The notes under the pieces: generated by a model | The model's input: only the letters and a program-made list of their open reading frames with translations | The model's database searches: none | Told to the model about the DNA's origin: nothing | Position numbers and translations under genes: made by a program | DNA from: Chitinophagaceae bacterium | Lineage (GTDB): Bacteria; Bacteroidota; Bacteroidia; Chitinophagales; UBA10324 | Assembly: GCA_947469485.1 (NCBI GenBank) | Contig: CANIPU010000007.1 | Location: 1-64,000 of the forward strand | DNA: 64,000 nt | Reading direction: 5' to 3' | In this document: positions 1 to 64,000 of the stretch, in pieces | How positions within the stretch are numbered: position 1 is the stretch's first letter | Layout of the letters: every line of letters begins with the position of its first letter

Positions 1-58
1 CAGCAAGAAAAGCTAATTCCTCTTCAGGAATCATTGCCAATAGTTCTTTTACTTTCAT
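1..58 (-). CDS. N-terminus of a protein cut by the window edge, possibly a transposase
   Basis: An ATG on the minus strand at 58 opens a frame of 19 codons (MKVKELLAMIPEEELAFLA) that runs off the left edge of the window. The start resembles the N-terminus of IS4-type transposases of Bacteroidota, but 19 residues are too few to prove it. A mobile element here would fit the hairpins and the IS110 element that follow. Only the open frame is seen; the family is a guess. Confidence 0.35.
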   Translation of the reverse strand, partial: MKVKELLAMIPEEELAFLA

Positions 59-571
59 TGCTGCAAAAACAATATGCAACAATCATATTCATCTTGAATC
101 TTTTACCACTCCATTCTTATTGTGTGGCATGTTTCGAACAGTAGTGGCTTGCAGCCGAGATGAATTAAATGAGTCCGACTTGTAGTCGGACAGTTCACCA
201 GCTCGGCACAGTCTACCACCCCGTTGCGCTCGGCTTGCAGCCGAGCGCAATAAAATAATCCGGTTTGCAACCGGCAGCACCATCATACTATATAATAGCA
301 TTGAAGCAACAACCAAATTATTTCGCTTGCTCATAATATTATCTCGCTTGCACCACTTCGGTATTCACATTACATCTATCAGAACAAGCACTAATAACAA
401 AAGAACTGAGTTGAACATAACCAGAACACGCATGCACAAACCTGGAATGGCAGCGAACATAAAAATTACACGGATAATAACTGAATTAATGTCAGTTAAT
501 CAAAAATTATCACACATGAACAAAATATAAAACCGCATAAAATCAATAAAAACACAGTATTTTGTCATCCT
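59..571. other. Gene-free stretch left of the IS110 element
   Basis: About 510 bases without a convincing gene. The open frames here have unnatural composition and no recognisable domain. The left part (145-274) holds a cluster of short perfect hairpins, described separately. The right end (562-573) is the left half of the dispersed repeat into which the IS110 element has inserted. Between about 280 and 560 I see only AT-rich sequence with no clear promoter, terminator or RNA. Confidence 0.6.
145..274. repeat. Cluster of four short hairpins with TGC/TGT loops
   Basis: Four inverted repeats occur in 130 bases. The arms are 173-180/184-191 (8 bp, loop TGT), 224-235/239-250 (12 bp, loop TGC), 260-265/269-274 (6 bp, loop TGC) and a short one at 146-156 (GGCT TGC AGCC). 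The arms differ in sequence but stay perfectly complementary, and the three-base loop is kept. That is the pattern of a structured, possibly mobile, palindromic repeat such as a REP-like element. No transposase for it is visible. Confidence 0.7.
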
Positions 572-573
572 GA
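562..573 (+). repeat. Left half of the dispersed repeat split by the IS110 insertion
   Basis: TTGTCATCCTGA is identical to 24320-24331, the left half of the intact repeat between nuoI and nuoH. Identity stops exactly at 574. The matching right half begins at 1795 on the other side of the IS110 element. Confidence 0.85.
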
Positions 574-576
574 TTT

Positions 577-1563
577 CTATGACATAACCAAAACAGATTT
601 GTAATTTCTTTTTTGATTGACGACGGCACAAATTCTATGGACCAGTTTATTTCGGATTGCATTTAGAACAGACATTTTATTTTTTCCATCGGCTACCTTT
701 CTTTGATAATAATCTTTTAGTTCTCCATCTAATCTGATTACACTCATTGCTGATGGGTGTAACAGTTTCTTCAATTCTTTGTCTGCAAAAAAAGATAACC
801 GTTGTCGACCTCTAATGCTGGTGCCGGATGAATGTTCAAAAGGAACAACTCCTGCATAGCAAGCGAGCTTGCGCGGTTCATTTATGTTTCTGAACTCGTT
901 GGTTCTTACAATCAGGTAGCAACACAATATTTTACCCACGCCTCTCACACTGGTAATATAACCGGTCTGTTCAGTCAATTGAGAATCGTTGATGATCAGT
1001 TCATCAATCGCTTGTTCTACTTTTTCTAAATTCTTTTCTGTTGCTTTCATCATTTGCTTGTTAACGGTCAAAGCAGTTTTTAGTGAAGTGGATTTTTCAA
1101 AGACGGCTAATTCTTTAACAGCAGTTTTTAATTCCCGCATCCAGGATACTAATCTTCTTCGCTCGGTCAGAAGTAATTGAAGTTGAGTAATTACTTCACG
1201 CTGCGGTTGCCACGGCTTTAAATCAGCATGATTCTTTCTGGTAAACATCGCAATGCGCTGTGCATCTATCTTGTCATTCTTCCCTCTGGATAGCCCTAAG
1301 CTTTTAGACAAATGCAATGGAGCAATTACATACACAGTAAAAGTGTGCAAGGCAAGTTCAGATAGCAGAGCAATGTTATATCGCCCTGTATTTTCCATGC
1401 CGATACAAATTTCATTCTCGCAATTTTTGAATTGCGCAATAAATTTTCTGATCGCTTTCTTTTCGTTAGTAATTTGAAAATGTTGTGCTTGATCATCAAG
1501 CAGGCAGATATCCAAAGTTGCTTTGCTGATATCTACCCCAATGAATGTTTTTATTTCTTTCAT
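577..1563 (-). CDS. IS110-family DEDD transposase/recombinase (328 aa)
   Basis: This is the recombinase of an IS110-type element. The N-terminal RuvC-like domain carries the family's acidic residues at D11 (GVDIS), E57 (GMENTGRY), D97 and D100 (NDKIDAQR). A helical segment spans about 115-200. The C-terminal Transposase_20 domain (from about 203, SVRGVGKIL) has an SSGTS motif at 245-249 that is the candidate for the catalytic serine. The family inserts circular element DNA using a bridge RNA encoded beside the gene. Length is typical and the frame intact, so the element may be active. The TAG stop lies only three bases from the core at the right end. Confidence 0.96.
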   Translation of the reverse strand: MKEIKTFIGVDISKATLDICLLDDQAQHFQITNEKKAIRKFIAQFKNCENEICIGMENTGRYNIALLSELALHTFTVYVIAPLHLSKSLGLSRGKNDKIDAQRIAMFTRKNHADLKPWQPQREVITQLQLLLTERRRLVSWMRELKTAVKELAVFEKSTSLKTALTVNKQMMKATEKNLEKVEQAIDELIINDSQLTEQTGYITSVRGVGKILCCYLIVRTNEFRNINEPRKLACYAGVVPFEHSSGTSIRGRQRLSFFADKELKKLLHPSAMSVIRLDGELKDYYQRKVADGKNKMSVLNAIRNKLVHRICAVVNQKRNYKSVLVMS

Positions 1564-1597
1564 ACTTTTGGGTTTAGGTCAGATTACTGGATGGAAC

Positions 1598-1790
1598 ACT
1601 CAAGCACATTCAACTCCTTGATAATGGGTCTTACCCTAATTTCTATTTGAAGCTTGCATGAGTGAAAGGGGTGTAAGTCTGAATCAAGGTATAAGCCGCT
1701 AGCTTAGAGCTTGTCATAGTTCACCTTCACCTCTTTCCATTCAATAATTCTGAGTTATTTAATCTGACTAATATAGTCGGATGCAAGTCT
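1598..1790 (-). ncRNA. Candidate bridge RNA of the IS110 element
   Basis: Read on the minus strand, upstream of the transposase. A weak 5' hairpin (1782-1776/1768-1762, one mismatch) is followed by a target loop. This loop is closed by 1737-1728/1673-1664 (9 of 10 bp) and 1723-1720/1683-1680. It holds GACAAGCTC (1715-1707), identical to the left target half with the core, then a 5-bp hairpin (1706-1702/1696-1692), then CTTGA (1688-1684), which pairs with the right target half. A donor loop follows, closed by 1663-1659/1602-1598, 1657-1655/1606-1604 and 1651-1647/1613-1609. It holds ATAGAAAT (1646-1639), identical to the element's right end, a GGGT/ACCC hairpin, and AAGGA (1619-1615), complementary to the left end. 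The loop order matches the published IS621 bridge RNA. The RNA ends are estimates. Confidence 0.82.
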
Positions 1791-1794
1791 AAAG

Positions 1795-1809
1795 GAGCTT
1801 GTCGAAGGA
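1795..1809 (+). repeat. Right half of the dispersed repeat split by the IS110 insertion
   Basis: GAGCTTGTCGAAGGA is identical to 24330-24344. The base before it (1794) breaks the match, so the two halves overlap by exactly GA, the core dinucleotide of the insertion. Confidence 0.85.
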
Positions 1810-1890
1810 CGAAACTACCCCAAAAGGTGTAACCTTCCTAAAATAAAACTCGTTAAAAGCCCTACATAAAAAAACTTAAAAAAACACCAC

Positions 1891-2778
1891 ATGAAAAAGT
1901 CTATCAACAATCACAGCAAAATGTTTAACACAATCATTGCTGTATTAATGAGCAACCAAACCATCTGGAACACAATAGTGGCCATGGTTGATGCTGTAAC
2001 AGGTCTTAAGACCACTGTCGCTAATATCATATCCATCGGATTGGTACAAGCGCAGTCAACCAAGGGTATCACCCTCAACAAAAAGCAGGTTCGAGCCGGC
2101 CTTACCTCTAAAGTGATGACCATCATCGGCGGTCTCCGTTCATTCGCCATCACCACTGGCAACGAACAACTCCTGCACGATTGTCACTTCACCGAAGCGC
2201 AACTCAAAGTTATGAGTGCAACCAAGTTCACCACTACTTGCCAGTTCATCATTGATTTAGCTTTAACTTACAAAATTGAGTTAGCAGATTACAACATCAC
2301 CGCTGCCTACATAACTGCAACTGTTACTGATGCTGCAATCTATGTATCACTCATCCCGCAAACACGCGAAAAAATCGGGCAGATAAAAAATGCAACCCGT
2401 CAGTTAAACCAATTGGTAAAAGACGGAATGAGCCAGGTAAAAATCCTCGACCAGTTCATGTTAACCTTCAAAGAATCAAATCCGAATTTCTACGCACAAT
2501 ACAAAGATGCCCGTAAGATTATAGATGCAGGTATTCGTCACAACAAATTCACCGGAAAAGTGGTGAAAGGAAACTTCGCAGTATCTGGTGCATTAATCGA
2601 AGTCTTGAACGAAGACAAATCAGGTGTAACAGCTTGGAATGGCGAGTTCGAAATCGAAGGTGTACACACAGGTCCTTTCTCAATAAAAGTAAAAGACGGA
2701 TCCGTCGAAAAAATCATCAACGATTTGCGCATGCGTCGCGGCACCGATTTAAACTATGTAATTGATTTAGCAGCTTAA
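1891..2778 (+). CDS. Unrecognised cytosolic protein: helical domain plus carboxypeptidase-regulatory-like domain (295 aa)
   Basis: No named family is recognised with certainty; similar proteins of unknown function occur in Bacteroidota. Residues 1-205 look all-helical (long amphipathic stretches, few prolines). From about 218 (FTGKVVKGNFAVSGALIEV) to about 265 there is a beta-rich segment resembling a carboxypeptidase-regulatory-like or transthyretin-type fold (GKV..., GA.I.V, T..GEFEIEGV, GPFSIKV). There is no signal peptide or membrane segment. By eye it uses more C-ending codons than its neighbours, suggesting high expression or transfer. It starts 95 bases right of the IS110 element and ends in a strong terminator. 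The IS insertion may have changed its promoter. Confidence 0.85.
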   Translation: MKKSINNHSKMFNTIIAVLMSNQTIWNTIVAMVDAVTGLKTTVANIISIGLVQAQSTKGITLNKKQVRAGLTSKVMTIIGGLRSFAITTGNEQLLHDCHFTEAQLKVMSATKFTTTCQFIIDLALTYKIELADYNITAAYITATVTDAAIYVSLIPQTREKIGQIKNATRQLNQLVKDGMSQVKILDQFMLTFKESNPNFYAQYKDARKIIDAGIRHNKFTGKVVKGNFAVSGALIEVLNEDKSGVTAWNGEFEIEGVHTGPFSIKVKDGSVEKIINDLRMRRGTDLNYVIDLAA

Positions 2779-2800
2779 TACCCATCCTCTACTTTTAATC

Positions 2801-2835
2801 AAAAGCGCTCCGGTTTATCGGAGCGCTTTTTTTAT
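2801..2835 (+). terminator. Strong terminator after the 295-aa gene
   Basis: A 12-bp perfect stem (2801-2812/2819-2830, loop GTTTAT) is followed by a T-rich run. The arms begin with A-runs, so it can also stop transcripts arriving on the minus strand from the convergent lipoprotein gene. Confidence 0.9.
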
Positions 2836-3816
2836 TTATTGCGGCAAGCTATTCAGCACCGATAAGTAATTACGCGCTTTGCGAACCTTATAATCTGTAT
2901 AGGCTTTTTGCGCCCATGTTTTAGCAAGGTCAGTTTTGCCGGTTACTTCACAGCCAAGCGCCATATTAAAACACGCACGCCCTGCAACCTTACTGTTAAC
3001 CGATTTCGATAATGCATTCCATTTCTCCATCGCACCGGTCCAGTCATTAGTCACAGCCTTTCTCCAGGCAACTTTTAGCTGTTCATTTCCTCGCTTATAA
3101 ATAACTCTGTCCTGCCACACCACAACAGGCAAATACCTGCCAGCCGAAATATCACCAATATAATTACCCGTATTGCGAATGGCTGATGTAGGCACAGGAT
3201 CTATTGGCGATAGACCACCCACTGTTTGTTGCAGTTGATCACCAAACTGATCGAACACAGTTTGGCTAAGCGTATCATACAACCGCCACGAATAAGTTAC
3301 ACTATAATTAACCTGTTTAGGCGCTATATATCCACCACTCTTCACAATGTTCATTCCCGAAAAAACAGTGCTGATTATATTATCAGAATTGGTATCAAAA
3401 GTTTCAAGCACCATTAATGCATCGCAATTGTTTTTGCGGCAAATAGTTTTTACAGTTTGCCATAGCAAAGGCTCAGGTGTATGAATGTTCACCTCTTTTC
3501 GGTAAAGCAAATGATTGATCGGAACAAATGCATGCGGCGAATCATAACGGTTCATTTCAATCACAAACGAATTCAAACATTCTTCAGCGCCAATCAAATC
3601 ACCGGCAATTGCTTCACCTGTTAAAACCGATTCAACAACATTATTATCTTTTTTTGTGCTGTCAGTTTTAGTTCGATTATAAACTGCAATGTTTTTTATG
3701 TTTTCAGGAAGAGAAAGATGCGGAGGATAAGTAACCTTCACACTTCGGTGAGTGGTGGCACATGATTGAAGTATTAAAAAAATAGAAATTAAAATAAGCA
3801 GTAAATGATTTTTCAT
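2836..3816 (-). CDS. DUF6340-like lipoprotein (about 326 aa)
   Basis: The ATG at 3816 gives a lipoprotein signal peptide (MKNHLLLILISIFLILQSC) with the lipobox LQSC; an upstream start at 3837 adds seven residues and is less likely. The mature part (NIKNIAVYNRT, then NNCDALMVLETFDT) resembles DUF6340, Bacteroidota lipoproteins with an N-terminal NTPase-independent alpha/beta region and a C-terminal TPR-like stretch (WTGAMEKWNALS, RACFNMALGCEVTGKTDLAKTWAQKAY). Function is unknown; it probably sits on the outer membrane facing the periplasm. It converges on the 295-aa gene. Confidence 0.75.
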   Translation of the reverse strand: MKNHLLLILISIFLILQSCATTHRSVKVTYPPHLSLPENIKNIAVYNRTKTDSTKKDNNVVESVLTGEAIAGDLIGAEECLNSFVIEMNRYDSPHAFVPINHLLYRKEVNIHTPEPLLWQTVKTICRKNNCDALMVLETFDTNSDNIISTVFSGMNIVKSGGYIAPKQVNYSVTYSWRLYDTLSQTVFDQFGDQLQQTVGGLSPIDPVPTSAIRNTGNYIGDISAGRYLPVVVWQDRVIYKRGNEQLKVAWRKAVTNDWTGAMEKWNALSKSVNSKVAGRACFNMALGCEVTGKTDLAKTWAQKAYTDYKVRKARNYLSVLNSLPQ

Positions 3817-3887
3817 CAGAAAAGTTTTGTTAATCATTATAAATATAATGCCAATTAAAATTATTGAGAAAACTTTAAAGCAATCAG

Positions 3888-6329
3888 TTATTCGCCTATA
3901 ACTAATTTCAATCTAACAGATTGATTGGAATACTGAATATTCAGAAAATAAATTCCGCTTTGCAATTGCGGCGCAATTTCATTTTCAGGCAGCATATATT
4001 CTTTCAGTTTCCTTCTACTCAAATCATATATAGAGAGTTGTTCAATGTGTTTCGAATTAAAAATATGAATAACATCATCAATCGAAGCAGGATTCGGATA
4101 AAGAAAAACAGTTTCAGAATTATTATCGGTATTCTGAACTCCGGTTTGATTCAAATCATATAAATAAGCACCGGTGTTTTGCGAAATGCAGGAAATTACA
4201 TATGGCTCAGTAAAACTTAACATGCTGATGTTTCCATACAAACCATTTAACGGAACTTCTGAAAAGTTTAATCCATTATCAGTGGAAGCATAAACTTTTT
4301 GGCCAAGGTTGGTTGCAATATCAGAACATTGTACTGCTGCAATTACTCCTACGCTCGATACATCAAAATAAGAGATGCAATCAAGTGGAGTTGTAATGTT
4401 GGTCCATGTATCACCATGGTCAGTTGAATAAAATAAATCACTGTTATAATAACTTACATACAATTTCCCAACAATTGTTGGGTCTGGTTTAGCATCCGTA
4501 TACGACCATCCGGTTCCGCCGGCATTCGTAACTTCAATCCATGCAGACTCATTCGTTTTTCTCCTGTAAAGATGATTGTTGTATAAAATAAAAAAGTAAC
4601 CGCTTCGGTCAGTAAATAATTTTGTTCTTCGTTCCCATATGGGAAACAAGTATGTACCTGTTATTCCCTGCGACCAATCCTCCCAGGTGTTTCCGCCATC
4701 AGTACTAATGTGAATTTGTGACTGATTATTCCGTACATCGGCACCAACAACAATTGTGTCTGACGAATAATCTGAAATAGCAATTTGCGTTACATTTAAA
4801 ATATCATTTGAGTCACGATCAAAATAATTGTAAGCAAGTTGCTGCCAGGTAATACCGCCATCGGTGGTTTTAAAAAATTTCCCATCACCATTATAATTTA
4901 CCGAACCTCCGAGGTAACCAATAGCTGAATTGTTTTTATAAAATGAAATTGTTGAAACCTGGTCGCAAGAAACATCAGGCAATGATTGATAGGAACAGGA
5001 TGAACCATGATTGTCAGAAACAAATAAACCGGGATCGGTGCTTGCTAAAAATATTTTTCCATTTCCTGAATTAACAATAATTTTTCTGCCATCTAAATTT
5101 TGAATTCCGTGGCAACTGTATTTCCATTTCCAGTTTGAATTGTTGTATTCTATATCAGAACGGCAGAGAATAGTATCAGCATTGTATGTTTTCCATAATC
5201 CATCTTCATCGTTCAATATTGCAAGCTTTGAGTAAACAGGAGAGAAGTGTAATCCTCCTGAATAATATCCAAATTCAGGTTCATAATCACACGAAGCATC
5301 GTTGAAGGCAATGAGTTGTTTGTTCGGATTGTGTTTGAATTCTGCTTCTCTCCACAATGCACCATAATCTTTTGTTTCAAGAATGCTGAAATAATTTCCA
5401 CTGTGCCCGCCAACAAACCAATGGCCAGCCTCAGTCGGGTGAGCGGTAATGAAATAATTTGTGTAATCATACAATGGTGAAATATCCGCTGACCATGTTG
5501 TGCCACCATTAGTCGAAATGTTTAAATGGCCGTTTATGGTAATTATTACATCAGAATTCCCCGCATCTAAAGCAAATTCTTTTACATTCTGGGTAAATAT
5601 TTTTGTTACTTGCATAGTGGAATAATTAAATTTATATAACCCTTTTCCTCCACTTGAAATAGTATTAATCAATACATCACTAGTTGAAAAAAATAATTCA
5701 TTGTTATTTGAAGGATTCAGAGTAATTCCTGTAAACCAAAAAGTTTTTAAAGAGTCGTGAACAGAAGTCCACGATTGCCCTGAATTCGTTGAAATGTATA
5801 AGCCGCTTGAAGTATAGTAAGAGTTATTTGTGTTGTAATTAAACTGAGGTTGACCTGCTAAAAATATTTTCTGACCATTTGAACTGAATAATATTATGTG
5901 TCCGGCATTGCTGTAAGAAGAAGTGGCGGAAATTGAAACCGGACAATTCAATTTTGTCCAGCTTGAACCAGCGTTTGTAGAATGAAAAAGGTATCCTTTT
6001 GCAGTATCGTTCCAGGGTGCGGCACCACAAACGGCAAAAATTTCATTATGATTTTGTGGGTTTATAGCAACATCGCGGCAGTAATAGTGGTATACAGAAA
6101 TAAATGTTTCAGGAGTAAATAAATTCTTCCACGAATTTCCGGTATCAATACTTTTAAATAAACCTGATGAAGCAGAAGCTGCATAAATAACTGATGAATC
6201 AACCGGATCAAAAACAACCTGATTAATTAATCCTCCACCCTGTGCAGGAAACGCTTTCCAGCTTTGAGCATGACAATTAATTATTCCAGCTAAACTCAAA
6301 AGAAAAATAAACAGAAAAAGATTTTTCAT
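3888..6329 (-). CDS. Secreted BNR/sortilin-like beta-propeller protein with T9SS sorting domain (813 aa)
   Basis: Signal peptide at 1-21 (MKNLFLFIFLLSLAGIINCHA). The body holds many Asp-box/BNR-type repeats (STNAGSSWTKL, STDGGNTWEDW, TTDGGITWQQL, STDHGDTWTNI) typical of sortilin-like or Xyn74-like beta-propellers. The C-terminus (VFLYPNPASIDD, LSIYDLSRRKL, GIYFLNI) is a T9SS type A sorting domain, so the protein should cross the outer membrane and be anchored or released there. No catalytic residues for a glycoside hydrolase could be assigned; a binding or adhesive role is possible. Confidence 0.9.
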   Translation of the reverse strand: MKNLFLFIFLLSLAGIINCHAQSWKAFPAQGGGLINQVVFDPVDSSVIYAASASSGLFKSIDTGNSWKNLFTPETFISVYHYYCRDVAINPQNHNEIFAVCGAAPWNDTAKGYLFHSTNAGSSWTKLNCPVSISATSSYSNAGHIILFSSNGQKIFLAGQPQFNYNTNNSYYTSSGLYISTNSGQSWTSVHDSLKTFWFTGITLNPSNNNELFFSTSDVLINTISSGGKGLYKFNYSTMQVTKIFTQNVKEFALDAGNSDVIITINGHLNISTNGGTTWSADISPLYDYTNYFITAHPTEAGHWFVGGHSGNYFSILETKDYGALWREAEFKHNPNKQLIAFNDASCDYEPEFGYYSGGLHFSPVYSKLAILNDEDGLWKTYNADTILCRSDIEYNNSNWKWKYSCHGIQNLDGRKIIVNSGNGKIFLASTDPGLFVSDNHGSSCSYQSLPDVSCDQVSTISFYKNNSAIGYLGGSVNYNGDGKFFKTTDGGITWQQLAYNYFDRDSNDILNVTQIAISDYSSDTIVVGADVRNNQSQIHISTDGGNTWEDWSQGITGTYLFPIWERRTKLFTDRSGYFFILYNNHLYRRKTNESAWIEVTNAGGTGWSYTDAKPDPTIVGKLYVSYYNSDLFYSTDHGDTWTNITTPLDCISYFDVSSVGVIAAVQCSDIATNLGQKVYASTDNGLNFSEVPLNGLYGNISMLSFTEPYVISCISQNTGAYLYDLNQTGVQNTDNNSETVFLYPNPASIDDVIHIFNSKHIEQLSIYDLSRRKLKEYMLPENEIAPQLQSGIYFLNIQYSNQSVRLKLVIGE

Positions 6330-6454
6330 CTTGTCTGGAAAATTACATTAAGCAATTCAGAAACAATTTGAAATTTTACTAAAGCGCTAACTGAATTTTG
6401 TTAATTGGAAATATAGGTGAACACTGTAAAGTGTCATGAATTGATAAAATAAAA

Positions 6455-6478
6455 AAAGCGGGAATAATTTCCCGCTTT
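6455..6478 (-). terminator. Terminator after the 313-aa lipoprotein gene
   Basis: A 9-bp stem (6455-6463/6470-6478, arms AAAGCGGGA/TCCCGCTTT) is followed on the minus strand by a run of seven T. It lies about 20 bases past the stop codon at 6499. Confidence 0.85.
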
Positions 6479-6498
6479 ATAACATTCAAATCATTTTA

Positions 6499-7440
6499 TC
6501 AGTAACTTAAAATTACGGTAGAAACATTACCACTACTTCCGGTCCAACTTACTTTATATCCATAAGCACAAAGTAAACCGGAAGGATTTCCGGTTTGGTC
6601 AACACCAAGTGTTAAAGTAAAATCACCAACATTTAAATGATGTACTAACTCACCACTTACGGGCCTCCATAATCCGCAATAAGTATTTGATACTATGGCT
6701 GTATTATAATAGGTAGTAAAATCCATTCCATACCGGTTTACTCCCCATGAATCAACATTGCTGAACCCGTTTAAAGTTGTATCTCCAAATGCAGTAAAAG
6801 AAAGTTTGCTGTCAGCTAACGAGTAACTCCATTCAGTTGTGCGGGCACTGTTCCAAACTGAAGTGGTTCCATCGTCAAAAGTTACATTGATGTTAAATGC
6901 CCTTTCGCGGTATTTTAATGTACTGCTTCCAAGATAAAACCCTAACCAGTTATTTCCATTCAGATTTTTCAGTGTTTTTACACCATTAAATTTTATGGAT
7001 TTATTGTCAGCCATTCTCAAAATTTTATAATCTATATAAGTTAGAGTTAGAACCGAACCTGCATCGCTCCAAAGGTTTCCACTTGTTAGCTCAACTTTTA
7101 TTTTACCTGATCTAATGCATGAAGGACTGAAGCAAGGAGTAATGCTGTCAAAAATAAAATACAAAATATGTTGTGAAATTTGAGTTGAATCAATCGTAAC
7201 ACCACACATAGGACTTGAGTAGGCTTCTTCAGCCTTTCCAAAAGAAGGAATATCACCTAAGGCGCCGTTAATATCCTGATCGGCTCTGTCTGATTCAGCC
7301 TTATAATAGTTAGCATCACTGTTAAATTGTTCAATCTGCGGATCCAAGGTGTCATTCTTATTATCTTTTTTACAAGATGATAATATTCCTATTGTGAACA
7401 GGCATAATAGGAGTGCTGATGAAAAATTTATTTTGTTCAT
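6499..7440 (-). CDS. Lipoprotein of unknown function (313 aa)
   Basis: Lipoprotein signal peptide with lipobox (MNKINFSSALLLCLFTIGILSSCKKD). The rest looks beta-rich: it has regular aromatic and Asn/Gly-rich strands (NGNNWLGFYLGSSTLKYRERAFNINVTF). The pattern around PMCGVTIDST, DSITPCFSPSCIRSGKIKVEL and WSDAGSVLTLTY resembles Bacteroidota surface lipoproteins of unknown role. The paired cysteines in the CFSPSC segment may form a disulfide. It is monocistronic with its own terminator. No function is assigned. Confidence 0.75.
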   Translation of the reverse strand: MNKINFSSALLLCLFTIGILSSCKKDNKNDTLDPQIEQFNSDANYYKAESDRADQDINGALGDIPSFGKAEEAYSSPMCGVTIDSTQISQHILYFIFDSITPCFSPSCIRSGKIKVELTSGNLWSDAGSVLTLTYIDYKILRMADNKSIKFNGVKTLKNLNGNNWLGFYLGSSTLKYRERAFNINVTFDDGTTSVWNSARTTEWSYSLADSKLSFTAFGDTTLNGFSNVDSWGVNRYGMDFTTYYNTAIVSNTYCGLWRPVSGELVHHLNVGDFTLTLGVDQTGNPSGLLCAYGYKVSWTGSSGNVSTVILSY

Positions 7441-7584
7441 GTTTTAATATTTATTGTTTGTTAACCAAAAATAATTTCAAAATTATATTTTATGGTTAAA
7501 CGAACATTAACAAGCAATTGTTGTGAAGTCAGTTTTTAGGTGATGTGTTTTGGATATTTAGATTTACAGCAACAAAATTAATTT

Positions 7585-8427
7585 ATGAAACTTATTGCAG
7601 ATTCCGGTTCTACAAAAACAACCTGGGTATTAATTGATGATAATCAATCAATGAAACAATTCAGTTCAGAAGGTTATAATCCGTTTTTTATAAAGACTCC
7701 GGCAATTATTGAATCATTAAAGAAAAATCTTTTAAGTGATTTAAATGCAAGCTCTGTTTCTGAAATACATTTTTATGGCTCAGGAGTTTCGAATGATGAA
7801 AATGTAAAAATCATTAACGATGCTTTTGATGTTTGTTTCCCTGATGCAAAGTTTTTTATTGAACACGACTTGTTAGCGTCATGCAGAGCCTTGCTTGGGA
7901 AAGAAAAGGGATTCGCAGCAATACTTGGTACAGGAACAAATACTGCATTATATGATGGCAAGCAGGTTGAATTAAATATTGACTCATTGGGTTATGGTTT
8001 GGGAGATGAGGGGAGCGGCAGTTACATTGGAAGATTATTACTGCGTAATTATCTCAGAGATTTTATGCCAGAAGAATTGAAGAAGAGTTTTCAAAATCAT
8101 TTTAAAACTGATAAGCTGGAAATATTAAAGAGTATATATGAGAGACCATTGCCTAATCGATTTCTCGCATCTTTTGCCTCATTTAGTTCGCAACATATTT
8201 CACATCCATTCATACAGAATCTGGTTCACGAAGCGTTTCATAATTTTTTTGAAAACATAGTTGCTCATTACCCTAACTACACTTCATATCAATTCAACTG
8301 TGTTGGAAGCATCGGGTTTTATCTCAAAGATATTCTGGAAAAAACCTCAAATGATTTTGGGATGAAAACAGGAAAAATTATTCAATCACCAATTGAGGGA
8401 TTGGTAAAATATCATTTGGAAAATTAA
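7585..8427 (+). CDS. BadF/BadG-type N-acetylglucosamine kinase family protein (280 aa)
   Basis: Actin-like ATPase fold of the BadF/BadG/BcrA/BcrD group. The N-terminal phosphate-1 loop is DSGSTKTTW (6-14), the second phosphate motif ILGTGTNT is near 113, and the GDEGSGSYIGR motif near 140 is typical of N-acetylglucosamine kinases of Bacteroidota. Length matches the roughly 285-residue family norm. It probably phosphorylates GlcNAc or a related amino sugar released during cell-wall turnover. It stands alone between minus-strand genes, so context gives no more. Confidence 0.88.
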   Translation: MKLIADSGSTKTTWVLIDDNQSMKQFSSEGYNPFFIKTPAIIESLKKNLLSDLNASSVSEIHFYGSGVSNDENVKIINDAFDVCFPDAKFFIEHDLLASCRALLGKEKGFAAILGTGTNTALYDGKQVELNIDSLGYGLGDEGSGSYIGRLLLRNYLRDFMPEELKKSFQNHFKTDKLEILKSIYERPLPNRFLASFASFSSQHISHPFIQNLVHEAFHNFFENIVAHYPNYTSYQFNCVGSIGFYLKDILEKTSNDFGMKTGKIIQSPIEGLVKYHLEN

Positions 8428-8467
8428 TTGTTTAGCTGAATGATACATTCAGAATTGAATAAAATAT

Positions 8468-9694
8468 TCAAGATTCAGAAATAACTTTTGTTCTTTCCTG
8501 ATTTTTACTCAGGGCGCTAAATGCAAGTGCAACCAGAATGCTAAGCACTATAAAAAAAATGAACATAGTGTCGAAACCATATTTTCCTGCTATACCAAGA
8601 CCAAGTGAAGGGGCTGCAATATTTGCCAATCCGTAAGAAATAGAATACAGCGCTGAGTATTGACCTTGCCGTTCTTTTTGAGGTCGTGATATTGCATAAT
8701 TAAACATAAAAGGCATAGCGAATATTTCAGACATTGTAATAAACAGCGTATAGATTATTGCCATAGCCATCATGCCTTCACCTAATCTTAAAATGGAAAA
8801 AGAAAAAGGCAAACAGATTACTCCAATTATAATATATAGAAATGTTTTTTTCTTTTTTTCGAGAACTGTAATCAATGGCATTTCAATTATCACAACAAGC
8901 AAACCGTTCAAAGCCAATAGCAATCCTATTGTATCTTCACTGTAATGGCACACCTGATTAAAATATTGCGGCATACTTGCAAATAGTTGAAAAAAACAAA
9001 TGCCATACATTGCTACCAACAGAATAAATAAAAGGTATCTGTAATCCCGATATGCAGAGGTGCTTCTGTTGGACAACACTTCATTTTTGTGTCTGTCAAG
9101 TTCTGATTTTTTACGAGGCAAGTACATATACAACATAATTGCTGCTGCAAAACTTGTGCATGCATCAATTACAAATAGCCATTTATAGCCAAGATATAAA
9201 GCAACGAATCCGCCTATAGCAGGACCAACAGAAAATCCAAGATTTACTGCTAAGCGGACCAATGAAACGGATCTGGTTCTGTCAGTAGTTGTTGTGTAAT
9301 CAGCAATTGCAGAAGAGTTAGCAGGTCTGAACATATCTGCACTAAAAGCATAAAAGAATATTACTGATGCAATTCCGGCTAACGAAGTAGTTGCTAAAAG
9401 AAGCAGCAAAATGAAACCGCTTGCACTAAGAGAATAAACCATGATATCAAAGTGGTTCCGTCGGTCTGTCAGCCATCCTCCTGTGTAACTTCCAAGAACA
9501 CTTCCGATTCCGTAAAAACTCATTACAAAACCAGCATCAATTATTGTAAAATGTAATTCATTGGTTATATATAGCGAAGTGAATAGTAAAACCATTGAGC
9601 CACTTCGGTTAATGAACATTGAGATAGCCAGTATCCAAATGTTTCGCTGGAGGTTTGAAAAAGCTTCTTTATAAAGTGATAATATAAACTTCAT
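8468..9694 (-). CDS. MFS transporter (408 aa)
   Basis: Twelve hydrophobic segments can be seen. The first half carries the MFS loop 2-3 signature (GSYTGGWLTDRRNHFD, about 69-84). A hydrophilic central loop (RKKSELDRHKNEVLSNRSTSAYRDYR, about 193-218) separates the two six-helix halves. Length is typical for DHA1-type drug or metabolite exporters. The substrate cannot be read from the sequence. It is co-directional with the downstream genes but separated from the next one by about 70 bases. Confidence 0.9.
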   Translation of the reverse strand: MKFILSLYKEAFSNLQRNIWILAISMFINRSGSMVLLFTSLYITNELHFTIIDAGFVMSFYGIGSVLGSYTGGWLTDRRNHFDIMVYSLSASGFILLLLLATTSLAGIASVIFFYAFSADMFRPANSSAIADYTTTTDRTRSVSLVRLAVNLGFSVGPAIGGFVALYLGYKWLFVIDACTSFAAAIMLYMYLPRKKSELDRHKNEVLSNRSTSAYRDYRYLLFILLVAMYGICFFQLFASMPQYFNQVCHYSEDTIGLLLALNGLLVVIIEMPLITVLEKKKKTFLYIIIGVICLPFSFSILRLGEGMMAMAIIYTLFITMSEIFAMPFMFNYAISRPQKERQGQYSALYSISYGLANIAAPSLGLGIAGKYGFDTMFIFFIVLSILVALAFSALSKNQERTKVISES

Positions 9695-9767
9695 TACGGG
9701 GATGCATCAAAAATAAAATTAGATGAGACATTGTTATATCAAGTTGTAATTCTCTACGCAATTAATT

Positions 9768-10352
9768 TTAATGAAAAACAACTTCTGATTCAGTATAATT
9801 TTCGAGTTGATTTAATTGCTTATGAATAGAATCAATCCATTGAAGTTGTTTTATTTCATTAGTGCCGTGAATAGTTTCTTTATCGTATCGATTTTGTTCA
9901 TCGTTTAAATCAATGACTATTGAATTGTATGTTTTTTGAATAGCTGCCGAAATACTTTTTTCCTTATCCGGATTTTTTTGTGAAAGCTGTTGCCGCATTT
10001 TTCGTGCGTATAATTCTGTAATATCAAAATGCAGTTGCTCATGTTTTAAAAGTGATTCAGAACTGTCTTTCAAAAAAGATTCTTTACAAATGAAGAGTAC
10101 AAAGGAATATACTTTAACTAAATGGTCTTCTTGTTTCATATCAAGATACAAACCCGAATAGGTCAAACCCTGAAAACTACCGCTCGGCTTCTTTTTAAAA
10201 TCAGAAAAACTCAATAAACTATCCCGTTGCCATAAAATAGTATCTGCACCAAAAGATTTGACAGGATTACTCATGTTTGAATCCTGAGCGATTGAAAAAT
10301 TACAATTTAAACAAAATAAGAAAAGCAAAATCAATTGTTTTGTAATAACCAT
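9768..10352 (-). CDS. Small secreted DUF922-like protein with HExxH motif (about 194 aa)
   Basis: The ATG at 10352 gives a signal peptide (MVITKQLILLFLFCLNCNFSIAQ) and starts 8 bases after the xylH-type stop; the longer frame from 10400 overlaps xylH and is less likely. The domain contains LSFSDFKKKP near the start of the mature part and LLKHEQLHFDITELYARKMRQ, an HExxH zinc-protease motif in a setting like DUF922 proteins (predicted zinc-dependent proteases). A third metal ligand could not be fixed. Co-transcription with xylFGH is likely from the spacing, but a functional link is not obvious. Confidence 0.75.
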   Translation of the reverse strand: MVITKQLILLFLFCLNCNFSIAQDSNMSNPVKSFGADTILWQRDSLLSFSDFKKKPSGSFQGLTYSGLYLDMKQEDHLVKVYSFVLFICKESFLKDSSESLLKHEQLHFDITELYARKMRQQLSQKNPDKEKSISAAIQKTYNSIVIDLNDEQNRYDKETIHGTNEIKQLQWIDSIHKQLNQLENYTESEVVFH

Positions 10353-10359
10353 TTTGTTT

Positions 10360-11643
10360 TCAATTTCTTTTTTTACTGGCGACATCAAAATATACAGCAA
10401 GAATCAATACTGCACCTTTGATAATGTTTTGATAAAAAGGTTCGATGTTCAGAATACTCATTCCGCTATCAAGCGAAGCCATGATAAGTGCACCGATGAT
10501 GGCACCGAAAATTGTTCCGCGACCTCCCATTAAACTGGTACCACCAATTACACACGCCGCAATTGCATACAACTCGTATCCGGCAGCCGCATCGGGTGCA
10601 GCGCTTCCGAGTCGTGCGGTGTAAACTATTCCGGCGACTGCACTCAGAAATCCGCACAACCCAAATACAAGCATGGTATTAAGTTTAATATTTATTCCAC
10701 TGAGCCACGCAGCTTCTGCATTTCCTCCAATAGCAAAAACTCTTCTTCCAAAAACAGTTCGGGTTGCTATGAAGTGAACAGTCAACGCTAACAACACCAT
10801 TAAAATCACCGGAACAGGAATGGCTTTATCATCCGTTTGTGCGAATTGAATTACTGAATCAGCAGTTGGATGGTTGACAGAATAATATTCCGGCTGATTT
10901 GCAAGCGGAGATTTATCCGGAACATGAATGGGGGTTGTAATCTGCGCGCGTTCAATAGCAGATTGCGGATTCACAAAAACCCATAGAAAAAAAATAAGCA
11001 AAGCAGCTAATGAAATTAACCGTGCAGCAAAAACCGGTACAGCTGAAACTTTTATTCCGAATTCTTTTTGTGTTTTTCTTTTCCGCAATTCAGTAATTGC
11101 AAACAACAAAATGAACGCAACGAAAATCCAGATGCTTACCTGCCTGCTAAGAAAACCACTTCCGAAATTCTGAAATTCATTGCTGACAGAAATTGTTTCA
11201 CCCTGCATGATTGCCATTATACTGCCTCGAAAAATCAGCAATCCGCCAAGTGTTACAATAAAAGCTGGAATACGCAGGTATGCAGTTAGTGCTCCCTGCA
11301 TACATCCAATTACAAATCCGATTAAGAGTGTGAGCAAAATCACGAGTGGCAAACTCATTTCTTGCTTCATAAAAAAGATGGAGGCAATTCCTCCAAAAAA
11401 ACCAACCATACTTCCTACTGACAAATCAATATTGCCACTAACAATCACAAGCAGCATTCCAATGGCAAGTATTCCCACAATAGAACTTTGCCGCACCAGG
11501 TTGGTAATATTGGCAGCAGATAGGAAAATTCCATCTGTTGTAATGTGAAAGAAAATGCAAATGACAAGCAATGCGAAAACCATTACAAGTGCCCGTATGC
11601 TTGTTGAATTGAATTGCGATATCTTTTTTGTAGTCATCTTCAA
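10360..11643 (-). CDS. xylH: Xylose-type sugar ABC transporter permease (427 aa)
   Basis: Membrane subunit of a CUT2-class sugar importer. It has about ten membrane segments and the motifs SGNIDLSVGSMVGF (about 68) and GGTSLMGGRGTIFGAIIGAL (about 371) shared by XylH, RbsC and related permeases. At 427 residues it is longer than RbsC and in the XylH range. A hydrophilic loop of about 50 residues (about 223-275, including IPVHVPDKSPLANQ-like sequence) separates the two halves. It overlaps the ATPase gene by 4 bases. XylH is favoured by length and by the XylF-like partner; the sugar is inferred. Confidence 0.88.
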   Translation of the reverse strand: MKMTTKKISQFNSTSIRALVMVFALLVICIFFHITTDGIFLSAANITNLVRQSSIVGILAIGMLLVIVSGNIDLSVGSMVGFFGGIASIFFMKQEMSLPLVILLTLLIGFVIGCMQGALTAYLRIPAFIVTLGGLLIFRGSIMAIMQGETISVSNEFQNFGSGFLSRQVSIWIFVAFILLFAITELRKRKTQKEFGIKVSAVPVFAARLISLAALLIFFLWVFVNPQSAIERAQITTPIHVPDKSPLANQPEYYSVNHPTADSVIQFAQTDDKAIPVPVILMVLLALTVHFIATRTVFGRRVFAIGGNAEAAWLSGINIKLNTMLVFGLCGFLSAVAGIVYTARLGSAAPDAAAGYELYAIAACVIGGTSLMGGRGTIFGAIIGALIMASLDSGMSILNIEPFYQNIIKGAVLILAVYFDVASKKRN

Positions 11644-13163
11644 AATTCCAGATTTTCAAATTGATGTTCTTTGGTTGCAGCCATCATAATTTCTTCTTGT
11701 GTTACACCTGAAGAAAATTTGCCGGTAATTTTTCCTTCGTTCATCACCATAATCCTGTTGCTCATTCCGATTACCTCTTGCAAATCGCTTGATACCAGAA
11801 TGATTGCCATTCCCTGTTGTAACAGTTGATGCATTAGTTCATAAATTTCTGCGCGCGCACCTACATCAATTCCGCGAGTAGGTTCATCGAGCAACAGCAG
11901 TTTCGGCTTCACCAATAAACATTTCCCGATAACGACTTTTTGCTGATTTCCACCTGAAAGAAGTTGCACTTCTGTTTCAGTTGAATTTGCTTTTACAGAA
12001 AGTTGCTTAATCATTTTCAGTGTGCGCATCATTTCTTTACCACCTGAAAGAATTCCTGAACTTGAAATGTTATTCATGGTCGAAAGATTCAGATTGAAAC
12101 GAATACTCTGCGGAAGAATTAAACCTAATCGTTTGCGGTCTTCACTCACCAATGCAATGCCGTTTGCAATTGATTCGGCAGGTGAATTGAATTTTACTTT
12201 TTTGTTATTTAATAAAATTTCTCCTTCCTGTTTTCCATTCCATGCTCCTGTAATTCCCATTAATAATTCAGTTCTGCCACTACCCATAAGACCGGCTATT
12301 CCAAGAATTTCCCCTGTGTTTACTTCCAGATTAACCGAATCAATTTTCTTTTTCCCTGACGAATCATAGAGGGAATAATTTTTTAATTCTAAAACTGATT
12401 CTCCGGTTTTTGCTTCAGTTTTTGGATAGAGTTCAGTGATTTCTCTTCCTACCATTAATTGTATTAGTTCTTTTTCTGAAAGATCAGAAATATTCTTCGT
12501 TGAAATATATTTCCCATCTCGCAAAACAGTTACCCTATTACAAAGCGCTTTTATTTCTTTTAAACGATGACTTATATAAATAACTGTTACACCTTTTGAT
12601 TGAAGTTTCCGAAGTAATTTGAATAATTTCTCAATTTCGTTTTCACTTAAAGCAGTTGTTGGTTCATCCAGAATTAATAGCCGGGCGTTTTTATTCAATG
12701 CTTTGGCAATCTCCGTTAATTGTTGTTCGCCAATTCCTAATTCACCTACTTCGGTTTCTGGTGAAACATTTAAGCCTACCTGTTCCAATAAATTTTTTGC
12801 TGCAGAATGAATGATATGTTGCTGAAGAATTCCAAATTTCGAAGGTTCCTTCCCTAAAAAAATATTTTCAGCCACACTCATAGTTTTTATCAGTGATAGT
12901 TCCTGATGAATGACTGTAACCCCTGCTTTTTCAGCTTCCTGAATGTTTTTGAAATGAATTTCTTTTCCTTCAATAAAAAAATTTCCCTGAAAAGTTCCGG
13001 ATGAATAAACTCCACTCAAAATCTTTATAAGTGTTGATTTCCCTGCACCATTTTCTCCGCAAATTGCATGAATTTCTCCATGATTGACTTGAATAGAAAT
13101 TTCTTTTAAGGCATAATTATCGCCAAATTGTTTGCTGATATTTTTTATTTCCAAAAAACTCAT
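11640..13163 (-). CDS. xylG: Sugar ABC transporter ATP-binding protein (507 aa)
   Basis: Two fused ABC ATPase domains as in CUT2 importers. The first has Walker A GENGAGKST (about 36) and Walker B LLILDEPTTAL (about 163). The second has a degenerate Walker A (GLMGSGRTE, about 293), the signature LSGGNQQKV (about 404) and Walker B LLLLDEPTRGIDVGARAEIY. It drives sugar uptake together with the XylF and XylH-type proteins. The stop and start codons overlap those of its neighbours by 4 bases, so translation is probably coupled. Confidence 0.93.
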   Translation of the reverse strand: MSFLEIKNISKQFGDNYALKEISIQVNHGEIHAICGENGAGKSTLIKILSGVYSSGTFQGNFFIEGKEIHFKNIQEAEKAGVTVIHQELSLIKTMSVAENIFLGKEPSKFGILQQHIIHSAAKNLLEQVGLNVSPETEVGELGIGEQQLTEIAKALNKNARLLILDEPTTALSENEIEKLFKLLRKLQSKGVTVIYISHRLKEIKALCNRVTVLRDGKYISTKNISDLSEKELIQLMVGREITELYPKTEAKTGESVLELKNYSLYDSSGKKKIDSVNLEVNTGEILGIAGLMGSGRTELLMGITGAWNGKQEGEILLNNKKVKFNSPAESIANGIALVSEDRKRLGLILPQSIRFNLNLSTMNNISSSGILSGGKEMMRTLKMIKQLSVKANSTETEVQLLSGGNQQKVVIGKCLLVKPKLLLLDEPTRGIDVGARAEIYELMHQLLQQGMAIILVSSDLQEVIGMSNRIMVMNEGKITGKFSSGVTQEEIMMAATKEHQFENLEF

Positions 13164-14167
13164 TTGATATAAATCTCTTTTTCAGAATGATAGCCATCCT
13201 TAACCACTGTTTCCATCATATTGGTTTTGTCAACCACAATCGGGTCAATCAGAATACTTGGAATATCTTTTTTGCCATTCGAAACAATTTTAAGGGCACT
13301 ACTTACAACTTCATTTCTTATAATCTGCAATGCGGCAATTGCTGCTGCTTCAGCCATTAATTGTAATGGTTTGTAAACGGTCATTGATTGAGTGCCTTCA
13401 ATTACTCTTTGACAAGCAGAAAGTTCAGCGTCCTGGCCGCTCACCAAAACTTTTCCATCAAGTTTCTGTTCCTGCAATGCCTGTATGGCGCCACTTGCTG
13501 TTCCATCGTTGCTTGCAACAATTGCTGTAATATTTTTTTCTTTCGTTAATGCATTCTCCACATGCTTCATGGCTTCCATTGGCTGCCAATCAGCCGCCCA
13601 TTGGTCTGCAATAATTTTTATAAAACCTGAATCAATGTAAGGTTGCAAAATTTTCATTTGGCCTTTATGGTAAAGCAAGGCATTATTATCGGTTGGTGAT
13701 CCACCTATTAGAATATAATTTCCGCGTGGTGCTTTCTTCACTAAGTACTCAGCCTGCATTTCTCCAATCCGCTCGTTATCAAACGACACATACAAATCCA
13801 AATTGCAATCGCGAATCATTCGGTCATATGCAATCACACGCACTCCGTGTTTATGGGCGTTGTCAACTATGGTTGATGCAATTTTGCCATTGTGGGGTAC
13901 AACCACAAGAATATCCACTCCCTGTGTAATCATGTTTTCGGCTTGTGCAATCTGAACTTCATCATTTCCGTTGCACGCCTGCACTAATACTTCACAACCA
14001 AGCATTTCTGCTTTTCTAACAAAAAAATCGCGGTCATGCTGCCATCGCTCTTCTTTCAGTGTTTCCATTAGAAGTCCGATTCGAGGCTTTGTTTTTTTCT
14101 GTTGTGAATTACAGGAAAAAAGAAGGGAAAAACTTAAAACAAATAGTAGAAAAGGTATCTTTTTCAT
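13160..14167 (-). CDS. xylF: Xylose-type sugar-binding lipoprotein (335 aa)
   Basis: Periplasmic binding protein type 1 (Peripla_BP_4) and first gene of the sugar importer operon. The signal peptide ends in a lipobox (MKKIPFLLFVLSFSLLFSC), so it is membrane-anchored. IGLLMETLKEERWQHDRDFF near 30 and NDEVQIAQAENMITQGVDILVVVPHNG near 65-95 are characteristic of XylF. SNDGTASGAIQALQEQKL and VSGQDAELSACQRVIEGTQSMTVYKPL match the ligand-binding cleft region of XylF. D-xylose is the likely ligand by family. Confidence 0.9.
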   Translation of the reverse strand: MKKIPFLLFVLSFSLLFSCNSQQKKTKPRIGLLMETLKEERWQHDRDFFVRKAEMLGCEVLVQACNGNDEVQIAQAENMITQGVDILVVVPHNGKIASTIVDNAHKHGVRVIAYDRMIRDCNLDLYVSFDNERIGEMQAEYLVKKAPRGNYILIGGSPTDNNALLYHKGQMKILQPYIDSGFIKIIADQWAADWQPMEAMKHVENALTKEKNITAIVASNDGTASGAIQALQEQKLDGKVLVSGQDAELSACQRVIEGTQSMTVYKPLQLMAEAAAIAALQIIRNEVVSSALKIVSNGKKDIPSILIDPIVVDKTNMMETVVKDGYHSEKEIYIK

Positions 14168-14281
14168 AAAGATTCAGAGGTGGAAAATAACATGCGAATA
14201 AATTGAAACCGATTTGAATATTGATTTGCAAAAGTGGATAGCGAAATTATCTTTGCGCTCCGCTTTGAAAAAAGCATTGAT

Positions 14282-14354
14282 GATTCCGTAGCTCAGCTGG
14301 TAGAGCATAACACTTTTAATGTTGGGGTCTTGGGTTCGAATCCCAACGGGATCA
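14282..14354 (+). tRNA. tRNA-Lys (anticodon TTT)
   Basis: Full cloverleaf of 73 bases. The acceptor stem GATTCCG pairs with CGGGATC (one G-T pair), followed by discriminator A; CCA is not encoded. The D arm contains AGCTCAGCTGGTAGAGC. The anticodon stem AACA/TGTT encloses the loop CTTTTAA with anticodon TTT. The T arm is TTGGG-TTCGAAT-CCCAA. Confidence 0.97.
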
Positions 14355-14366
14355 CCTCCAAAAACG

Positions 14367-14402
14367 AATGACCTTTCAGAAATTCTGAAGGGTCATTTTG
14401 TT
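14367..14402 (+). terminator. Terminator after tRNA-Lys
   Basis: A 14-bp stem with one G-U pair (14367-14380/14384-14397), followed by TTTTG TTT. It starts 12 bases after the tRNA end. Confidence 0.85.
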
Positions 14403-14425
14403 TATAAAACCTTTTGAATATTTTT

Positions 14426-14680
14426 CTAGAACTTAAAATAAACAAACAGCCGGCCGAAATTTTTGCTGTCGTTTTCTATACGATGATAAAGCGGCTTAAT
14501 ATGAGGTAATTGTAAGAACCTTTGCACCTTTTTTTTCAGTTGGCCACTTCCTTTGCCGGGAATGATTTCAACCTCTTTTATTTTTTTATCTATTGCATCT
14601 TCAAATGCCTGTAATAAAGCTTTGTCAATTGCCTTACTATTGTTATAAATATCGTGTAAGTCAACTTTTATTCTCCCCAT
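14426..14680 (-). CDS. Smr-domain protein (84 aa)
   Basis: A single short Smr domain covers the whole protein. It has the N-terminal VDLHD motif (6-10; the usual form is DLHG) and the glycine-rich EIIPGKGSGQLKKKVQRFL motif (38-56). Smr domains in the MutS2 C-terminus and in free-standing proteins bind or nick nucleic acids. At 84 residues this is a minimal form. It is 13 bases from the rhodanese-thioredoxin gene and may be its last cistron. Confidence 0.85.
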   Translation of the reverse strand: MGRIKVDLHDIYNNSKAIDKALLQAFEDAIDKKIKEVEIIPGKGSGQLKKKVQRFLQLPHIKPLYHRIENDSKNFGRLFVYFKF

Positions 14681-14693
14681 TTTTATTAAATAA

Positions 14694-15446
14694 TTAAAGG
14701 GATTTATTGAAAGCTGAAGTCATGTCTTCTTTCTGTGTTAATCCCGTTTTGCGATAAACTTCTTTTCCGTCTTTCAATAGAATATATGTCGGCACGCTTT
14801 CTACTTTATAATTTTCAGCAATGGATTTATTTGCATCGGCATCCAATGTTTGAAAAATAATTTTTCCTTCAAAATCTTTTTTCAGTTCATCAATAACCGG
14901 AATCATCTTTTTACAAGGGATGCACCATTGTGTGTGAAAGTCGAGCAACACTAATTTGTTTGCTGAAATTAAAGTTTGAATCTGTTCTGCAGTAAAAGTT
15001 TCGGCTTTTGTTGCAGGAGCATTTGCATCTTTTACAATTTTAAATCCTGCAGTCATCCATCCATTGTATCCACCCTGCAGATTGTAAATTTTTGTAAACC
15101 CCATCTGACTCATTTGTTCCGCAGCTTTCGCGCTTCGACTCCCGGCAGCACAGTAAACAAATAAAGGTTGGTCTTTACGAATCATACCTGCTTTCTTTTG
15201 AAAATCGTCGTCATAAAAATTAATAGTGGATGCATTTGCCAAATGACCGTTTGCTATTTCTTCAGGAGTTCGAACATCTAATACAACACCTTCAGGGTTT
15301 TTAGCAATTAGATCCTGAAAAGTTTTTGTGTCAACATTTTCAACAACCGGTTTATCAAAATTTTGTGTTGAAGCATTTTGCTGGCCATTACTGCATCCGC
15401 TGAATAGAATAGAAAGCGAAAAGAAAGGAATAATTATTTTTTTCAT
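14694..15446 (-). CDS. Rhodanese-thioredoxin fusion lipoprotein (250 aa)
   Basis: Lipoprotein signal peptide (MKKIIIPFFSLSILFSGC), then a rhodanese domain (about 38-132) with the active-site loop YCAAGSRSA, then a thioredoxin domain (about 148-250) with WCIPCK as the redox pair and the cis-proline segment VPTYILLKDGKE. The fusion joins a sulfur-transfer site to a dithiol oxidoreductase in one periplasmic anchored protein. It probably handles periplasmic persulfide or disulfide exchange. Two small redox-looking lipoprotein genes lie directly upstream. Confidence 0.92.
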   Translation of the reverse strand: MKKIIIPFFSLSILFSGCSNGQQNASTQNFDKPVVENVDTKTFQDLIAKNPEGVVLDVRTPEEIANGHLANASTINFYDDDFQKKAGMIRKDQPLFVYCAAGSRSAKAAEQMSQMGFTKIYNLQGGYNGWMTAGFKIVKDANAPATKAETFTAEQIQTLISANKLVLLDFHTQWCIPCKKMIPVIDELKKDFEGKIIFQTLDADANKSIAENYKVESVPTYILLKDGKEVYRKTGLTQKEDMTSAFNKSL

Positions 15447-15503
15447 TAAAACTTATTTAAGTGCAAATAGAAACTAAAATTTATTATCACTTCGTAACAA
15501 TTG

Positions 15504-15968
15504 TTACAATGGGATATACATTTTTTTAATTACTACCAATGGCCCCGGACAATAATGTTCGTGACAACTCTGGCATTTTGATATTACTGTATTGAAAGCG
15601 ATCTTTTGGCTTTCAGGATAACGATGATATAAATCCTTTACTGCTGCTAAATATTCATCAGCTCGCGAATCAAATTCGCTGTCAACCATAGTTGAATCTG
15701 TTGGCTTTGCAGTATAAATAGTATTAAGAAATTCAGGCATATCACCACTCATGGTTCCGGCAATAGCTGCATCTCGAATGCTGTTAATGTGCCCTTGCAT
15801 TTGCCTCATCAATTCGGCTAATTCACTTTGTCCGTTTGGGTTGATGCTGCAATTTGCAAGCGAATCTTTTTTAGCTTGATCGGTTGATACTGTGTCTGAA
15901 TTATTATTCTGATTGCAGGCAATAAAAACAAACAATAAAAGAATAAGCGCAAATATTTTATTCACCAT
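15504..15968 (-). CDS. Lipoprotein with a C-terminal CxxCH haem-like motif (154 aa)
   Basis: Lipoprotein signal peptide (MVNKIFALILLLFVFIACN). The middle is helical. Near the C-terminus is CQSCHEHYCPGPL, a CxxCH motif as in c-type cytochromes, after the helical segment that would resemble a four-helix cytochrome c' layout. No distal methionine was assigned. It overlaps the upstream DUF4920 gene by 11 bases, so the two are very probably co-expressed. Haem attachment is inferred from the motif alone. Confidence 0.78.
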   Translation of the reverse strand: MVNKIFALILLLFVFIACNQNNNSDTVSTDQAKKDSLANCSINPNGQSELAELMRQMQGHINSIRDAAIAGTMSGDMPEFLNTIYTAKPTDSTMVDSEFDSRADEYLAAVKDLYHRYPESQKIAFNTVISKCQSCHEHYCPGPLVVIKKMYIPL

Positions 15969-16452
15969 CTTTCAATAATACACCGTGTGCTTCAAATGAT
16001 AAATCAATTTCGGGGTCAGTAATTTTTGCAATTTCTTCCTCTGATTTTCCACCGTCGTGCGCATAGTGTTTCAGCATTTCTACTGTAGTGATATCATAAA
16101 ATGCCTTGCCTTCAATTATTACTTCTTTACCGTTGCAATCTTTCGGCATAAAGAAACCATAATCTTTAAATCGAACGCGCATTGATTTATCTCCAACTGG
16201 TATATTCATCCAGCAACCTTTTTTCTGACAAACTTCATCAACTTTTGCATGCAACTTTACATTAATCGAATCGTGACCTTCTAATTTAGTAATAAGGTCG
16301 GCAGCTTCAATTGCATCGTCGGCAGTAATGGTATCACCGAACGAACTCCATTTAGCACCGGCACTTGCTTCCATATTTTCTTCAGAAGAGTTACTGCAGG
16401 CAAAGACAAAAAATGAAAGGGCAAGTGATAATGGTATAAAAATTTTCTTCAT
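15958..16452 (-). CDS. DUF4920 lipoprotein (164 aa)
   Basis: Lipoprotein signal peptide (MKKIFIPLSLALSFFVFACS), then a DUF4920 domain covering most of the protein. The recognisable core is KVDEVCQKKGCWMNIPVGDKSMRVRFKDYGFFMPKDCNGKEVIIEGKAF, with the conserved CxxxGCWM segment. The cysteines suggest metal or redox binding, but the family has no assigned function. It forms an overlapping pair with the CxxCH lipoprotein. Confidence 0.88.
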   Translation of the reverse strand: MKKIFIPLSLALSFFVFACSNSSEENMEASAGAKWSSFGDTITADDAIEAADLITKLEGHDSINVKLHAKVDEVCQKKGCWMNIPVGDKSMRVRFKDYGFFMPKDCNGKEVIIEGKAFYDITTVEMLKHYAHDGGKSEEEIAKITDPEIDLSFEAHGVLLKDGE

Positions 16453-16514
16453 GAATTTTTTATTTGTAATGAGAGCAAAAATAGGGGTGAAGGCGAGACC
16501 ACCAAATGATCACC

Positions 16515-17009
16515 TTACAACTCAATAGCTTCGGCGACTTTATAAACTATTTTATCCATATCCTGGACTTTCCATTTTCCGGTTTTTGTTCTGAAAATTT
16601 TAATTCCTTCGGCTTGTAATCGTTTCGCTTGCTCTTCCGCGCCTCCCGGATATTTCGGATTCAATTCCCCACCCAATTTCACTGTGCGCCACCACGCTAA
16701 TGTTTTTTTTCTTCCTTCCTTAGACATTTCTTCTGCTGCATTGGCAGCTATCCATGCAAATATTCCAGTGGTAATGGGACAACCCTTATCTGCATGATGT
16801 TTCAGAGCATTTGCTTCACGCAGATTATTTATGGTGGTTACTTTTCCTTTAGGTACACTATTCATTAAATCATAAACTTCCATTGGCGATGCAATGGCTA
16901 AAGTTTTTCCTCCAAATTTTTCGGCTTGATCTTCAGTGAGTTTTACAACCTTCGGTAAATCCTTACTGTCGTTCAATTTTTCAATCCACGATTTTTTCTT
17001 GGAAGCCAT
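16515..17009 (-). CDS. MGMT-family (alkyltransferase-like) protein (164 aa)
   Basis: The ATG at 17009 is preferred over an upstream TTG. The protein matches a family annotated as MGMT-like: KSWIEKLNDSKDLPKVVKL at the N-terminus, VPKGKVTTINNLREA as the helix-turn-helix part, CPITTGIFAWIAANAAEE, and WWRTVKLGGELNPKYPGG with the wing residues. The methyl-accepting PCHR motif of true methylguanine methyltransferases is not present; GCP occurs instead. It may bind alkylated DNA without repairing it, as alkyltransferase-like proteins do. Confidence 0.83.
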   Translation of the reverse strand: MASKKKSWIEKLNDSKDLPKVVKLTEDQAEKFGGKTLAIASPMEVYDLMNSVPKGKVTTINNLREANALKHHADKGCPITTGIFAWIAANAAEEMSKEGRKKTLAWWRTVKLGGELNPKYPGGAEEQAKRLQAEGIKIFRTKTGKWKVQDMDKIVYKVAEAIEL

Positions 17010-17082
17010 AGTCAAAATATTTTTGATAAAATTATTTCATATAAATATCTCTGACATTGATTTTAATCAGCATACTTAAATA

Positions 17083-17637
17083 TTATTTCACCCGAATCAA
17101 ATCATTAAATGAAATATCATTTTTTATATCCAGAAATTTCTGAACATCAGTATCAGCAATAAACCATCCGGTATCAGCATCTCTTTGTATAGCAATTTTC
17201 CATTTGAATAATTGTTCGGTGATGGCAGGGAAATGTTTCAGCCCTTCAACATCCAGAATCTGTCCTCTGAAATAATGATTTAAGAATCTGAATTTACCTG
17301 CGTTTGCAAATGCCATAACAGCGGGGTCGTATTCTACTTTAATAAAACCACATGCTGTTATATTGCTTTCCGGCACCTCGTAATAGTTATTTGTACTTAT
17401 TATGGTTTTCAATTCCTGCCGGTAATTGAATTGATTACCGCCACCTTTATTTTTCCAATGAATAAATAGTTTTCCGTTCGGGATTATTGCTTTGCCAGTA
17501 TATTCTTTTGAATGAATAAGCAATGAAACATAGAAACTCTGCTTTGTGGAATATCCGGTTAGTATATGTTCTTCAAAACTTAAATCAGGCGGAGTAGAAT
17601 TTAATGTCAATAATGCTATTAGAAAACCCCAAAACAT
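17083..17637 (-). CDS. Protein of unknown function (184 aa)
   Basis: Not recognised. The N-terminal hydrophobic stretch MFWGFLIALLTLNSTPPDL may be a signal peptide or a single membrane anchor. The body has mixed beta and helix character with no conserved cysteine pair. It starts 7 bases after the 137-aa gene stops and so probably belongs to the same transcript as the nuo genes above it. No function is assigned. Confidence 0.6.
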   Translation of the reverse strand: MFWGFLIALLTLNSTPPDLSFEEHILTGYSTKQSFYVSLLIHSKEYTGKAIIPNGKLFIHWKNKGGGNQFNYRQELKTIISTNNYYEVPESNITACGFIKVEYDPAVMAFANAGKFRFLNHYFRGQILDVEGLKHFPAITEQLFKWKIAIQRDADTGWFIADTDVQKFLDIKNDISFNDLIRVK

Positions 17638-17643
17638 TCTGTT

Positions 17644-18057
17644 TTAATTAAAAGGCTTTCTCTTCCAGTACCATTCACCATTCTGAACTTTTTCTTCCAG
17701 TTGATTCCAGTAATCAGGTGAAACAACTTTTCCATCATCGGTTCGCAATGCTCGAGTATAAATAGCCATCACCGCATTGAAGGTTACATCCGTTACACCA
17801 ATAATTAATAATGAAGGTGGCGGAGGTGTTTCAACTTTTGGTGCCGCAACAGAATCAGAACTATCAACAGGAGCAGCAGCAGGTTTTGCTGCAATTTTTG
17901 GTGGTGGCATGTTTCCAATCACAACTGAATATCCATTGTATTCCAATATTTTTTTCAGAAACTCAGCACGCTCGGCTGAAATATTTTTCTCCACCAAACC
18001 ACAACGGGTCCCGTTTATTTCTTCTATTGTGTGCTGATTAGAAGCTATGAAAGACAT
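17644..18057 (-). CDS. Protein of unknown function with Pro/Ala-rich linker (137 aa)
   Basis: Not recognised. Residues 1-50 (ERAEFLKKILEYNGYSVVIG) look like a small alpha/beta domain. A Pro/Ala-rich linker follows (PPPKIAAKPAAAP...VETPPPP, about 51-80), then a second compact part (LLIIGVTDVTFNAVMAIYTRALRT). There is no signal peptide. It begins 10 bases after nuoN ends, so it is probably the next cistron of that operon. Whether it helps complex I assembly is unknown. Confidence 0.65.
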   Translation of the reverse strand: MSFIASNQHTIEEINGTRCGLVEKNISAERAEFLKKILEYNGYSVVIGNMPPPKIAAKPAAAPVDSSDSVAAPKVETPPPPSLLIIGVTDVTFNAVMAIYTRALRTDDGKVVSPDYWNQLEEKVQNGEWYWKRKPFN

Positions 18058-18066
18058 GGTTCAAAG

Positions 18067-19473
18067 TTACTTTGCTAATTGATGTAAATAATCATATAAC
18101 CCACCAAAAATTCCAGTGAACAAAATACCAATTGAGCATGCAATTAATGCAATGCGAGAAAGCACTGGTGATTGGATGGGTGCAAATGGTTGTTCATTGT
18201 TTTCAGAAAACATCATGCGCACTAAACGCATGTAGTAGTATAACGAAACTACTAAATTGAGTGATGCAAATAACAACCAAACTAACGACGCAGAATGAAT
18301 TCCGGAAGTAAACAGAAATAATTTTCCGAAGAAACCGGCTGTGGGAGGAATACCTGCGAGTGAAAATAATGCAAGCATTAAAACAATTGCCAATTTTTTA
18401 TTTGAATTATAAAATCCTTTATAATCATCCAAGTATTCTTTTCCTGTCGCAAATGAAACCACTTCTACTACACCCAATGCAGCGAGATTGCTGAATACAT
18501 AAACCAGAATAAAATAAACAACTGATGTTGGGGCATTTACCGGGTCGCCGGCTAAGCCCAGTAAAATATATCCTGCTTGAGCCACAGTGGAGAAAGCGAG
18601 AAACCGTTTGATGTTAGTTTGTCGGATGGCGAATAAATTTCCGACAGTCATAGTAACAATCGAAAGCAGAAACAAAATTTCAATCCACACTTCCTGCATC
18701 ATAATAACTCCACTGAAAAGAAATCGCGCCAACGCAAAACTCACTGCCCCTTTTGACACTACCGATAAAAATGCAGTGATAGAAACAGGTGAACCTTCAT
18801 ATACATCGGCTGTCCATAAATGAAAGGGTACCAATGAAATTTTAAACCCGAATCCGGCCATAATAAAAATCAGGGCAAGTACTTCTAATCCTCCAGGTCT
18901 TAATAATTCCTGCCATAAAGAAATCGTTAGTGTACCTGTAATTCCATAAAAAATAGAAATGCCAAACAACAACATTCCACTTGAGAATGCAGAAGATAAG
19001 ATCATTTTCATTCCGGCTTCAGATGACCGTTGTTTATCTAAATCAAAATTCGCGAGTGCAGCAACAGGTATAGTTGCCATTTCCAAGCCCAGATAAAAAA
19101 GTAAAATGTTGTTAGCTGATAACATTAAAAACATTCCGAGCAAAGCAGTTAAAAGCAAAATAAAAAATTCGGGTGTATGCGGATGTTGTTTCAACCAATT
19201 ATATGATTGCATCAATATCAGCAAAGTTGCAAAGGCAAGAATTGTTTTTTCAACGATGATGAACGAAGAGGAAAAAAACATTCCCCCGAACAGCGAACCT
19301 GAATCGGCGCCAGTAAATCCAAGTAATACAATTAAAAAAGTAATTGCAATGTTTAAACGCAACCAGGTTTCATTGTTGCGAATAAGGTCAAATATTTTAA
19401 TAACCAATTGCAGCAGTATGAAAACTGCTAACGCAATTTCGAATCGCAAAGGGAGCCAGTCACTGATGTTCAT
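18067..19473 (-). CDS. nuoN: NADH-quinone oxidoreductase subunit N (468 aa)
   Basis: Antiporter-like membrane subunit of respiratory complex I, with about 14 membrane segments. Family motifs include FYLGLEMATIPVAALANFD (about 125-145, with the conserved glutamate), FKISLVPFHLWTADVYEGSP (about 212) and KRFLAFSTVAQAGYILLG. It follows nuoM by 24 bases in the run nuoHIJKLMN. Length is normal for the family. Confidence 0.95.
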   Translation of the reverse strand: MNISDWLPLRFEIALAVFILLQLVIKIFDLIRNNETWLRLNIAITFLIVLLGFTGADSGSLFGGMFFSSSFIIVEKTILAFATLLILMQSYNWLKQHPHTPEFFILLLTALLGMFLMLSANNILLFYLGLEMATIPVAALANFDLDKQRSSEAGMKMILSSAFSSGMLLFGISIFYGITGTLTISLWQELLRPGGLEVLALIFIMAGFGFKISLVPFHLWTADVYEGSPVSITAFLSVVSKGAVSFALARFLFSGVIMMQEVWIEILFLLSIVTMTVGNLFAIRQTNIKRFLAFSTVAQAGYILLGLAGDPVNAPTSVVYFILVYVFSNLAALGVVEVVSFATGKEYLDDYKGFYNSNKKLAIVLMLALFSLAGIPPTAGFFGKLFLFTSGIHSASLVWLLFASLNLVVSLYYYMRLVRMMFSENNEQPFAPIQSPVLSRIALIACSIGILFTGIFGGLYDYLHQLAK

Positions 19474-19497
19474 GTTGTTTGCGTTGCTATCGTTGGG

Positions 19498-20982
19498 TTA
19501 AGAATTTACTGTTAAAAATTTTATTGCCATTGGGGCCGTTTCGTGCGATATCATTTGCGCAAGCCACATCGGAAGTATGCCCATAATAATTATTGCGAGC
19601 ATCAATAGCCAAGAAGCAGAACGCTCGTACCATGTTGCATCAGTTAATGTTAAAAAATGAGAATCTTTAACCGGACCAAGCATCACCTTAGCAACTGCCT
19701 GCAAAATGTAAACCGCTGTAACAACAATAGATGCGCATGCCAATATGGTTGCAACTTTATGAAATGTACCGGGCACTTGCCATGCACCCATGAAAATTGT
19801 CATCTCTGATACAAATCCGCTCAAACCTGGTAAACCAAGTGAGCACAAGCCCACTATGATATAAATGCTTCCGATGAAGGGCATAATTTTCAACAAGCCA
19901 CCCAACTCGCGCACATCACGAGTGTGAGCGCGAGAATAAATCATACCAATAGCACCGAAGAAAAGGGCCGTCATTAATCCATGCGAAATCATTTGGAGCA
20001 CTGCACCTGTTAATGCCGTTTGATTCAGCATTCCAATTCCAAGCAAAACAAATCCGCAATGACTTACTGATGAATATGCATTAATGTACTTAATGTCTTT
20101 CTGCATCAGTGTGGCGAAAGCACCATAAACAATCGCAATAGTAGAAAGCAAAATAATTGCAGAGGAATAATATTGTGTTCCCTCCGGCAACAGTATAGCG
20201 GCGAATCGAATGCATCCATAACCTCCAAGCTTCATGCTTATGCCAGCCAGAAACATAGAGCCGGCAGTTGGTGCTGATGAGTGACCGTCAGGTACCCAAG
20301 TGTGAAATGGAAACAGCGCAGTGAAAACTCCGAACCCTAAAAACATTAATGGAAAAATCAATCGTTGTGTTTCACTATCTAAATGCAACGATTGTAAAAC
20401 AGTGATGTCAAAACTGCCGTTGCTCTGAACATATAACAACAATGTTCCAACTAAAATTAAACTTGAACCAGCCATCAACATCAATGCAAGTTTGGTGGCA
20501 CTGTAAACTTTTCGTCCGCTTCCCCAATGAGCAATTAGTAAAAATTTTGGAACAACGGCCAACTCTAAAAAGAAAAAAGCCATGATTAAATCCATTGAAA
20601 TAAAAAACCCGACGGCACCTGCTGTCAACAACATCAGCATCATAAAAAATTCGCGGGGCTTTTCATCCACTTTCCATGAAACTAAAATAGCAGCAACTGT
20701 TACCAATGAAGTCAATAGTAACATTGAAACAGAAATGCCATCAACTCCTGCATGAAAATTAATGTTCCATGTTTTAAACCATGGATAAACTATTTCAAAA
20801 AGATAAGGCGCGTTATTTCCGGCAGCTCGTTCCAACATAAATTCACGCAGCAATTCAAAACATAAAATCAATTCTGCAACTGCTCCTAAAAGAATTACAT
20901 TCTTCACTTTTTCTGCATTGATAAATACACTGAGCAGAAGCGCAACAACCGGAACAAGAATAAGCAGCACTAACAGGTTCAT
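19498..20982 (-). CDS. nuoM: NADH-quinone oxidoreductase subunit M (494 aa)
   Basis: Antiporter-like proton-pumping subunit of complex I. It has the conserved GVDGISVSMLLLTSLV segment (about 79), FFLELAVVPKFLLIAHWG with the key glutamate (about 136) and LFPFHTWVPDGHSSAPTAGSM (about 224). It lies 11 bases after nuoL and 24 bases before nuoN, which indicates one operon. It is intact and of typical length. Confidence 0.96.
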   Translation of the reverse strand: MNLLVLLILVPVVALLLSVFINAEKVKNVILLGAVAELILCFELLREFMLERAAGNNAPYLFEIVYPWFKTWNINFHAGVDGISVSMLLLTSLVTVAAILVSWKVDEKPREFFMMLMLLTAGAVGFFISMDLIMAFFFLELAVVPKFLLIAHWGSGRKVYSATKLALMLMAGSSLILVGTLLLYVQSNGSFDITVLQSLHLDSETQRLIFPLMFLGFGVFTALFPFHTWVPDGHSSAPTAGSMFLAGISMKLGGYGCIRFAAILLPEGTQYYSSAIILLSTIAIVYGAFATLMQKDIKYINAYSSVSHCGFVLLGIGMLNQTALTGAVLQMISHGLMTALFFGAIGMIYSRAHTRDVRELGGLLKIMPFIGSIYIIVGLCSLGLPGLSGFVSEMTIFMGAWQVPGTFHKVATILACASIVVTAVYILQAVAKVMLGPVKDSHFLTLTDATWYERSASWLLMLAIIIMGILPMWLAQMISHETAPMAIKFLTVNS

Positions 20983-20993
20983 GAATCAGATTA

Positions 20994-22937
20994 TCAAAAG
21001 TTGAAGAAAAATAAAATTGCAATTAATCCAAGTATACCAAACAAAAACGCCAAAGCATATCCCTGCACTTTACCTGATTGTACAGGTTTTATAGTTTCAG
21101 AAAATGCTTCAGTTATAAATGCTGTAGTGTTCACAACGCCATTCACAATGTTTTTATCAAACCAAGAACTTAAAGCGCCAATAGTATTGAACAATATTCT
21201 CTGCGTAACAAATTGATATACTTCGTCGAAATAAAATTTATGATAAGCAAAATCGTAGAGTTGAGAAATACTGCTGGAAATTTTATCTGATAAATTATTT
21301 TTCTTTCGATAAAAAATTGTTGCAATAATTATGGCGAAAAGGGATAACCCAACAGCCATCAGCGTTATATTGAGATGAAATTCACTTTCATAAGGCTGAC
21401 CATCACTAGTAATTAAATGATGGAATGGAACAACCCCTGCACCCACTGCACCAAGCATAAGAATGAGCAGTGGCAATTTCATATTCCATGAACCTTCGCT
21501 GTGATGTTCGTGAGATTCATGATGATTCACATAATCTTTATTCCAGAAAGTAAGAAAGTACAAACGGAACATGTAAAAAGAAGTAAGTCCTGCAGTAAGC
21601 CACGCGATATAAAAAATAGTTTGATTGTGCGCGAACGCAGCAGCCAAAATTTCTTCCTTACTGAAAAATCCTGAGAGGGGCGGAATACCTGCAATGGCTA
21701 AACACGCCAACAGAAAACACAAATGTGTAATTGGCATTTTCTTTCTGAGTCCGCCCATGTCTTTCACTTCATTACTATGAACATAATGAATCACCGAACC
21801 TGCGCATAAAAACAAAAGCGCTTTGAAGAATGCGTGGGTAAATAAATGAAACATAGAAGCACTGAAACCTTCCCCATTTAAACCACCATAGGTTGAAACT
21901 CCAAGTGATGCAAGCATGTAACCGATTTGAGAAATGGTTGAGTAAGCAAGCACGCGTTTTATATCTGTTTGAGTACACGCAATAATCGCAGCAAGCACTG
22001 AAGAAATAATTCCGATGTATCCAATTAATTCTAATAGATGCGGAGATGAAATTGCATAGATTGGAAATAATCGGGCAACTAAATAAACTCCGGCTACCAC
22101 CATTGTAGCCGCATGTATGAGAGCGGAAACAGGAGTAGGTCCTTCCATTGCATCGGGCAACCAGATGTGTAATGGAAACATGGCTGACTTTCCTGCACCA
22201 CCAATAAACACCAATGCCAATCCCCAGGTGAGTGAACTCACTCCCATGAAACCGGTAAAGGTTGCGGAGGCATAAAATGTTGTATCACTTGTAGTGAGTC
22301 GTGCAATGAGCGTTTGAATGTCGAGTGTACCTGAATGAAACGAGAGCACTAAAATTCCAATCAGAAATCCTAAGTCAGCAAATCGTGTAACGATAAATGC
22401 TTTTTTAGCAGCGGCTACTGCAGATGGTTTTGTAAAATAATATCCTATTAGTAAGTAGGATGATACACCAACCAATTCCCAGAAAAAATACATTTGAAAA
22501 AGATTGGATGCCATCACCAATCCAAGCATGGAGAATGTAAACAAATCGAGAAAAGAATAATAAACGGCAAATCGCTCTTCGCCCTTCATGTAACCCAAAC
22601 TGTAGATGTGTACCATCAGTGAAATGAAAGTAACAACCACTAACATCATCACACTAATGGGGTCGAGAATAATTCCCATATCAATACTTACACCCGGAGA
22701 AAATCGCAACCACTCTAACTTCATAGGAATGATTGCTTCATAAATTCCGTTTGTCATTCCAACAACAAAAAAATAATTATAAGCAACTGCAATAGCCAAA
22801 AATGCAGAGACACTTAAAACCAAAACTGAAATTGTTCCTGATAAAGTCGGTAAATATTTCTTTCCGATAAATGAAATAAACAGAAAGGAGAGAAGTGGAA
22901 GAAGAGGAATCAATAAGAGTGTAGATGCATTCAACAT
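20994..22937 (-). CDS. nuoL: NADH-quinone oxidoreductase subunit L (647 aa)
   Basis: Largest antiporter-like subunit of complex I, with the C-terminal amphipathic lateral helix seen in this family. Conserved pieces are FFWELVGVSSYLLIGYYFTKPSA (about 150), FIGGAGKSAMFPLHIWLPDAMEGPTPVSALIHAATMVVAGV and FSKEEILAAAF. It includes a His-rich hydrophilic loop (NHHESHEHHSEG, about 477-488). It starts 13 bases after nuoK stops. Confidence 0.96.
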   Translation of the reverse strand: MLNASTLLLIPLLPLLSFLFISFIGKKYLPTLSGTISVLVLSVSAFLAIAVAYNYFFVVGMTNGIYEAIIPMKLEWLRFSPGVSIDMGIILDPISVMMLVVVTFISLMVHIYSLGYMKGEERFAVYYSFLDLFTFSMLGLVMASNLFQMYFFWELVGVSSYLLIGYYFTKPSAVAAAKKAFIVTRFADLGFLIGILVLSFHSGTLDIQTLIARLTTSDTTFYASATFTGFMGVSSLTWGLALVFIGGAGKSAMFPLHIWLPDAMEGPTPVSALIHAATMVVAGVYLVARLFPIYAISSPHLLELIGYIGIISSVLAAIIACTQTDIKRVLAYSTISQIGYMLASLGVSTYGGLNGEGFSASMFHLFTHAFFKALLFLCAGSVIHYVHSNEVKDMGGLRKKMPITHLCFLLACLAIAGIPPLSGFFSKEEILAAAFAHNQTIFYIAWLTAGLTSFYMFRLYFLTFWNKDYVNHHESHEHHSEGSWNMKLPLLILMLGAVGAGVVPFHHLITSDGQPYESEFHLNITLMAVGLSLFAIIIATIFYRKKNNLSDKISSSISQLYDFAYHKFYFDEVYQFVTQRILFNTIGALSSWFDKNIVNGVVNTTAFITEAFSETIKPVQSGKVQGYALAFLFGILGLIAILFFFNF

Positions 22938-22949
22938 TTTTCTTTCCGT

Positions 22950-23264
22950 TTAAAATTTGAGTTCATCTGCTTGTTCGGGGTCAATGGAATTTATCTTTCT
23001 ATATAGAGAAATAATTATGGCAATGGCAACTGCTGCTTCTGCGGCTGCAATTGTGATAATGAACAAAGTGAAAACAACTCCATCAATAGTTGGATGAAGG
23101 TATCGGTTGAATGCAACAAGATTTATGTTCACACTGTTCAGAATTAATTCTACTGACATTAACATTGTAATCAAATTTCTTCTGGTAAGAAACCCATAAG
23201 CACCAATGAAAAACAAAGCTGTGCTCAAAAAAAGAATATGTGTGAGTGGAATCTGATCAATCAT
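22950..23264 (-). CDS. nuoK: NADH-quinone oxidoreductase subunit K (104 aa)
   Basis: Small three-helix membrane subunit of complex I. It carries the conserved glutamates of the family in MSVELILNSVN (about 37-47) and IAAAEAAVAIAIIISL (about 72-87). Length is exactly typical. Its start overlaps the nuoJ stop by 4 bases. Confidence 0.95.
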   Translation of the reverse strand: MIDQIPLTHILFLSTALFFIGAYGFLTRRNLITMLMSVELILNSVNINLVAFNRYLHPTIDGVVFTLFIITIAAAEAAVAIAIIISLYRKINSIDPEQADELKF

Positions 23265-23788
23265 TTGTGTGTGCGGATTTTAATTGCAATAACAATACAA
23301 CCAATCATTGAAGCAAGTAATAACAAACTCACTGCTTCAAATGGAAGTAGATAACTTCCACTGCCTGTACTTAGCAACGCGCGACCAACATCTGCCACCT
23401 GCATAGTATGATTTAACGCATCACCAGTTTGTTCAAATGAATATCTGTTGAGTAATGAAAACACAAATGCAAATCCTGCAAAGCATCCGGTAAAAGCAAA
23501 TGCTTCGCGAATACTTACAGGTTCTTCAATAGTGTGCCCTGGGTTATGAGTAAGGAAAATTGAAAAAATTATCAATACTACAATTCCTCCTACATAAACA
23601 ATTGTTTGTACTGCAGCTATGAATTCGTAATGCATCCAGTAATACAAGGCAGCTATTCCGATTAATGAAACAAGCAAAGCAATAGCCGCACGAAATATTT
23701 TTCTAGCGGTCACAGCCAATAAAGCTCCTCCGAGAATCATTGACGCTATTATGTAAAACCAGATCTGATATGCTGTCATATTATTCAA
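23261..23788 (-). CDS. nuoJ: NADH-quinone oxidoreductase subunit J (175 aa)
   Basis: Five-helix membrane subunit of complex I. The conserved ALLVSLIGIAALYYWMHYEFIAAVQTIVYVGGIVVLIIF stretch (about 36-75) forms the pi-bulge helix region. The C-terminus (LLPFEAVSLLLLASMIGCIVIAIK) is typical. It overlaps nuoI by 8 bases and nuoK by 4. Confidence 0.95.
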   Translation of the reverse strand: MNNMTAYQIWFYIIASMILGGALLAVTARKIFRAAIALLVSLIGIAALYYWMHYEFIAAVQTIVYVGGIVVLIIFSIFLTHNPGHTIEEPVSIREAFAFTGCFAGFAFVFSLLNRYSFEQTGDALNHTMQVADVGRALLSTGSGSYLLPFEAVSLLLLASMIGCIVIAIKIRTHK

Positions 23789-24257
23789 CTCCGGCCATTA
23801 TTTTACTTTCTGGCTTATTTAAGACTTTTAACAATTTAGTGCGATCAAAAACGCTATGCTCAAAATTATTTGCCATAATAATAGCATCACTAGGGCAACT
23901 GATAATGCACAAATTACACATAGTGCAAGTATCTAAATGATAAACAAAAGTGTCAATGGCTTTTTTCTTTTTACCTTCTTCGTTAATTACAAATTTTGTA
24001 AGAATTTTTATTGAACCATTCGGACAAGCTAACTCACACGCAGTGCATCCAGTGCAGCGATGTTCGTTGCTTTCATTATGTGGCATTACCACTTCGCCGC
24101 GAAAACGCTCTGCTAATTTTAGTGTGCCACGATTATTTGGATATTCTTGAGTTAATGAATCACCTCGGCGTACAAAGTAAAGTCCGGTTAAACGCATACC
24201 TGCGGCCAATGATTTTAATCCTTTATAAATATTTCCAAAATAATTGCCGAGGGTCAT
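23781..24257 (-). CDS. nuoI: NADH-quinone oxidoreductase subunit I, two 4Fe-4S clusters (158 aa)
   Basis: Peripheral-arm ferredoxin-like subunit of complex I. Two CxxCxxCxxxCP motifs bind the N6a and N6b clusters: CTGCTACELACP and CTMCNLCIISCP. The ATG at 24257 gives MTLGNYFGNIYKGLKSLAAGM, the normal N-terminus. A longer frame from 24326 only translates the dispersed repeat in front of the gene and is rejected. Confidence 0.95.
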   Translation of the reverse strand: MTLGNYFGNIYKGLKSLAAGMRLTGLYFVRRGDSLTQEYPNNRGTLKLAERFRGEVVMPHNESNEHRCTGCTACELACPNGSIKILTKFVINEEGKKKKAIDTFVYHLDTCTMCNLCIISCPSDAIIMANNFEHSVFDRTKLLKVLNKPESKIMAGVE

Positions 24258-24294
24258 ATTCTTAGTTTCGTGTTTCGAGTTTGTTGTTTCGCGC

Positions 24295-24344
24295 TTCGAC
24301 AAGCTCAGCGTGACAGTCGTTGTCATCCTGAGCTTGTCGAAGGA
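24295..24344. repeat. Intact dispersed repeat, inverted pair, between nuoI and nuoH
   Basis: Two facing copies of the same repeat arm, TTCGACAAGCTCAG (24295-24308) and CTGAGCTTGTCGAA (24328-24341), separated by 19 bases and extended by GTGACA/TGTCAT. The right copy (24320-24344) is the intact form of the site split by the IS110 element at 562-573 and 1795-1809. It sits in a 147-base gap of the nuo operon and could form a hairpin in the transcript. Similar sequences are common between genes in Bacteroidota genomes (from memory, not checked). Confidence 0.88.
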
Positions 24345-24404
24345 TGCGCAATTAGTTAGAGTCGGTGTTTTTCATTTCTAATTTCTAATCTTTAATTTTT
24401 TATT

Positions 24405-25502
24405 TCAAAAATGCCATCCTAAAATATTCATCAAAGCAATCGCCAACAAATTCACCATTGAAATCGGTAACAAGTACTTCCATTCCAAATCCAGCAACTG
24501 ATCAACACGCAATCTTGGAAAAGTCCATCGAAACCACATAATGATGAAGATGATGAAAAATGTTTTTCCGAAAAACCAAAGTGGTGAAGGAATGTAATCC
24601 ATCACATTGTTAAAAGCAGTCCAGTTTCCAATATGAAAAGGCATCCATCCACCAAGAAATAAAGTCGCTGCCAAAGCACAGAGCACGAACATGTTTATGT
24701 ATTCAGCTAAAAAAAACATGGCGAATTTCATTCCTGAATATTCGGTATGAAATCCGGCTGTGAGTTCTGATTCAGCTTCAGCCAAATCAAACGGCGCACG
24801 ATTTAATTCTGCAGTTGCAGCAATAATGAAAATCACAAAGGCAATTATTACAGGAATGTGTCCCTTAAAAATCCACCAGCCATCAGCCTGAGAACTTACA
24901 ATTTCACTTATTTGCATACTACCTGAAAGCACAACAATGCTGATGATACAAAGTCCTGCGCTCAATTCATAACTAACTATTTGCGCACCGCTGCGCATTG
25001 CACCGAGCATTGAATATTTATTGTTGCTGCTCCATCCGGCAATTAGAATCCCGATAACACCGAGTGAAGTAATACTTGTTATATATAGTACGCCAATATT
25101 TAAATCCCATAACACTAAACCATTTCCAAATGCAATGGGCGCAAGAGCCATCATGCAAGTACTCAATACAACATATGGTGCAAGGTTGAACATTAATTTA
25201 TCTGCACCATCAGGAGTAATTCCTTCTTTCAAAACCAGCTTTAAAACATCTGCAACTACTTGTCCTGTACCATAAATTCCAACCCTATTCGGTCCAAGTC
25301 GTAATTGCATATATGCAGCAACCTTCCTTTCCAGATAAATCAAAACCATTGCAAGCACTGCAACAAAAGTGATAACTAATATAGCTGTAAGCACCAATTC
25401 AGTAGCTAAAACTATTCCAGCAGATAAATGCGCTGATAGATAGGTGTGAAATTTATCTGTAAGTGAAGTGAAATTGTAGATGCTTAAAATCATCGATGTC
25501 AA
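24405..25502 (-). CDS. nuoH: NADH-quinone oxidoreductase subunit H (365 aa)
   Basis: Membrane subunit of complex I that forms the quinone chamber with NuoB and NuoD. Conserved motifs are LIYLERKVAAYMQLRLGPNRVGIYGTGQVVADVLKL (about 54-90), ELNRAPFDLAEAESELTAGFHTEYSGMKFAMFFLAEY (about 230-266) and WFRWTFPRLRVDQLLDLEWKYLLP. It is the first gene of the nuoHIJKLMN run and is separated from nuoI by a repeat-bearing gap. Confidence 0.96.
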   Translation of the reverse strand: MTSMILSIYNFTSLTDKFHTYLSAHLSAGIVLATELVLTAILVITFVAVLAMVLIYLERKVAAYMQLRLGPNRVGIYGTGQVVADVLKLVLKEGITPDGADKLMFNLAPYVVLSTCMMALAPIAFGNGLVLWDLNIGVLYITSITSLGVIGILIAGWSSNNKYSMLGAMRSGAQIVSYELSAGLCIISIVVLSGSMQISEIVSSQADGWWIFKGHIPVIIAFVIFIIAATAELNRAPFDLAEAESELTAGFHTEYSGMKFAMFFLAEYINMFVLCALAATLFLGGWMPFHIGNWTAFNNVMDYIPSPLWFFGKTFFIIFIIMWFRWTFPRLRVDQLLDLEWKYLLPISMVNLLAIALMNILGWHF

Positions 25503-25625
25503 ATATGCACCTGAAAAATTAATTTTTCAATCTCATTAATAAATGAAATGTTGAAAAGAAATTTTCTCATTCAATGATAAAAACACATAAGCTTAAATTG
25601 AAAAAAAACTGAATAGAAATAATCT
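25503..25625. other. Gap upstream of nuoH
   Basis: About 120 AT-rich bases between the cold-shock gene stop and nuoH. No hairpin strong enough to be a terminator was seen, so read-through from the cold-shock gene into nuoH is possible. The nuoH promoter was not located. Confidence 0.4.
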
Positions 25626-26078
25626 TTAAATAATTTTTTTAACTTTTATGGCATTTAACCCTTTAGGACCATTTTCAGTTTCAAAATTTACTTTATCGTT
25701 TTCTTTTATCGGCTCTGATAATTGACTGTTATGAACGAAAATACTTTCTTCAGAAGAAACATCTTTAATAAATCCAAAACCTTTTTCAGTATTGAAAAAA
25801 GAAACAATTCCTGTTCTTTTTGACAATTGTTCTCTGGCTTCCTGTTTAGGAACTCCAATTTGAATATCATCAACAGAAATTTTTCTTTTCTTCATTGGGT
25901 CAGGAGGAGTTGACGATATATTTCCATACTCATCAACATATGCCATCATTTCATCAAGAGACTTTCCTTTTATTGCATTGGCTTTGCGTTCCTGCATCTT
26001 TTCAGCTTTTTCCTGACGCTGCTTACGCTTGTTTTTTTCTTTGTCTTTCTTGCCAAATGTTTCCTGAGATTTCGCCAT
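25626..26078 (-). CDS. Cold-shock domain protein with basic N-terminal extension (150 aa)
   Basis: The C-terminal cold-shock domain (about 88-150) has the RNP1-type motif KGFGFI and RNP2-type SIFVHNSQL. The first 40 residues are almost all Lys, Arg, Glu and Gln (KKDKEKNKRKQRQEKAEKMQERK) and should add nonspecific RNA binding. A linker with SLDEMMAYVDEYGNISSTPPDP follows. This layout is common in Bacteroidota and differs from the plain 64-residue Csp at 57281. It probably acts as an RNA chaperone. Confidence 0.9.
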   Translation of the reverse strand: MAKSQETFGKKDKEKNKRKQRQEKAEKMQERKANAIKGKSLDEMMAYVDEYGNISSTPPDPMKKRKISVDDIQIGVPKQEAREQLSKRTGIVSFFNTEKGFGFIKDVSSEESIFVHNSQLSEPIKENDKVNFETENGPKGLNAIKVKKII

Positions 26079-26190
26079 AGATTTTCTACTTGAATTGTTT
26101 TATTTATTACAAAGGTGAGCAATTTATATTATAGTTTACGAAATTGATTTGCACAAAAGCATTCCGATAATTTTGTCAGAATTATAAAAC

Positions 26191-26228
26191 AAAAAAGCCA
26201 CTCCAATTTTTTTCGGAATGGCTTTTTT
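26191..26228 (-). terminator. Terminator after the giant T9SS protease gene
   Basis: A stem of about 14 bp (26191-26204/26215-26228) with A-rich and T-rich ends. Its single imperfect pair is G-U only when read on the minus strand, which fits a transcript from the protease gene ending at 26246. Confidence 0.85.
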
Positions 26229-26245
26229 GCTGAAAAATTAATTAC

Positions 26246-29200
26246 TTATTGCAAAACTATTTGCTTCGAGTCAATGGCATTTTCTCCAATAAGGCGAATC
26301 ATGTAAACTCCTTTTGCAACATCATTAGGGAATTGAATATTCATCGTGCTTGCTCCATCTATATTTTTTGTAAGAACAGTTTGCCCGAGAATGTTTTCAA
26401 TTTTCAATGTTGTGAAATTTTCAGGGTTTGAAATTTCCACGACAAATGCTCCATCAGTTGGGTTAGGAAAAACACTGAAGTTTGTTTCCATTGCACTTCC
26501 ATCCAATCTGCAATTAAATGTTATGGTTTTTGAGCGGTAGCTACTCGATCCGCAGGCGTTATTCGATCTCACTCTTACTGTTCCTGCTGTAGCACCGAAA
26601 TTAACTGTTACACTTGTAGCTGTTGTTGTTAAACTTGTACTTGCAGAGGTAGTTACACCGTCAGAGATATGTCCACCGGTAGGACAGGTCCATGTATATG
26701 ATACAGCACCTGTAACTGCGATAGTTGAATAGGGTACACCAAATTGATTTACACAAGCTGTTGAAGATCCGGTAATTGATGCAGGGGTTGATGAAATTGC
26801 ATTTATTGTTAAAGTGCGTTGTGCACTAACCCCACATGCATTTGCTGCTGTAACCTGTATCAAGCCTGTTGTGTAAGCAGGAATAAAATTAGCTGTAACG
26901 CTATTCAATCCTTGACCTGTTGCAATACTTGCATTGGCAGTATTAAATGTCCAGTTATAAGTGATACCTGTAACATTGGTTACTGAATAAGGAACTCCTG
27001 AACTTCCACAAACTCCGGCTGAAAGTCCTGTTATTGTACCTGGTGTTGCCGGAGTATTACGAGTAATTGTAAGAGTTCGTGAAGTACTTGTTCCACATGA
27101 GTTATTTGAAACAACACTCAATGTTCCAGATGCTGTAAATGATGCTGTGTAACTCACCACAACTGAAACAGTTCCCTGACCACTTGTTACAACTCCTCCT
27201 GTAGGTGGAGTCCATGTATAGGATGTTGCCCCTGAAATTGCAACAATAGAATAAGTTTTTGAATCGCCCGGGCAAACTTTTGTGTTGCCTCCTGTGGCTG
27301 TAATTGTTCCCGGTCTTCCTGGAAGTGTACAACTTATAACAGTTGTTTGTTGTGATGATGAATTACTGCATCCATTAACATCGGAATAAGAATAGGTAAT
27401 TGTATAAGGACCACCAACACCTGCAGTTGCTGGCGTAAAAGTATTTCCGGAAATACCAGAGCCACTGAATGTTCCACCGGCAGGAGAACCTGTGAGTGTT
27501 ACAGCGGCCGCGGTTACATTGTAACTGCTTGCTAATCCTGAAAAAGAAACAGCAGGCAAGGGATTTACTGTTACTGTAATGTGATTTGATTGAACACTTC
27601 CGCAAGAATTTGAAGTTGTTGTAAAATAATCTCCGCTTGTTGTTGCAGTTAAGTTTGCAGTTGAACCACCACCAACACTCCAAGTTCCACCCGTTGAGTT
27701 TCCTGAGAGAATAACATTACCTCCTTGACAAAAAGTTGTTGAACCGCCAGTCGAAATAATTGAAGCAGTTGGATTTGGATTTACTGTTACTGTAATGTGA
27801 TTGGACTGAACACTTCCACAAGAATTAGATGTAGTTGTAAAATAATCTCCGGAAGCAGTTGCTGCTAAAGATGCTGTTGTTCCGCCACCCACACTCCAAG
27901 TTCCACCAGTTGAGTTTCCAGAGAGAATAACATTACCTCCTTGACAGAAAGTAGTTGAACCGCCAGCCGAAATAATTGAAGCAGTTGGATTCGGATTTAC
28001 TGTTACAGTAATGTGATTTGATTCAACGCTTCCACAAGAATTAGAAGTAGTACTAAAATAATCTCCGCTTGTTGTTGCAGTTAGTGTTGTAGTAGTTCCG
28101 CCACCCACACTCCATGTTCCACCGATTGAATTACCACTGAGTACAACGCTTCCGCCTTGACAGAAAGTAGTTGAACCGCCAGCAGAAATAATTGAAGCAG
28201 TTGGATTGGGATTTACTGTTACTGTAATATGGTTTGATTCAACGATTCCACAAGAATTAGAAGTTGTTGTAAAATAATCTCCACTTGTTGTTGCAGTTAA
28301 GGTTGCAGTTGTACCACCACCAACACTCCATGTTCCACCCGTTGAATTTCCGGAGAGAACAACATTTCCTCCTTGGCAGAAAGTTGTTGGCCCGCCTGCA
28401 GTGATTACTGAAGCAGTTGGATTCGGATTAACTGTTACAGTAATATGATTTGATTCAACACTTCCACAAGAATTAGAAGTCGTAGTATAATAATCTCCTG
28501 CAGTTGTAGCAGTTAAAGTTGCGGTTGTTCCGCCACCCACACTCCATGTTCCACCGGTTGAATTACCACTGATAACAACACTTCCACCTTGACAGAAAGT
28601 AGTTGAACCACCTGCAGTAATTATTGAAGCAGTTGGGTTTGGATTAACTATTACAGTAATATGATTTGATTGAACACTTCCGCAGGAATTAGAAGTTGTC
28701 ACAAAATAATCTCCTGAAGTTGTTGCAGTTAAAGTTGCAGCTGTGCCACCGCCAACACTCCATGTTCCACTTGTTGAATTTCCACTTAGGACAACACTTC
28801 CACCTTGACAGAAAGTAGTTGAACCTCCAGTAGAAATAATTGAAGCTGTTGGATTTGGAGTTACTGTTACTATAATGTGATTAGATTGAACACTTCCGCA
28901 GGAATTTGAAGTTGTCACAAAATAATCTCCTGAAGTTGTTGCAGTTAAAGTTGCAGCTGTGCCACCGCCAACACTCCATGTTCCACTTGTTGAATTTCCA
29001 CTTAGGACAACACTTCCGCCCTGACAGAAAGTAGTTGAACCTCCAGCAGAAATTATTGAAGCCGTTGGATTCGGATTAACTGTTAAAGTAATGTGATTCG
29101 ATTGAACACTTCCGCAAGAATTTGAAGTTGTTGTATAATAGTCACCAGAAGTAGTAGCTGTTAAAGTTGCGGTTGTTCCGCCACCCACACTCCAAGTACC

Positions 29201-32200
29201 ACTGGTTGAATTACCACTGAGAACAACGCTTCCACCCTGACAGAAAGTAGTTGAACCTCCAGCAGAAATTATTGAAGCAATTGGATTTGGATTTACCGTA
29301 ACTATAATGTGATTTGATTGAACACTTCCGCAGGAATTTGAAGTTGTTGTATAATAGTCACCAGAAGTAGTAACTGTTAAAGTAGAAGTTGTTCCGCCAC
29401 CCACACTCCATGTTCCACCGGTTGAATTTCCACTAAGAACAACATTTCCACCGGAACAGAAAGTAACAGGACCTCCTGAAGAAATAATTGAAGCAGTTGG
29501 GTTTGGAATTAGTGTTACAGTAATGTGATTGGATTGAACACTCCCGCAGGAATTAGAAGTCGTAGTATAATAATCTCCTGCAGTTGTAGCAGTTAAAGTT
29601 GCGGTTGTTCCGCCACCCACACTCCAAGTACCACTGGTTGAATTACCACTGAGAACAACGCTTCCACCCTGACAGAAAGTAGTTGGACCACCTGCAGTAA
29701 TTACTGAAGTTGTTGGATTCGGGTTTACAGTGACAATTTGAGAAGCGGTGCCAGAACAACCACCGGCATCTGTAACTGAAACAGTATAAGTTCCGGTAGA
29801 AACAGCAGAGATGCTTGATGTTGCCGCACCAGTTGACCATAAATAACTTGTACCAGATGAAGCTTGAAGATTTACTGAACCTCCAGAACAGAAAGTTGTT
29901 GGTCCACTAGGTGTTATTGTTGGAGAAATTCCTGTTGAAAAAGTCAATCCAATTTGATTTGAACCAGCTGGACCACAATTAGGATATGGGGTAGTAAATG
30001 CAGGAAAATTAATTTTCCAACTGGAAAGTGTTCCAACATCTTGAGCTCCGCCATCTACAATGTGAAGCTTCCAGGATCCATTTGGATTAATAATACCAAG
30101 GGAGGCAAAACTTGTTTTTGTCATAGTGGTACTGCATATAGTAAATAAAGAACTCCAGGGTTTGTAGGTACCGGTGTAAGGAGCACCTATTGCAGGAATC
30201 TGAGCTGACCCGGCATCTCCAAAAGTTGTATTTGTAAAATTATCTCCGCTGCTTCCAACATTTACAGCAAGACCTAATTTTTCACCGGAAGGCGTTTCAA
30301 GCCACATTATTAAATCTCCATCATAAGGGTGAGTAATATTTACGGTAACAGTTATTGCCCCCGGATAAACTGAGGTAGGGAGTCCGCTTGATGTTATAGT
30401 ATTAATAGCGTGTGTACAACTGTTATCAGGGATGCTTGTTGAAGATGAACTATTCAATTGCAATGCTGTGCTAACTGCAGCTGATATCGTTGCGGTATAA
30501 TTTCCGGGCTGGTTTGCAGCATAGGTTGATGATGTTGCGCCGCTGATTGCAGTTCCATTTTTATTCCATTGTAGATTATAACCTGAAGTTGAATTAGCCG
30601 TTAATACTATATTAGTTCCATTACACCCCTGAGTAGAAGGTGAACTGATACTTGCAGTTGCAGTAGTTGTAGATAATACAGCTGTGTTTGATGTATATAG
30701 GGTACTGCAATTGTTTGTACTTACAGTGTAACTGCCTGCTGAATTTGCAACATATGTTTGATTTGTTGCTCCTCCAATTGCACTTCCATTTAAATTCCAC
30801 TGATAATTGGATGAGGTGCTTGCATTTAAAGTAAGAGAGGAACCACTGCAAAAAGTATTTACTCCTCCTGTTACAGTTAAGGTTGGAGCTGTTCCTGTTC
30901 CTGTGGTTCCAACACCAACTGCATACCATGCAGCAGCTGTTGAAATTGCTTCAGGAGAACATATACCGTATAAATCTTCTGCAGATTTTATTGCATAGGT
31001 TCTTGCATTTGCATAGTTAGAGCCAGAAGTTAGATATACTGAAAGTGTTCTATAAGCGATTGCTCCTGCTTTTGAAATTCCTATTCCTGAAACATTAAAA
31101 ATGTTGCCTATGTCATTCGTTCCACTTCCACCCTGACACAATAAATAATACCAATAATTAAGAACACCACTGTTTGTATGTACTCCTCCGTTATCTGCAG
31201 ATCCAGTATACCAATTTGTACCTAAATATGTATCAGGATCACCATAAGTATTTGGATTGCTCATACTGCGAAAAGCACCACCAATATCTTCTCCGATTAA
31301 CCAATCGGCAAGAGATGGAGTAGCATAAAATTCTATTGTTGTTCCAAAAATGTCGCTAAAGGCTTCGTTGAGTGCCCCGCTTTCATAAGAGTAGGTAAGA
31401 TTAGCTGTGTATTGTGTTACACCATGTGTGATTTCGTGCCCGATAATATCCATTGAAGTAAGTGGGTTGTATCCGGAACCACCATCGCCGTATGTCATGC
31501 GGCTTCCATCCCAAAATGCGTTTATATTATTGCCATAGCCCATGCCAACCAAATTCGCGTGCACATAATTCAATAATTTCAAACCTGAATTATTTACACT
31601 GTTTCTGCCATGAGTGTTGAAATAATAATCGTAAGTTTTTTCCGCTCCAAAATGAGCATCCGTTGCATATTGGTCTTTTGCAGCATTTACATTGTTCCAT
31701 ACATTATCAGCATCAGTAAAATCAACAGCCGCCGCATAGCTTGTGCCGACTAACATATTATAAGTTTCAATCCCTAAACCACGACCAGTTTCGCGCAAAC
31801 GAAATGTTGTTCCAGTATTATCAGTAGTAATTGTTTGAGTTCCACTATATGCAGTAACTGCCGAGCCGGTAGCATTAGTTTCATGAATTCTATCTTCAGA
31901 GCTTAAAACAAGACCTGTTTGTGCATCTAAAATTATATACTTTCTCGAAATTGGTTGAGCAGAATATATATCAAAACGGTAAGCAAGTTTGTAGTCTCCT
32001 TTTTCAGATTTTGAAAACATTAATTCACCTTTCGGGAAGAATGTTGCCGATTCATTTCCCTGCTCTCTTTTGATGAAGTATTCTTCATCAGGAAGTTGCC
32101 ATTTATAAGTTTTCGCACCAAAAAAAGTTAAAGCATTATTTAACAAATCAATCTCTTTCAGAATGGGAACATTTGTTCCGGAAATATTGGAAACCAATTC

Positions 32201-32605
32201 GCCATTAAAAGAAGCAATCTGATTATTCTGAACATGCACAACAAGCATTGTACCGTTAACCGGAATTGATTTGTAAGTCTGTTTATACCTGTAATGTACA
32301 AACCCAATTAAATCATTGTCTTCACCTATTAATTGAAGGCCATAGTCTGACGATAATTTAATTGTTGTTTGAATCCATTTTTCAAAATTATTGAAGGATG
32401 GTCTTTCATCTTTTTTGAAACTTACATAAGATGGAATAGATGATGAAGGATCTTGAATAACTTCGGAAACACCCTGAATATTTAAAAGGTTTTCAGTTGT
32501 GCTTTGAGCATTTGTTTTAAATATTAATCCTGATGAAAGAACAATTATTGCAAAACTTACAATAACTGATTTCAAAGAAGCGAATAAGCGGTAGTTAAAT
32601 TTCAT
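26246..32605 (-). CDS. Giant secreted M4 (thermolysin-like) metalloprotease with P-domain, ten tandem Ig-like repeats and T9SS sorting domain (about 2,119 aa)
   Basis: Residue numbers below are for the longer frame from 32626; the ATG at 32605 (MKFNYRLF) gives the better signal peptide. In order: FTP/propeptide region (about 45-245), M4 peptidase (about 255-570) with HEITHG at 397-402 and the downstream ESGALNEAFSDIFG supplying the third zinc ligand, two Ig/PKD-like units (about 575-725), a proprotein-convertase P-domain (about 732-875), one further unit, ten 72-residue repeats (about 970-1687; core TTFCQGG...GTWSVGGG...TTTSNSCGSVQSNHITVTVNPNP), four more Ig-like units and a C-terminal T9SS sorting domain (FPNPTDGAFVV...KGVYMIRL). 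The repeats probably form a long stalk on the cell surface. It follows a sigma/anti-sigma pair. Confidence 0.95.
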   Translation of the reverse strand: MKFNYRLFASLKSVIVSFAIIVLSSGLIFKTNAQSTTENLLNIQGVSEVIQDPSSSIPSYVSFKKDERPSFNNFEKWIQTTIKLSSDYGLQLIGEDNDLIGFVHYRYKQTYKSIPVNGTMLVVHVQNNQIASFNGELVSNISGTNVPILKEIDLLNNALTFFGAKTYKWQLPDEEYFIKREQGNESATFFPKGELMFSKSEKGDYKLAYRFDIYSAQPISRKYIILDAQTGLVLSSEDRIHETNATGSAVTAYSGTQTITTDNTGTTFRLRETGRGLGIETYNMLVGTSYAAAVDFTDADNVWNNVNAAKDQYATDAHFGAEKTYDYYFNTHGRNSVNNSGLKLLNYVHANLVGMGYGNNINAFWDGSRMTYGDGGSGYNPLTSMDIIGHEITHGVTQYTANLTYSYESGALNEAFSDIFGTTIEFYATPSLADWLIGEDIGGAFRSMSNPNTYGDPDTYLGTNWYTGSADNGGVHTNSGVLNYWYYLLCQGGSGTNDIGNIFNVSGIGISKAGAIAYRTLSVYLTSGSNYANARTYAIKSAEDLYGICSPEAISTAAAWYAVGVGTTGTGTAPTLTVTGGVNTFCSGSSLTLNASTSSNYQWNLNGSAIGGATNQTYVANSAGSYTVSTNNCSTLYTSNTAVLSTTTATASISSPSTQGCNGTNIVLTANSTSGYNLQWNKNGTAISGATSSTYAANQPGNYTATISAAVSTALQLNSSSSTSIPDNSCTHAINTITSSGLPTSVYPGAITVTVNITHPYDGDLIMWLETPSGEKLGLAVNVGSSGDNFTNTTFGDAGSAQIPAIGAPYTGTYKPWSSLFTICSTTMTKTSFASLGIINPNGSWKLHIVDGGAQDVGTLSSWKINFPAFTTPYPNCGPAGSNQIGLTFSTGISPTITPSGPTTFCSGGSVNLQASSGTSYLWSTGAATSSISAVSTGTYTVSVTDAGGCSGTASQIVTVNPNPTTSVITAGGPTTFCQGGSVVLSGNSTSGTWSVGGGTTATLTATTAGDYYTTTSNSCGSVQSNHITVTLIPNPTASIISSGGPVTFCSGGNVVLSGNSTGGTWSVGGGTTSTLTVTTSGDYYTTTSNSCGSVQSNHIIVTVNPNPIASIISAGGSTTFCQGGSVVLSGNSTSGTWSVGGGTTATLTATTSGDYYTTTSNSCGSVQSNHITLTVNPNPTASIISAGGSTTFCQGGSVVLSGNSTSGTWSVGGGTAATLTATTSGDYFVTTSNSCGSVQSNHIIVTVTPNPTASIISTGGSTTFCQGGSVVLSGNSTSGTWSVGGGTAATLTATTSGDYFVTTSNSCGSVQSNHITVIVNPNPTASIITAGGSTTFCQGGSVVISGNSTGGTWSVGGGTTATLTATTAGDYYTTTSNSCGSVESNHITVTVNPNPTASVITAGGPTTFCQGGNVVLSGNSTGGTWSVGGGTTATLTATTSGDYFTTTSNSCGIVESNHITVTVNPNPTASIISAGGSTTFCQGGSVVLSGNSIGGTWSVGGGTTTTLTATTSGDYFSTTSNSCGSVESNHITVTVNPNPTASIISAGGSTTFCQGGNVILSGNSTGGTWSVGGGTTASLAATASGDYFTTTSNSCGSVQSNHITVTVNPNPTASIISTGGSTTFCQGGNVILSGNSTGGTWSVGGGSTANLTATTSGDYFTTTSNSCGSVQSNHITVTVNPLPAVSFSGLASSYNVTAAAVTLTGSPAGGTFSGSGISGNTFTPATAGVGGPYTITYSYSDVNGCSNSSSQQTTVISCTLPGRPGTITATGGNTKVCPGDSKTYSIVAISGATSYTWTPPTGGVVTSGQGTVSVVVSYTASFTASGTLSVVSNNSCGTSTSRTLTITRNTPATPGTITGLSAGVCGSSGVPYSVTNVTGITYNWTFNTANASIATGQGLNSVTANFIPAYTTGLIQVTAANACGVSAQRTLTINAISSTPASITGSSTACVNQFGVPYSTIAVTGAVSYTWTCPTGGHISDGVTTSASTSLTTTATSVTVNFGATAGTVRVRSNNACGSSSYRSKTITFNCRLDGSAMETNFSVFPNPTDGAFVVEISNPENFTTLKIENILGQTVLTKNIDGASTMNIQFPNDVAKGVYMIRLIGENAIDSKQIVLQ
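27565..29722 (-). repeat. Ten tandem 216-bp coding repeats
   Basis: In-frame units of 216 bp (72 codons), ten copies, each starting at NPNPTASI-type sequence. The period is exact: for example 28692 and 28908 begin the same 110-base identical stretch. A second identical stretch links 28481 and 29561, which are five periods apart. Each unit has two cysteines (TTFCQGG and NSCGS) that could form a disulfide. Copy number is likely to vary between strains. Confidence 0.93.
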
Positions 32606-32626
32606 AAAAATGGTTTGGACCTGCAA

Positions 32627-32765
32627 TATCTAAATTATTTTCTTGAGAAGAGAACTTTAATTCGAGCCTTTTTAACTAAAGGATTCTATATTGTTACCAA
32701 TGAAATTTGGATGAGACTAATAAAATTTTTGAAATACCCGGCAATTTGATTTGTTAAATTTTAAA
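32627..32765. other. Gap between anti-sigma gene and protease gene
   Basis: About 140 AT-rich bases. No terminator hairpin was seen after the anti-sigma-like gene, so the protease may share its transcript or have its own promoter here, possibly one read by the neighbouring ECF sigma factor. Confidence 0.4.
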
Positions 32766-33368
32766 TTACAGACTAACCATAAATTGTTTCAGATTGCTAT
32801 CCTTTTTTATGCTTCTGCATAAAGAAGCTTCAATTGTTTTTTCAGTAGATATTTTCTCGATATTTGAAGGGCTTGTCTTCTTTTCTTTTGTTCTTATTTC
32901 TTCTGAATTAGAAACATTATTTTTAAGGGTATCCCGGGTATATGAAATTTCAGGTTGAACAAATAAGGTGTCTGTTAAGTATTTATAAACGATTCTTTCA
33001 TTATTAAAATTAGAATAACCGTTCAAATAATAAAGAGTAATTAAAAAAACGAATGAAATAATAGCAGCGGCAATGGGTTGATAAATTGGGATTTTTATAT
33101 ATAAAAACTTGAAGATGCCTGAATTGTAAACATTTGATTCGTGATGTTTTTCAAATTCAATCAAAAGAGTTTTTTTTAAATTTTCATCCGGAGAAAATTC
33201 TTTTTCATTCAATGTTTTTTTTATGTGCTTCTGTGTTTCATAAATATGATCATATTCGTTTTTATCCATTTCTGTCAGGACAAACAATTTTTCTTCGTGA
33301 TTTAGAGCATCAAAATTTTTTGAATTGATCAATTCAAAAATTATTTCAGATGGAGTTTTATTGTTCAT
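32766..33368 (-). CDS. Probable anti-sigma factor, single membrane segment (200 aa)
   Basis: The gene lies 13 bases after an ECF sigma factor gene. The protein has a cytoplasmic helical part (1-95), one membrane segment (PIAAAIISFVFLITLYYL, about 97-114) and a charged periplasmic part (about 115-200). Topology and position are those of an anti-sigma factor. A zinc-type HxxxCxxC motif is absent, so it would be a non-ZAS type. The assignment rests on context and topology, not on a recognised domain. Confidence 0.65.
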   Translation of the reverse strand: MNNKTPSEIIFELINSKNFDALNHEEKLFVLTEMDKNEYDHIYETQKHIKKTLNEKEFSPDENLKKTLLIEFEKHHESNVYNSGIFKFLYIKIPIYQPIAAAIISFVFLITLYYLNGYSNFNNERIVYKYLTDTLFVQPEISYTRDTLKNNVSNSEEIRTKEKKTSPSNIEKISTEKTIEASLCRSIKKDSNLKQFMVSL

Positions 33369-33381
33369 TAGAAATTTAATT

Positions 33382-33945
33382 TTAATTTGATGGATGAAAT
33401 GCGTTTAGTTTAACAGCTATTTTTTTCAATAAATAAAATAATCTTGATTTAACGGTTCCTTCCGGCAGGTTTATAATTGTACTGATTTGTGGTATACTTA
33501 AATCTTCATGAAATCGAAGAAGTATTAATGATTTATTTTCTTCGTTCAATGTTTCCAAATATTTATGGACCTCGTTTTTAAATGTTTTTTTATCAATATT
33601 TTCTTGCTGATCGGGATTCATAAAATTTTCTATAACAAAATTTTCTTCAATCAACTGTTTTCGATTGGAATGCTTTCTGATTTCATTGCGGCATAGATTT
33701 ATTGAAAGGGCATAAATCCAGGTTGAGAATTTTCTGTTTGTGTCAAACTGGTTAGTAGATTCTATTACCTTAATAAACAAATCATGCATCAGGTCTTCTG
33801 CTTGTTCTCTGTCTCCTACAAACCTGTATATGAAATTGAATAATTTGTTTTGATAGCGGTCATATAAATATTCAAAATATTTTCTATCTCCTTTTTGTAT
33901 TCGAAGCATTAATTCTTCGTCTGAGAAAGCGCATAAGTTTTTCAA
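33382..33945 (-). CDS. ECF-type RNA polymerase sigma factor (187 aa)
   Basis: Sigma region 2 (about 22-90) contains YDRYQNKLFNFIYRFVGDREQAEDLMHDLFIKV and KFSTWIYALSINLCRNEIRK. Region 4 (about 125-180) contains the helix-turn-helix IPQISTIINLPEGTVKSRLFYLLKKI. Length is typical. It is followed by a membrane protein with anti-sigma topology and then by the giant protease gene, so a regulated cell-surface response is likely. It starts 18 bases after the upstream gene stops. Confidence 0.93.
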   Translation of the reverse strand: MKNLCAFSDEELMLRIQKGDRKYFEYLYDRYQNKLFNFIYRFVGDREQAEDLMHDLFIKVIESTNQFDTNRKFSTWIYALSINLCRNEIRKHSNRKQLIEENFVIENFMNPDQQENIDKKTFKNEVHKYLETLNEENKSLILLRFHEDLSIPQISTIINLPEGTVKSRLFYLLKKIAVKLNAFHPSN

Positions 33946-33963
33946 AGGTAGATTTTGAAAATT

Positions 33964-35133
33964 TTATTTGCTTTCTTTAAAATAATTTTCAATTGCCGGT
34001 TTCATAGAAGTCGTTTCAGCAATGGACAGTACAAGGCTTTTATACTTACCGGCTTTTTCTTTTTGTTTATGAGCAACATAATAATCGTAAAGCAGAAGCA
34101 TTGGAGTTATGTAATTTACATTGCAGTTTTCGAGAATTTTTTTGCTTAAATCATTAGTGAAATTTATCTGCAAATAGTCAAGTAAAAATTTTTCCTCCAT
34201 ATTTTTTTTCAATACAACTACATTATCATATTTCTTTGGACTGAACCGAAATGCCAAGCCTTCCAAATACATGGAATCTTCAAAAGTTTTATAATATGCA
34301 GGGTCACAACTTTCAGCAAAATAGAGTGGTCTTTTTGTTATGTTTTTCGCTAAAAACTCACCAATTATTTGATTTAATATTTCTGTGCTTTCAACTTTGG
34401 TGTAGTCTATTTCTAGATAAGGAATTCCTAATTCCACACATAGAGCTTTTCTATAATCGTCAAGCAAAAACAAACTGATATTTATAACCTTTATATCAGT
34501 CCGTAGGTTTTTTACTTCTTGTAACATCCATGCCGGGAAAGTATCATTATCACCATTTGTAATTAAAACACCATCTTTTGCTACCGACATTAGTAAATTG
34601 TAATTCCAATTTAAAATACCGGGCGACATTTCATTTAGATTAAACCATTTGTTCAGGTATTCACTTTTTTGCTGTTTATTACTATGTGATTCGGCAAATA
34701 CAACCATATCAGGATAAATTTCTGTTCTTGTAGGGTCTATGGAATATGCTTTCATTAAATTACCGAAATATTTTTCGCGGTTATCACCATAAATCCCATT
34801 ATAGTAAAGCATGTAATTGTATTCAAATGTTTCAGGTATCGCCTGTCCCATTTTAGTAATGATTCCTTGTAAGGAATCTGTCATGCCATCTACTATTGGT
34901 TCATCTTTTCCTGAACAAGCCGCAATGTTTCGGTTTGAGCGGTAATAATATTCCCAAGCTGAAGCATTCAATGGATTCTTTTCAATTTCAATTTTCCAAA
35001 GCAGGGCTTGTTTAGCATACCAATCAATAGATTTTTGCTGTTTTGCAATTCCATAGACCTTTTCAGGTGATTGTGCCATTAACTGAAAAATCTGAAGAAA
35101 AATTAGTCCGAAGAATAGGATGGAAGTTTTCAT
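33964..35133 (-). CDS. Secreted protein with DUF2723-like C-terminal motif, no membrane domain (389 aa)
   Basis: Signal peptide at 1-20 (MKTSILFFGLIFLQIFQLMA). A TPR-like region follows (LLWKIEIEKNPLNASAWEYYYRSNRN). The segment GVLITNGDNDTFPAWMLQEVKNLRTDIKVINISLFLLDDYRK (about 188-230) closely resembles a motif of the soluble part of DUF2723 (TMEM260-like) membrane glycosyltransferases, but no membrane helices are present. The protein would be periplasmic or on the surface. It precedes the sigma gene by 18 bases and probably shares its transcript. Function unknown. Confidence 0.7.
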   Translation of the reverse strand: MKTSILFFGLIFLQIFQLMAQSPEKVYGIAKQQKSIDWYAKQALLWKIEIEKNPLNASAWEYYYRSNRNIAACSGKDEPIVDGMTDSLQGIITKMGQAIPETFEYNYMLYYNGIYGDNREKYFGNLMKAYSIDPTRTEIYPDMVVFAESHSNKQQKSEYLNKWFNLNEMSPGILNWNYNLLMSVAKDGVLITNGDNDTFPAWMLQEVKNLRTDIKVINISLFLLDDYRKALCVELGIPYLEIDYTKVESTEILNQIIGEFLAKNITKRPLYFAESCDPAYYKTFEDSMYLEGLAFRFSPKKYDNVVVLKKNMEEKFLLDYLQINFTNDLSKKILENCNVNYITPMLLLYDYYVAHKQKEKAGKYKSLVLSIAETTSMKPAIENYFKESK

Positions 35134-35226
35134 TTGAGTTAGAATCGTTTTGTTATGTATAGTTATAATCGTGAAACGATAAATCGTTCAGTTAATTGAG
35201 AAAATAATTTTTCCCGGTTCAAAAAA

Positions 35227-35631
35227 TCAGAACAATTTCACTTTGTATTTAGAGGCCATCTTTTCAATTTGTTCCATTGGAATTTGATGGATGCTTTCAT
35301 TTTCATGATAATTTTCTACCGTAACAATAAATAGTTTGTAATTGTATTTATCTGCCATTTTAATATAAGGGGCCAATTCCCAATCCATTGTAAAAGTGTT
35401 GGCGACAAAAACTTTCTTGCAGTTTTTTTTCAATTGATCTATTGTTTCTTCTTCACATTTTTTATAAGCAAGATGATTTTTAGCAAATTCGAATTTGTAT
35501 TCCATTGATTCCTGGTTTGTAAAATAGTCGTCAATACTGTAAACGGGATATTTACCGTTTTCGCAAAGCACATTTGCCAAAGTTGATTTTCCACTACCGG
35601 GCAAACCCCTTAGAAGTATGAGTGATTTCAT
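35227..35631 (-). CDS. Small P-loop kinase-like ATPase (134 aa)
   Basis: An N-terminal Walker A motif (LRGLPGSGKSTLANVL, 6-21) is followed by YSIDDYFTNQESMEYKF, KKCKKVFVANTFTMDWELAPYIKMADKY and a short C-terminus. The layout resembles AAA_33 or NEDD4BP2-like polynucleotide-kinase domains, which phosphorylate nucleic-acid ends or small molecules. The protein is small (usual range 130-180). It stands alone, transcribed away from the symporter gene. Confidence 0.8.
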   Translation of the reverse strand: MKSLILLRGLPGSGKSTLANVLCENGKYPVYSIDDYFTNQESMEYKFEFAKNHLAYKKCEEETIDQLKKNCKKVFVANTFTMDWELAPYIKMADKYNYKLFIVTVENYHENESIHQIPMEQIEKMASKYKVKLF

Positions 35632-35769
35632 CTATTTATAACGAATTATTGAAAGTGTTGAATATAAAGTAGGCGCAATTTAATTTCAATTGAATATCAA
35701 TTTTGTTTCACTTTTAATTTTTAGAAAGAAATTATTTGTATTCTTATCTCGGCTCGAAAACGAAATAAA

Positions 35770-36993
35770 ATGAAACGGTTAAATCTTACAACTCAGATTA
35801 TTATTGCAATGGTACTTGGAATTGTTATCGGGCAATGGTACAGAAGTACTCACTTAAATGCTGAAGATCAAAAAGCATTTGCGTCAAACATTCAGATTCT
35901 GAGTGATATTTTTCTTCGTCTGGTAAAAATGATAATTGCTCCTTTGGTTTTCAGTTTGCTTTTAACCGGTATAGCCAAATTAGGAGATTTTAAGAGTGTC
36001 GGAAGAATTGGTTTAAAAACCATCACCTATTTTATGGGAGCAACAATACTTGCTTTGCTAACCGGATTGGTAATTGTGAATGTATTTGAACCAGGAAAGG
36101 CTTTGCACTTAACTTCGTTAAATTCAGCGAATGTTATTAATTCTAACGGATTCAATATTCATGAATTTATTACTCATGTATTTCCCGATAGTATAGTTAA
36201 TGTTATGGCAACAAATCAAATATTGCCAATAATTGTATTTGTAATATTCTTTGCAATAGCAACAGCTGCCATTGGAGAAAAAGGAAAGGTGATTGTTGAT
36301 TTTTTTGATGCTGTTGGTCATGTGATGTTAAAAGTTACTGGCTATGTTATGAAGCTGGCACCTCTTGGAGTATTTGGAGCAACTGCAGCTGTTATAGCTC
36401 AACAAGGTCTTGGCATTCTTTCAGGCTATGCTGGAATTATACTTTGCTTCTTTGGCGGATTATTATTTTTTGTTTTTGTAATTCTTCTGGGAATTTGTCT
36501 GGTGCTTGGAATTCCATTTTTTAAATTACTATCACATGTAAGAGAACCAATGTTACTTGCATTTACTACAGCAAGCAGTGAAGCCGCAATGCCTAAAGTA
36601 ATTTTAGGATTGGAAAGATTTGGAATAAGTAACCGGATTGTAAGTTTTGTTCTGCCGTTAGGATATTCATTTAATCTGGATGGAAGTATCATGTACATGA
36701 TATTCGCAACCATCAGCATTGCTCAGGCTTATGCAATGGAAATTCCATTTACACAGCAAATAAGTATGATGCTTATATTAATGATTACGAGTAAAGGAGT
36801 TGCTGGTGTGCCGCGCGCCAGTTTAGTGGTAATTGCAAGTATGCTTACAATGTTCAGCATTCCGGCTGAAGGGCTTACTTTATTGTTAGCAATTGATTGG
36901 TTGCTTGATATGGGCAGAGCATGCACCAATGTTATTGGCAATGCGGTAGCTACATGTGTTGTTAGTAAATGGGAAGGTGAAAATTATAAATAG
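35770..36993 (+). CDS. Dicarboxylate/amino acid:cation symporter (407 aa)
   Basis: Member of the DAACS (GltP/DctA) family. It has eight hydrophobic segments, the serine-rich hairpin FTTASSEAAMPKV (about 262), the NLDGS sodium/substrate motif in SFNLDGSIMYM (about 303), and the C-terminal DMGRACTNVIGNAVATCVVSKW (about 378), which carries the substrate-binding Asp and Asn. Glutamate, aspartate or C4-dicarboxylates are the likely cargo; the residue pattern alone does not decide. Monocistronic. Confidence 0.93.
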   Translation: MKRLNLTTQIIIAMVLGIVIGQWYRSTHLNAEDQKAFASNIQILSDIFLRLVKMIIAPLVFSLLLTGIAKLGDFKSVGRIGLKTITYFMGATILALLTGLVIVNVFEPGKALHLTSLNSANVINSNGFNIHEFITHVFPDSIVNVMATNQILPIIVFVIFFAIATAAIGEKGKVIVDFFDAVGHVMLKVTGYVMKLAPLGVFGATAAVIAQQGLGILSGYAGIILCFFGGLLFFVFVILLGICLVLGIPFFKLLSHVREPMLLAFTTASSEAAMPKVILGLERFGISNRIVSFVLPLGYSFNLDGSIMYMIFATISIAQAYAMEIPFTQQISMMLILMITSKGVAGVPRASLVVIASMLTMFSIPAEGLTLLLAIDWLLDMGRACTNVIGNAVATCVVSKWEGENYK

Positions 36994-37083
36994 AGCTAAG
37001 GCTTTATTTATAAAATATTCGACAATTAATTACAGAATAATTCTATTTCTGTTTTAAAAATAATGACGCTAAGTTCTGAATAA

Positions 37084-37302
37084 TTAAATCTTAGCTGGAA
37101 GAATTTTTTCTGTTATCCACTTTCCGTTAACATGCTCACCCCAGACAATTACATCTTTATTTTTTTCGTAAACACGCTTAGCTTCAAGCATCGCTTTTTT
37201 ATCAACGCAACATATCTTAACTCCGTTCTTAGAACCTTTGTTGCATACTTCAATGTAAAATCCGTCTTTAAATTTTTTCGGTACTGTAGGTGGTCTTCCC
37301 AT
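37084..37302 (-). CDS. Small conserved-looking protein (72 aa)
   Basis: A short basic protein (MGRPPTVPKKFKDGFYIEVCNKGSKNGVKICCVDKKAMLEA...). It seems to be a real gene because it has a good ATG, Bacteroidota-like codon use and a compact domain-like pattern (FYIEV...GVKICC...AKRVYEKNKDVIVWGEHVNGKW). The family is not recognised. The start MGRPP recalls AT-hook-like N-termini, which may indicate DNA binding; that is a guess. It diverges from the thioesterase gene across a palindrome-rich gap. Confidence 0.65.
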   Translation of the reverse strand: MGRPPTVPKKFKDGFYIEVCNKGSKNGVKICCVDKKAMLEAKRVYEKNKDVIVWGEHVNGKWITEKILPAKI

Positions 37303-37332
37303 TACTTGAACTTTATTTATTTATTGTCGCAA

Positions 37333-37366
37333 TGATATATTATTTTTTTCAAAAAATAATATATCA
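37333..37366. promoter_or_regulatory. Near-perfect 34-bp AT-rich palindrome between divergent genes
   Basis: Arms 37333-37348 and 37351-37366 are perfectly complementary over 16 bp around a two-base centre. It lies about 30 bases upstream of the 72-aa gene on the minus strand. It could be an operator or an extruding hairpin. It is not followed by a gene end on either side, so a terminator role is unlikely. Confidence 0.6.
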
Positions 37367-37382
37367 ATTTATATACTTACAA

Positions 37383-37463
37383 TTTTAGCTAAAACAGAAG
37401 TTAAATTGTGTTTTTAGCTAAAAACAAATGAAATTCTGCCCCAATTCCTTTTGTTTATGTTTG
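37383..37463 (+). promoter_or_regulatory. Paired TTTTAGCTAAAA palindromes and promoter box upstream of the thioesterase gene
   Basis: The same 12-base perfect palindrome TTTTAGCTAAAA occurs at 37383-37394 and 37412-37423, with centres 29 bases apart, close to three helical turns. Downstream, TATGTTTG (37456-37463) fits the Bacteroidota -7 box TAnnTTTG and lies 27 bases before the ATG at 37491. The layout suggests a dimeric repressor bound twice above the promoter. Confidence 0.6.
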
Positions 37464-37490
37464 AACCATCATTAGTTTCTATTTAAAAAA

Positions 37491-37916
37491 ATGAAAAATT
37501 TTAAGCATAAAACTCAAATTCAGGTTCGTTTTGCTGATATGGATATGATGGGGCATGCCAATAATGCAGTGTATTCCAGTTATATTGAATTTGCCCGTAT
37601 GAAGTATTTTGATGATGTGGTGGCCGAAAAGGGAGTGTGGAGTAAGCTTGAAGGGTTAATACTTGCAAGGTTAGAGATTGACTTTCGATTACCTGTAATT
37701 TTGGGAGATGAAGTTACTGTTTATACCCGATGTGCTAGAATGGGAACAAAGAGCTTTGATATAGAGTGTATAATTGTAAGAAATTCTAATAATGTAGAAG
37801 AAATTGTTGCTGAAACTAAGGCTGTAATTGTATGCTTTGATTACAAATCAAATATAACTATTCCTGTATCTGAGGAAAGGAAAAGAAAGATAGCTGATTA
37901 CGAAGGGGTAAGCTGA
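37491..37916 (+). CDS. Acyl-CoA thioesterase, 4HBT hotdog family (141 aa)
   Basis: Single hotdog domain of the YbgC/FadM type. The active-site segment FADMDMMGHANNAVYSSYIEFAR (about 14-36) has the Asp and the HxN typical of 4-hydroxybenzoyl-CoA-type thioesterases. Length is typical. It probably hydrolyses short or medium acyl-CoA in the cytosol. It ends 4 bases before the convergent DUF4476 gene stops. Confidence 0.9.
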   Translation: MKNFKHKTQIQVRFADMDMMGHANNAVYSSYIEFARMKYFDDVVAEKGVWSKLEGLILARLEIDFRLPVILGDEVTVYTRCARMGTKSFDIECIIVRNSNNVEEIVAETKAVIVCFDYKSNITIPVSEERKRKIADYEGVS

Positions 37917-37919
37917 CTT

Positions 37920-38993
37920 TTACTTTTTACCTTTTAAAAACTCCAAAAGGTTAAAGCTGCTGTTTTCAAAATCAAATACATCGGTCATCTGATAATAATT
38001 CTGGGGATCAATGGTATAATCATAACCAAACTTAGCCACCTCCAACTTATCACCTTCAAAATCCATTAGGTTGACAATTGACTTCATTTGTGAAACTGTA
38101 AAACATTTCTTCCCTTGAATAATTTGTTTAGCAGTTGAAATTTTTGTGCTTGAAAAACTTAAATTTTTGATGGAAGAAATTATAGAGTTCATTTCAGAAT
38201 CAGTGACAACACAAACAGGAGCAACCGGAACAAGAGGGGGTAATAATGATTTTACTGTAGCATCGCCATAAGCATTCCAATCATTTTTATAAACCTGCGT
38301 GCTGAAAACCTGTTCAGCAAAATTGTAATTCTGAATATCGTAACTCTTTGTCAGATTTTGTTTCAAAAACTTCATCCGGTTCAAATCCAGTTGAATTAAA
38401 GTTGAAAGCATCATCATTTGTGCAATGCTTATGCAATTTGATAGCATAAATTGTGAAGCAGCATTCATCCGATTCATATCTCCTTGCTGATCAACAATTG
38501 GTATAACTAATATATTAAAATCATTATCACTCATTGGTAAATTGCAACCAACCAACCCTTTATAACCAATTGGACTAGGATAATTTAATTCAGGAAATAA
38601 TTTAACGGGTGCGGGCGGAGGTGGTGCCTGATATTCAATAATGTTTCCATTCACAAAATCATAAAACCGAAAAGCATATGAAAGAGAATTAAAAGCATCG
38701 AAAAGTGTATAGTAATTTTGTTTATCAAAGATGTTTGGATAAACTGCATATGCAAACTGTAATCGAATACCATCGTCGTAAAAAACTGAAGCAAGCTGAA
38801 AAGCATGTTCGCTTAAAAGGCAACGACCTCTAACCCAGGTATTCAAATAATTTAATTTTAACTGATCAGTAGGTTGGGTATTTAGCTTCTTATATTGAAT
38901 TTGAACTTCATCATTGCTTATAGGGGCATTGCAGTTTTGTGCTGATGCATAGAAGGAAGAAATAATCAGCAGAAAGAGAATTGCATTTTTCAT
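37920..38993 (-). CDS. Secreted protein with three DUF4476-like units (357 aa)
   Basis: Signal peptide at 1-18 (MKNAILFLLIISSFYASA). The C-terminal unit (about 260-355; CVVTDSEMNSIISSIKNLSFSSTKISTAKQII...GYDYTIDPQNYYQMTDVF) is a clear DUF4476 domain. Two more diverged units with the same order (Cys, S/T-D-x-E, L...C/S, A.F.Y...N.Y) are visible at about 20-115 and 155-250. Such proteins are usually single-domain in Bacteroidota. Function is unknown; the location is periplasm or outside. Confidence 0.85.
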   Translation of the reverse strand: MKNAILFLLIISSFYASAQNCNAPISNDEVQIQYKKLNTQPTDQLKLNYLNTWVRGRCLLSEHAFQLASVFYDDGIRLQFAYAVYPNIFDKQNYYTLFDAFNSLSYAFRFYDFVNGNIIEYQAPPPPAPVKLFPELNYPSPIGYKGLVGCNLPMSDNDFNILVIPIVDQQGDMNRMNAASQFMLSNCISIAQMMMLSTLIQLDLNRMKFLKQNLTKSYDIQNYNFAEQVFSTQVYKNDWNAYGDATVKSLLPPLVPVAPVCVVTDSEMNSIISSIKNLSFSSTKISTAKQIIQGKKCFTVSQMKSIVNLMDFEGDKLEVAKFGYDYTIDPQNYYQMTDVFDFENSSFNLLEFLKGKK

Positions 38994-39149
38994 TGAGTAA
39001 AAATTAAATGAATTTTTAAAATAGAAAGTTGAATCAAGTGTTTAGCGGACTTCTTAATTTCTTTGCAAAGTCAATCATTTTATCTCCAGTATTTTTAAGA
39101 ATCTGAATTGAGTTTTTATTTTTCGTATAGCCCAAATTCAATTTAAAGA

Positions 39150-40604
39150 TTATTCTTTAACCAGTTTTCTTGTGAGAATAAAATTCCCTTCACTATTTAA
39201 AACTGCAATGAAATATACGCCGGATGCAAAATCAATGAGCGATATTTTTTGTGAATCGGAGTTAATTAATTCCGTTTTCAATTTTCTTCCTGAAATATCG
39301 GTAATTAAAATTGAATGACCTTGTAAGAAGGAACTATTAATAATTAAATCATCTGATACCGGATTCGGATAAATTGAAAAATCACTTTCTTTAATATTAA
39401 ATACTGAAACAGTTTGAGGATTCAGGTTTACAACGAAAGTATCGGAGAACATACAGGAGTCAACATTGGCTGGTGAAAGGTTTGTTGCTCTCATTAAAAA
39501 ATGCAATAAATAATTGGGTGGTATTGGATTGTTTACAACAAAGTAGCATTTAGCAGGAACTTCAACGCCGGGGTTCCAGGCTGAGGTAATAACCTGATAT
39601 TGTTGGCTATTGGTTTCTACGCTCATACCACTTGGCAACGGATCAAGAAAAACATATTTCACCAGGGGATATGCAAATCCATAATTACTTGTGTTTTTAA
39701 ATACAACTCTGATCATAGAATCGGTACCAGCAACAAAGCCATCATCAGCACCCCAACTTATACTATCAGTTAATAATGTTAAGGGCACATTATTACATAT
39801 GGTTATGCTTGATGCAGGGGCAAAACTCTGGAAGACTACAGTATTATTTCCGCTGTTTGGAACAGCAAGAGTATCTGTGATGATATTATAATAAATATCA
39901 GCGGGGCTGCTGAGTCCGGTCATAACAACAGTTGAGTTAGAAAAAGTATTATCGTACTTAACTACTGTGCTATTTCCCCAATTAGAAATATAAAAATTTC
40001 CTGCACCATCTTCTGCAATACCATCACAGCTGCTTAGTGATGTTGTTACTAAAGTGGAAACTGAAGAATCTGCTAACGAAACAGCTTTTATTGCAACACT
40101 TCCGCCCCAACTAACAAACACTAAGCGGTTTTGTCCTTCGTCCCAGATAATTCCGTTTGGACTTGCAGGTAATAATGATGAAGGAACAAATACATTGTAT
40201 GTACTATTTGTAAAATTAATCCGATAGATTTTTTTCGCGCTGAAATCTGTAGCATACAAATTTCCGTTGTTGTCATGTGTAATTCCATTTAAGAAGGATG
40301 CACCCAAATTCAAATTAAAAATTTGAGTTCCTGACATATTGTAGCCATAAATTTTCCCGCCACAGCATGCATAAAGGTTTCCCCACGCCATTTCCAAACC
40401 ATAAGGGTCAGGAGAAATTCCGGTTGCAAAAACACTTAAGTTACCTGATGCATCACGAGCGAGTATTTGCCCGTTATTGCTGTTTGATATAAAATACCTG
40501 TTCCCGGTTGGGTCGTATTCTACACTTTCAGGACCATTGTAAGTTTGAGCAACGGCAGAAATTGTTATTGATAATAAAAGTAAAATTGAAATTAAATTTT
40601 TCAT
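39150..40604 (-). CDS. Secreted NHL/SMP-30-like beta-propeller protein with T9SS sorting domain (484 aa)
   Basis: Signal peptide at 1-19 (MKNLISILLLLSITISAVA). Residues 20-265 form NHL/SMP-30-like propeller blades (GPESVEYDPTGNRYFISNSNNGQIL, DGIAEDGAGNFYISNWGNSTVVKYD). A beta-sandwich-like part (about 270-390) follows, then a T9SS type A sorting domain (FSIYPNPVSDDLII...FASGVYFIAVL). No catalytic metal-binding set could be assigned, so a binding role is as likely as lactonase activity. It lies 65 bases after nuoD. Confidence 0.9.
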   Translation of the reverse strand: MKNLISILLLLSITISAVAQTYNGPESVEYDPTGNRYFISNSNNGQILARDASGNLSVFATGISPDPYGLEMAWGNLYACCGGKIYGYNMSGTQIFNLNLGASFLNGITHDNNGNLYATDFSAKKIYRINFTNSTYNVFVPSSLLPASPNGIIWDEGQNRLVFVSWGGSVAIKAVSLADSSVSTLVTTSLSSCDGIAEDGAGNFYISNWGNSTVVKYDNTFSNSTVVMTGLSSPADIYYNIITDTLAVPNSGNNTVVFQSFAPASSITICNNVPLTLLTDSISWGADDGFVAGTDSMIRVVFKNTSNYGFAYPLVKYVFLDPLPSGMSVETNSQQYQVITSAWNPGVEVPAKCYFVVNNPIPPNYLLHFLMRATNLSPANVDSCMFSDTFVVNLNPQTVSVFNIKESDFSIYPNPVSDDLIINSSFLQGHSILITDISGRKLKTELINSDSQKISLIDFASGVYFIAVLNSEGNFILTRKLVKE

Positions 40605-40668
40605 TGGATTTATTTTTTGTAAAAATTTTATTTGTTGAAATAATATATCTTAAAAGTATTTATTCTCC

Positions 40669-41784
40669 TTATCTGTCAATATCAGGAATTACCAAATCTA
40701 ACATGGCCATTACAGAAACAAGGTCGCCTATTTTTTGTCCGACTGCCATTGTTTTCATAGCAAATAAATTACTGAAATTAGGTGAGCGGTATTTTACACG
40801 ATACGGATACTGTGTTCCATCACTGATTAAGTAAACACCTAATTCTCCTCGGGCAGTTTCCACTTTCTGATAATATTCTCCCTTCGGAAGTTTTATTACA
40901 TTTTTTGTTTTCGCCTGAAATTCTCCTTCTGGAATTGCATCAACTAATTGTTCAAGTATTCTAATGCTTTGTTCCATTTCACGAAGGCGAACCATGTATC
41001 GCGCAAAACAATCGCCATCGGTTTCCAATATTTCATCGAACTGCAAATTCTCATAACCTTCATATGGATACCATTTGCGGATATCGCAACTCACCCCGGA
41101 TCCCCTTGCAACAGGTCCTGTGCAACCCAAGGAAATTACATCTTGTTGAGAAATGTATCCTACACCCTTTGTTCTGTTTTGAAAAATGATATTGCCTGAA
41201 AGCAGATCATTGTATTCTCCGAAATTCTTTTTGAAATTGATAATGAATTGCTTCACCTTTTTCTGAAAATCAGGATGCAAATCATACATTACTCCACTGG
41301 GAACGATATAATTCATCGTGAGCCGAGCGCCACATGTATCTTCAAATATGTCGAGAATTTCATCGCGTTCACGAAAGCCGAAGAAGAAAGGAGTAACCGC
41401 ACCTAAATCTAAACCGGTAGAACCATACCATAAACAGTGTGATGCAAGTCGAGTGAGTTCAGCCATCATTATTCGAATCACTTTCGCACGAGGCGGAAGT
41501 TCAACTCCTAATCCTTGTTCAACAGCAAGCGAACAAGCTTGATTATTTATGTGTGAGGAGAGATAATCCATGCGGCTTGTTACATAAATGAACTGACGGT
41601 AACTCAATTTTTCACTCATCTTTTCTATTGAGCGATGAATGTACCCGAGCTGTGGATCCACATCTTTTATCATTTCGCCATCAAGAGTAATGATGAGGTG
41701 CAATACACCATGAGTGCTCGGATGCTGAGGTCCGACATTGATAATAAATTCGCCGGTATCTTTTGTTTCTATAACATCTATCAT
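40669..41784 (-). CDS. nuoD: NADH-quinone oxidoreductase subunit D (371 aa)
   Basis: 49-kDa-type subunit of the peripheral arm, forming the quinone site with NuoB. INVGPQHPSTHGVLH near the N-terminus holds the quinone-interacting histidine region, and the C-terminus (MLDLVIPDIDR) is the usual one. Length matches stand-alone NuoD, so it is not fused to NuoC. It starts 4 bases after nuoC. No nuoE, nuoF or nuoG follows; the next gene is a T9SS protein. Confidence 0.96.
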   Translation of the reverse strand: MIDVIETKDTGEFIINVGPQHPSTHGVLHLIITLDGEMIKDVDPQLGYIHRSIEKMSEKLSYRQFIYVTSRMDYLSSHINNQACSLAVEQGLGVELPPRAKVIRIMMAELTRLASHCLWYGSTGLDLGAVTPFFFGFRERDEILDIFEDTCGARLTMNYIVPSGVMYDLHPDFQKKVKQFIINFKKNFGEYNDLLSGNIIFQNRTKGVGYISQQDVISLGCTGPVARGSGVSCDIRKWYPYEGYENLQFDEILETDGDCFARYMVRLREMEQSIRILEQLVDAIPEGEFQAKTKNVIKLPKGEYYQKVETARGELGVYLISDGTQYPYRVKYRSPNFSNLFAMKTMAVGQKIGDLVSVMAMLDLVIPDIDR

Positions 41785-41787
41785 GGC

Positions 41788-42243
41788 TTACAGTTCTACA
41801 ATGTTTACTTCATCCATATAATCTTTCCGCAACGGGAAACCATCCCAATCATCAGGATTAAATAATCTGCGCAAATCAGGATGATGCAAAAATTTAACTC
41901 CGAAAAAATCATACGCTTCACGCTCGTGCCAGTGAGCAGTCATCCATAGATTCCTCACAGATTCGATTTCAGCATTTTCATGATTATCAATTTTTGCTTT
42001 CACAACTAATTCATGTTTGAATGAACGAGAACGCAAATGATATACAATGTTGAAATGAATTTTCCAATCAACACAACTCAAACACACCAATGAATCGAAA
42101 TCGAACATTGGATTTTCTTTCAGTTCAGTGCAAACTTTTAAAACTTGCGTTGAGGAGATATTAATATTCACAAAAGCATTTTCTTCAAAAGTTGCTTCCG
42201 GAAATAAAGTTGTGAGCGTTGATTTGAGTTCTTCCTTAGTCAT
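41788..42243 (-). CDS. nuoC: NADH-quinone oxidoreductase subunit C (151 aa)
   Basis: 30-kDa-type subunit of complex I. The C-terminal signature NLWMTAHWHEREAYDFFGVKFLHHPDLRRLFNPDDWDGFPLRKDY (about 101-145) is diagnostic. It is short but complete and lies between nuoB and nuoD with gaps of 4 to 10 bases. Confidence 0.95.
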   Translation of the reverse strand: MTKEELKSTLTTLFPEATFEENAFVNINISSTQVLKVCTELKENPMFDFDSLVCLSCVDWKIHFNIVYHLRSRSFKHELVVKAKIDNHENAEIESVRNLWMTAHWHEREAYDFFGVKFLHHPDLRRLFNPDDWDGFPLRKDYMDEVNIVEL

Positions 42244-42252
42244 AAAAACATT

Positions 42253-42801
42253 TTATTGTTGCAGCATCGCCTGACTTTCACTTCTGATAGCTTCGCGGGT
42301 CATTCCTGATTTAATTTTTTCTTGAAGGGCAATCATTGCATGTAATAAAGCTTCGGGTCTTGGAGGGCAACCAGGAATATAAACATCAACGGGTATCACA
42401 TGATCGGCACCTTTAACAACAGAATAGGTATTGTAAAAAAACGGGCCGCCTGAAATAGCACATGCTCCCATCGCAATCACATACTTTGGATCAGCCATTT
42501 GATCATATAATCTTTTTAAAACAGGGGCCATTTTATAAACTATAGTTCCTGCTATGATTATTAAGTCGGCTTGTCGTGGTGTTGCGCGTGCAACTTCAAA
42601 ACCAAACCGGCTCCAATCATGCCTTGCCGATGCAGTGTGCATCATTTCAATGGCGCAGCAACTGGTACCGAATACGAGTGGCCACAACGAATTGGCGCGC
42701 GACCAGTTCATTACATCTTCTAATTTGCCTGTAAGAATTCCTCCACCCGGATTTTCATGAATCTCGCCGGGAAATGATTCTCTTAATTTTTTTACATCCA
42801 T
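42253..42801 (-). CDS. nuoB: NADH-quinone oxidoreductase subunit B (182 aa)
   Basis: Carries the N2 iron-sulfur cluster and part of the quinone site. Ligands are seen in [16 protein letters not shown] and [13 protein letters not shown]. The ATG at 42801 (MDVKKLRES) gives the normal start; an in-frame start at 42822 adds seven residues deeper inside nuoA. The chosen start still overlaps nuoA by 10 bases, suggesting coupled translation. Confidence 0.95.
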
Positions 42802-43142
42802 TTGAGTGCTCCTTTTTTCCAAGCGTACAATAATCCGAGAAACAAAATGAAAATGAAAATTACTATTTCAATGAAAGCAGTTATTCCCATTTCTTTATTG
42901 ACAACCGCCCACGGAAATAAAAACATAAGTTCGACATCAAACACTAAAAATATCAATGCGAATAAATAATAACCGACATTGAATTGAATCCAGGATGCGC
43001 CAATGGTTGGAACACCGCATTCATAAGCCTGTAACTTCTGTAAATTTTTTGATGTTGGGGCAATCAGTTTTGAAACCAATTGCGCTAATCCGCAAAATCC
43101 GATTCCGCAAGCCATCAGCAAAATCAATGAAACATTTCCCAT
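42792..43142 (-). CDS. nuoA: NADH-quinone oxidoreductase subunit A (116 aa)
   Basis: Three-helix membrane subunit of complex I. The diagnostic loop [16 protein letters not shown] (about 36-51) and helix [21 protein letters not shown] (about 62-82) are present. It is the first gene of nuoABCD and its promoter should lie within the divergent gap to the serine hydrolase gene. Confidence 0.95.
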
Positions 43143-43308
43143 GTTGCTATTTTGAGTGGTCGAATTTAATTGCTGTCATCGTTATAATTCTGAAAATTTT
43201 TAACAATGATTTTATTCAGCAATTATTAATCATACAACACTCTATAAAATCATGAAAGTTCGAGACTTTGTTTTCTACATTCGCCATAAATTAAAATAGA
43301 TTTTAGAA

Positions 43309-44415
43309 TTGAAAAAATCACTGTTTCTGATTTTTATTTGTTGCTGCATTTTTTCTTCGTGCAAAGTCTATCGCTTTTTTGTTCGCAATTTTGCCAACAT
43401 AACAGACTATAAATTTTTTACTGAACATTTACTCAATCATTCAAACGAACCATTTCATTTTTTTTATTCAAATAAATTTAATGCTGCAGGTAATTTAAAA
43501 GTAAAAGGTTTTGATGGCGACAGCGCAACTCTTGATTATGTAATGGAAAAATCACCTTCAGTAGCGTTTTTAATTATTCGACGCGACACCATTTTATATG
43601 AAAAGTATTGGGATAAATACAATGATAGCAGTTGGGTGGCCAGTTTTTCTATGGCGAAATCATATGTATCTGCATTAATCGGAATTGCAATTCAGGAAGG
43701 ATTTATAAAAAGCGTTGACGAACCAATAACCAATTACATTCCTGAAATTAAAGACACTGCATTCAGAACAGTAACCATTAAACATTTGTTGCAAATGACC
43801 TCGGGGATAAAATTTACTGAGCGTTATTACAATCCATTCAGCGACGCAGCGAAATTTTATTACGGAACCAATCTTCGCAAATCGATTGAAGACATGAAAA
43901 TTGAATATGCGCCCGGAACTAAATTCGAATACAAAAGCGGAAACCCGCAATTACTCGGTTTAATAATAGAACGCGCAACAAAAAAAACTGTGACAGAATA
44001 TTTACAGGAGAAAATCTGGCAACCGATAGGAGCCGAGTTCGATGGATCATGGAGTACCGACAGAAAGAATAATGGTTTGGAAAAAACTTTTTGTTGTATC
44101 AATGCAGCCGCGAGAGACTTTGCAAAATTCGGAAGGTTGTATTTAAATGACGGAAACTGGAATGGTGTTCAGGTTGTTCCTCAAAATTGGGTTAAAGAAA
44201 GCACGACTCCTACTTTAACAGAAGGCGGAGTTAATTTTTATAAATACCAATGGTGGATTAACAGAAGCAGTTCGCACGATTTCAGTTGCGATGGGTTGCT
44301 TGGTCAGCGAATATTTGTTTACCCCGAAAAACAAATCATCATCGTGCGACTTGGAAAAAATGACCGCAATCAAAATTATTTTCAGTTGTTCGGTCAATTA
44401 ATTCACTTGCTTTAA
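43309..44415 (+). CDS. Serine hydrolase of the beta-lactamase/PBP family, lipoprotein (368 aa)
   Basis: The start is TTG at 43309, which gives the lipoprotein signal MKKSLFLIFICCCIFSSC; no ATG fits. The class C beta-lactamase-type fold has SMAKSY (SxxK, about 111), a tyrosine motif in YKSGN (about 206-210) and the context TIKHLLQMTSGIKF. It probably acts as an esterase or D,D-peptidase-like enzyme in the periplasm. It is monocistronic and diverges from nuoA. Confidence 0.9.
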   Translation: MKKSLFLIFICCCIFSSCKVYRFFVRNFANITDYKFFTEHLLNHSNEPFHFFYSNKFNAAGNLKVKGFDGDSATLDYVMEKSPSVAFLIIRRDTILYEKYWDKYNDSSWVASFSMAKSYVSALIGIAIQEGFIKSVDEPITNYIPEIKDTAFRTVTIKHLLQMTSGIKFTERYYNPFSDAAKFYYGTNLRKSIEDMKIEYAPGTKFEYKSGNPQLLGLIIERATKKTVTEYLQEKIWQPIGAEFDGSWSTDRKNNGLEKTFCCINAAARDFAKFGRLYLNDGNWNGVQVVPQNWVKESTTPTLTEGGVNFYKYQWWINRSSSHDFSCDGLLGQRIFVYPEKQIIIVRLGKNDRNQNYFQLFGQLIHLL

Positions 44416-44458
44416 TCATTAAAATCAAAAACATTTGTGCTCGTTAAATAATAAAAAC

Positions 44459-45262
44459 ATGACTAGATTTTTTTTTAGCATTTGTCTTATTCTTTTGACT
44501 TCTGGTTCTTTTTCTCAATCTTATTCTTCAAATATGATTGGTAAGTTGGATACTGTTTTTGTTCAAGACCCCAATAACAAAAACCTTGTTCATGAGTATG
44601 TTTATGATTCTGCCAAGTTTTTATATGCTGCCGGAAATTTATTGAATGGTAAAAGAGATGGAATTTGGAGAACTTATTTCGATAATCATTTTTTATTTAC
44701 TGTTGAAGAATATCGAAATGGCGAAAAGGAAGGTTTCAGTTTAATGCTGAACAGTAGTGGTTACATGATGAAAGAAGAGAATTATGTAAAAGGAATTAAG
44801 CATGGACTCTTCAAAACTTATGCTTCCAACGGCAAATTGAAAATGGAGGAAAATTTTATTAATGGGATTCAGGTGGGTTGGAGAAGGACTTATTATCCTG
44901 AAGGTGGAGTTCAGGAAAATGGATATTTTAATAAAGATGGAATTCGTGACAGTGTGAATCAATGGTTTTATGGAAACGGAAAATTATTGGTACAGTATAT
45001 TTATGTGAAAGGAGATATAAATGGTCCTTCAAAATCTTATTACGATAACGGAAATCTAAAAGCAGAAGGAAGTTTTAAGTCTAATTATGAAGAGGGTTAT
45101 TGGAAAGAATACTACGATAACAGTAAGCTGAAAGCAGAGGGGAATTATATATCAGGTAAAAAAAACGGTTCATGGAAATTATACGATGAAGGCGGATTAC
45201 CAATGAAAACCCAGGAATACAAAGACGGAACAATGATTTCAGAAAAAACAATTAACAAGTAA
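44459..45262 (+). CDS. MORN/YwqK-type repeat protein, exported (267 aa)
   Basis: The ATG at 44459 gives a signal peptide (MTRFFFSICLILLTSGSFSQ); an in-frame GTG at 44435 is less likely. About eight MORN-like units of some 23 residues follow, with the pattern GxWKxYYDNGKLKAEGxYxxGKKNG. Proteins of this sort are often labelled YwqK antitoxin-like, but here no toxin partner is nearby and the signal peptide points to the periplasm or surface. Function is unknown. Confidence 0.85.
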   Translation: MTRFFFSICLILLTSGSFSQSYSSNMIGKLDTVFVQDPNNKNLVHEYVYDSAKFLYAAGNLLNGKRDGIWRTYFDNHFLFTVEEYRNGEKEGFSLMLNSSGYMMKEENYVKGIKHGLFKTYASNGKLKMEENFINGIQVGWRRTYYPEGGVQENGYFNKDGIRDSVNQWFYGNGKLLVQYIYVKGDINGPSKSYYDNGNLKAEGSFKSNYEEGYWKEYYDNSKLKAEGNYISGKKNGSWKLYDEGGLPMKTQEYKDGTMISEKTINK

Positions 45263-45291
45263 TACCTTTCAAAAAAATTAAAACTCATTAA

Positions 45292-46362
45292 ATGAAAAAG
45301 ATTATAACATCAATCAGCATACTATTAATACCAGTATCTCTTTTTGCACAGATAACAATTAATCAGGCAGACTTACCGTCAGCAGGAAATATGTATGGTA
45401 TAACTAATGAAAACGCGACTGCAACTGTTGATTATACTAACTCTGGTCCAAATCACACTTGGGATTTTACCTTTTTAACAGCTGCTTCAACCGGCATTGA
45501 TACATTTTTTACCTTGTCTCAGTTACCGTCCGATTTTCAAACCTATTTTATAGGGGCTGATATGGCTGATAAATTCGGCCAAGGTGTTGGCATTGGAGGA
45601 TTTTCTCTTCAAGGAGCATATACAGCCTATAACAAAAGTGGAAACGGATTTTATAACCGTGGATTCGGTGGTACTGTTCCAGGATTTGGTATAACTCTTC
45701 CATTCATTTACATACCAGGAGATCAAATGGTGAAATTTCCGTTGGATTATAATGATGCAGATCTTTCATCATCAATTGCATTTTCAGGAGTTCCGGGAGT
45801 ACTTTCTATTAATCGTTCACGGAGTCGTTCGAGTTTAGTTGATGGCTGGGGAACATTACAGCTCCCTTCAGGAAATTATCAGGTATTGCGAATGAAAACT
45901 GATATTATGGATCATGATTCAGTTCATATTGATTTGCTAGGAACAGATCAGATACTTGATAATATCACTCATGAATATAAGTGGTATTCAAGTGGAAAAG
46001 GATTACCTGTTTTACAAATAAATACGAATGAAATTGGAGGAAATGAAACAGTAACACAAATTACCTATCAGGATCCTTCATTATTACCTAATTCAATTCA
46101 AACTATTCAAACAGAAAATACTGCATTGAATATTTTTCCAAATCCAGCAAGTGATTATGTATTTGTAATGCCAACAGAAAAAATGGCGAACCAAAAAATG
46201 TTGATTACTGATGTTTCAGGCAAACAGTTAGATGAAATTCCGCTTTCAACAATTGAGGTAACAACAATTGATTTAACAGGTTTTTCAGAGGGAATTTATT
46301 TCGTTAAGATTTTTAATTCTGGAAATATTCAGTCTGTTCAAAAGTTAATCGTAAATCGTTAA
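45292..46362 (+). CDS. Secreted protein with T9SS sorting domain (356 aa)
   Basis: Signal peptide at 1-19 (MKKIITSISILLIPVSLFA). The central part (20-270) is beta-rich and not recognised (GNMYGITNENATATVDYTNSGPNHTWDFTFL; SSGKGLPVLQINTNE). The C-terminus (ALNIFPNPASDYVFV...GFSEGIYFVKIF) is a T9SS type A sorting domain. It starts 30 bases after the MORN gene, so the two may be co-transcribed. Confidence 0.88.
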   Translation: MKKIITSISILLIPVSLFAQITINQADLPSAGNMYGITNENATATVDYTNSGPNHTWDFTFLTAASTGIDTFFTLSQLPSDFQTYFIGADMADKFGQGVGIGGFSLQGAYTAYNKSGNGFYNRGFGGTVPGFGITLPFIYIPGDQMVKFPLDYNDADLSSSIAFSGVPGVLSINRSRSRSSLVDGWGTLQLPSGNYQVLRMKTDIMDHDSVHIDLLGTDQILDNITHEYKWYSSGKGLPVLQINTNEIGGNETVTQITYQDPSLLPNSIQTIQTENTALNIFPNPASDYVFVMPTEKMANQKMLITDVSGKQLDEIPLSTIEVTTIDLTGFSEGIYFVKIFNSGNIQSVQKLIVNR

Positions 46363-46422
46363 TTACTTTGTGACTAATTAATAAGTCAGTTTATATTTTT
46401 GCCAGACCAAACTGAAAATAAT

Positions 46423-47790
46423 ATGGCAAACATTTTAATCATTGACGATGAAAAGAGCATAAGAAAAACGCTCCGGGAAATTCTTGAATATGAAAATTAT
46501 AAGGTAGAAGAAGCCGGTGATGGGAGTGAAGGATTAAATCTCCTGAAGGCAAATCAATATGATGTAGTGCTGCTTGATATAAAAATGCCGAAGATGGATG
46601 GCATGGAAGCACTTGAAAAAATCAGAGTTTTATATCCTGATTTGCCGGTTATAATGGTGAGCGGTCATGGTACATTGGAAACTGCAGTTGAAGCAGTGAA
46701 AAAGGGTGCTTATGATTATGTGGCCAAACCAATGGATTTGAACCGAATGCTCATAACTGTTCGCAATGCTCTTGATAAAACAAATCTTATAACCGAAGCA
46801 AAAGTTTTAAAGCGTAAGGTTTCTAAAACCAGAGTAATTCTCGGAAAATCGCCATCGATAAAAAAGATTAACGATAAAATTGAAAAAGTTGCACCAACTG
46901 ATGCAAGGGTTTTAATTACAGGAGAAAACGGAACCGGAAAAGAATTAGTGGCACGGTGGATTCATGAAAAATCAAATAGGCATGAAGGGCCAATTGTTGA
47001 AGTGAATTGTGCTGCAATTCCGGCTGAATTAATTGAAAGCGAATTATTCGGGCACGAAAAAGGTGCATTTACATCAGCAATTAAACAGCGGATCGGAAAA
47101 TTTGAACAGGCAAGTGGTGGCACTTTATTTATGGATGAAATTGGTGATATGAGCTTATCTGCTCAGGCAAAAGTGTTGCGTGTATTGCAGGAAAATAAAA
47201 TTACCAGAGTGGGTGGCGAAAAGGAAATTGCAATTGATGTTCGTGTAATTGCTGCAACAAACAAAGACCTTCATGCAGAGATTGCAAAAGGAACTTTCCG
47301 AGAAGATTTATATCATCGCCTTGGAGTTATACTTATACATGTTCCAACTTTAAATGAACGAAAAGATGATATTCCGATTCTTGCCAATCAGTTTGTTCAG
47401 GAAATATGTGAAGAGTATGGAATTCCGAAAAAAGTAATTACTCCAAAAGCTATTCAGGAAATGCAAAACATGCACTGGAGCGGCAATATTCGCGAACTGC
47501 ATAATGTATTGGAGAGATTAGTAATATTAAGCGATGCAAAGATTACAGAGGAAGAAGTATTGACTTATGCTGTTGCACACCATGTTCGTGATCCGTTTGA
47601 AGCTATATTTAATACTCATGAGCGTTTCCAGGATTTTAAAGATTACATGGAAAAACAATTCATTGAGTTTAAATTGAAAAAGAATGTATGGAATGTTTCA
47701 AAAACCGCTGATGAAATTGACATTCAGCGCAGTCACCTATATAACAAAATTGAAAAGTATAGTTTGAAAAGAGAAGAAAGTGTGAGTTGA
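46423..47790 (+). CDS. Sigma-54-dependent response regulator, NtrC type (455 aa)
   Basis: The ATG at 46423 is preferred over an upstream TTG. Receiver domain (1-120) with IDDEKS and the phosphorylated Asp in VVLLDIKMPKMDG. AAA+ sigma-54 activation domain (about 145-380) with Walker A GENGTGKE, the GAFTSA loop that touches sigma-54, and a Walker B in GGTLFMDEIGD. The C-terminal Fis-like helix-turn-helix (NVSKTADEIDIQRSHLYNKIEKY) binds DNA. No partner histidine kinase is adjacent. It activates transcription from sigma-54 promoters when phosphorylated. Confidence 0.95.
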   Translation: MANILIIDDEKSIRKTLREILEYENYKVEEAGDGSEGLNLLKANQYDVVLLDIKMPKMDGMEALEKIRVLYPDLPVIMVSGHGTLETAVEAVKKGAYDYVAKPMDLNRMLITVRNALDKTNLITEAKVLKRKVSKTRVILGKSPSIKKINDKIEKVAPTDARVLITGENGTGKELVARWIHEKSNRHEGPIVEVNCAAIPAELIESELFGHEKGAFTSAIKQRIGKFEQASGGTLFMDEIGDMSLSAQAKVLRVLQENKITRVGGEKEIAIDVRVIAATNKDLHAEIAKGTFREDLYHRLGVILIHVPTLNERKDDIPILANQFVQEICEEYGIPKKVITPKAIQEMQNMHWSGNIRELHNVLERLVILSDAKITEEEVLTYAVAHHVRDPFEAIFNTHERFQDFKDYMEKQFIEFKLKKNVWNVSKTADEIDIQRSHLYNKIEKYSLKREESVS

Positions 47791-47812
47791 AAAACTGATT
47801 TTTAAAATTTGG

Positions 47813-47848
47813 AAAAGCATTGTTCAGAAATGAATAATGCTTTTTTTT
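47813..47848 (+). terminator. Terminator after the NtrC-type gene
   Basis: A 13-bp stem with one G-U pair on the plus strand (47813-47825/47832-47844), followed by a T-run. It overlaps the end of the convergent rnz gene. Confidence 0.85.
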
Positions 47849-48761
47849 ATCTTTCAATTGAAAATGTTTGTCCTTCAATTGCCAATTCAGTTTCTCTGAA
47901 AATTTCTTTGGCCTCTGCAAGTAATGGTTGAAGATTTTCATACTTGGCAGAGAAATGACCAAGTAATAATTTTTTTACTCCAATAGCTTTTCCAATAGTT
48001 GCCGCTTGTTTAGCTGTTGAATGAAATGTCAGCACTGCTCGCTCTGCTGATTCTTCCATAAATGTTGCTTCATGATAAACAACATCGCAACCGGAAATAT
48101 ATTTAATCAACTCATTGTGGTAAATAGTATCTGCACAAAAAGCATAAGAGCGCGGAGCAACAGGAGGTAAAGTCCACTCATTTGATTTTAATATTTTTCC
48201 TTCCCACTCACTATCATTTCCTTTTTTCAATTCAGCAATTACCTGAAAAGGGAAATTCAATTCAGCAATTTTATCGGGATTAATTTTTCGCAAACCAATT
48301 TTTTCTTTGAATAAAAATCCATGAGTTGGAATGCGGTGTTTTACCGGAAATGAACTGATTATAAACTCATCGGTTTCCAATAAAACAGAAACTACTTCAC
48401 TTATTACTTCATGAAATATTAATTGGTAAAAAAGTGTTGTGTTTGATACTGCCAATTGAAGATTAATAATATCAAGCAATCCTTTCGGACCATAAACATG
48501 CAAAGGCTTTTCTCTGCGCATTAAATGATAAGAAGTAATTAATCCAATCAACCCGAAGTAATGATCTCCGTGCAAGTGAGAAATAAAAATATGGTCGAAT
48601 TTGCTTTTGCGAATTTTATATTTCGCTAATTGCATTTGAGTTCCTTCACCACAATCAACTAAAAACTGTTGTTCATGAATTTGTACAATCTGTGAAGTCG
48701 GATGCCTGCCATGAGCAGGAATAGCGGAGTTATTTCCTAAGATTGTAACTTCAAAAGGCAT
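47847..48761 (-). CDS. rnz: Ribonuclease Z (304 aa)
   Basis: Metallo-beta-lactamase-fold tRNA 3' processing endonuclease. The motif SHLHGDH (HxHxDH, about 60-66) and further metal ligands (CDVVYHEATF, LLGHFSAKY) are present. Length matches short-form RNase Z/ElaC. It removes 3' trailers from tRNA precursors; the tRNA-Lys in this window lacks an encoded CCA, which fits RNase Z processing. It starts 1 base after the STAS gene stops. Confidence 0.95.
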   Translation of the reverse strand: MPFEVTILGNNSAIPAHGRHPTSQIVQIHEQQFLVDCGEGTQMQLAKYKIRKSKFDHIFISHLHGDHYFGLIGLITSYHLMRREKPLHVYGPKGLLDIINLQLAVSNTTLFYQLIFHEVISEVVSVLLETDEFIISSFPVKHRIPTHGFLFKEKIGLRKINPDKIAELNFPFQVIAELKKGNDSEWEGKILKSNEWTLPPVAPRSYAFCADTIYHNELIKYISGCDVVYHEATFMEESAERAVLTFHSTAKQAATIGKAIGVKKLLLGHFSAKYENLQPLLAEAKEIFRETELAIEGQTFSIER

Positions 48762-48762
48762 T

Positions 48763-49137
48763 TTAATTTTTAGCCTTCAATTCTCGCTCTAATTCTTCCA
48801 TCATAATTAAATCACTTGCTTCCTGTTGAGTAGGAATGATAGTAAGTATAGAATCTAATTGAGATATTTTAATCAACTTTAAAACATTTTCGTTCACCTT
48901 ACAAAGAATTAACGAACCATTAACTCCCTTGCAAATACGATTGGCAATAAGAATTGAACTGAGTCCTGATGAATCAACAAACCGAATTGAACTCATATCG
49001 AAAATTATATTTTTTACACCTTCTGCATTCAGCACAATCATTTCTGATTTAAGCGATGGAGCTAAAACAGAATTCAATTTTTCATCTTCTAATTTGAAAA
49101 CAGAATACTTTTCTTGTTTGTCTATTGAGAACTTCAT
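48763..49137 (-). CDS. STAS-domain anti-sigma factor antagonist-like protein (124 aa)
   Basis: A single STAS domain of the SpoIIAA/RsbV type. The segment NIIFDMSSIRFVDSSGLSSILIANRICKG (about 40-68) includes the serine region that is phosphorylated in partner-switching systems. No anti-sigma kinase is nearby. It is directly coupled to rnz downstream. Confidence 0.9.
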   Translation of the reverse strand: MKFSIDKQEKYSVFKLEDEKLNSVLAPSLKSEMIVLNAEGVKNIIFDMSSIRFVDSSGLSSILIANRICKGVNGSLILCKVNENVLKLIKISQLDSILTIIPTQQEASDLIMMEELERELKAKN

Positions 49138-49461
49138 GCTGCTTAATTTGTTATTGAATCACAAACTTACATGAATAAAACGACACTTAAAATAGCGGAG
49201 ATATAATGTGTGGACTATTTTTGAAATTCTTGAAGTAATTGATTCATTTAGACTAGTCGGAAATGTGTTATAAAAAACTGAATGTTGATAGATGTTTGAA
49301 ACCTTTGGAAACAAATAACAGTTGATTGTGTAAAAATGGTTAATTGATTAACTGCTTTTAGGTTTGATTTGTGACACAACCGTTTAATTTCAACTTTGAA
49401 AACACTGACAATTTGCAAGTCAATAAACAATTGGTTCGCAATTTGTCAAATACTATAAACT
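49138..49461. other. Divergent gap between the STAS and clpC genes
   Basis: About 320 bases without a gene. It should hold the promoters of both operons. A 14-base palindrome (GTTAAT TG ATTAAC, 49339-49352) and a TATTTTTG box (49216-49223, fitting TAnnTTTG) are visible, but no matching -33 element was placed. A 60-codon open frame on the minus strand here looks accidental. Confidence 0.5.
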
Positions 49462-51999
49462 ATGGAAGCTAAATTTTCACCAAAAGTTAGAGAAGTGATT
49501 TCCTTTAGTCGCGAAGAAGCACTGAGACTAGGTCACGATTTCATTGGTACTGAACATTTGTTACTTGGACTTATTCGTGAAGGCGAAGGCCTCGCGATAA
49601 AAGTTATTAAGTCAATGGATGTTGATGTAATAATGTTAAGGAAGGCCGTTGAAGATTCAATACGCGAAAAAGGGGGGCATCAATCACTTAATGTAAGTAA
49701 TCTCCCGCTGACAAAACAGGCAGAAAAAATATTAAAAATTGCCATTTTGGAAGCAAAACTCATGAAGAGTGAAACAATCGGTACTGAGCATTTAATGCTT
49801 TCAATTCTTAAGAATAAAGATTCAGTTGCTACTGAATTACTAACACGGTTTGAAGTAGAATATGAACGCTTTAAGGATGAACTCGACTTTTTGCAACAGG
49901 ATATTAAAAGTGAAATGCCTGGTGAAAGCGGTGATGATGAAGGGTTTGAAGATGAGGAAAAAGCAAAATCAACCGGCACAAGCCGTAAACAAGGAGCAAC
50001 AAAATCACGCACCCCAGTACTTGATAACTTCGGCAGGGATATTACCAAAATGGGTGAAGAAGGAAACCTTGATCCGATTGTTGGTCGTGAAAATGAAATA
50101 GAACGGGTTTCTCAGATATTAAGCCGTCGGAAAAAAAATAATCCAATTCTTATTGGAGAACCAGGTGTTGGTAAAACTGCAATTGTTGAAGGGCTTGCTT
50201 TAAGAATTATTCAGCGCAAAGTTTCCCGCGTTTTATATGATAAAAGAATTGTAATGCTTGATCTTGCTGCTTTAGTTGCCGGAACCAAGTATCGCGGACA
50301 GTTTGAAGAGCGAATGAAGGCTATTATGAATGAATTAGAAAAAAATCGCGATGTGATTTTATTCATAGATGAAATTCATACCATAGTTGGGGCAGGAGGT
50401 GCGACAGGTTCGTTGGATGCGTCAAATATTTTTAAACCAGCATTGGCTCGTGGAGAACTACAATGCATCGGGGCATCAACTTTAGATGAATATCGTCAGT
50501 ACATTGAAAAGGATGGCGCATTAGACCGCAGGTTCCAAAAGGTTTTAGTTGAGCCACCATCAGCAGATGAGGCTGTAATAATTTTGAGCAACATAAAAGG
50601 CAAATACGAAGAGTTTCATAATGTGAATTACTCTGAAGATGCAATTAAGGCTTGTGTTCACTTATCAAACAGATACATTACTGATCGCTTACTGCCTGAT
50701 AAAGCTATTGATGTTTTGGATGAAGTAGGAGCAAAGGTTCATCTGAAAAATATCCATGTACCTCAAAGTCTTTTAGATCTTGAAAAAAAGATTGAAGATG
50801 TAAAGGTTGAAAAAAATAAAGTTGTTAAGAGTCAGAAATATGAAGAAGCTGCTCGTCTTCGTGATTCAGAAAAGAAATTACAGGAAGAATTAGAAGGAGC
50901 GAAAAAGAATTGGGAAGAAGAAACAAAAGTTGCACGCTATCCTGTAAGTGAAGATGATATTGCTGAAGTTGTAGCAATGATTACTGGAGTTCCTGTAAAG
51001 CGTGTTGCACAAGGCGAAGGTGCTCGCTTATTAAAAATGAGCGAAGAATTAAAGGGAAGTGTAATTGGGCAGGATGAGGCTATTATAAAAGTTACAAAAG
51101 CGATTCAAAGAAATAGAGCAGGCCTGAAAGATCCTAAAAAACCAATTGGCTCATTTATTTTCTTAGGTCCAACCGGTGTAGGAAAAACTGAATTAGCAAA
51201 AGTATTAGCTCGTTATTTATTTGATTCTGATGATGCCTTAATCAGAATTGATATGAGTGAATACATGGAGAAATTTTCTGTATCGCGATTGATTGGAGCC
51301 CCTCCTGGATATGTAGGTTATGAAGAAGGCGGACAATTAACTGAAAAAGTTCGCCGCAAACCTTACTCAGTTATTCTGTTGGATGAAATTGAAAAGGCGC
51401 ATCCTGATGTATACAGTGTTTTGTTACAAGTATTGGATGATGGTATTTTAACTGATGGTTTAGGAAGAAAAGTTGACTTCAAGAATACTTTAATCATCAT
51501 GACATCGAATATTGGTGCAAGACAGTTAAAGGATTTCGGAACTGGAATTGGATTTTCAACGAATGCTAAAAAGGACTCAGCAGATTCTCATAGCAAAACA
51601 GTTATTGAAAATGCAATGAAGCGCACATTTGCTCCTGAATTTTTAAATCGTATTGATGATGTTATTGTGTTTAACTCATTGACAAAAGATCACATACATG
51701 TTATCATTGACATTATGATGAAAGATGTGTATGCAAGAGTTCAGCATCTAGGATTTGTAATGGAGTTAAGTAAACCAGCGAAGGATTTCTTAAGTGAAAA
51801 AGGATATGATGAAAAATATGGTGCCAGACCTTTGCACCGTGCAATTCAAAAATATCTTGAAGATCCGCTTGCCGAAGAAATTCTGAATTCACAAATAAAG
51901 CCAGGTGATGTGGTAATGGTTGATTGTGATGCGAAGGATAAAGAAAAATTAAAAATTACTGTAAAGAAGCAAAAAAAGTCAGAAAAATCTGATGCCTGA
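49462..51999 (+). CDS. clpC: ClpC-type AAA+ unfoldase (845 aa)
   Basis: Order: Clp N-domain repeats (1-150), AAA+ domain 1 with Walker [10 protein letters not shown] (about 230), a middle domain with a UVR-like coiled coil ([20 protein letters not shown], about 460), and AAA+ domain 2 with Walker [10 protein letters not shown] (about 570). The UVR-containing middle domain marks ClpC rather than ClpB or ClpA. It unfolds proteins for ClpP; no clpP is in the window. Intact, typical length. Confidence 0.96.
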
Positions 52000-52017
52000 T
52001 TAAAATAATTAAAAAGT

Positions 52018-52055
52018 AAAAAGGGCAATTCACGAATGTGGGTTGCCTTTTTTTA
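52018..52055 (+). terminator. Terminator after clpC
   Basis: Arms AAAGGGCAA and TTGCCTTT pair with one bulge around a loop of about 14 bases, followed by a run of T. It lies about 20 bases past the clpC stop. Confidence 0.7.
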
Positions 52056-52075
52056 TAGGTAAACTGATTCTGTTT

Positions 52076-53050
52076 ATGAAAAATATTTTTTCAGTTTTAT
52101 TATTCATCATTTCAATTAATATGGTTAGTAAGGCTCAATCTCATATGACTGAAATAAAAAATTTCGGAACAAATCCCGGAAATCTGAAAATGTATTTGCA
52201 TTCACCAAATAGTACTTGGGGCAGTTCTTTAAAAAAGCCAATGGTTGTTGTTTTGCATGGCTGTTCGCAGACAGCTGAGATTGTTGCAAGACAATCAGGT
52301 TGGAACAAACTTGCAGATGAGAATGGTTTTTATGTTTTATATCCGCAACAATTATTTTATAATAACACAGCAGAATGTTTTAACTGGTTTAACAAAAACG
52401 ATGTTTTAAAAGATAAAGGAGAAGTTTTGTCAATCGAAGAAATGATTTCATATACTGTTAAATCGTATTCAATTGATACTGCGCAAATATTTATTTACGG
52501 ATTGTCTGCTGGCGCTGTTATGGGTGTTTCAATGCTGTCCGACTATCCGGATTTGTTTAACGCTGGCGCTTCGTTAGGAGGTGGAGCTTTTATGTGCGCA
52601 TTAAATCCGTTGGAAGCAATGAGTATGATGAATCTACCTGATATTAAATCACCAGTAGAATTAGGAACTTTAGTCAAAAATCAAAATCCTGATTATAACG
52701 GAAGTATTCCCCGACTGATAATAATACACGGGGAAAAAGACTTTGTGGTGAATTATAAAAATGCAAGTGAATTAATTAAGCAATGGACCAATGTTATGGG
52801 CATTGATACAACGCCTTCAATCAAAATTGATTCTTTCAACCATGTTTCTGATTTAATTAAGTATTCGTGGCTTGATAAGAATCGAAACGAAATTATTATA
52901 TTTTATTCCTTCAAAAATTTAGGTCATTCTGTTCCGGTCGATCCTGGAAATGGAAAAAATCAGGGAGGGGAAATTGGATTGTTTGCCACTGATAAAAATT
53001 TCTTCAGTACCTATTATATTGCAAAAGACTTTGGTCTATTAAGGGAATGA
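52076..53050 (+). CDS. Secreted PHB-depolymerase/feruloyl-esterase-type alpha/beta hydrolase (324 aa)
   Basis: The ATG at 52076 gives a signal peptide (MKNIFSVLLFIISINMVSKA); an in-frame TTG upstream lies in the clpC terminator. LHGCSQTAEI (oxyanion region), the nucleophile elbow IYGLSAGAVMG (GxSxG), LIIIHGEKDFVVNYKN (acid) and LGHSVPVDPG (His) are in the right order for the esterase PHB-depolymerase family. The substrate could be a polyester or an esterified polysaccharide. Confidence 0.9.
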   Translation: MKNIFSVLLFIISINMVSKAQSHMTEIKNFGTNPGNLKMYLHSPNSTWGSSLKKPMVVVLHGCSQTAEIVARQSGWNKLADENGFYVLYPQQLFYNNTAECFNWFNKNDVLKDKGEVLSIEEMISYTVKSYSIDTAQIFIYGLSAGAVMGVSMLSDYPDLFNAGASLGGGAFMCALNPLEAMSMMNLPDIKSPVELGTLVKNQNPDYNGSIPRLIIIHGEKDFVVNYKNASELIKQWTNVMGIDTTPSIKIDSFNHVSDLIKYSWLDKNRNEIIIFYSFKNLGHSVPVDPGNGKNQGGEIGLFATDKNFFSTYYIAKDFGLLRE

Positions 53051-53137
53051 TTGTTATAGTAAAAATCATAAACAATTTGGTAAGTATTTGGAACTTGAAA
53101 TTATAGGATTCACTTTTGCGCCGCAAAAGTTTTAAAA

Positions 53138-53602
53138 GTGATAATTCATTTAAGCAAAAAAATATTCAGGTTGCGAGTAGTTCGGTATTTCTGTACTGCA
53201 ATTACTGCTACATCTGTTGATGTATTCGTTTATTTCCTGGCTTACAATTTTGTTGTTCAAAAAAAGGACTTTCATTTATCAAATGTCATTACGATAGGAG
53301 CACCTACTATTTCATTGATGATTTCATTCTGTTTCGGTTTAGCAACAAATTTTTATCTGACCAGAAAATTTGTCTTTATAGAATCTGATCTCCGGGTACG
53401 ACATCAATTCATGCGATATACAGCCGTTGCTTTAGGCGCACTCGTATTGAATTATTTTCTGATGAATTTTTTAATTAAAGAATTTCAATGGTATCCGACT
53501 TTGGCCAGAGCTACTGCCGCAGTAAGTATTGGGGTAATAAGTTTTGCAGTACATAAAACATTTTCATTCACAATTAAGAATGAAGAAGAAATGGAAGATT
53601 AG
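53138..53602 (+). CDS. GtrA-family membrane protein (154 aa)
   Basis: The start is GTG. Four hydrophobic segments are visible (YFCTAITATSVDVFVYFLAY, TISLMISFCFGLATNFYLTRKFVF, YTAVALGALVLNYFLMNFLI, ATAAVSIGVISFAVHKTFSF). The pattern NFYLTRKFVF is typical of GtrA proteins, thought to move lipid-linked sugars or to assist glycosyltransferases. No such partner is adjacent. Confidence 0.87.
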   Translation: MIIHLSKKIFRLRVVRYFCTAITATSVDVFVYFLAYNFVVQKKDFHLSNVITIGAPTISLMISFCFGLATNFYLTRKFVFIESDLRVRHQFMRYTAVALGALVLNYFLMNFLIKEFQWYPTLARATAAVSIGVISFAVHKTFSFTIKNEEEMED

Positions 53603-53610
53603 AAGTTGTT

Positions 53611-54150
53611 TTATAAAATACTCTTCTCTAACAAAATAAATTCCAAAGGTTTTTTAGGTATTCCAAATCGTTTGTCATGCGATGGAAACGGTTTTTTTAC
53701 ACCGGTATTCTTATATCCGTGTTTGATATACCAATTGACCAAAACACTTCGGTCAGTTATAACTGACATATATACCGCTGAACAATTAACAGCTTTTGCT
53801 TGAACTTCAGCTTCCTTCATCATGGCTTTACCTATTCCCATTCCCTGTAATTCCGGTGATACGGTAAGCATTCCCAGATATAATTTATAGCCATGTTTTT
53901 CTAAGTGTACACAACAGATTATTCGATTTTCATTGTCAGTGTACTTTAAAATCATGGAATCCTTTTTTTTAATAAATTCTTTTAATCGTTCTTCATCAAC
54001 ACGAATTCCGTCTAATAAATCAGCTTCTGTGGTCCATCCGATTTTTGAAGATTCTCCACGGTAAGCTGAGTTCACCAAAGTATTCAATTCGGCAACATCT
54101 GAAATTTTTGCCTTCGATATTTTCATTTTAGGATCTACTGTAATTTTCAT
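53611..54150 (-). CDS. GNAT-family N-acetyltransferase (179 aa)
   Basis: Acetyl-CoA-binding motif A is GMLTVSPELQGMGIGKAMMKEAEVQA (Q/RxxGxG/A form, about 93-118). Motif B follows with SVLVNWYIKHGYKNTGVKKPF. Length is typical. The substrate is unknown. It follows the rRNA pseudouridine synthase gene by 6 bases, so they are probably co-transcribed. Confidence 0.9.
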   Translation of the reverse strand: MKITVDPKMKISKAKISDVAELNTLVNSAYRGESSKIGWTTEADLLDGIRVDEERLKEFIKKKDSMILKYTDNENRIICCVHLEKHGYKLYLGMLTVSPELQGMGIGKAMMKEAEVQAKAVNCSAVYMSVITDRSVLVNWYIKHGYKNTGVKKPFPSHDKRFGIPKKPLEFILLEKSIL

Positions 54151-54156
54151 ACTTCT

Positions 54157-54774
54157 TTAATGCAATTTTAATAATCTATATATCTCAGTCTTATCTATTT
54201 CAACAACATCACCACTATTCATTTTTTCTACTGTCAGGTTTTCAATTTTCCATCTTATTAACCGTAAAGTTGAAAAACCAACAGCGGCTGTCATTTTTCT
54301 TACTTGATGATTCTTTCCTTCGGTCAAAGATAGCTCAATCCATGAGGTCGGACTGTTTTTTCTGAAACGAATAGGTGGAATCCGTAAAGGAACCATGGGT
54401 TCATCAACCAGAAATTTTGATAAAGCTGATTTAGTCTTGTGTCTTTCTCCTCTTACATTTATGGCAAGCCCTGCTTCTAGTCGTTTCAATGCTTCATCAG
54501 AAATAATTCCTTCTAACTGTGCTAAATAAGTTCTGACATGCGAGTTTTTTGGGTCTAACAATTTATTGTTGAGCGATGTGTCGTTTGTTAGAATCAGCAA
54601 CCCTTCGGTGTCCTCATCAAGGCGACCAACCGGATAAACATCTTTTGGAAATTCAAATAGTTCCTTGAGAGTATTTTTGCCTTCTATTGGTGAAAACTGG
54701 CATAAAACACGAAATGGTTTGTATAAAATGAAATATCTGAATAATTCGGCACGCTGTATTTTCTCTTTTATCAT
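54157..54774 (-). CDS. rRNA pseudouridine synthase, RluE-like (205 aa)
   Basis: RsuA/RluB/E-type pseudouridine synthase with the catalytic aspartate in VGRLDEDTEGLLILTND (about 50). YFILYKPFRVLCQFSP opens the fold, and EGKNHQVRKMTAAVGFSTLRLIRWKI closes it. It has no N-terminal S4 domain, and its length of about 205 fits RluE, which acts on 23S rRNA. The exact target base is inferred from the family. Confidence 0.88.
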   Translation of the reverse strand: MIKEKIQRAELFRYFILYKPFRVLCQFSPIEGKNTLKELFEFPKDVYPVGRLDEDTEGLLILTNDTSLNNKLLDPKNSHVRTYLAQLEGIISDEALKRLEAGLAINVRGERHKTKSALSKFLVDEPMVPLRIPPIRFRKNSPTSWIELSLTEGKNHQVRKMTAAVGFSTLRLIRWKIENLTVEKMNSGDVVEIDKTEIYRLLKLH

Positions 54775-54848
54775 CGTAATTACTTTAAACTAAAATTTCT
54801 ATTCTCCGAAATATCAAATTACTTTGCCACTTAAACTGTAAACAATAA

Positions 54849-56417
54849 ATGATTAACAAAATCTTCAAACTCTCCTTTTTAGCCCTGTTTTTTTCTTTTC
54901 AATTAGTTAATGGTCAACAAGCACCTCACAACTGGTTCCTGCTCGATCCAAACACTGATTCAAACAAAGGTACTGCTGCCAATGCATCTTATGACAAATT
55001 GCTTCAAGGAAAAACCGGAACTCAGGTTATTGTAGCTGTAATTGATGGTGGAGTTGATGTATCGCATCCTGATTTTGATGGAAGTATATGGACCAACGAA
55101 AAGGAAATAGCTGGAAACGGTATTGATGATGATAAAAACGGATATATTGATGATATTCATGGGTGGGATTTCATTGGAGGAAAGGACGGGACCGATGTAA
55201 ATCAGGATAATTATGAACTTACCCGCGTTTATCGTGATTTGAAAAAGAAATATGGTAACGGGGTTAACGGAGGCGACCAAAAAGAATATGAATACTTTTT
55301 GAAAATTCAATCTGAATTCAATGAAAAAATTGATGATGGAAAAAAAAATCTGGACTTCTTCACCAATTTGTGTAATTCAGTTGATGATATGGTAAAAGAT
55401 TTAGGGAAAAATCCATTTACATCTGAGGATTTGAAAAACTATAATCCAACAGATAATAAGTTGATGATGGCAAAAATATTTTTGAATGCTTATGCTCAGC
55501 AAACCGGAACTCAGGATTATCAAAGTGTGATTAATGAAATGAATGAAGGAAAGAAGCAATATGAAAGTATGGTCAACTATGGTTATAATCTTGATTTCGA
55601 CCCTAGAAATGTGGTTGGAGATAATTACTCCGATGTAAATGAGAAAGGATATGGAAACAATGAAGTAAAAGGGCCTGATGGATTACATGGAACTCATGTT
55701 TCAGGCATCATTGGTGCAGTTCGCAACAACAATTTGGGAATGGATGGAGTTGGAACTAATGTAAAAATTATGGCAATCCGTTGTGTTCCTGATGGTGATG
55801 AAAGAGATAAAGATGTTGCAAATGCCATTCGATATGCTGCTGATAATGGAGCAAAAATTATTAATATGAGTTTCGGAAAAAGTTTCGGCTATAATAAAAC
55901 TGCTGTTGATGAAGCTGTAAAATATGCTGTTTCAAAGGATGTTTTGATTGTTCATGCTGCTGGTAACGATGGAAAGAATAATGATAAGTCCGATAATTTC
56001 CCTAATGATAAATTTGATGATGGCTCAGGTTATGCAGCAACATGGATTGAGGTAGGAGCAAGTGGCCCTGATGGAAGCGCAGCACCATTTTCAAATTATG
56101 GAAAATCAGGGGTAGATATATTTTCTCCTGGTATGGAAATTTATTCAACCATTCCTGATGGAAAATACATAAATGAACAAGGTACCAGTATGGCATCTCC
56201 TGTTTGCGCAGGTGTAGCAGCAATTATTCGGTCTTATTTTCCGAACTTAACAGCAGTGCAGGTAAAGCAGGTATTACTATCATCAGTATACAAACCATCT
56301 GGAAAATTTATTTTACCTGGGTCTGATAAAAAGAAAACGAAGTATAGTAAAATTTGTGTGAGCGGCGGAATAGTAAATGCATACAAAGCTGTGCAGACTG
56401 CAATGAATATTAAATAG
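54849..56417 (+). CDS. S8 subtilisin-like serine protease, secreted (522 aa)
   Basis: Signal peptide at 1-22. Catalytic triad: Asp in VAVIDGGVDVSHPDFDG (about 61), His in GLHGTHVSGIIG (about 279), Ser in GTSMASPVCAGVAAII (about 445). An insertion of about 170 residues (about 100-270) lies between Asp and His, with charged Lys/Asp-rich helices; this layout is known in Bacteroidota S8 enzymes. No sorting domain is present, so it is probably periplasmic or otherwise anchored. Confidence 0.93.
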   Translation: MINKIFKLSFLALFFSFQLVNGQQAPHNWFLLDPNTDSNKGTAANASYDKLLQGKTGTQVIVAVIDGGVDVSHPDFDGSIWTNEKEIAGNGIDDDKNGYIDDIHGWDFIGGKDGTDVNQDNYELTRVYRDLKKKYGNGVNGGDQKEYEYFLKIQSEFNEKIDDGKKNLDFFTNLCNSVDDMVKDLGKNPFTSEDLKNYNPTDNKLMMAKIFLNAYAQQTGTQDYQSVINEMNEGKKQYESMVNYGYNLDFDPRNVVGDNYSDVNEKGYGNNEVKGPDGLHGTHVSGIIGAVRNNNLGMDGVGTNVKIMAIRCVPDGDERDKDVANAIRYAADNGAKIINMSFGKSFGYNKTAVDEAVKYAVSKDVLIVHAAGNDGKNNDKSDNFPNDKFDDGSGYAATWIEVGASGPDGSAAPFSNYGKSGVDIFSPGMEIYSTIPDGKYINEQGTSMASPVCAGVAAIIRSYFPNLTAVQVKQVLLSSVYKPSGKFILPGSDKKKTKYSKICVSGGIVNAYKAVQTAMNIK

Positions 56418-56427
56418 TAAAATTTTG

Positions 56428-56475
56428 AAGAACCAAGAATGAAGAGAATATTCTCTTCATTCTTGGTTCTTTTTA
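56428..56475. terminator. Bidirectional terminator: 22-bp palindrome without a spacer
   Basis: Arms 56428-56449 and 56450-56471 are perfectly complementary with no spacer, followed by a T-rich run. It separates the convergent S8 protease and DUF2179 genes and can serve both. Confidence 0.9.
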
Positions 56476-56478
56476 TTT

Positions 56479-57063
56479 TTACTTAATACCAAGCCACCTT
56501 CCAATATAAGTTGAGTTTGAACCATCGCGGAATACTCCTGCATTGGCAGCTTTTATATCTTCAATTGAATAGAAAGCCGACACATCATGCAGGCCAATCA
56601 GTTTAACAACCTCTTTAACATTTTTTCGTTTTACCACCATATAAATCATTTTTACAGGCCCCTTTGCACCATGAGCATCAACAATTGTAACTCCGTGTTT
56701 TGCTTCAACCAGCGCTTTTATTAATTCTGCAGAATGTTTATGAGTAATGATTCGGACAACCTGTAAACCAAGAGCAATTTTTCCTTCCACTACTAAACCT
56801 ATATATGTTCCTGCTGCAAAACCTCCTGCCCATCCTATATAACAGGCAAAGTTGTTCAGATTCTTCATCACCTGACTTACAACCACAATCCAGATTAGTA
56901 CTTCAAAGAATCCAAGAATAGGGGCGAGTTTTCGATACCCTTTGCCAACCATAAGGTTGCGCATTGTACCAAGGGTAACATCACATATCCGTGAAAAGAA
57001 TATCATTAAGGGTAATCCAATCCAACTGTAATAATCAAACCCCGCACTAATCTGCATTAACAT
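56479..57063 (-). CDS. DUF2179/DUF5698 membrane protein, UPF0316 family (194 aa)
   Basis: Three N-terminal membrane segments (WIGLPLMIFFSRICDVTLGTMRNLM, APILGFFEVLIWIVVVSQVM, CYIGWAGGFAAGTYIGLVVE; about 15-95) belong to DUF5698. A cytosolic DUF2179 domain follows (ALGLQVVRIITHKHSAELIKALVEAKHGVTIVDAHGAKGPVKMIYMVVKRK). Family function is unknown. The first Met at 57063 or the third codon at 57057 could be the start. Confidence 0.9.
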   Translation of the reverse strand: MLMQISAGFDYYSWIGLPLMIFFSRICDVTLGTMRNLMVGKGYRKLAPILGFFEVLIWIVVVSQVMKNLNNFACYIGWAGGFAAGTYIGLVVEGKIALGLQVVRIITHKHSAELIKALVEAKHGVTIVDAHGAKGPVKMIYMVVKRKNVKEVVKLIGLHDVSAFYSIEDIKAANAGVFRDGSNSTYIGRWLGIK

Positions 57064-57202
57064 TTTTTAAATAAATTATAAATGAAAATTTAAAGGTCAA
57101 AAATAGCCTTACTCAAACCCAACCAGTAATAAAAATTTGATTGGCCTTAACTAATTCTTGTTTATAGTTCAGCAAATAGTTCTTAAAAGAGCACAAAAAA
57201 AA

Positions 57203-57226
57203 ACCGCCCCGATGAATCGGGGCGGT
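57203..57226 (-). terminator. Terminator after the 64-aa cold-shock gene
   Basis: A GC-rich stem (57203-57212/57217-57226, ACCGCCCCGA with its complement). On the minus strand it is followed by a run of nine T. Confidence 0.92.
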
Positions 57227-57280
57227 GCAAGAATTTGGGTATTGTTCTTTATCTTCTTTTAAGAAGTTGAACGGTGTTAA

Positions 57281-57475
57281 TTAGTGTGCGAGTTCAACTC
57301 TAACAGCATTTAAACCTTTTTTACCTTTCTCAACATCAAAAACCACTTCGTCGCCTTCGCGAATGTCAGCTTTTAATCCTGATACATGAACGAAGATGTC
57401 TTCGCCTGTTTCTTGATCGCAAATAAATCCAAATCCTTTGGAGTTATTGAAGAACTTTACTTTTCCTTTTTTCAT
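57281..57475 (-). CDS. Cold-shock protein, CspA type (64 aa)
   Basis: A complete small cold-shock domain with RNP1 KGFGFI and RNP2 DIFVHVSGL. It acts as an RNA chaperone or antiterminator. The strong terminator and a long AT-rich leader (57476-57632) suggest an abundant single-gene transcript, as for other csp genes. Confidence 0.95.
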   Translation of the reverse strand: MKKGKVKFFNNSKGFGFICDQETGEDIFVHVSGLKADIREGDEVVFDVEKGKKGLNAVRVELAH

Positions 57476-57578
57476 TTAATTTACTTTAAAAATTATTTAA
57501 TGGTGCAAATGTAATCTTTAAAAGCTGAGTAACAACAATTATTTCAGTTTTCCTTTAATAGATAGTCAAAAACAACAA

Positions 57579-57610
57579 AAAAGCCGTTCTTTTTGAGAAG
57601 AACGGCTTTT
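57579..57610 (-). terminator. Terminator after the M13 peptidase gene
   Basis: A 13-bp stem (57579-57591/57598-57610, AAAAGCCGTTCTT with its complement), followed on the minus strand by T-rich sequence. Confidence 0.88.
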
Positions 57611-57632
57611 GCATTATTAAATATTTTGATAT

Positions 57633-59678
57633 TTACCAGATCGCAACACGCAAGCTATCCTCACGATACATTGCATCTCCCGCTTTAACATTAAACGCAG
57701 TAAAGAAATCAGCCATGTTAGTGATTGGCGCAATGCCACGAACCTGGGCAGGTGAGTGATAATCTGTTCTTAATCTTGAAATCAAGGCATCAGGACGAAT
57801 GTTGTTTCTCCAAACTCTTGTCCATGAAATAAAGAAACGCTGATCAGGCGTATAACCTTCCATTTTAGCTGTATCCTGACCTTCCTTTGTTTTTTTGAAA
57901 GCAGAAAAGGCAATCATGGCTCCACCTAAGTCAGCAATGTTTTCTCCCATGGTTAAATCAGGATTAACATGCATTGAATCCAACAAGGTATAAAGCAAGA
58001 ATTGATTTCCTAGTTTCTTTGCTTTTGAATCAAAGTTTGCTTTATCGTCAGTGCTCCACCACATTTTTAAGTTTCCGTCGCCATCATACTGGCAGCCCTG
58101 ATCATCAAAACCATGTGTGATTTCGTGGCAGATAACTGCGCCAATTCCACCATAGTTTATGGCATCATCAGCATTGGCATCAAAGAAAGGTGGTTGTAAA
58201 ATTCCGGCGGGGAAAACGATTTCGTTATTCGCAGGATTGTAATAAGCATTAACAGTTTGCGGACTCATTCCCCACTCAGTGCGGTCAACCGGTTTACCGA
58301 TTTTGTTAATCATGTAATTCCATCCCCATTCGTTTGAACGCAACACATTGGCTACATATGAACTACGGTCAATTGTAAGCGCTGAATAGTCGCGCCACTT
58401 ATCAGGGTAACCGATTTTGCGGGTTATTTTATCAAGCTTGGTAGTTGCTTTGGTTTTGGTGCTATCGTTCATCCAGGTATTTGATTGAATGCGCTCACGG
58501 AAAGTAGCTATCATGTTATCAATCATTTCGTTCATCCGCTTTTTAGCTTCAGGAGTGAAAGCAGTTTTTACATACTCTTCACCCAATGCTTCACCCATGT
58601 TGCCATCAATGTTATTCAACACCCGCTTCCAGCGAGGTTGCATGCTCTTGGTTCCGTTCAATGCTTTTCCGTAGAAATTAAAACTCTTCAATGCTAAAGA
58701 ATCGCTTAAGTAACGGGCATTAGTAATAATTACATTCCAAGCTAAATAATCTTTCCAAACATCCAATGGAGTTTTTTTCATTTGGGTTTCAACTAACTTA
58801 AAGAAAGCAGGCTGACCACAAATAATAGTATCAACTGTAATTCCTAACTCAGACAGATGACCTTTCCAGTCAATTGAAGGATTGAATTTTTGCAAATCAG
58901 CAACAGTCATTTTGTGATAAGTTGCATAAGGGTCGCGCATTTCAACCTGACTCATGCTTGCACCAGCAAGAGAAGTTTCGAAAGCCATAACCTTAGCAGC
59001 TTTAGCTTCTGCAGTTGCAGCATCACTTCCTCTTTCCATTAAAATTGAAGCAATTAATGCAACATACTGAGCGCGCAATTCCACGCTCTTTGGGTCGGTG
59101 CGGAAATAGTAATCTTTCTCAGGCATTCCTAAACCGCCTTGAGCAACAAACACAGCAATCTTACTGCTATTCATATCATCCTGACCAGCATATACTCCAT
59201 ATAAAGGACCAGAGCCGTTGCGCATTTCGTGCGCAATTACACTCATCATTCCTTTAATATCTTTTATGCCATCAATCATGGCCAACTCTTCTTTCAATGG
59301 TTCAATGCCTTGCTTGTTCAGACTAACTGAATCCATACCGGTGAAATAAAAGTCACCCACCTTCTGGCGATTGCTTCCTTTCTCGGTCTTTGTATCAGCA
59401 GCAGCTTCATCTAAAATTTTGTGCAATATTTCGTAACGCATTTTATCCACTTCGTTGAACGAACCCCAGCGAGCTTCGTCGCCCGGAATTGGATTGTTTT
59501 TCATCCATCCTCCATTTACATACTGGTAAAAGTCGGTACCGGGATGCATGGTTGTGTCGAAATCAGCCGCGATTAAAACCGGCTTCGCTGTTTCAGTTGG
59601 TTCGCCCTTGTTACCGCAGGCAGCAATGAATAAGGCAATAGCCAGCATGGGGAGAGTGGCTTTTAAAAATTTTTGCAT
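57633..59678 (-). CDS. M13-family (neprilysin-like) metallopeptidase, lipoprotein (681 aa)
   Basis: Signal peptide with lipobox (MQKFLKATLPMLAIALFIAAC). The peptidase M13 N-domain (about 40-425) and C-domain (about 475-680) are both present. VICHEITHGFDDQG gives the zinc-binding HExxH, and ENIADLGGAMIAFSAF supplies the third ligand (ExxxD). The C-terminal W is usual. It cleaves small peptides in the periplasm. By eye its codons are somewhat more GC-rich than those of its neighbours. Confidence 0.95.
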   Translation of the reverse strand: MQKFLKATLPMLAIALFIAACGNKGEPTETAKPVLIAADFDTTMHPGTDFYQYVNGGWMKNNPIPGDEARWGSFNEVDKMRYEILHKILDEAAADTKTEKGSNRQKVGDFYFTGMDSVSLNKQGIEPLKEELAMIDGIKDIKGMMSVIAHEMRNGSGPLYGVYAGQDDMNSSKIAVFVAQGGLGMPEKDYYFRTDPKSVELRAQYVALIASILMERGSDAATAEAKAAKVMAFETSLAGASMSQVEMRDPYATYHKMTVADLQKFNPSIDWKGHLSELGITVDTIICGQPAFFKLVETQMKKTPLDVWKDYLAWNVIITNARYLSDSLALKSFNFYGKALNGTKSMQPRWKRVLNNIDGNMGEALGEEYVKTAFTPEAKKRMNEMIDNMIATFRERIQSNTWMNDSTKTKATTKLDKITRKIGYPDKWRDYSALTIDRSSYVANVLRSNEWGWNYMINKIGKPVDRTEWGMSPQTVNAYYNPANNEIVFPAGILQPPFFDANADDAINYGGIGAVICHEITHGFDDQGCQYDGDGNLKMWWSTDDKANFDSKAKKLGNQFLLYTLLDSMHVNPDLTMGENIADLGGAMIAFSAFKKTKEGQDTAKMEGYTPDQRFFISWTRVWRNNIRPDALISRLRTDYHSPAQVRGIAPITNMADFFTAFNVKAGDAMYREDSLRVAIW

Positions 59679-59761
59679 TGTTTGTTTTGATTAATTTTTT
59701 AAGGGTGGCAAATGTAATAGGGAAATTTAATTTGAGATGATATACTGATACTTATACACAT

Positions 59762-60271
59762 TTAGGGCTTCACAAACAGTGCCTTCAATTCAGTGGCATC
59801 GTCTACCTTCATTCGGCCCGATAATATTAACCTCAACTGCCGGCGGCGCAAGGCACCATCATACAGTCGCTTTTCATCGTCAGTAACTGGGGTTATGCCT
59901 TCTACCTCAATGGGTTTGTTGGCTTTATCAATGGCAACAAAAGTGTAAAAGGCCTCGTGCGTTTTTATTTTAGTGAGGTCGGGCATGCTCTCGGCAAACA
60001 CTTCAATATATACTTCCATACTGGTTTTGAATGCACGCACCACTTTTGAGTGAATGGTTACAAGGTCGGCAAGCCGAATTGGATTTTGAAACGAGACATT
60101 ATCAACTGAGGCGGTTACAACAGTGGCATGTGTGTGCTTGGTGGCTGCAATGGCCGAACAAATATCCATCCAGTACAGAAGGCGGCCACCGTGCAGGTTG
60201 CCAAGAATATTGGTATCGTTCGGGTGAACGAGTTCGGTCATAACAGTAAGCGATTCGGATGGAGTTTTCAT
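59762..60271 (-). CDS. Acyl-CoA thioesterase, YciA/BFIT-type hotdog (169 aa)
   Basis: The ATG at 60271 (MKTPSESLTV) is chosen because residues upstream in the longer frame come from an inverted-repeat gap. The hotdog motif HPNDTNILGNLHGGRLLYWMDICSAIAATKHTHATVVTAS carries the catalytic Asn and Asp region of YciA/BACH-like thioesterases. It probably hydrolyses long or medium acyl-CoA. Confidence 0.9.
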   Translation of the reverse strand: MKTPSESLTVMTELVHPNDTNILGNLHGGRLLYWMDICSAIAATKHTHATVVTASVDNVSFQNPIRLADLVTIHSKVVRAFKTSMEVYIEVFAESMPDLTKIKTHEAFYTFVAIDKANKPIEVEGITPVTDDEKRLYDGALRRRQLRLILSGRMKVDDATELKALFVKP

Positions 60272-60319
60272 TTGTTCAATTATTTCGGTTGCAAATGTAG
60301 GGAGAAAAAAAATTGATAA

Positions 60320-60404
60320 TTGATAACGGAGAATTGATTGAAAGGGCAGAAAAAACAATTGAAATAGATTATTTCAATTTTCATTACCCACTTTCCATTA
60401 TCAA
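60320..60404. repeat. Long imperfect hairpin between divergent genes, MITE-like
   Basis: Outer arms TTGATAACGG (60320-60329) and CCATTATCAA (60395-60404) pair with one mismatch. An inner perfect 10-bp hairpin (60357-60366/60370-60379, loop GAT) lies inside. Such AT-rich foldback sequences between genes in Bacteroidota look like small non-autonomous elements. Genes start about 50 bases to the left and 35 bases to the right. Confidence 0.6.
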
Positions 60405-60438
60405 CTGCTTATTACATTCGCCATCGAAAATATTTTTA

Positions 60439-61404
60439 ATGATAATCATAACTGGTGCTGCAGGTTTTATTGGTTCATGCCTAGTGCGAGGATTAAATGA
60501 TGCAGGATTTTATAATCTTGGTTTGGTTGATGATTTTTCGTCGGACAGAAAGAAAGATAACTACTCAGGAAAAAAATTCCTGAACATCATTCAACGGTCA
60601 GAATTTATTGACTGGTTTGATTTACAGCATGACTCCATTGATTTTATTTTTCATTTAGGAGCAAGAACAAACACAGCTGAGTTCAATGTCAGGTTGCTGA
60701 ACGATTTGAACCTGGATTATTCGAAAGAAATTTTTATACGATGCGCGAAGTATCAAATTCCGGTTGTGTACGCATCAAGCGCAGCTACTTATGGAGCAGG
60801 TGAATTTGGATATGATGATGACCATTCAATCATTCCTTCATTGCAACCACTGAATCCATATGGAGTTTCGAAAAATGAATTTGATAAATGGGTGTTACAA
60901 CAAAATCAGTTACCACCCTTCTGGTGCGGCCTAAAATTTTTTAATGTGTATGGTCCGAATGAATATCACAAATCACGAATGGCGAGTGTTATTTTTCATG
61001 GATACAATCAGCTAAAGGAAGAAGATAAAATAAAACTCTTCCGTTCACACAAAACAGAATATAAGGACGGAATGCAGCAGCGCGATTTTATTTATGTGAA
61101 AGATGTGGTGGATGTTTTGCTCTGGTTTTTCAACGAACAAAAACACAACGGCATTTACAATCTCGGAACCGGCGAGGCACGAACTTTCATTGATTTAGCC
61201 AACAGTATTTTCACTGCGCAAAACATGAGACCCGAAATTGAATGGACAGATATTCCAACCGATATTCGTGACAAGTATCAATATTTTACTGAGGCAAAAA
61301 TGCAGAAACTCAGAAGCATAGGTTATTCAAAACCATTTACAACTTTGGAAGAAGGAGTGCAAGATTATGTGTTGAATTATCTGGAAGGGAAGAAAATCCG
61401 GTAA
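60439..61404 (+). CDS. hldD: ADP-L-glycero-D-manno-heptose-6-epimerase-type SDR enzyme (321 aa)
   Basis: The ATG at 60439 gives MIIITGAAGFIGSCL with the GxxGxxG NAD(P) motif right at the N-terminus; the longer frame upstream is the foldback gap. The catalytic YGVSKNEFD (YxxxK) and VVYASSAATYG (Ser/Thr) are present, as is GVSKNEFDKWV, typical of HldD. It makes the heptose precursor of lipopolysaccharide core. The MBOAT gene follows after 18 bases. Confidence 0.88.
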   Translation: MIIITGAAGFIGSCLVRGLNDAGFYNLGLVDDFSSDRKKDNYSGKKFLNIIQRSEFIDWFDLQHDSIDFIFHLGARTNTAEFNVRLLNDLNLDYSKEIFIRCAKYQIPVVYASSAATYGAGEFGYDDDHSIIPSLQPLNPYGVSKNEFDKWVLQQNQLPPFWCGLKFFNVYGPNEYHKSRMASVIFHGYNQLKEEDKIKLFRSHKTEYKDGMQQRDFIYVKDVVDVLLWFFNEQKHNGIYNLGTGEARTFIDLANSIFTAQNMRPEIEWTDIPTDIRDKYQYFTEAKMQKLRSIGYSKPFTTLEEGVQDYVLNYLEGKKIR

Positions 61405-61422
61405 TAAAAAAACAAACAGAAA

Positions 61423-62844
61423 TTGGTATTCAGCTCGAGTTTATTTCTGCTTTATTTCTTTCCTGTTTTTCTGATTGCGTATTTATTAACTCCTGTAAAG
61501 TTTAAGAATTACACCATACTTGTTGCAAGTGTTTTGTTTTATGCATGGGGTGCGCCGAAATTTATTTTCGTTTTGTTCGCAGTGTTGGTTGCTGATTATT
61601 TTCTTGGAAACAAAATTTATGAATCGGAGGGAAGAAAGAGAAAGCTTTACCTTATCATTTCAATTCTTATAAATGTTGGAATGCTGTTGTACTTCAAGTA
61701 TTCAAATTTTTTTGTAGAAAACCTGAATGATGTACTGCATCTGTTCAATATTGAAAATGTAAGCTGGACGAAGGTTGTTTTACCCATTGGTATTTCCTTT
61801 TTCACTTTTCAGGAAATGAGTTACACTATTGATATTTATCGGGGTGAGCACAAGCCGCTGAAAAAGTTTACCGATTACATGTTATTCATTTTTATGTTCT
61901 CGCACCTTATTGCAGGACCAATAGTTACTTATCACATTCTTGCCGATGATATTGTTGACCGCCGCCATCAACTCAACAACGATTACCGCTTGCTTGGTTT
62001 GTATCGTTTCATTATTGGTTTAGCTAAAAAAGTTTTGATAGCTAATGTGTTAGGTGAAGTGGCTGACGATGTTTTTAAACTACAACCTGCAGAAATAAAT
62101 TCAACAACTGCATGGCTTGGAATTACTGCTTATACTTTTCAACTGTATTTCGATTTCTCCGGCTATTCTGATATGGCAATCGGTATTGGTAAGTTTCTCG
62201 GATTCAACTTTCCTGAAAATTTTAACAGTCCATACATTTCACAAAGTATTACTGAATTCTGGAAGCGTTGGCACATGACACTCAGCAGCTGGATGAAAAA
62301 TTATTTGTACATCCCGCTCGGCGGAAATAAAGTTTCTGTTACAAGAATGTTTTTAAATCTCTGGATTGTTTTTCTCATCTCAGGTTTCTGGCATGGAGCC
62401 GAATGGACTTTAATCGTTTGGGGCGCCTATCACGGATTTTTTATTGTGCTAGATAAATTATTTCTGATTAAACTTTTAAAACAAATTGGGAAAATTCCGC
62501 GAACCATTTTCACTTTCATTGTTGCCATGGTTGGATGGGTATTTTTTCGTTCTTCAGATTTGTCGTATGCGATCGGTTTTATAAAAAAAATGTTTTTATT
62601 TCAGTTCAGTTATCCTGAAATTATTTATTCCAATCGTTTTGAGTTTACGATGGTACTTGCCATTATTTTTTCGTTCGCGGCATTATCTGGTAAAACTGCA
62701 CAATGGCAATGGAAAGGGTTAAATATTTCAAGCAGTAATTTCGTTTTAACTGGAAGAGTGATTCTTTCTATTTCGCTTTTCATACTTGCATTGGCAGATA
62801 TTACTTCATCGGGTTTTAATCCATTTATCTATTTCAGATTTTAA
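61423..62844 (+). CDS. MBOAT-family O-acyltransferase, AlgI-like (473 aa)
   Basis: The start is TTG at 61423; MVFSSSLFLLYFFPVFLIAYL is the normal AlgI N-terminus, which supports it. About ten membrane segments are visible. The catalytic histidine lies in SGFWHGAEWTLIVWGAYHGFF (about 323). The preceding SYTIDIYRGEHKPLKKFTDYMLFI segment is typical. It moves acyl (often acetyl) groups across the inner membrane onto a surface glycan with the AlgJ-type partner encoded next. Confidence 0.92.
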   Translation: MVFSSSLFLLYFFPVFLIAYLLTPVKFKNYTILVASVLFYAWGAPKFIFVLFAVLVADYFLGNKIYESEGRKRKLYLIISILINVGMLLYFKYSNFFVENLNDVLHLFNIENVSWTKVVLPIGISFFTFQEMSYTIDIYRGEHKPLKKFTDYMLFIFMFSHLIAGPIVTYHILADDIVDRRHQLNNDYRLLGLYRFIIGLAKKVLIANVLGEVADDVFKLQPAEINSTTAWLGITAYTFQLYFDFSGYSDMAIGIGKFLGFNFPENFNSPYISQSITEFWKRWHMTLSSWMKNYLYIPLGGNKVSVTRMFLNLWIVFLISGFWHGAEWTLIVWGAYHGFFIVLDKLFLIKLLKQIGKIPRTIFTFIVAMVGWVFFRSSDLSYAIGFIKKMFLFQFSYPEIIYSNRFEFTMVLAIIFSFAALSGKTAQWQWKGLNISSSNFVLTGRVILSISLFILALADITSSGFNPFIYFRF

Positions 62845-62847
62845 CCC

Positions 62848-64000
62848 ATGAAAAAATTAAACTTCAAAGTCATTCTTCTTTTCCTGCTGATTGCTGTGAT
62901 GGTTCTTCCGTTGGCTGAAAAAATATTTCATTTCTCTATATCAAAGTTGGCTGATTTAAAAGGTGCTTATGTTAAACCTGTTTGTCCGCAATTGAATTGG
63001 AAGAGTTTTTTCAATTTTGAAATGCAAGATAGCCTAAGTGCTTATATCGAAAGTGAAGTAAGCAACAGAAATGCACTTGTGCGATTACGAAATCAAATTG
63101 CATTCACAGTATTTGATGAAACAACCAACAGGGAGATTGCAGTCGGAAAGGAAAATTACCTGTTTGAAAAAATTTATTTCGATGCATACAATAAAAAACT
63201 GACTGCTTCTGATTCCTCTGAGATTTATAAAAACACAGAAAAACTTTCTGATGTTATTGATTCTTTGAAGGTAAGAAATATTGATTTGGTGGTTGTGTTT
63301 GCACCTAGCAAGGTTTCAGTCATGAGAGAATATGTTCCTGAAAAGTTTTTTTATAGATATGATGGTCTGGATATTAAATATAAAACATGTGCCGATGCAT
63401 TAAACAGGAGCAAAATTCCGTTTATTGATTTCAATAGTTATTTCATTTCAAAAAAATCAAAATCCAATTACCCAGTCTTTACAAAGGGAAATGCGCATTG
63501 GACTTTTTACAAAGGTTGTGAAGCCATGGATTCAATTGTTTCTTATATCACATTGCACTTTAATATTCCTTTCTGGCAATATTATTTGCTGGATTCTGAT
63601 CCTGTCGATTTGCCTCAATTTCAAGACGATGATTTAAGTTCCACAATGAATTTATTGAATTCAATGAAAGATAAGAGTTATCAATATCCCAATTTCGTTT
63701 TAACTGACACCACTAAATGTACAAAGCCTGATGTTTTGTTAATTGGTGACAGTTTTGGGTGGACACTTATATATTCGAGTCTTCCGCATAAAATATTCAG
63801 TCGAAATTTTAAATTCTGGGATTACAATCAAAGTGTTTGGAGTGAGTATTTTGAAAAAGCAAAGCCTATTGGCGAATTTGATTATAAAGCTGAAATTTTA
63901 AAGAACAGAGTAATAATTATTATTGAAGGAGGATTGCATTACAATAATATCGGACACGGATTTATTGAGCAGGCTTATAAAATATTTCACTCGGAATTAG
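62848..64000 (+). CDS. AlgJ/DHHW-type SGNH-like O-acetyltransferase partner, cut by window edge (384 codons seen)
   Basis: The frame is open from the ATG at 62848 to the end and has no stop. One N-terminal membrane anchor (VILLFLLIAVMVLPLAEKIF) and a periplasmic SGNH-like domain follow. VGKENYLFEKIYFDAY matches the AlgJ opening. GNAHWTFYKG stands where AlgJ/AlgX have a DxHW motif, and LLIGDSFGWT is the GDSF nucleophile block, which comes later as in this family. It begins 4 bases after the MBOAT gene, the usual pair for glycan acetylation. Confidence 0.88.
   Translation, partial: MKKLNFKVILLFLLIAVMVLPLAEKIFHFSISKLADLKGAYVKPVCPQLNWKSFFNFEMQDSLSAYIESEVSNRNALVRLRNQIAFTVFDETTNREIAVGKENYLFEKIYFDAYNKKLTASDSSEIYKNTEKLSDVIDSLKVRNIDLVVVFAPSKVSVMREYVPEKFFYRYDGLDIKYKTCADALNRSKIPFIDFNSYFISKKSKSNYPVFTKGNAHWTFYKGCEAMDSIVSYITLHFNIPFWQYYLLDSDPVDLPQFQDDDLSSTMNLLNSMKDKSYQYPNFVLTDTTKCTKPDVLLIGDSFGWTLIYSSLPHKIFSRNFKFWDYNQSVWSEYFEKAKPIGEFDYKAEILKNRVIIIIEGGLHYNNIGHGFIEQAYKIFHSEL

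Follow-up and report, generated by a model that had tools for sequence, protein, structure and literature searches.

A left-end bridge RNA predicted for a Bacteroidota IS110-group element, with loops that match a dispersed host repeat and the element's own ends

Introduction

Does the non-coding DNA in front of an IS110 transposase gene in a Chitinophagaceae genome encode a bridge RNA, and do its guides correspond to the DNA that the element joins? The locus lies within a stretch of 64,000 nucleotides (the window), and an earlier note, made by reading these letters by eye, had described such an RNA with two guide-bearing loops and presented it as an independent Bacteroidota example. Its novelty was overstated in that reading, since Durrant et al. 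2024 (PMC11208160) had already predicted bridge RNAs in 85.7% of IS110-group elements and covariation over thousands of pairings of donor with target. What is added here over prior work is a split promoter of the Bacteroidota type, which the note had not mentioned, and a natural retargeting series within one phylum. From comparison of natural sequences we conclude that the locus is, with high probability, an IS110-group element with a bridge RNA in its left end, the loops of which would pair with the element's own ends and a dispersed repeat of the host.

Results

An IS110-group element with defined borders

A single IS110-group insertion sequence lies on the minus strand, within window positions 1810 to 560 (Table 1). 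Its recombinase contains the Pfam domains DEDD_Tnp_IS110 and Transposase_20 and has relatives of known structure in ISCro4 (PDB 9t56, E 2e-17) and IS621 (8wt6, E 2e-15). The reading frame is open and contains all five catalytic residues, D11, E57, D97 and D100 (DEDD) and the serine S246, each of which 47-48 of the 48 homologues have kept. Those close relatives that are named all come from Bacteroidota, in line with the earlier assignment. Within the host genome this is the sole Transposase_20 gene and the DNA of the element is single-copy; a scan of viral contigs with the transposase returned no relatives.

Exact borders were obtained from multi-copy relatives, five copies in one genome (G842) and five in another (G569), all of which begin with CTTTAG directly after the core and end in ATAGAAA plus the core. 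As in the IS110 family, a short core is found at both junctions and is TC on either side of the window element; left and right core dinucleotides are identical in 11 of the 25 scored elements, and the remainder have the final C alone in common. A long left end carrying the RNA and a short right end place the element in the IS110 group.

Table 1. Features of the element, its predicted RNA and its target repeat, in window coordinates
Feature	Position	Strand	Basis
Left half of interrupted host repeat, TCCTTCGACAAGC (plus core)	1797..1809	-	25-nt joined match to intact copy
Core TC, left junction	1795..1796	-	Multi-copy borders and sequence
Non-coding left end (LE), 231 nt, carries predicted bridge RNA	1564..1794	-	Borders from multi-copy relatives
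-7 box TAGACTTG (TAnnTTTG type)	1784..1791	-	20 nt from -33 box in circle junction only
Predicted bridge RNA	1596..1778	-	5' end placed by -7 box; 3' end uncertain
5' stem-loop GACTA-TAT-TAGTC	1766..1778	-	Predicted fold
Target-binding stem and loop; outer arms 1737-1728/1673-1664, inner AGGT 1726-1723/ACTT 1678-1675	1664..1737	-	Covariation
Left target guide (LTG) GACAAGCTC, including core TC	1707..1715	-	Equals 1803-1795
Target-loop apical hairpin TAAGC/GCTTA	1692..1706	-	G-C, A-U, U-A exchanges among relatives
Right target guide (RTG) ACCTTGA	1684..1690	-	Against TCAGGAT 573-567: one G-U, one C.A mismatch
Donor-binding stem and loop (ACTCA/TGAGT, AAGC/GCTT, TTCAA/TTGAA)	1598..1663	-	Covariation
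Left donor guide (LDG) ATAGAAATT	1638..1646	-	Equals right end 580-572 save G-U at last core base
Donor-loop apical hairpin GGGT/ACCC	1626..1636	-	Comparative fold
Right donor guide (RDG) UAUCAAGGA	1615..1623	-	Sequence
Transposase/recombinase IS110, 328 aa	577..1563	-	Pfam PF01548 E 5e-24, PF02371 E 5e-18
-33 box TTTG, within 3' end of transposase gene	589..592	-	TTG at junction position, 29/29 elements
Right end (left donor half), ATAGAAATC at 580-572, overlaps transposase stop codon	572..580	-	Sequence
Core TC, right junction	572..573	-	Multi-copy borders and sequence
Right half of interrupted host repeat, AGGATGACAA	562..571	-	Sequence
Intact target-repeat copies, inverted pair (GCTTCGACAAGCTCAGC ... 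CCTGAGCTTGTCGAAGG)	24293..24343	.	Pattern search and sequence

The fold of the predicted RNA covaries across relatives

The segments, coordinates and guide matches that the earlier note had listed on the minus strand were exact on re-reading, including the RTG segment CTTGA (1688-1684), which pairs with TCAGG (573-569) with one G-U as it had said; the three stems that it quoted all pair, although the 10-bp target stem (1737-1728/1673-1664) is not perfect and has one A.C mismatch. The 5' end of the RNA is probably located near 1778, just past the -7 box at 1791-1784, and not at 1794. Rfam 15, searched at gathering score, gave no match over the bridge-RNA region, and over the whole window it gave a tRNA only.

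The fold energy of the single RNA showed no significant excess over shuffled sequences (z -1.75 for 231 nt and -0.50 for 184 nt) and was too weak a measure, so the fold was tested by comparison of relatives. RNAalifold, run on nine relatives with no structure supplied, returned the same stems, with compensatory change in 19 of 28 pairs, and when the structure string was imposed on the same nine, 84.9% of cells paired compared to 70.9% after shuffling and at most 50.7% when the string was slid. Helix 2, in the target-binding region, pairs in 97% of cells with 6 of 8 pairs compensatory (alignment A1), and helix 4, in the donor-binding region, pairs in 91.5% of cells with all six pairs compensatory in alignment A2.

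A covariance model (R1) was seeded by nine relatives, the window sequence among them, and places the RNA of the window at 1743-1596 with 116.6 bits and E 3e-22, a score for one of its own seeds. In the fetched loci it yielded 53 matches, almost all of which sit immediately upstream of an IS110 transposase, and by this model the bridge RNA is present upstream of about 45 transposases. Among the 39 non-seed matches 87.2% of cells pair, whereas shuffling gives 59.7% at most and sliding no more than 46%; the 87.2% leans upward in that the alignment was fitted to the structure, and the shuffles were run on that same alignment. The relatives thus display a target loop followed by a donor loop, both having an apical hairpin flanked by two guides, on stems that covary.

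Guides follow the flanks and ends of their own elements

We compared guides with flanks and ends after placing borders by element-internal motifs only (a CCTTTAGATTTG-like left end and a CATAGAAATC-like right end), reading the guides off model columns and omitting the core from scoring. The LTG matched its cognate left flank at 5.04 of 8 positions on average and non-cognate flanks at 2.15 (28 elements), and the RTG its cognate right flank at 3.88 of 5 as against 1.50 (25 elements). The first seven bases of the LDG matched the element's own right end at 6.27/7, and those of other elements at 5.60/7 (44 elements); this tracking includes the rare right-end variants ATAGCAA, ATAGATA, ATGGAAA and TTAGAAT. 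In each comparison 0 of 20,000 guide permutations reached the cognate value, a control that corrects incompletely for the relatedness of the elements. Target guides, those of the window copy included, therefore both match the insertion site and covary with it, and the LDG does the same with the joined ends. For the RDG the match was read from the sequence itself: AAGGA pairs with TCCTT (1796-1792), UC is skipped and UA pairs with TA, bringing 9 RNA nt onto 7 DNA nt.

Individual elements illustrate the correspondence. In a same-genus relative (L119) the LTG AGTTGTGCTC equals the flank AGTTGTGCTC, and the RTG AAATCGA faces TCGATTT. In the G842 relative the LTG CGTTCCTC equals the flank CGTTCCTC, the RTG ATTTCGA faces TCGAAAT, and the guide-spelled sequence occurs in 30 further copies (at most one mismatch) beyond the five occupied sites. 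The multi-copy relatives in G842 and G569 thus record repeated insertion at guide-spelled sites. Four elements (L042, L062, L081 and L083) are left-guide misfits at 0-2/8, and register shifts probably lie behind some of these low scores.

The earlier note had proposed aligning relatives, building a covariance model and comparing guides with flanks; all of this was carried out with supportive results. It had also named as grounds for rejection guides that do not track flanks or ends and stems that do not covary, and we found neither.

Two features of the core were also seen. In the left core the first base is variable and follows the LTG (n=25: TC 10, GC 9, AC 4, CC 2; for example L079, L021, L018, L088 and L044), while 24 of 25 elements have TC as their right core. 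Nearly all TC-core elements have a U in the LDG at the position facing the last core C, and this core G-U wobble is conserved.

The element interrupts a dispersed repeat

Without the element, its flanks read TCCTTCGACAAGC-TC-AGGATGACAA, 25 nt identical to an intact copy near 24320-24344. An empty site was sought via the neighbouring DNA in 15 relatives and none was found, the flanking genes being unconserved at the DNA level; copies of the dispersed repeat stood in for the empty site of a sister genome. A pattern search with CCTTCGACAAGCTCAGGNTGAC returned nine copies in the host genome at up to three mismatches and none with the reversed pattern as control, which bears out the proposal that the element is programmed for a dispersed repeat.

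The host genome also has five Y1_Tnp matches, and about 1.5 kb or less separates two of these (L133 and L134) from a repeat-like copy. This is suggestive, and only that, of a REP-like target repeat linked to REP-associated (Y1) transposases. Further short palindromes with a REP-like look (GGCTTGCAGCCGAG, GACTTGTAGTCGGAC and CGGTTTGCAACCGG) lie at 146-275 of the window, downstream of the element.

Joining the ends assembles a Bacteroidota-type promoter

Housekeeping promoters of Bacteroidota carry TTTG at -33 and TAnnTTTG at -7 (PMC2483708, PMC7366714), the -33 motif not having been recovered in Flavobacterium johnsoniae (PMC7366714). With this Bacteroidota consensus, a promoter is reconstituted across the junction of right end and left end (RE-LE): TTG stands exactly 20 nt ahead of TAnn(T/C)TTG in 29 of 29 well-bounded elements, or 29/31 in the full set with the divergent L020 and L104, a count that reflects shared ancestry and hence a conserved position, not 29 independent events, in elements picked by a left-end motif that partly selects the -7 box and leaves the -33 box unselected. 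In the integrated state of the same elements, 0 of 29 left flanks had TTG at the 20-nt spacing, and in 2,000 shuffles the top count for any position was 6, compared to 29 at the junction.

IS621 rebuilds a sigma70 promoter at the same place (PMC11208160), and the principle of a rebuilt promoter is therefore already known; in the literature searched we found no description of its Bacteroidota form. It is likely that in this IS110 clade the switch known from bridge-RNA elements has been fitted to the sigma factor of the phylum itself. With the -33 box in the right end and the -7 box formed by the opening bases of the left end, only the excised circle would give the 20-nt box spacing, and RNA and recombinase would be made chiefly when the element is excised.

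Discussion

Our data are consistent with a scheme in which the element would be excised as a circle, the joined ends of which would form the promoter. Transcription from this promoter, mainly in the circular state, would yield a left-end RNA about 180 nt long, comprising the 5' stem-loop, the target loop and the donor loop. Both strands of the target repeat, CCTTCGACAAGC-TC-AGGATGAC, would pair with the target loop, and both strands of the joined element ends, ATAGAAA-TC-CTTTA, with the donor loop. The RNA would be bound by the DEDD/serine recombinase, and together they would bring target and circle junction into contact, with strand exchange at the core. The window copy itself is presumed to be active.

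This last point bears on a different reading, in which the window copy has decayed, its guides fitting a former target or one that differs slightly, and the element is no longer mobile in this genome; such a copy would still encode a bridge RNA and would differ only in present activity. We regard this as possible though on the unlikely side. Single-copy status in the host genome and the lack of a sister copy fit decay, as do known remnants of the family (L127, for example) and an RTG that is imperfect against the present site: with the core excluded it has 3/5 identical positions, one G-U and one C.A, and most relatives are stronger. Set against this are an open transposase with its five catalytic residues and intact stems, ends, core and promoter boxes, and in natural IS110 guides the number of mismatches to the target motif is mostly between zero and two (PMC11208160).

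It is highly improbable that the matches are relics of DNA homology, either captured bits of target or signs of DNA-DNA or protein targeting with no RNA acting. DNA comparison alone cannot establish an RNA, but compensatory changes extend over six helices, the halves of each loop hold guides for opposite strands, the promoter is positioned to transcribe exactly the bridge-RNA stretch, and the homologous RNA of IS621 is experimentally required (PMC11208160). That hairpins and short matches were read by chance into an AT-rich left end has a negligible probability: the weak fold z-score and guides of only 5-9 nt fit chance, and to that extent the fold energy lends nothing to the earlier judgement that chance is unlikely, but tens of relatives share the architecture with differing cognate guides, and the RNAalifold covariation, the guide-flank permutations (0/20,000) and the pairing of non-seed matches relative to shuffles refute it.

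The preferred reading, a bridge RNA encoded in the left end, places the element close to IS621 of E. coli (PMC11208160, PMC11208158). In both, a left-end RNA is built of a 5' stem-loop followed by the target and donor loops in that order, with left guides of 8-9 nt and shorter right guides, all four of which read the core. Both also have a discontiguous 9-to-7 RDG pairing (PMC11208160), dispersed palindromic repeats as targets and a promoter rebuilt at the RE-LE junction; the loop order, guide logic, inclusion of the core and left-end position given in the earlier note agree with this. The two differ in core (TC here, CT in IS621), in promoter (Bacteroidota -33/-7 type, not sigma70) and in the LDG U at the last core base of nearly all TC-core relatives, and their recombinases are only distantly similar (E 2e-15).

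The seekRNA of ISEc21, an IS110-family element (PMC11187229), is likewise an upstream non-coding RNA matching both target strands, but its reported form is 74-nt, whereas the window element has a clear donor loop and a predicted form of ~180 nt. Elements of the IS1111 group also combine a DEDD transposase with a guide RNA, but theirs lies at the right end, together with subterminal inverted repeats; in the window element that end is a few bases long. Membership of IS1111 was ruled out because the RNA sits in the left end. ISPpu9, ISPpu10 and ISPa11, REP-targeting IS110 elements (PMC1525189), similarly insert into dispersed extragenic palindromes, although in different hosts and different repeats.

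Natural sequences alone thus indicate that bridge-RNA programming holds throughout a Bacteroidota clade, in which sister elements have a common scaffold and guides that differ from one element to the next, as do the host sites that these guides spell. About 30 natural guide/target/donor sets, with their borders fixed and a native promoter layout, are available as a panel for testing programmable recombinases in hosts from Bacteroidota and for studying how elements get reprogrammed between dispersed repeats.

Other elements were met among the relatives. In genome G011, which is without a full relative, L127 holds a remnant at 1400-1850, an orphan bridge RNA and left end followed by a broken transposase start. 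In genome G012, an IS110 element (L022, 55-2472) has about 1.2 kb between bridge RNA and transposase; this stretch contains internal repeats and an ORF of 179 aa in which the motif VIMPNHYHLVW occurs and which returned no family when searched against Pfam, and the right guide of the element matches its own flank at 8/8. In Runella defluvii (L053, 2700-5150), two IS110 elements lie side by side in opposite orientation, the first without a recognisable right end, and each has a bridge RNA on its own strand.
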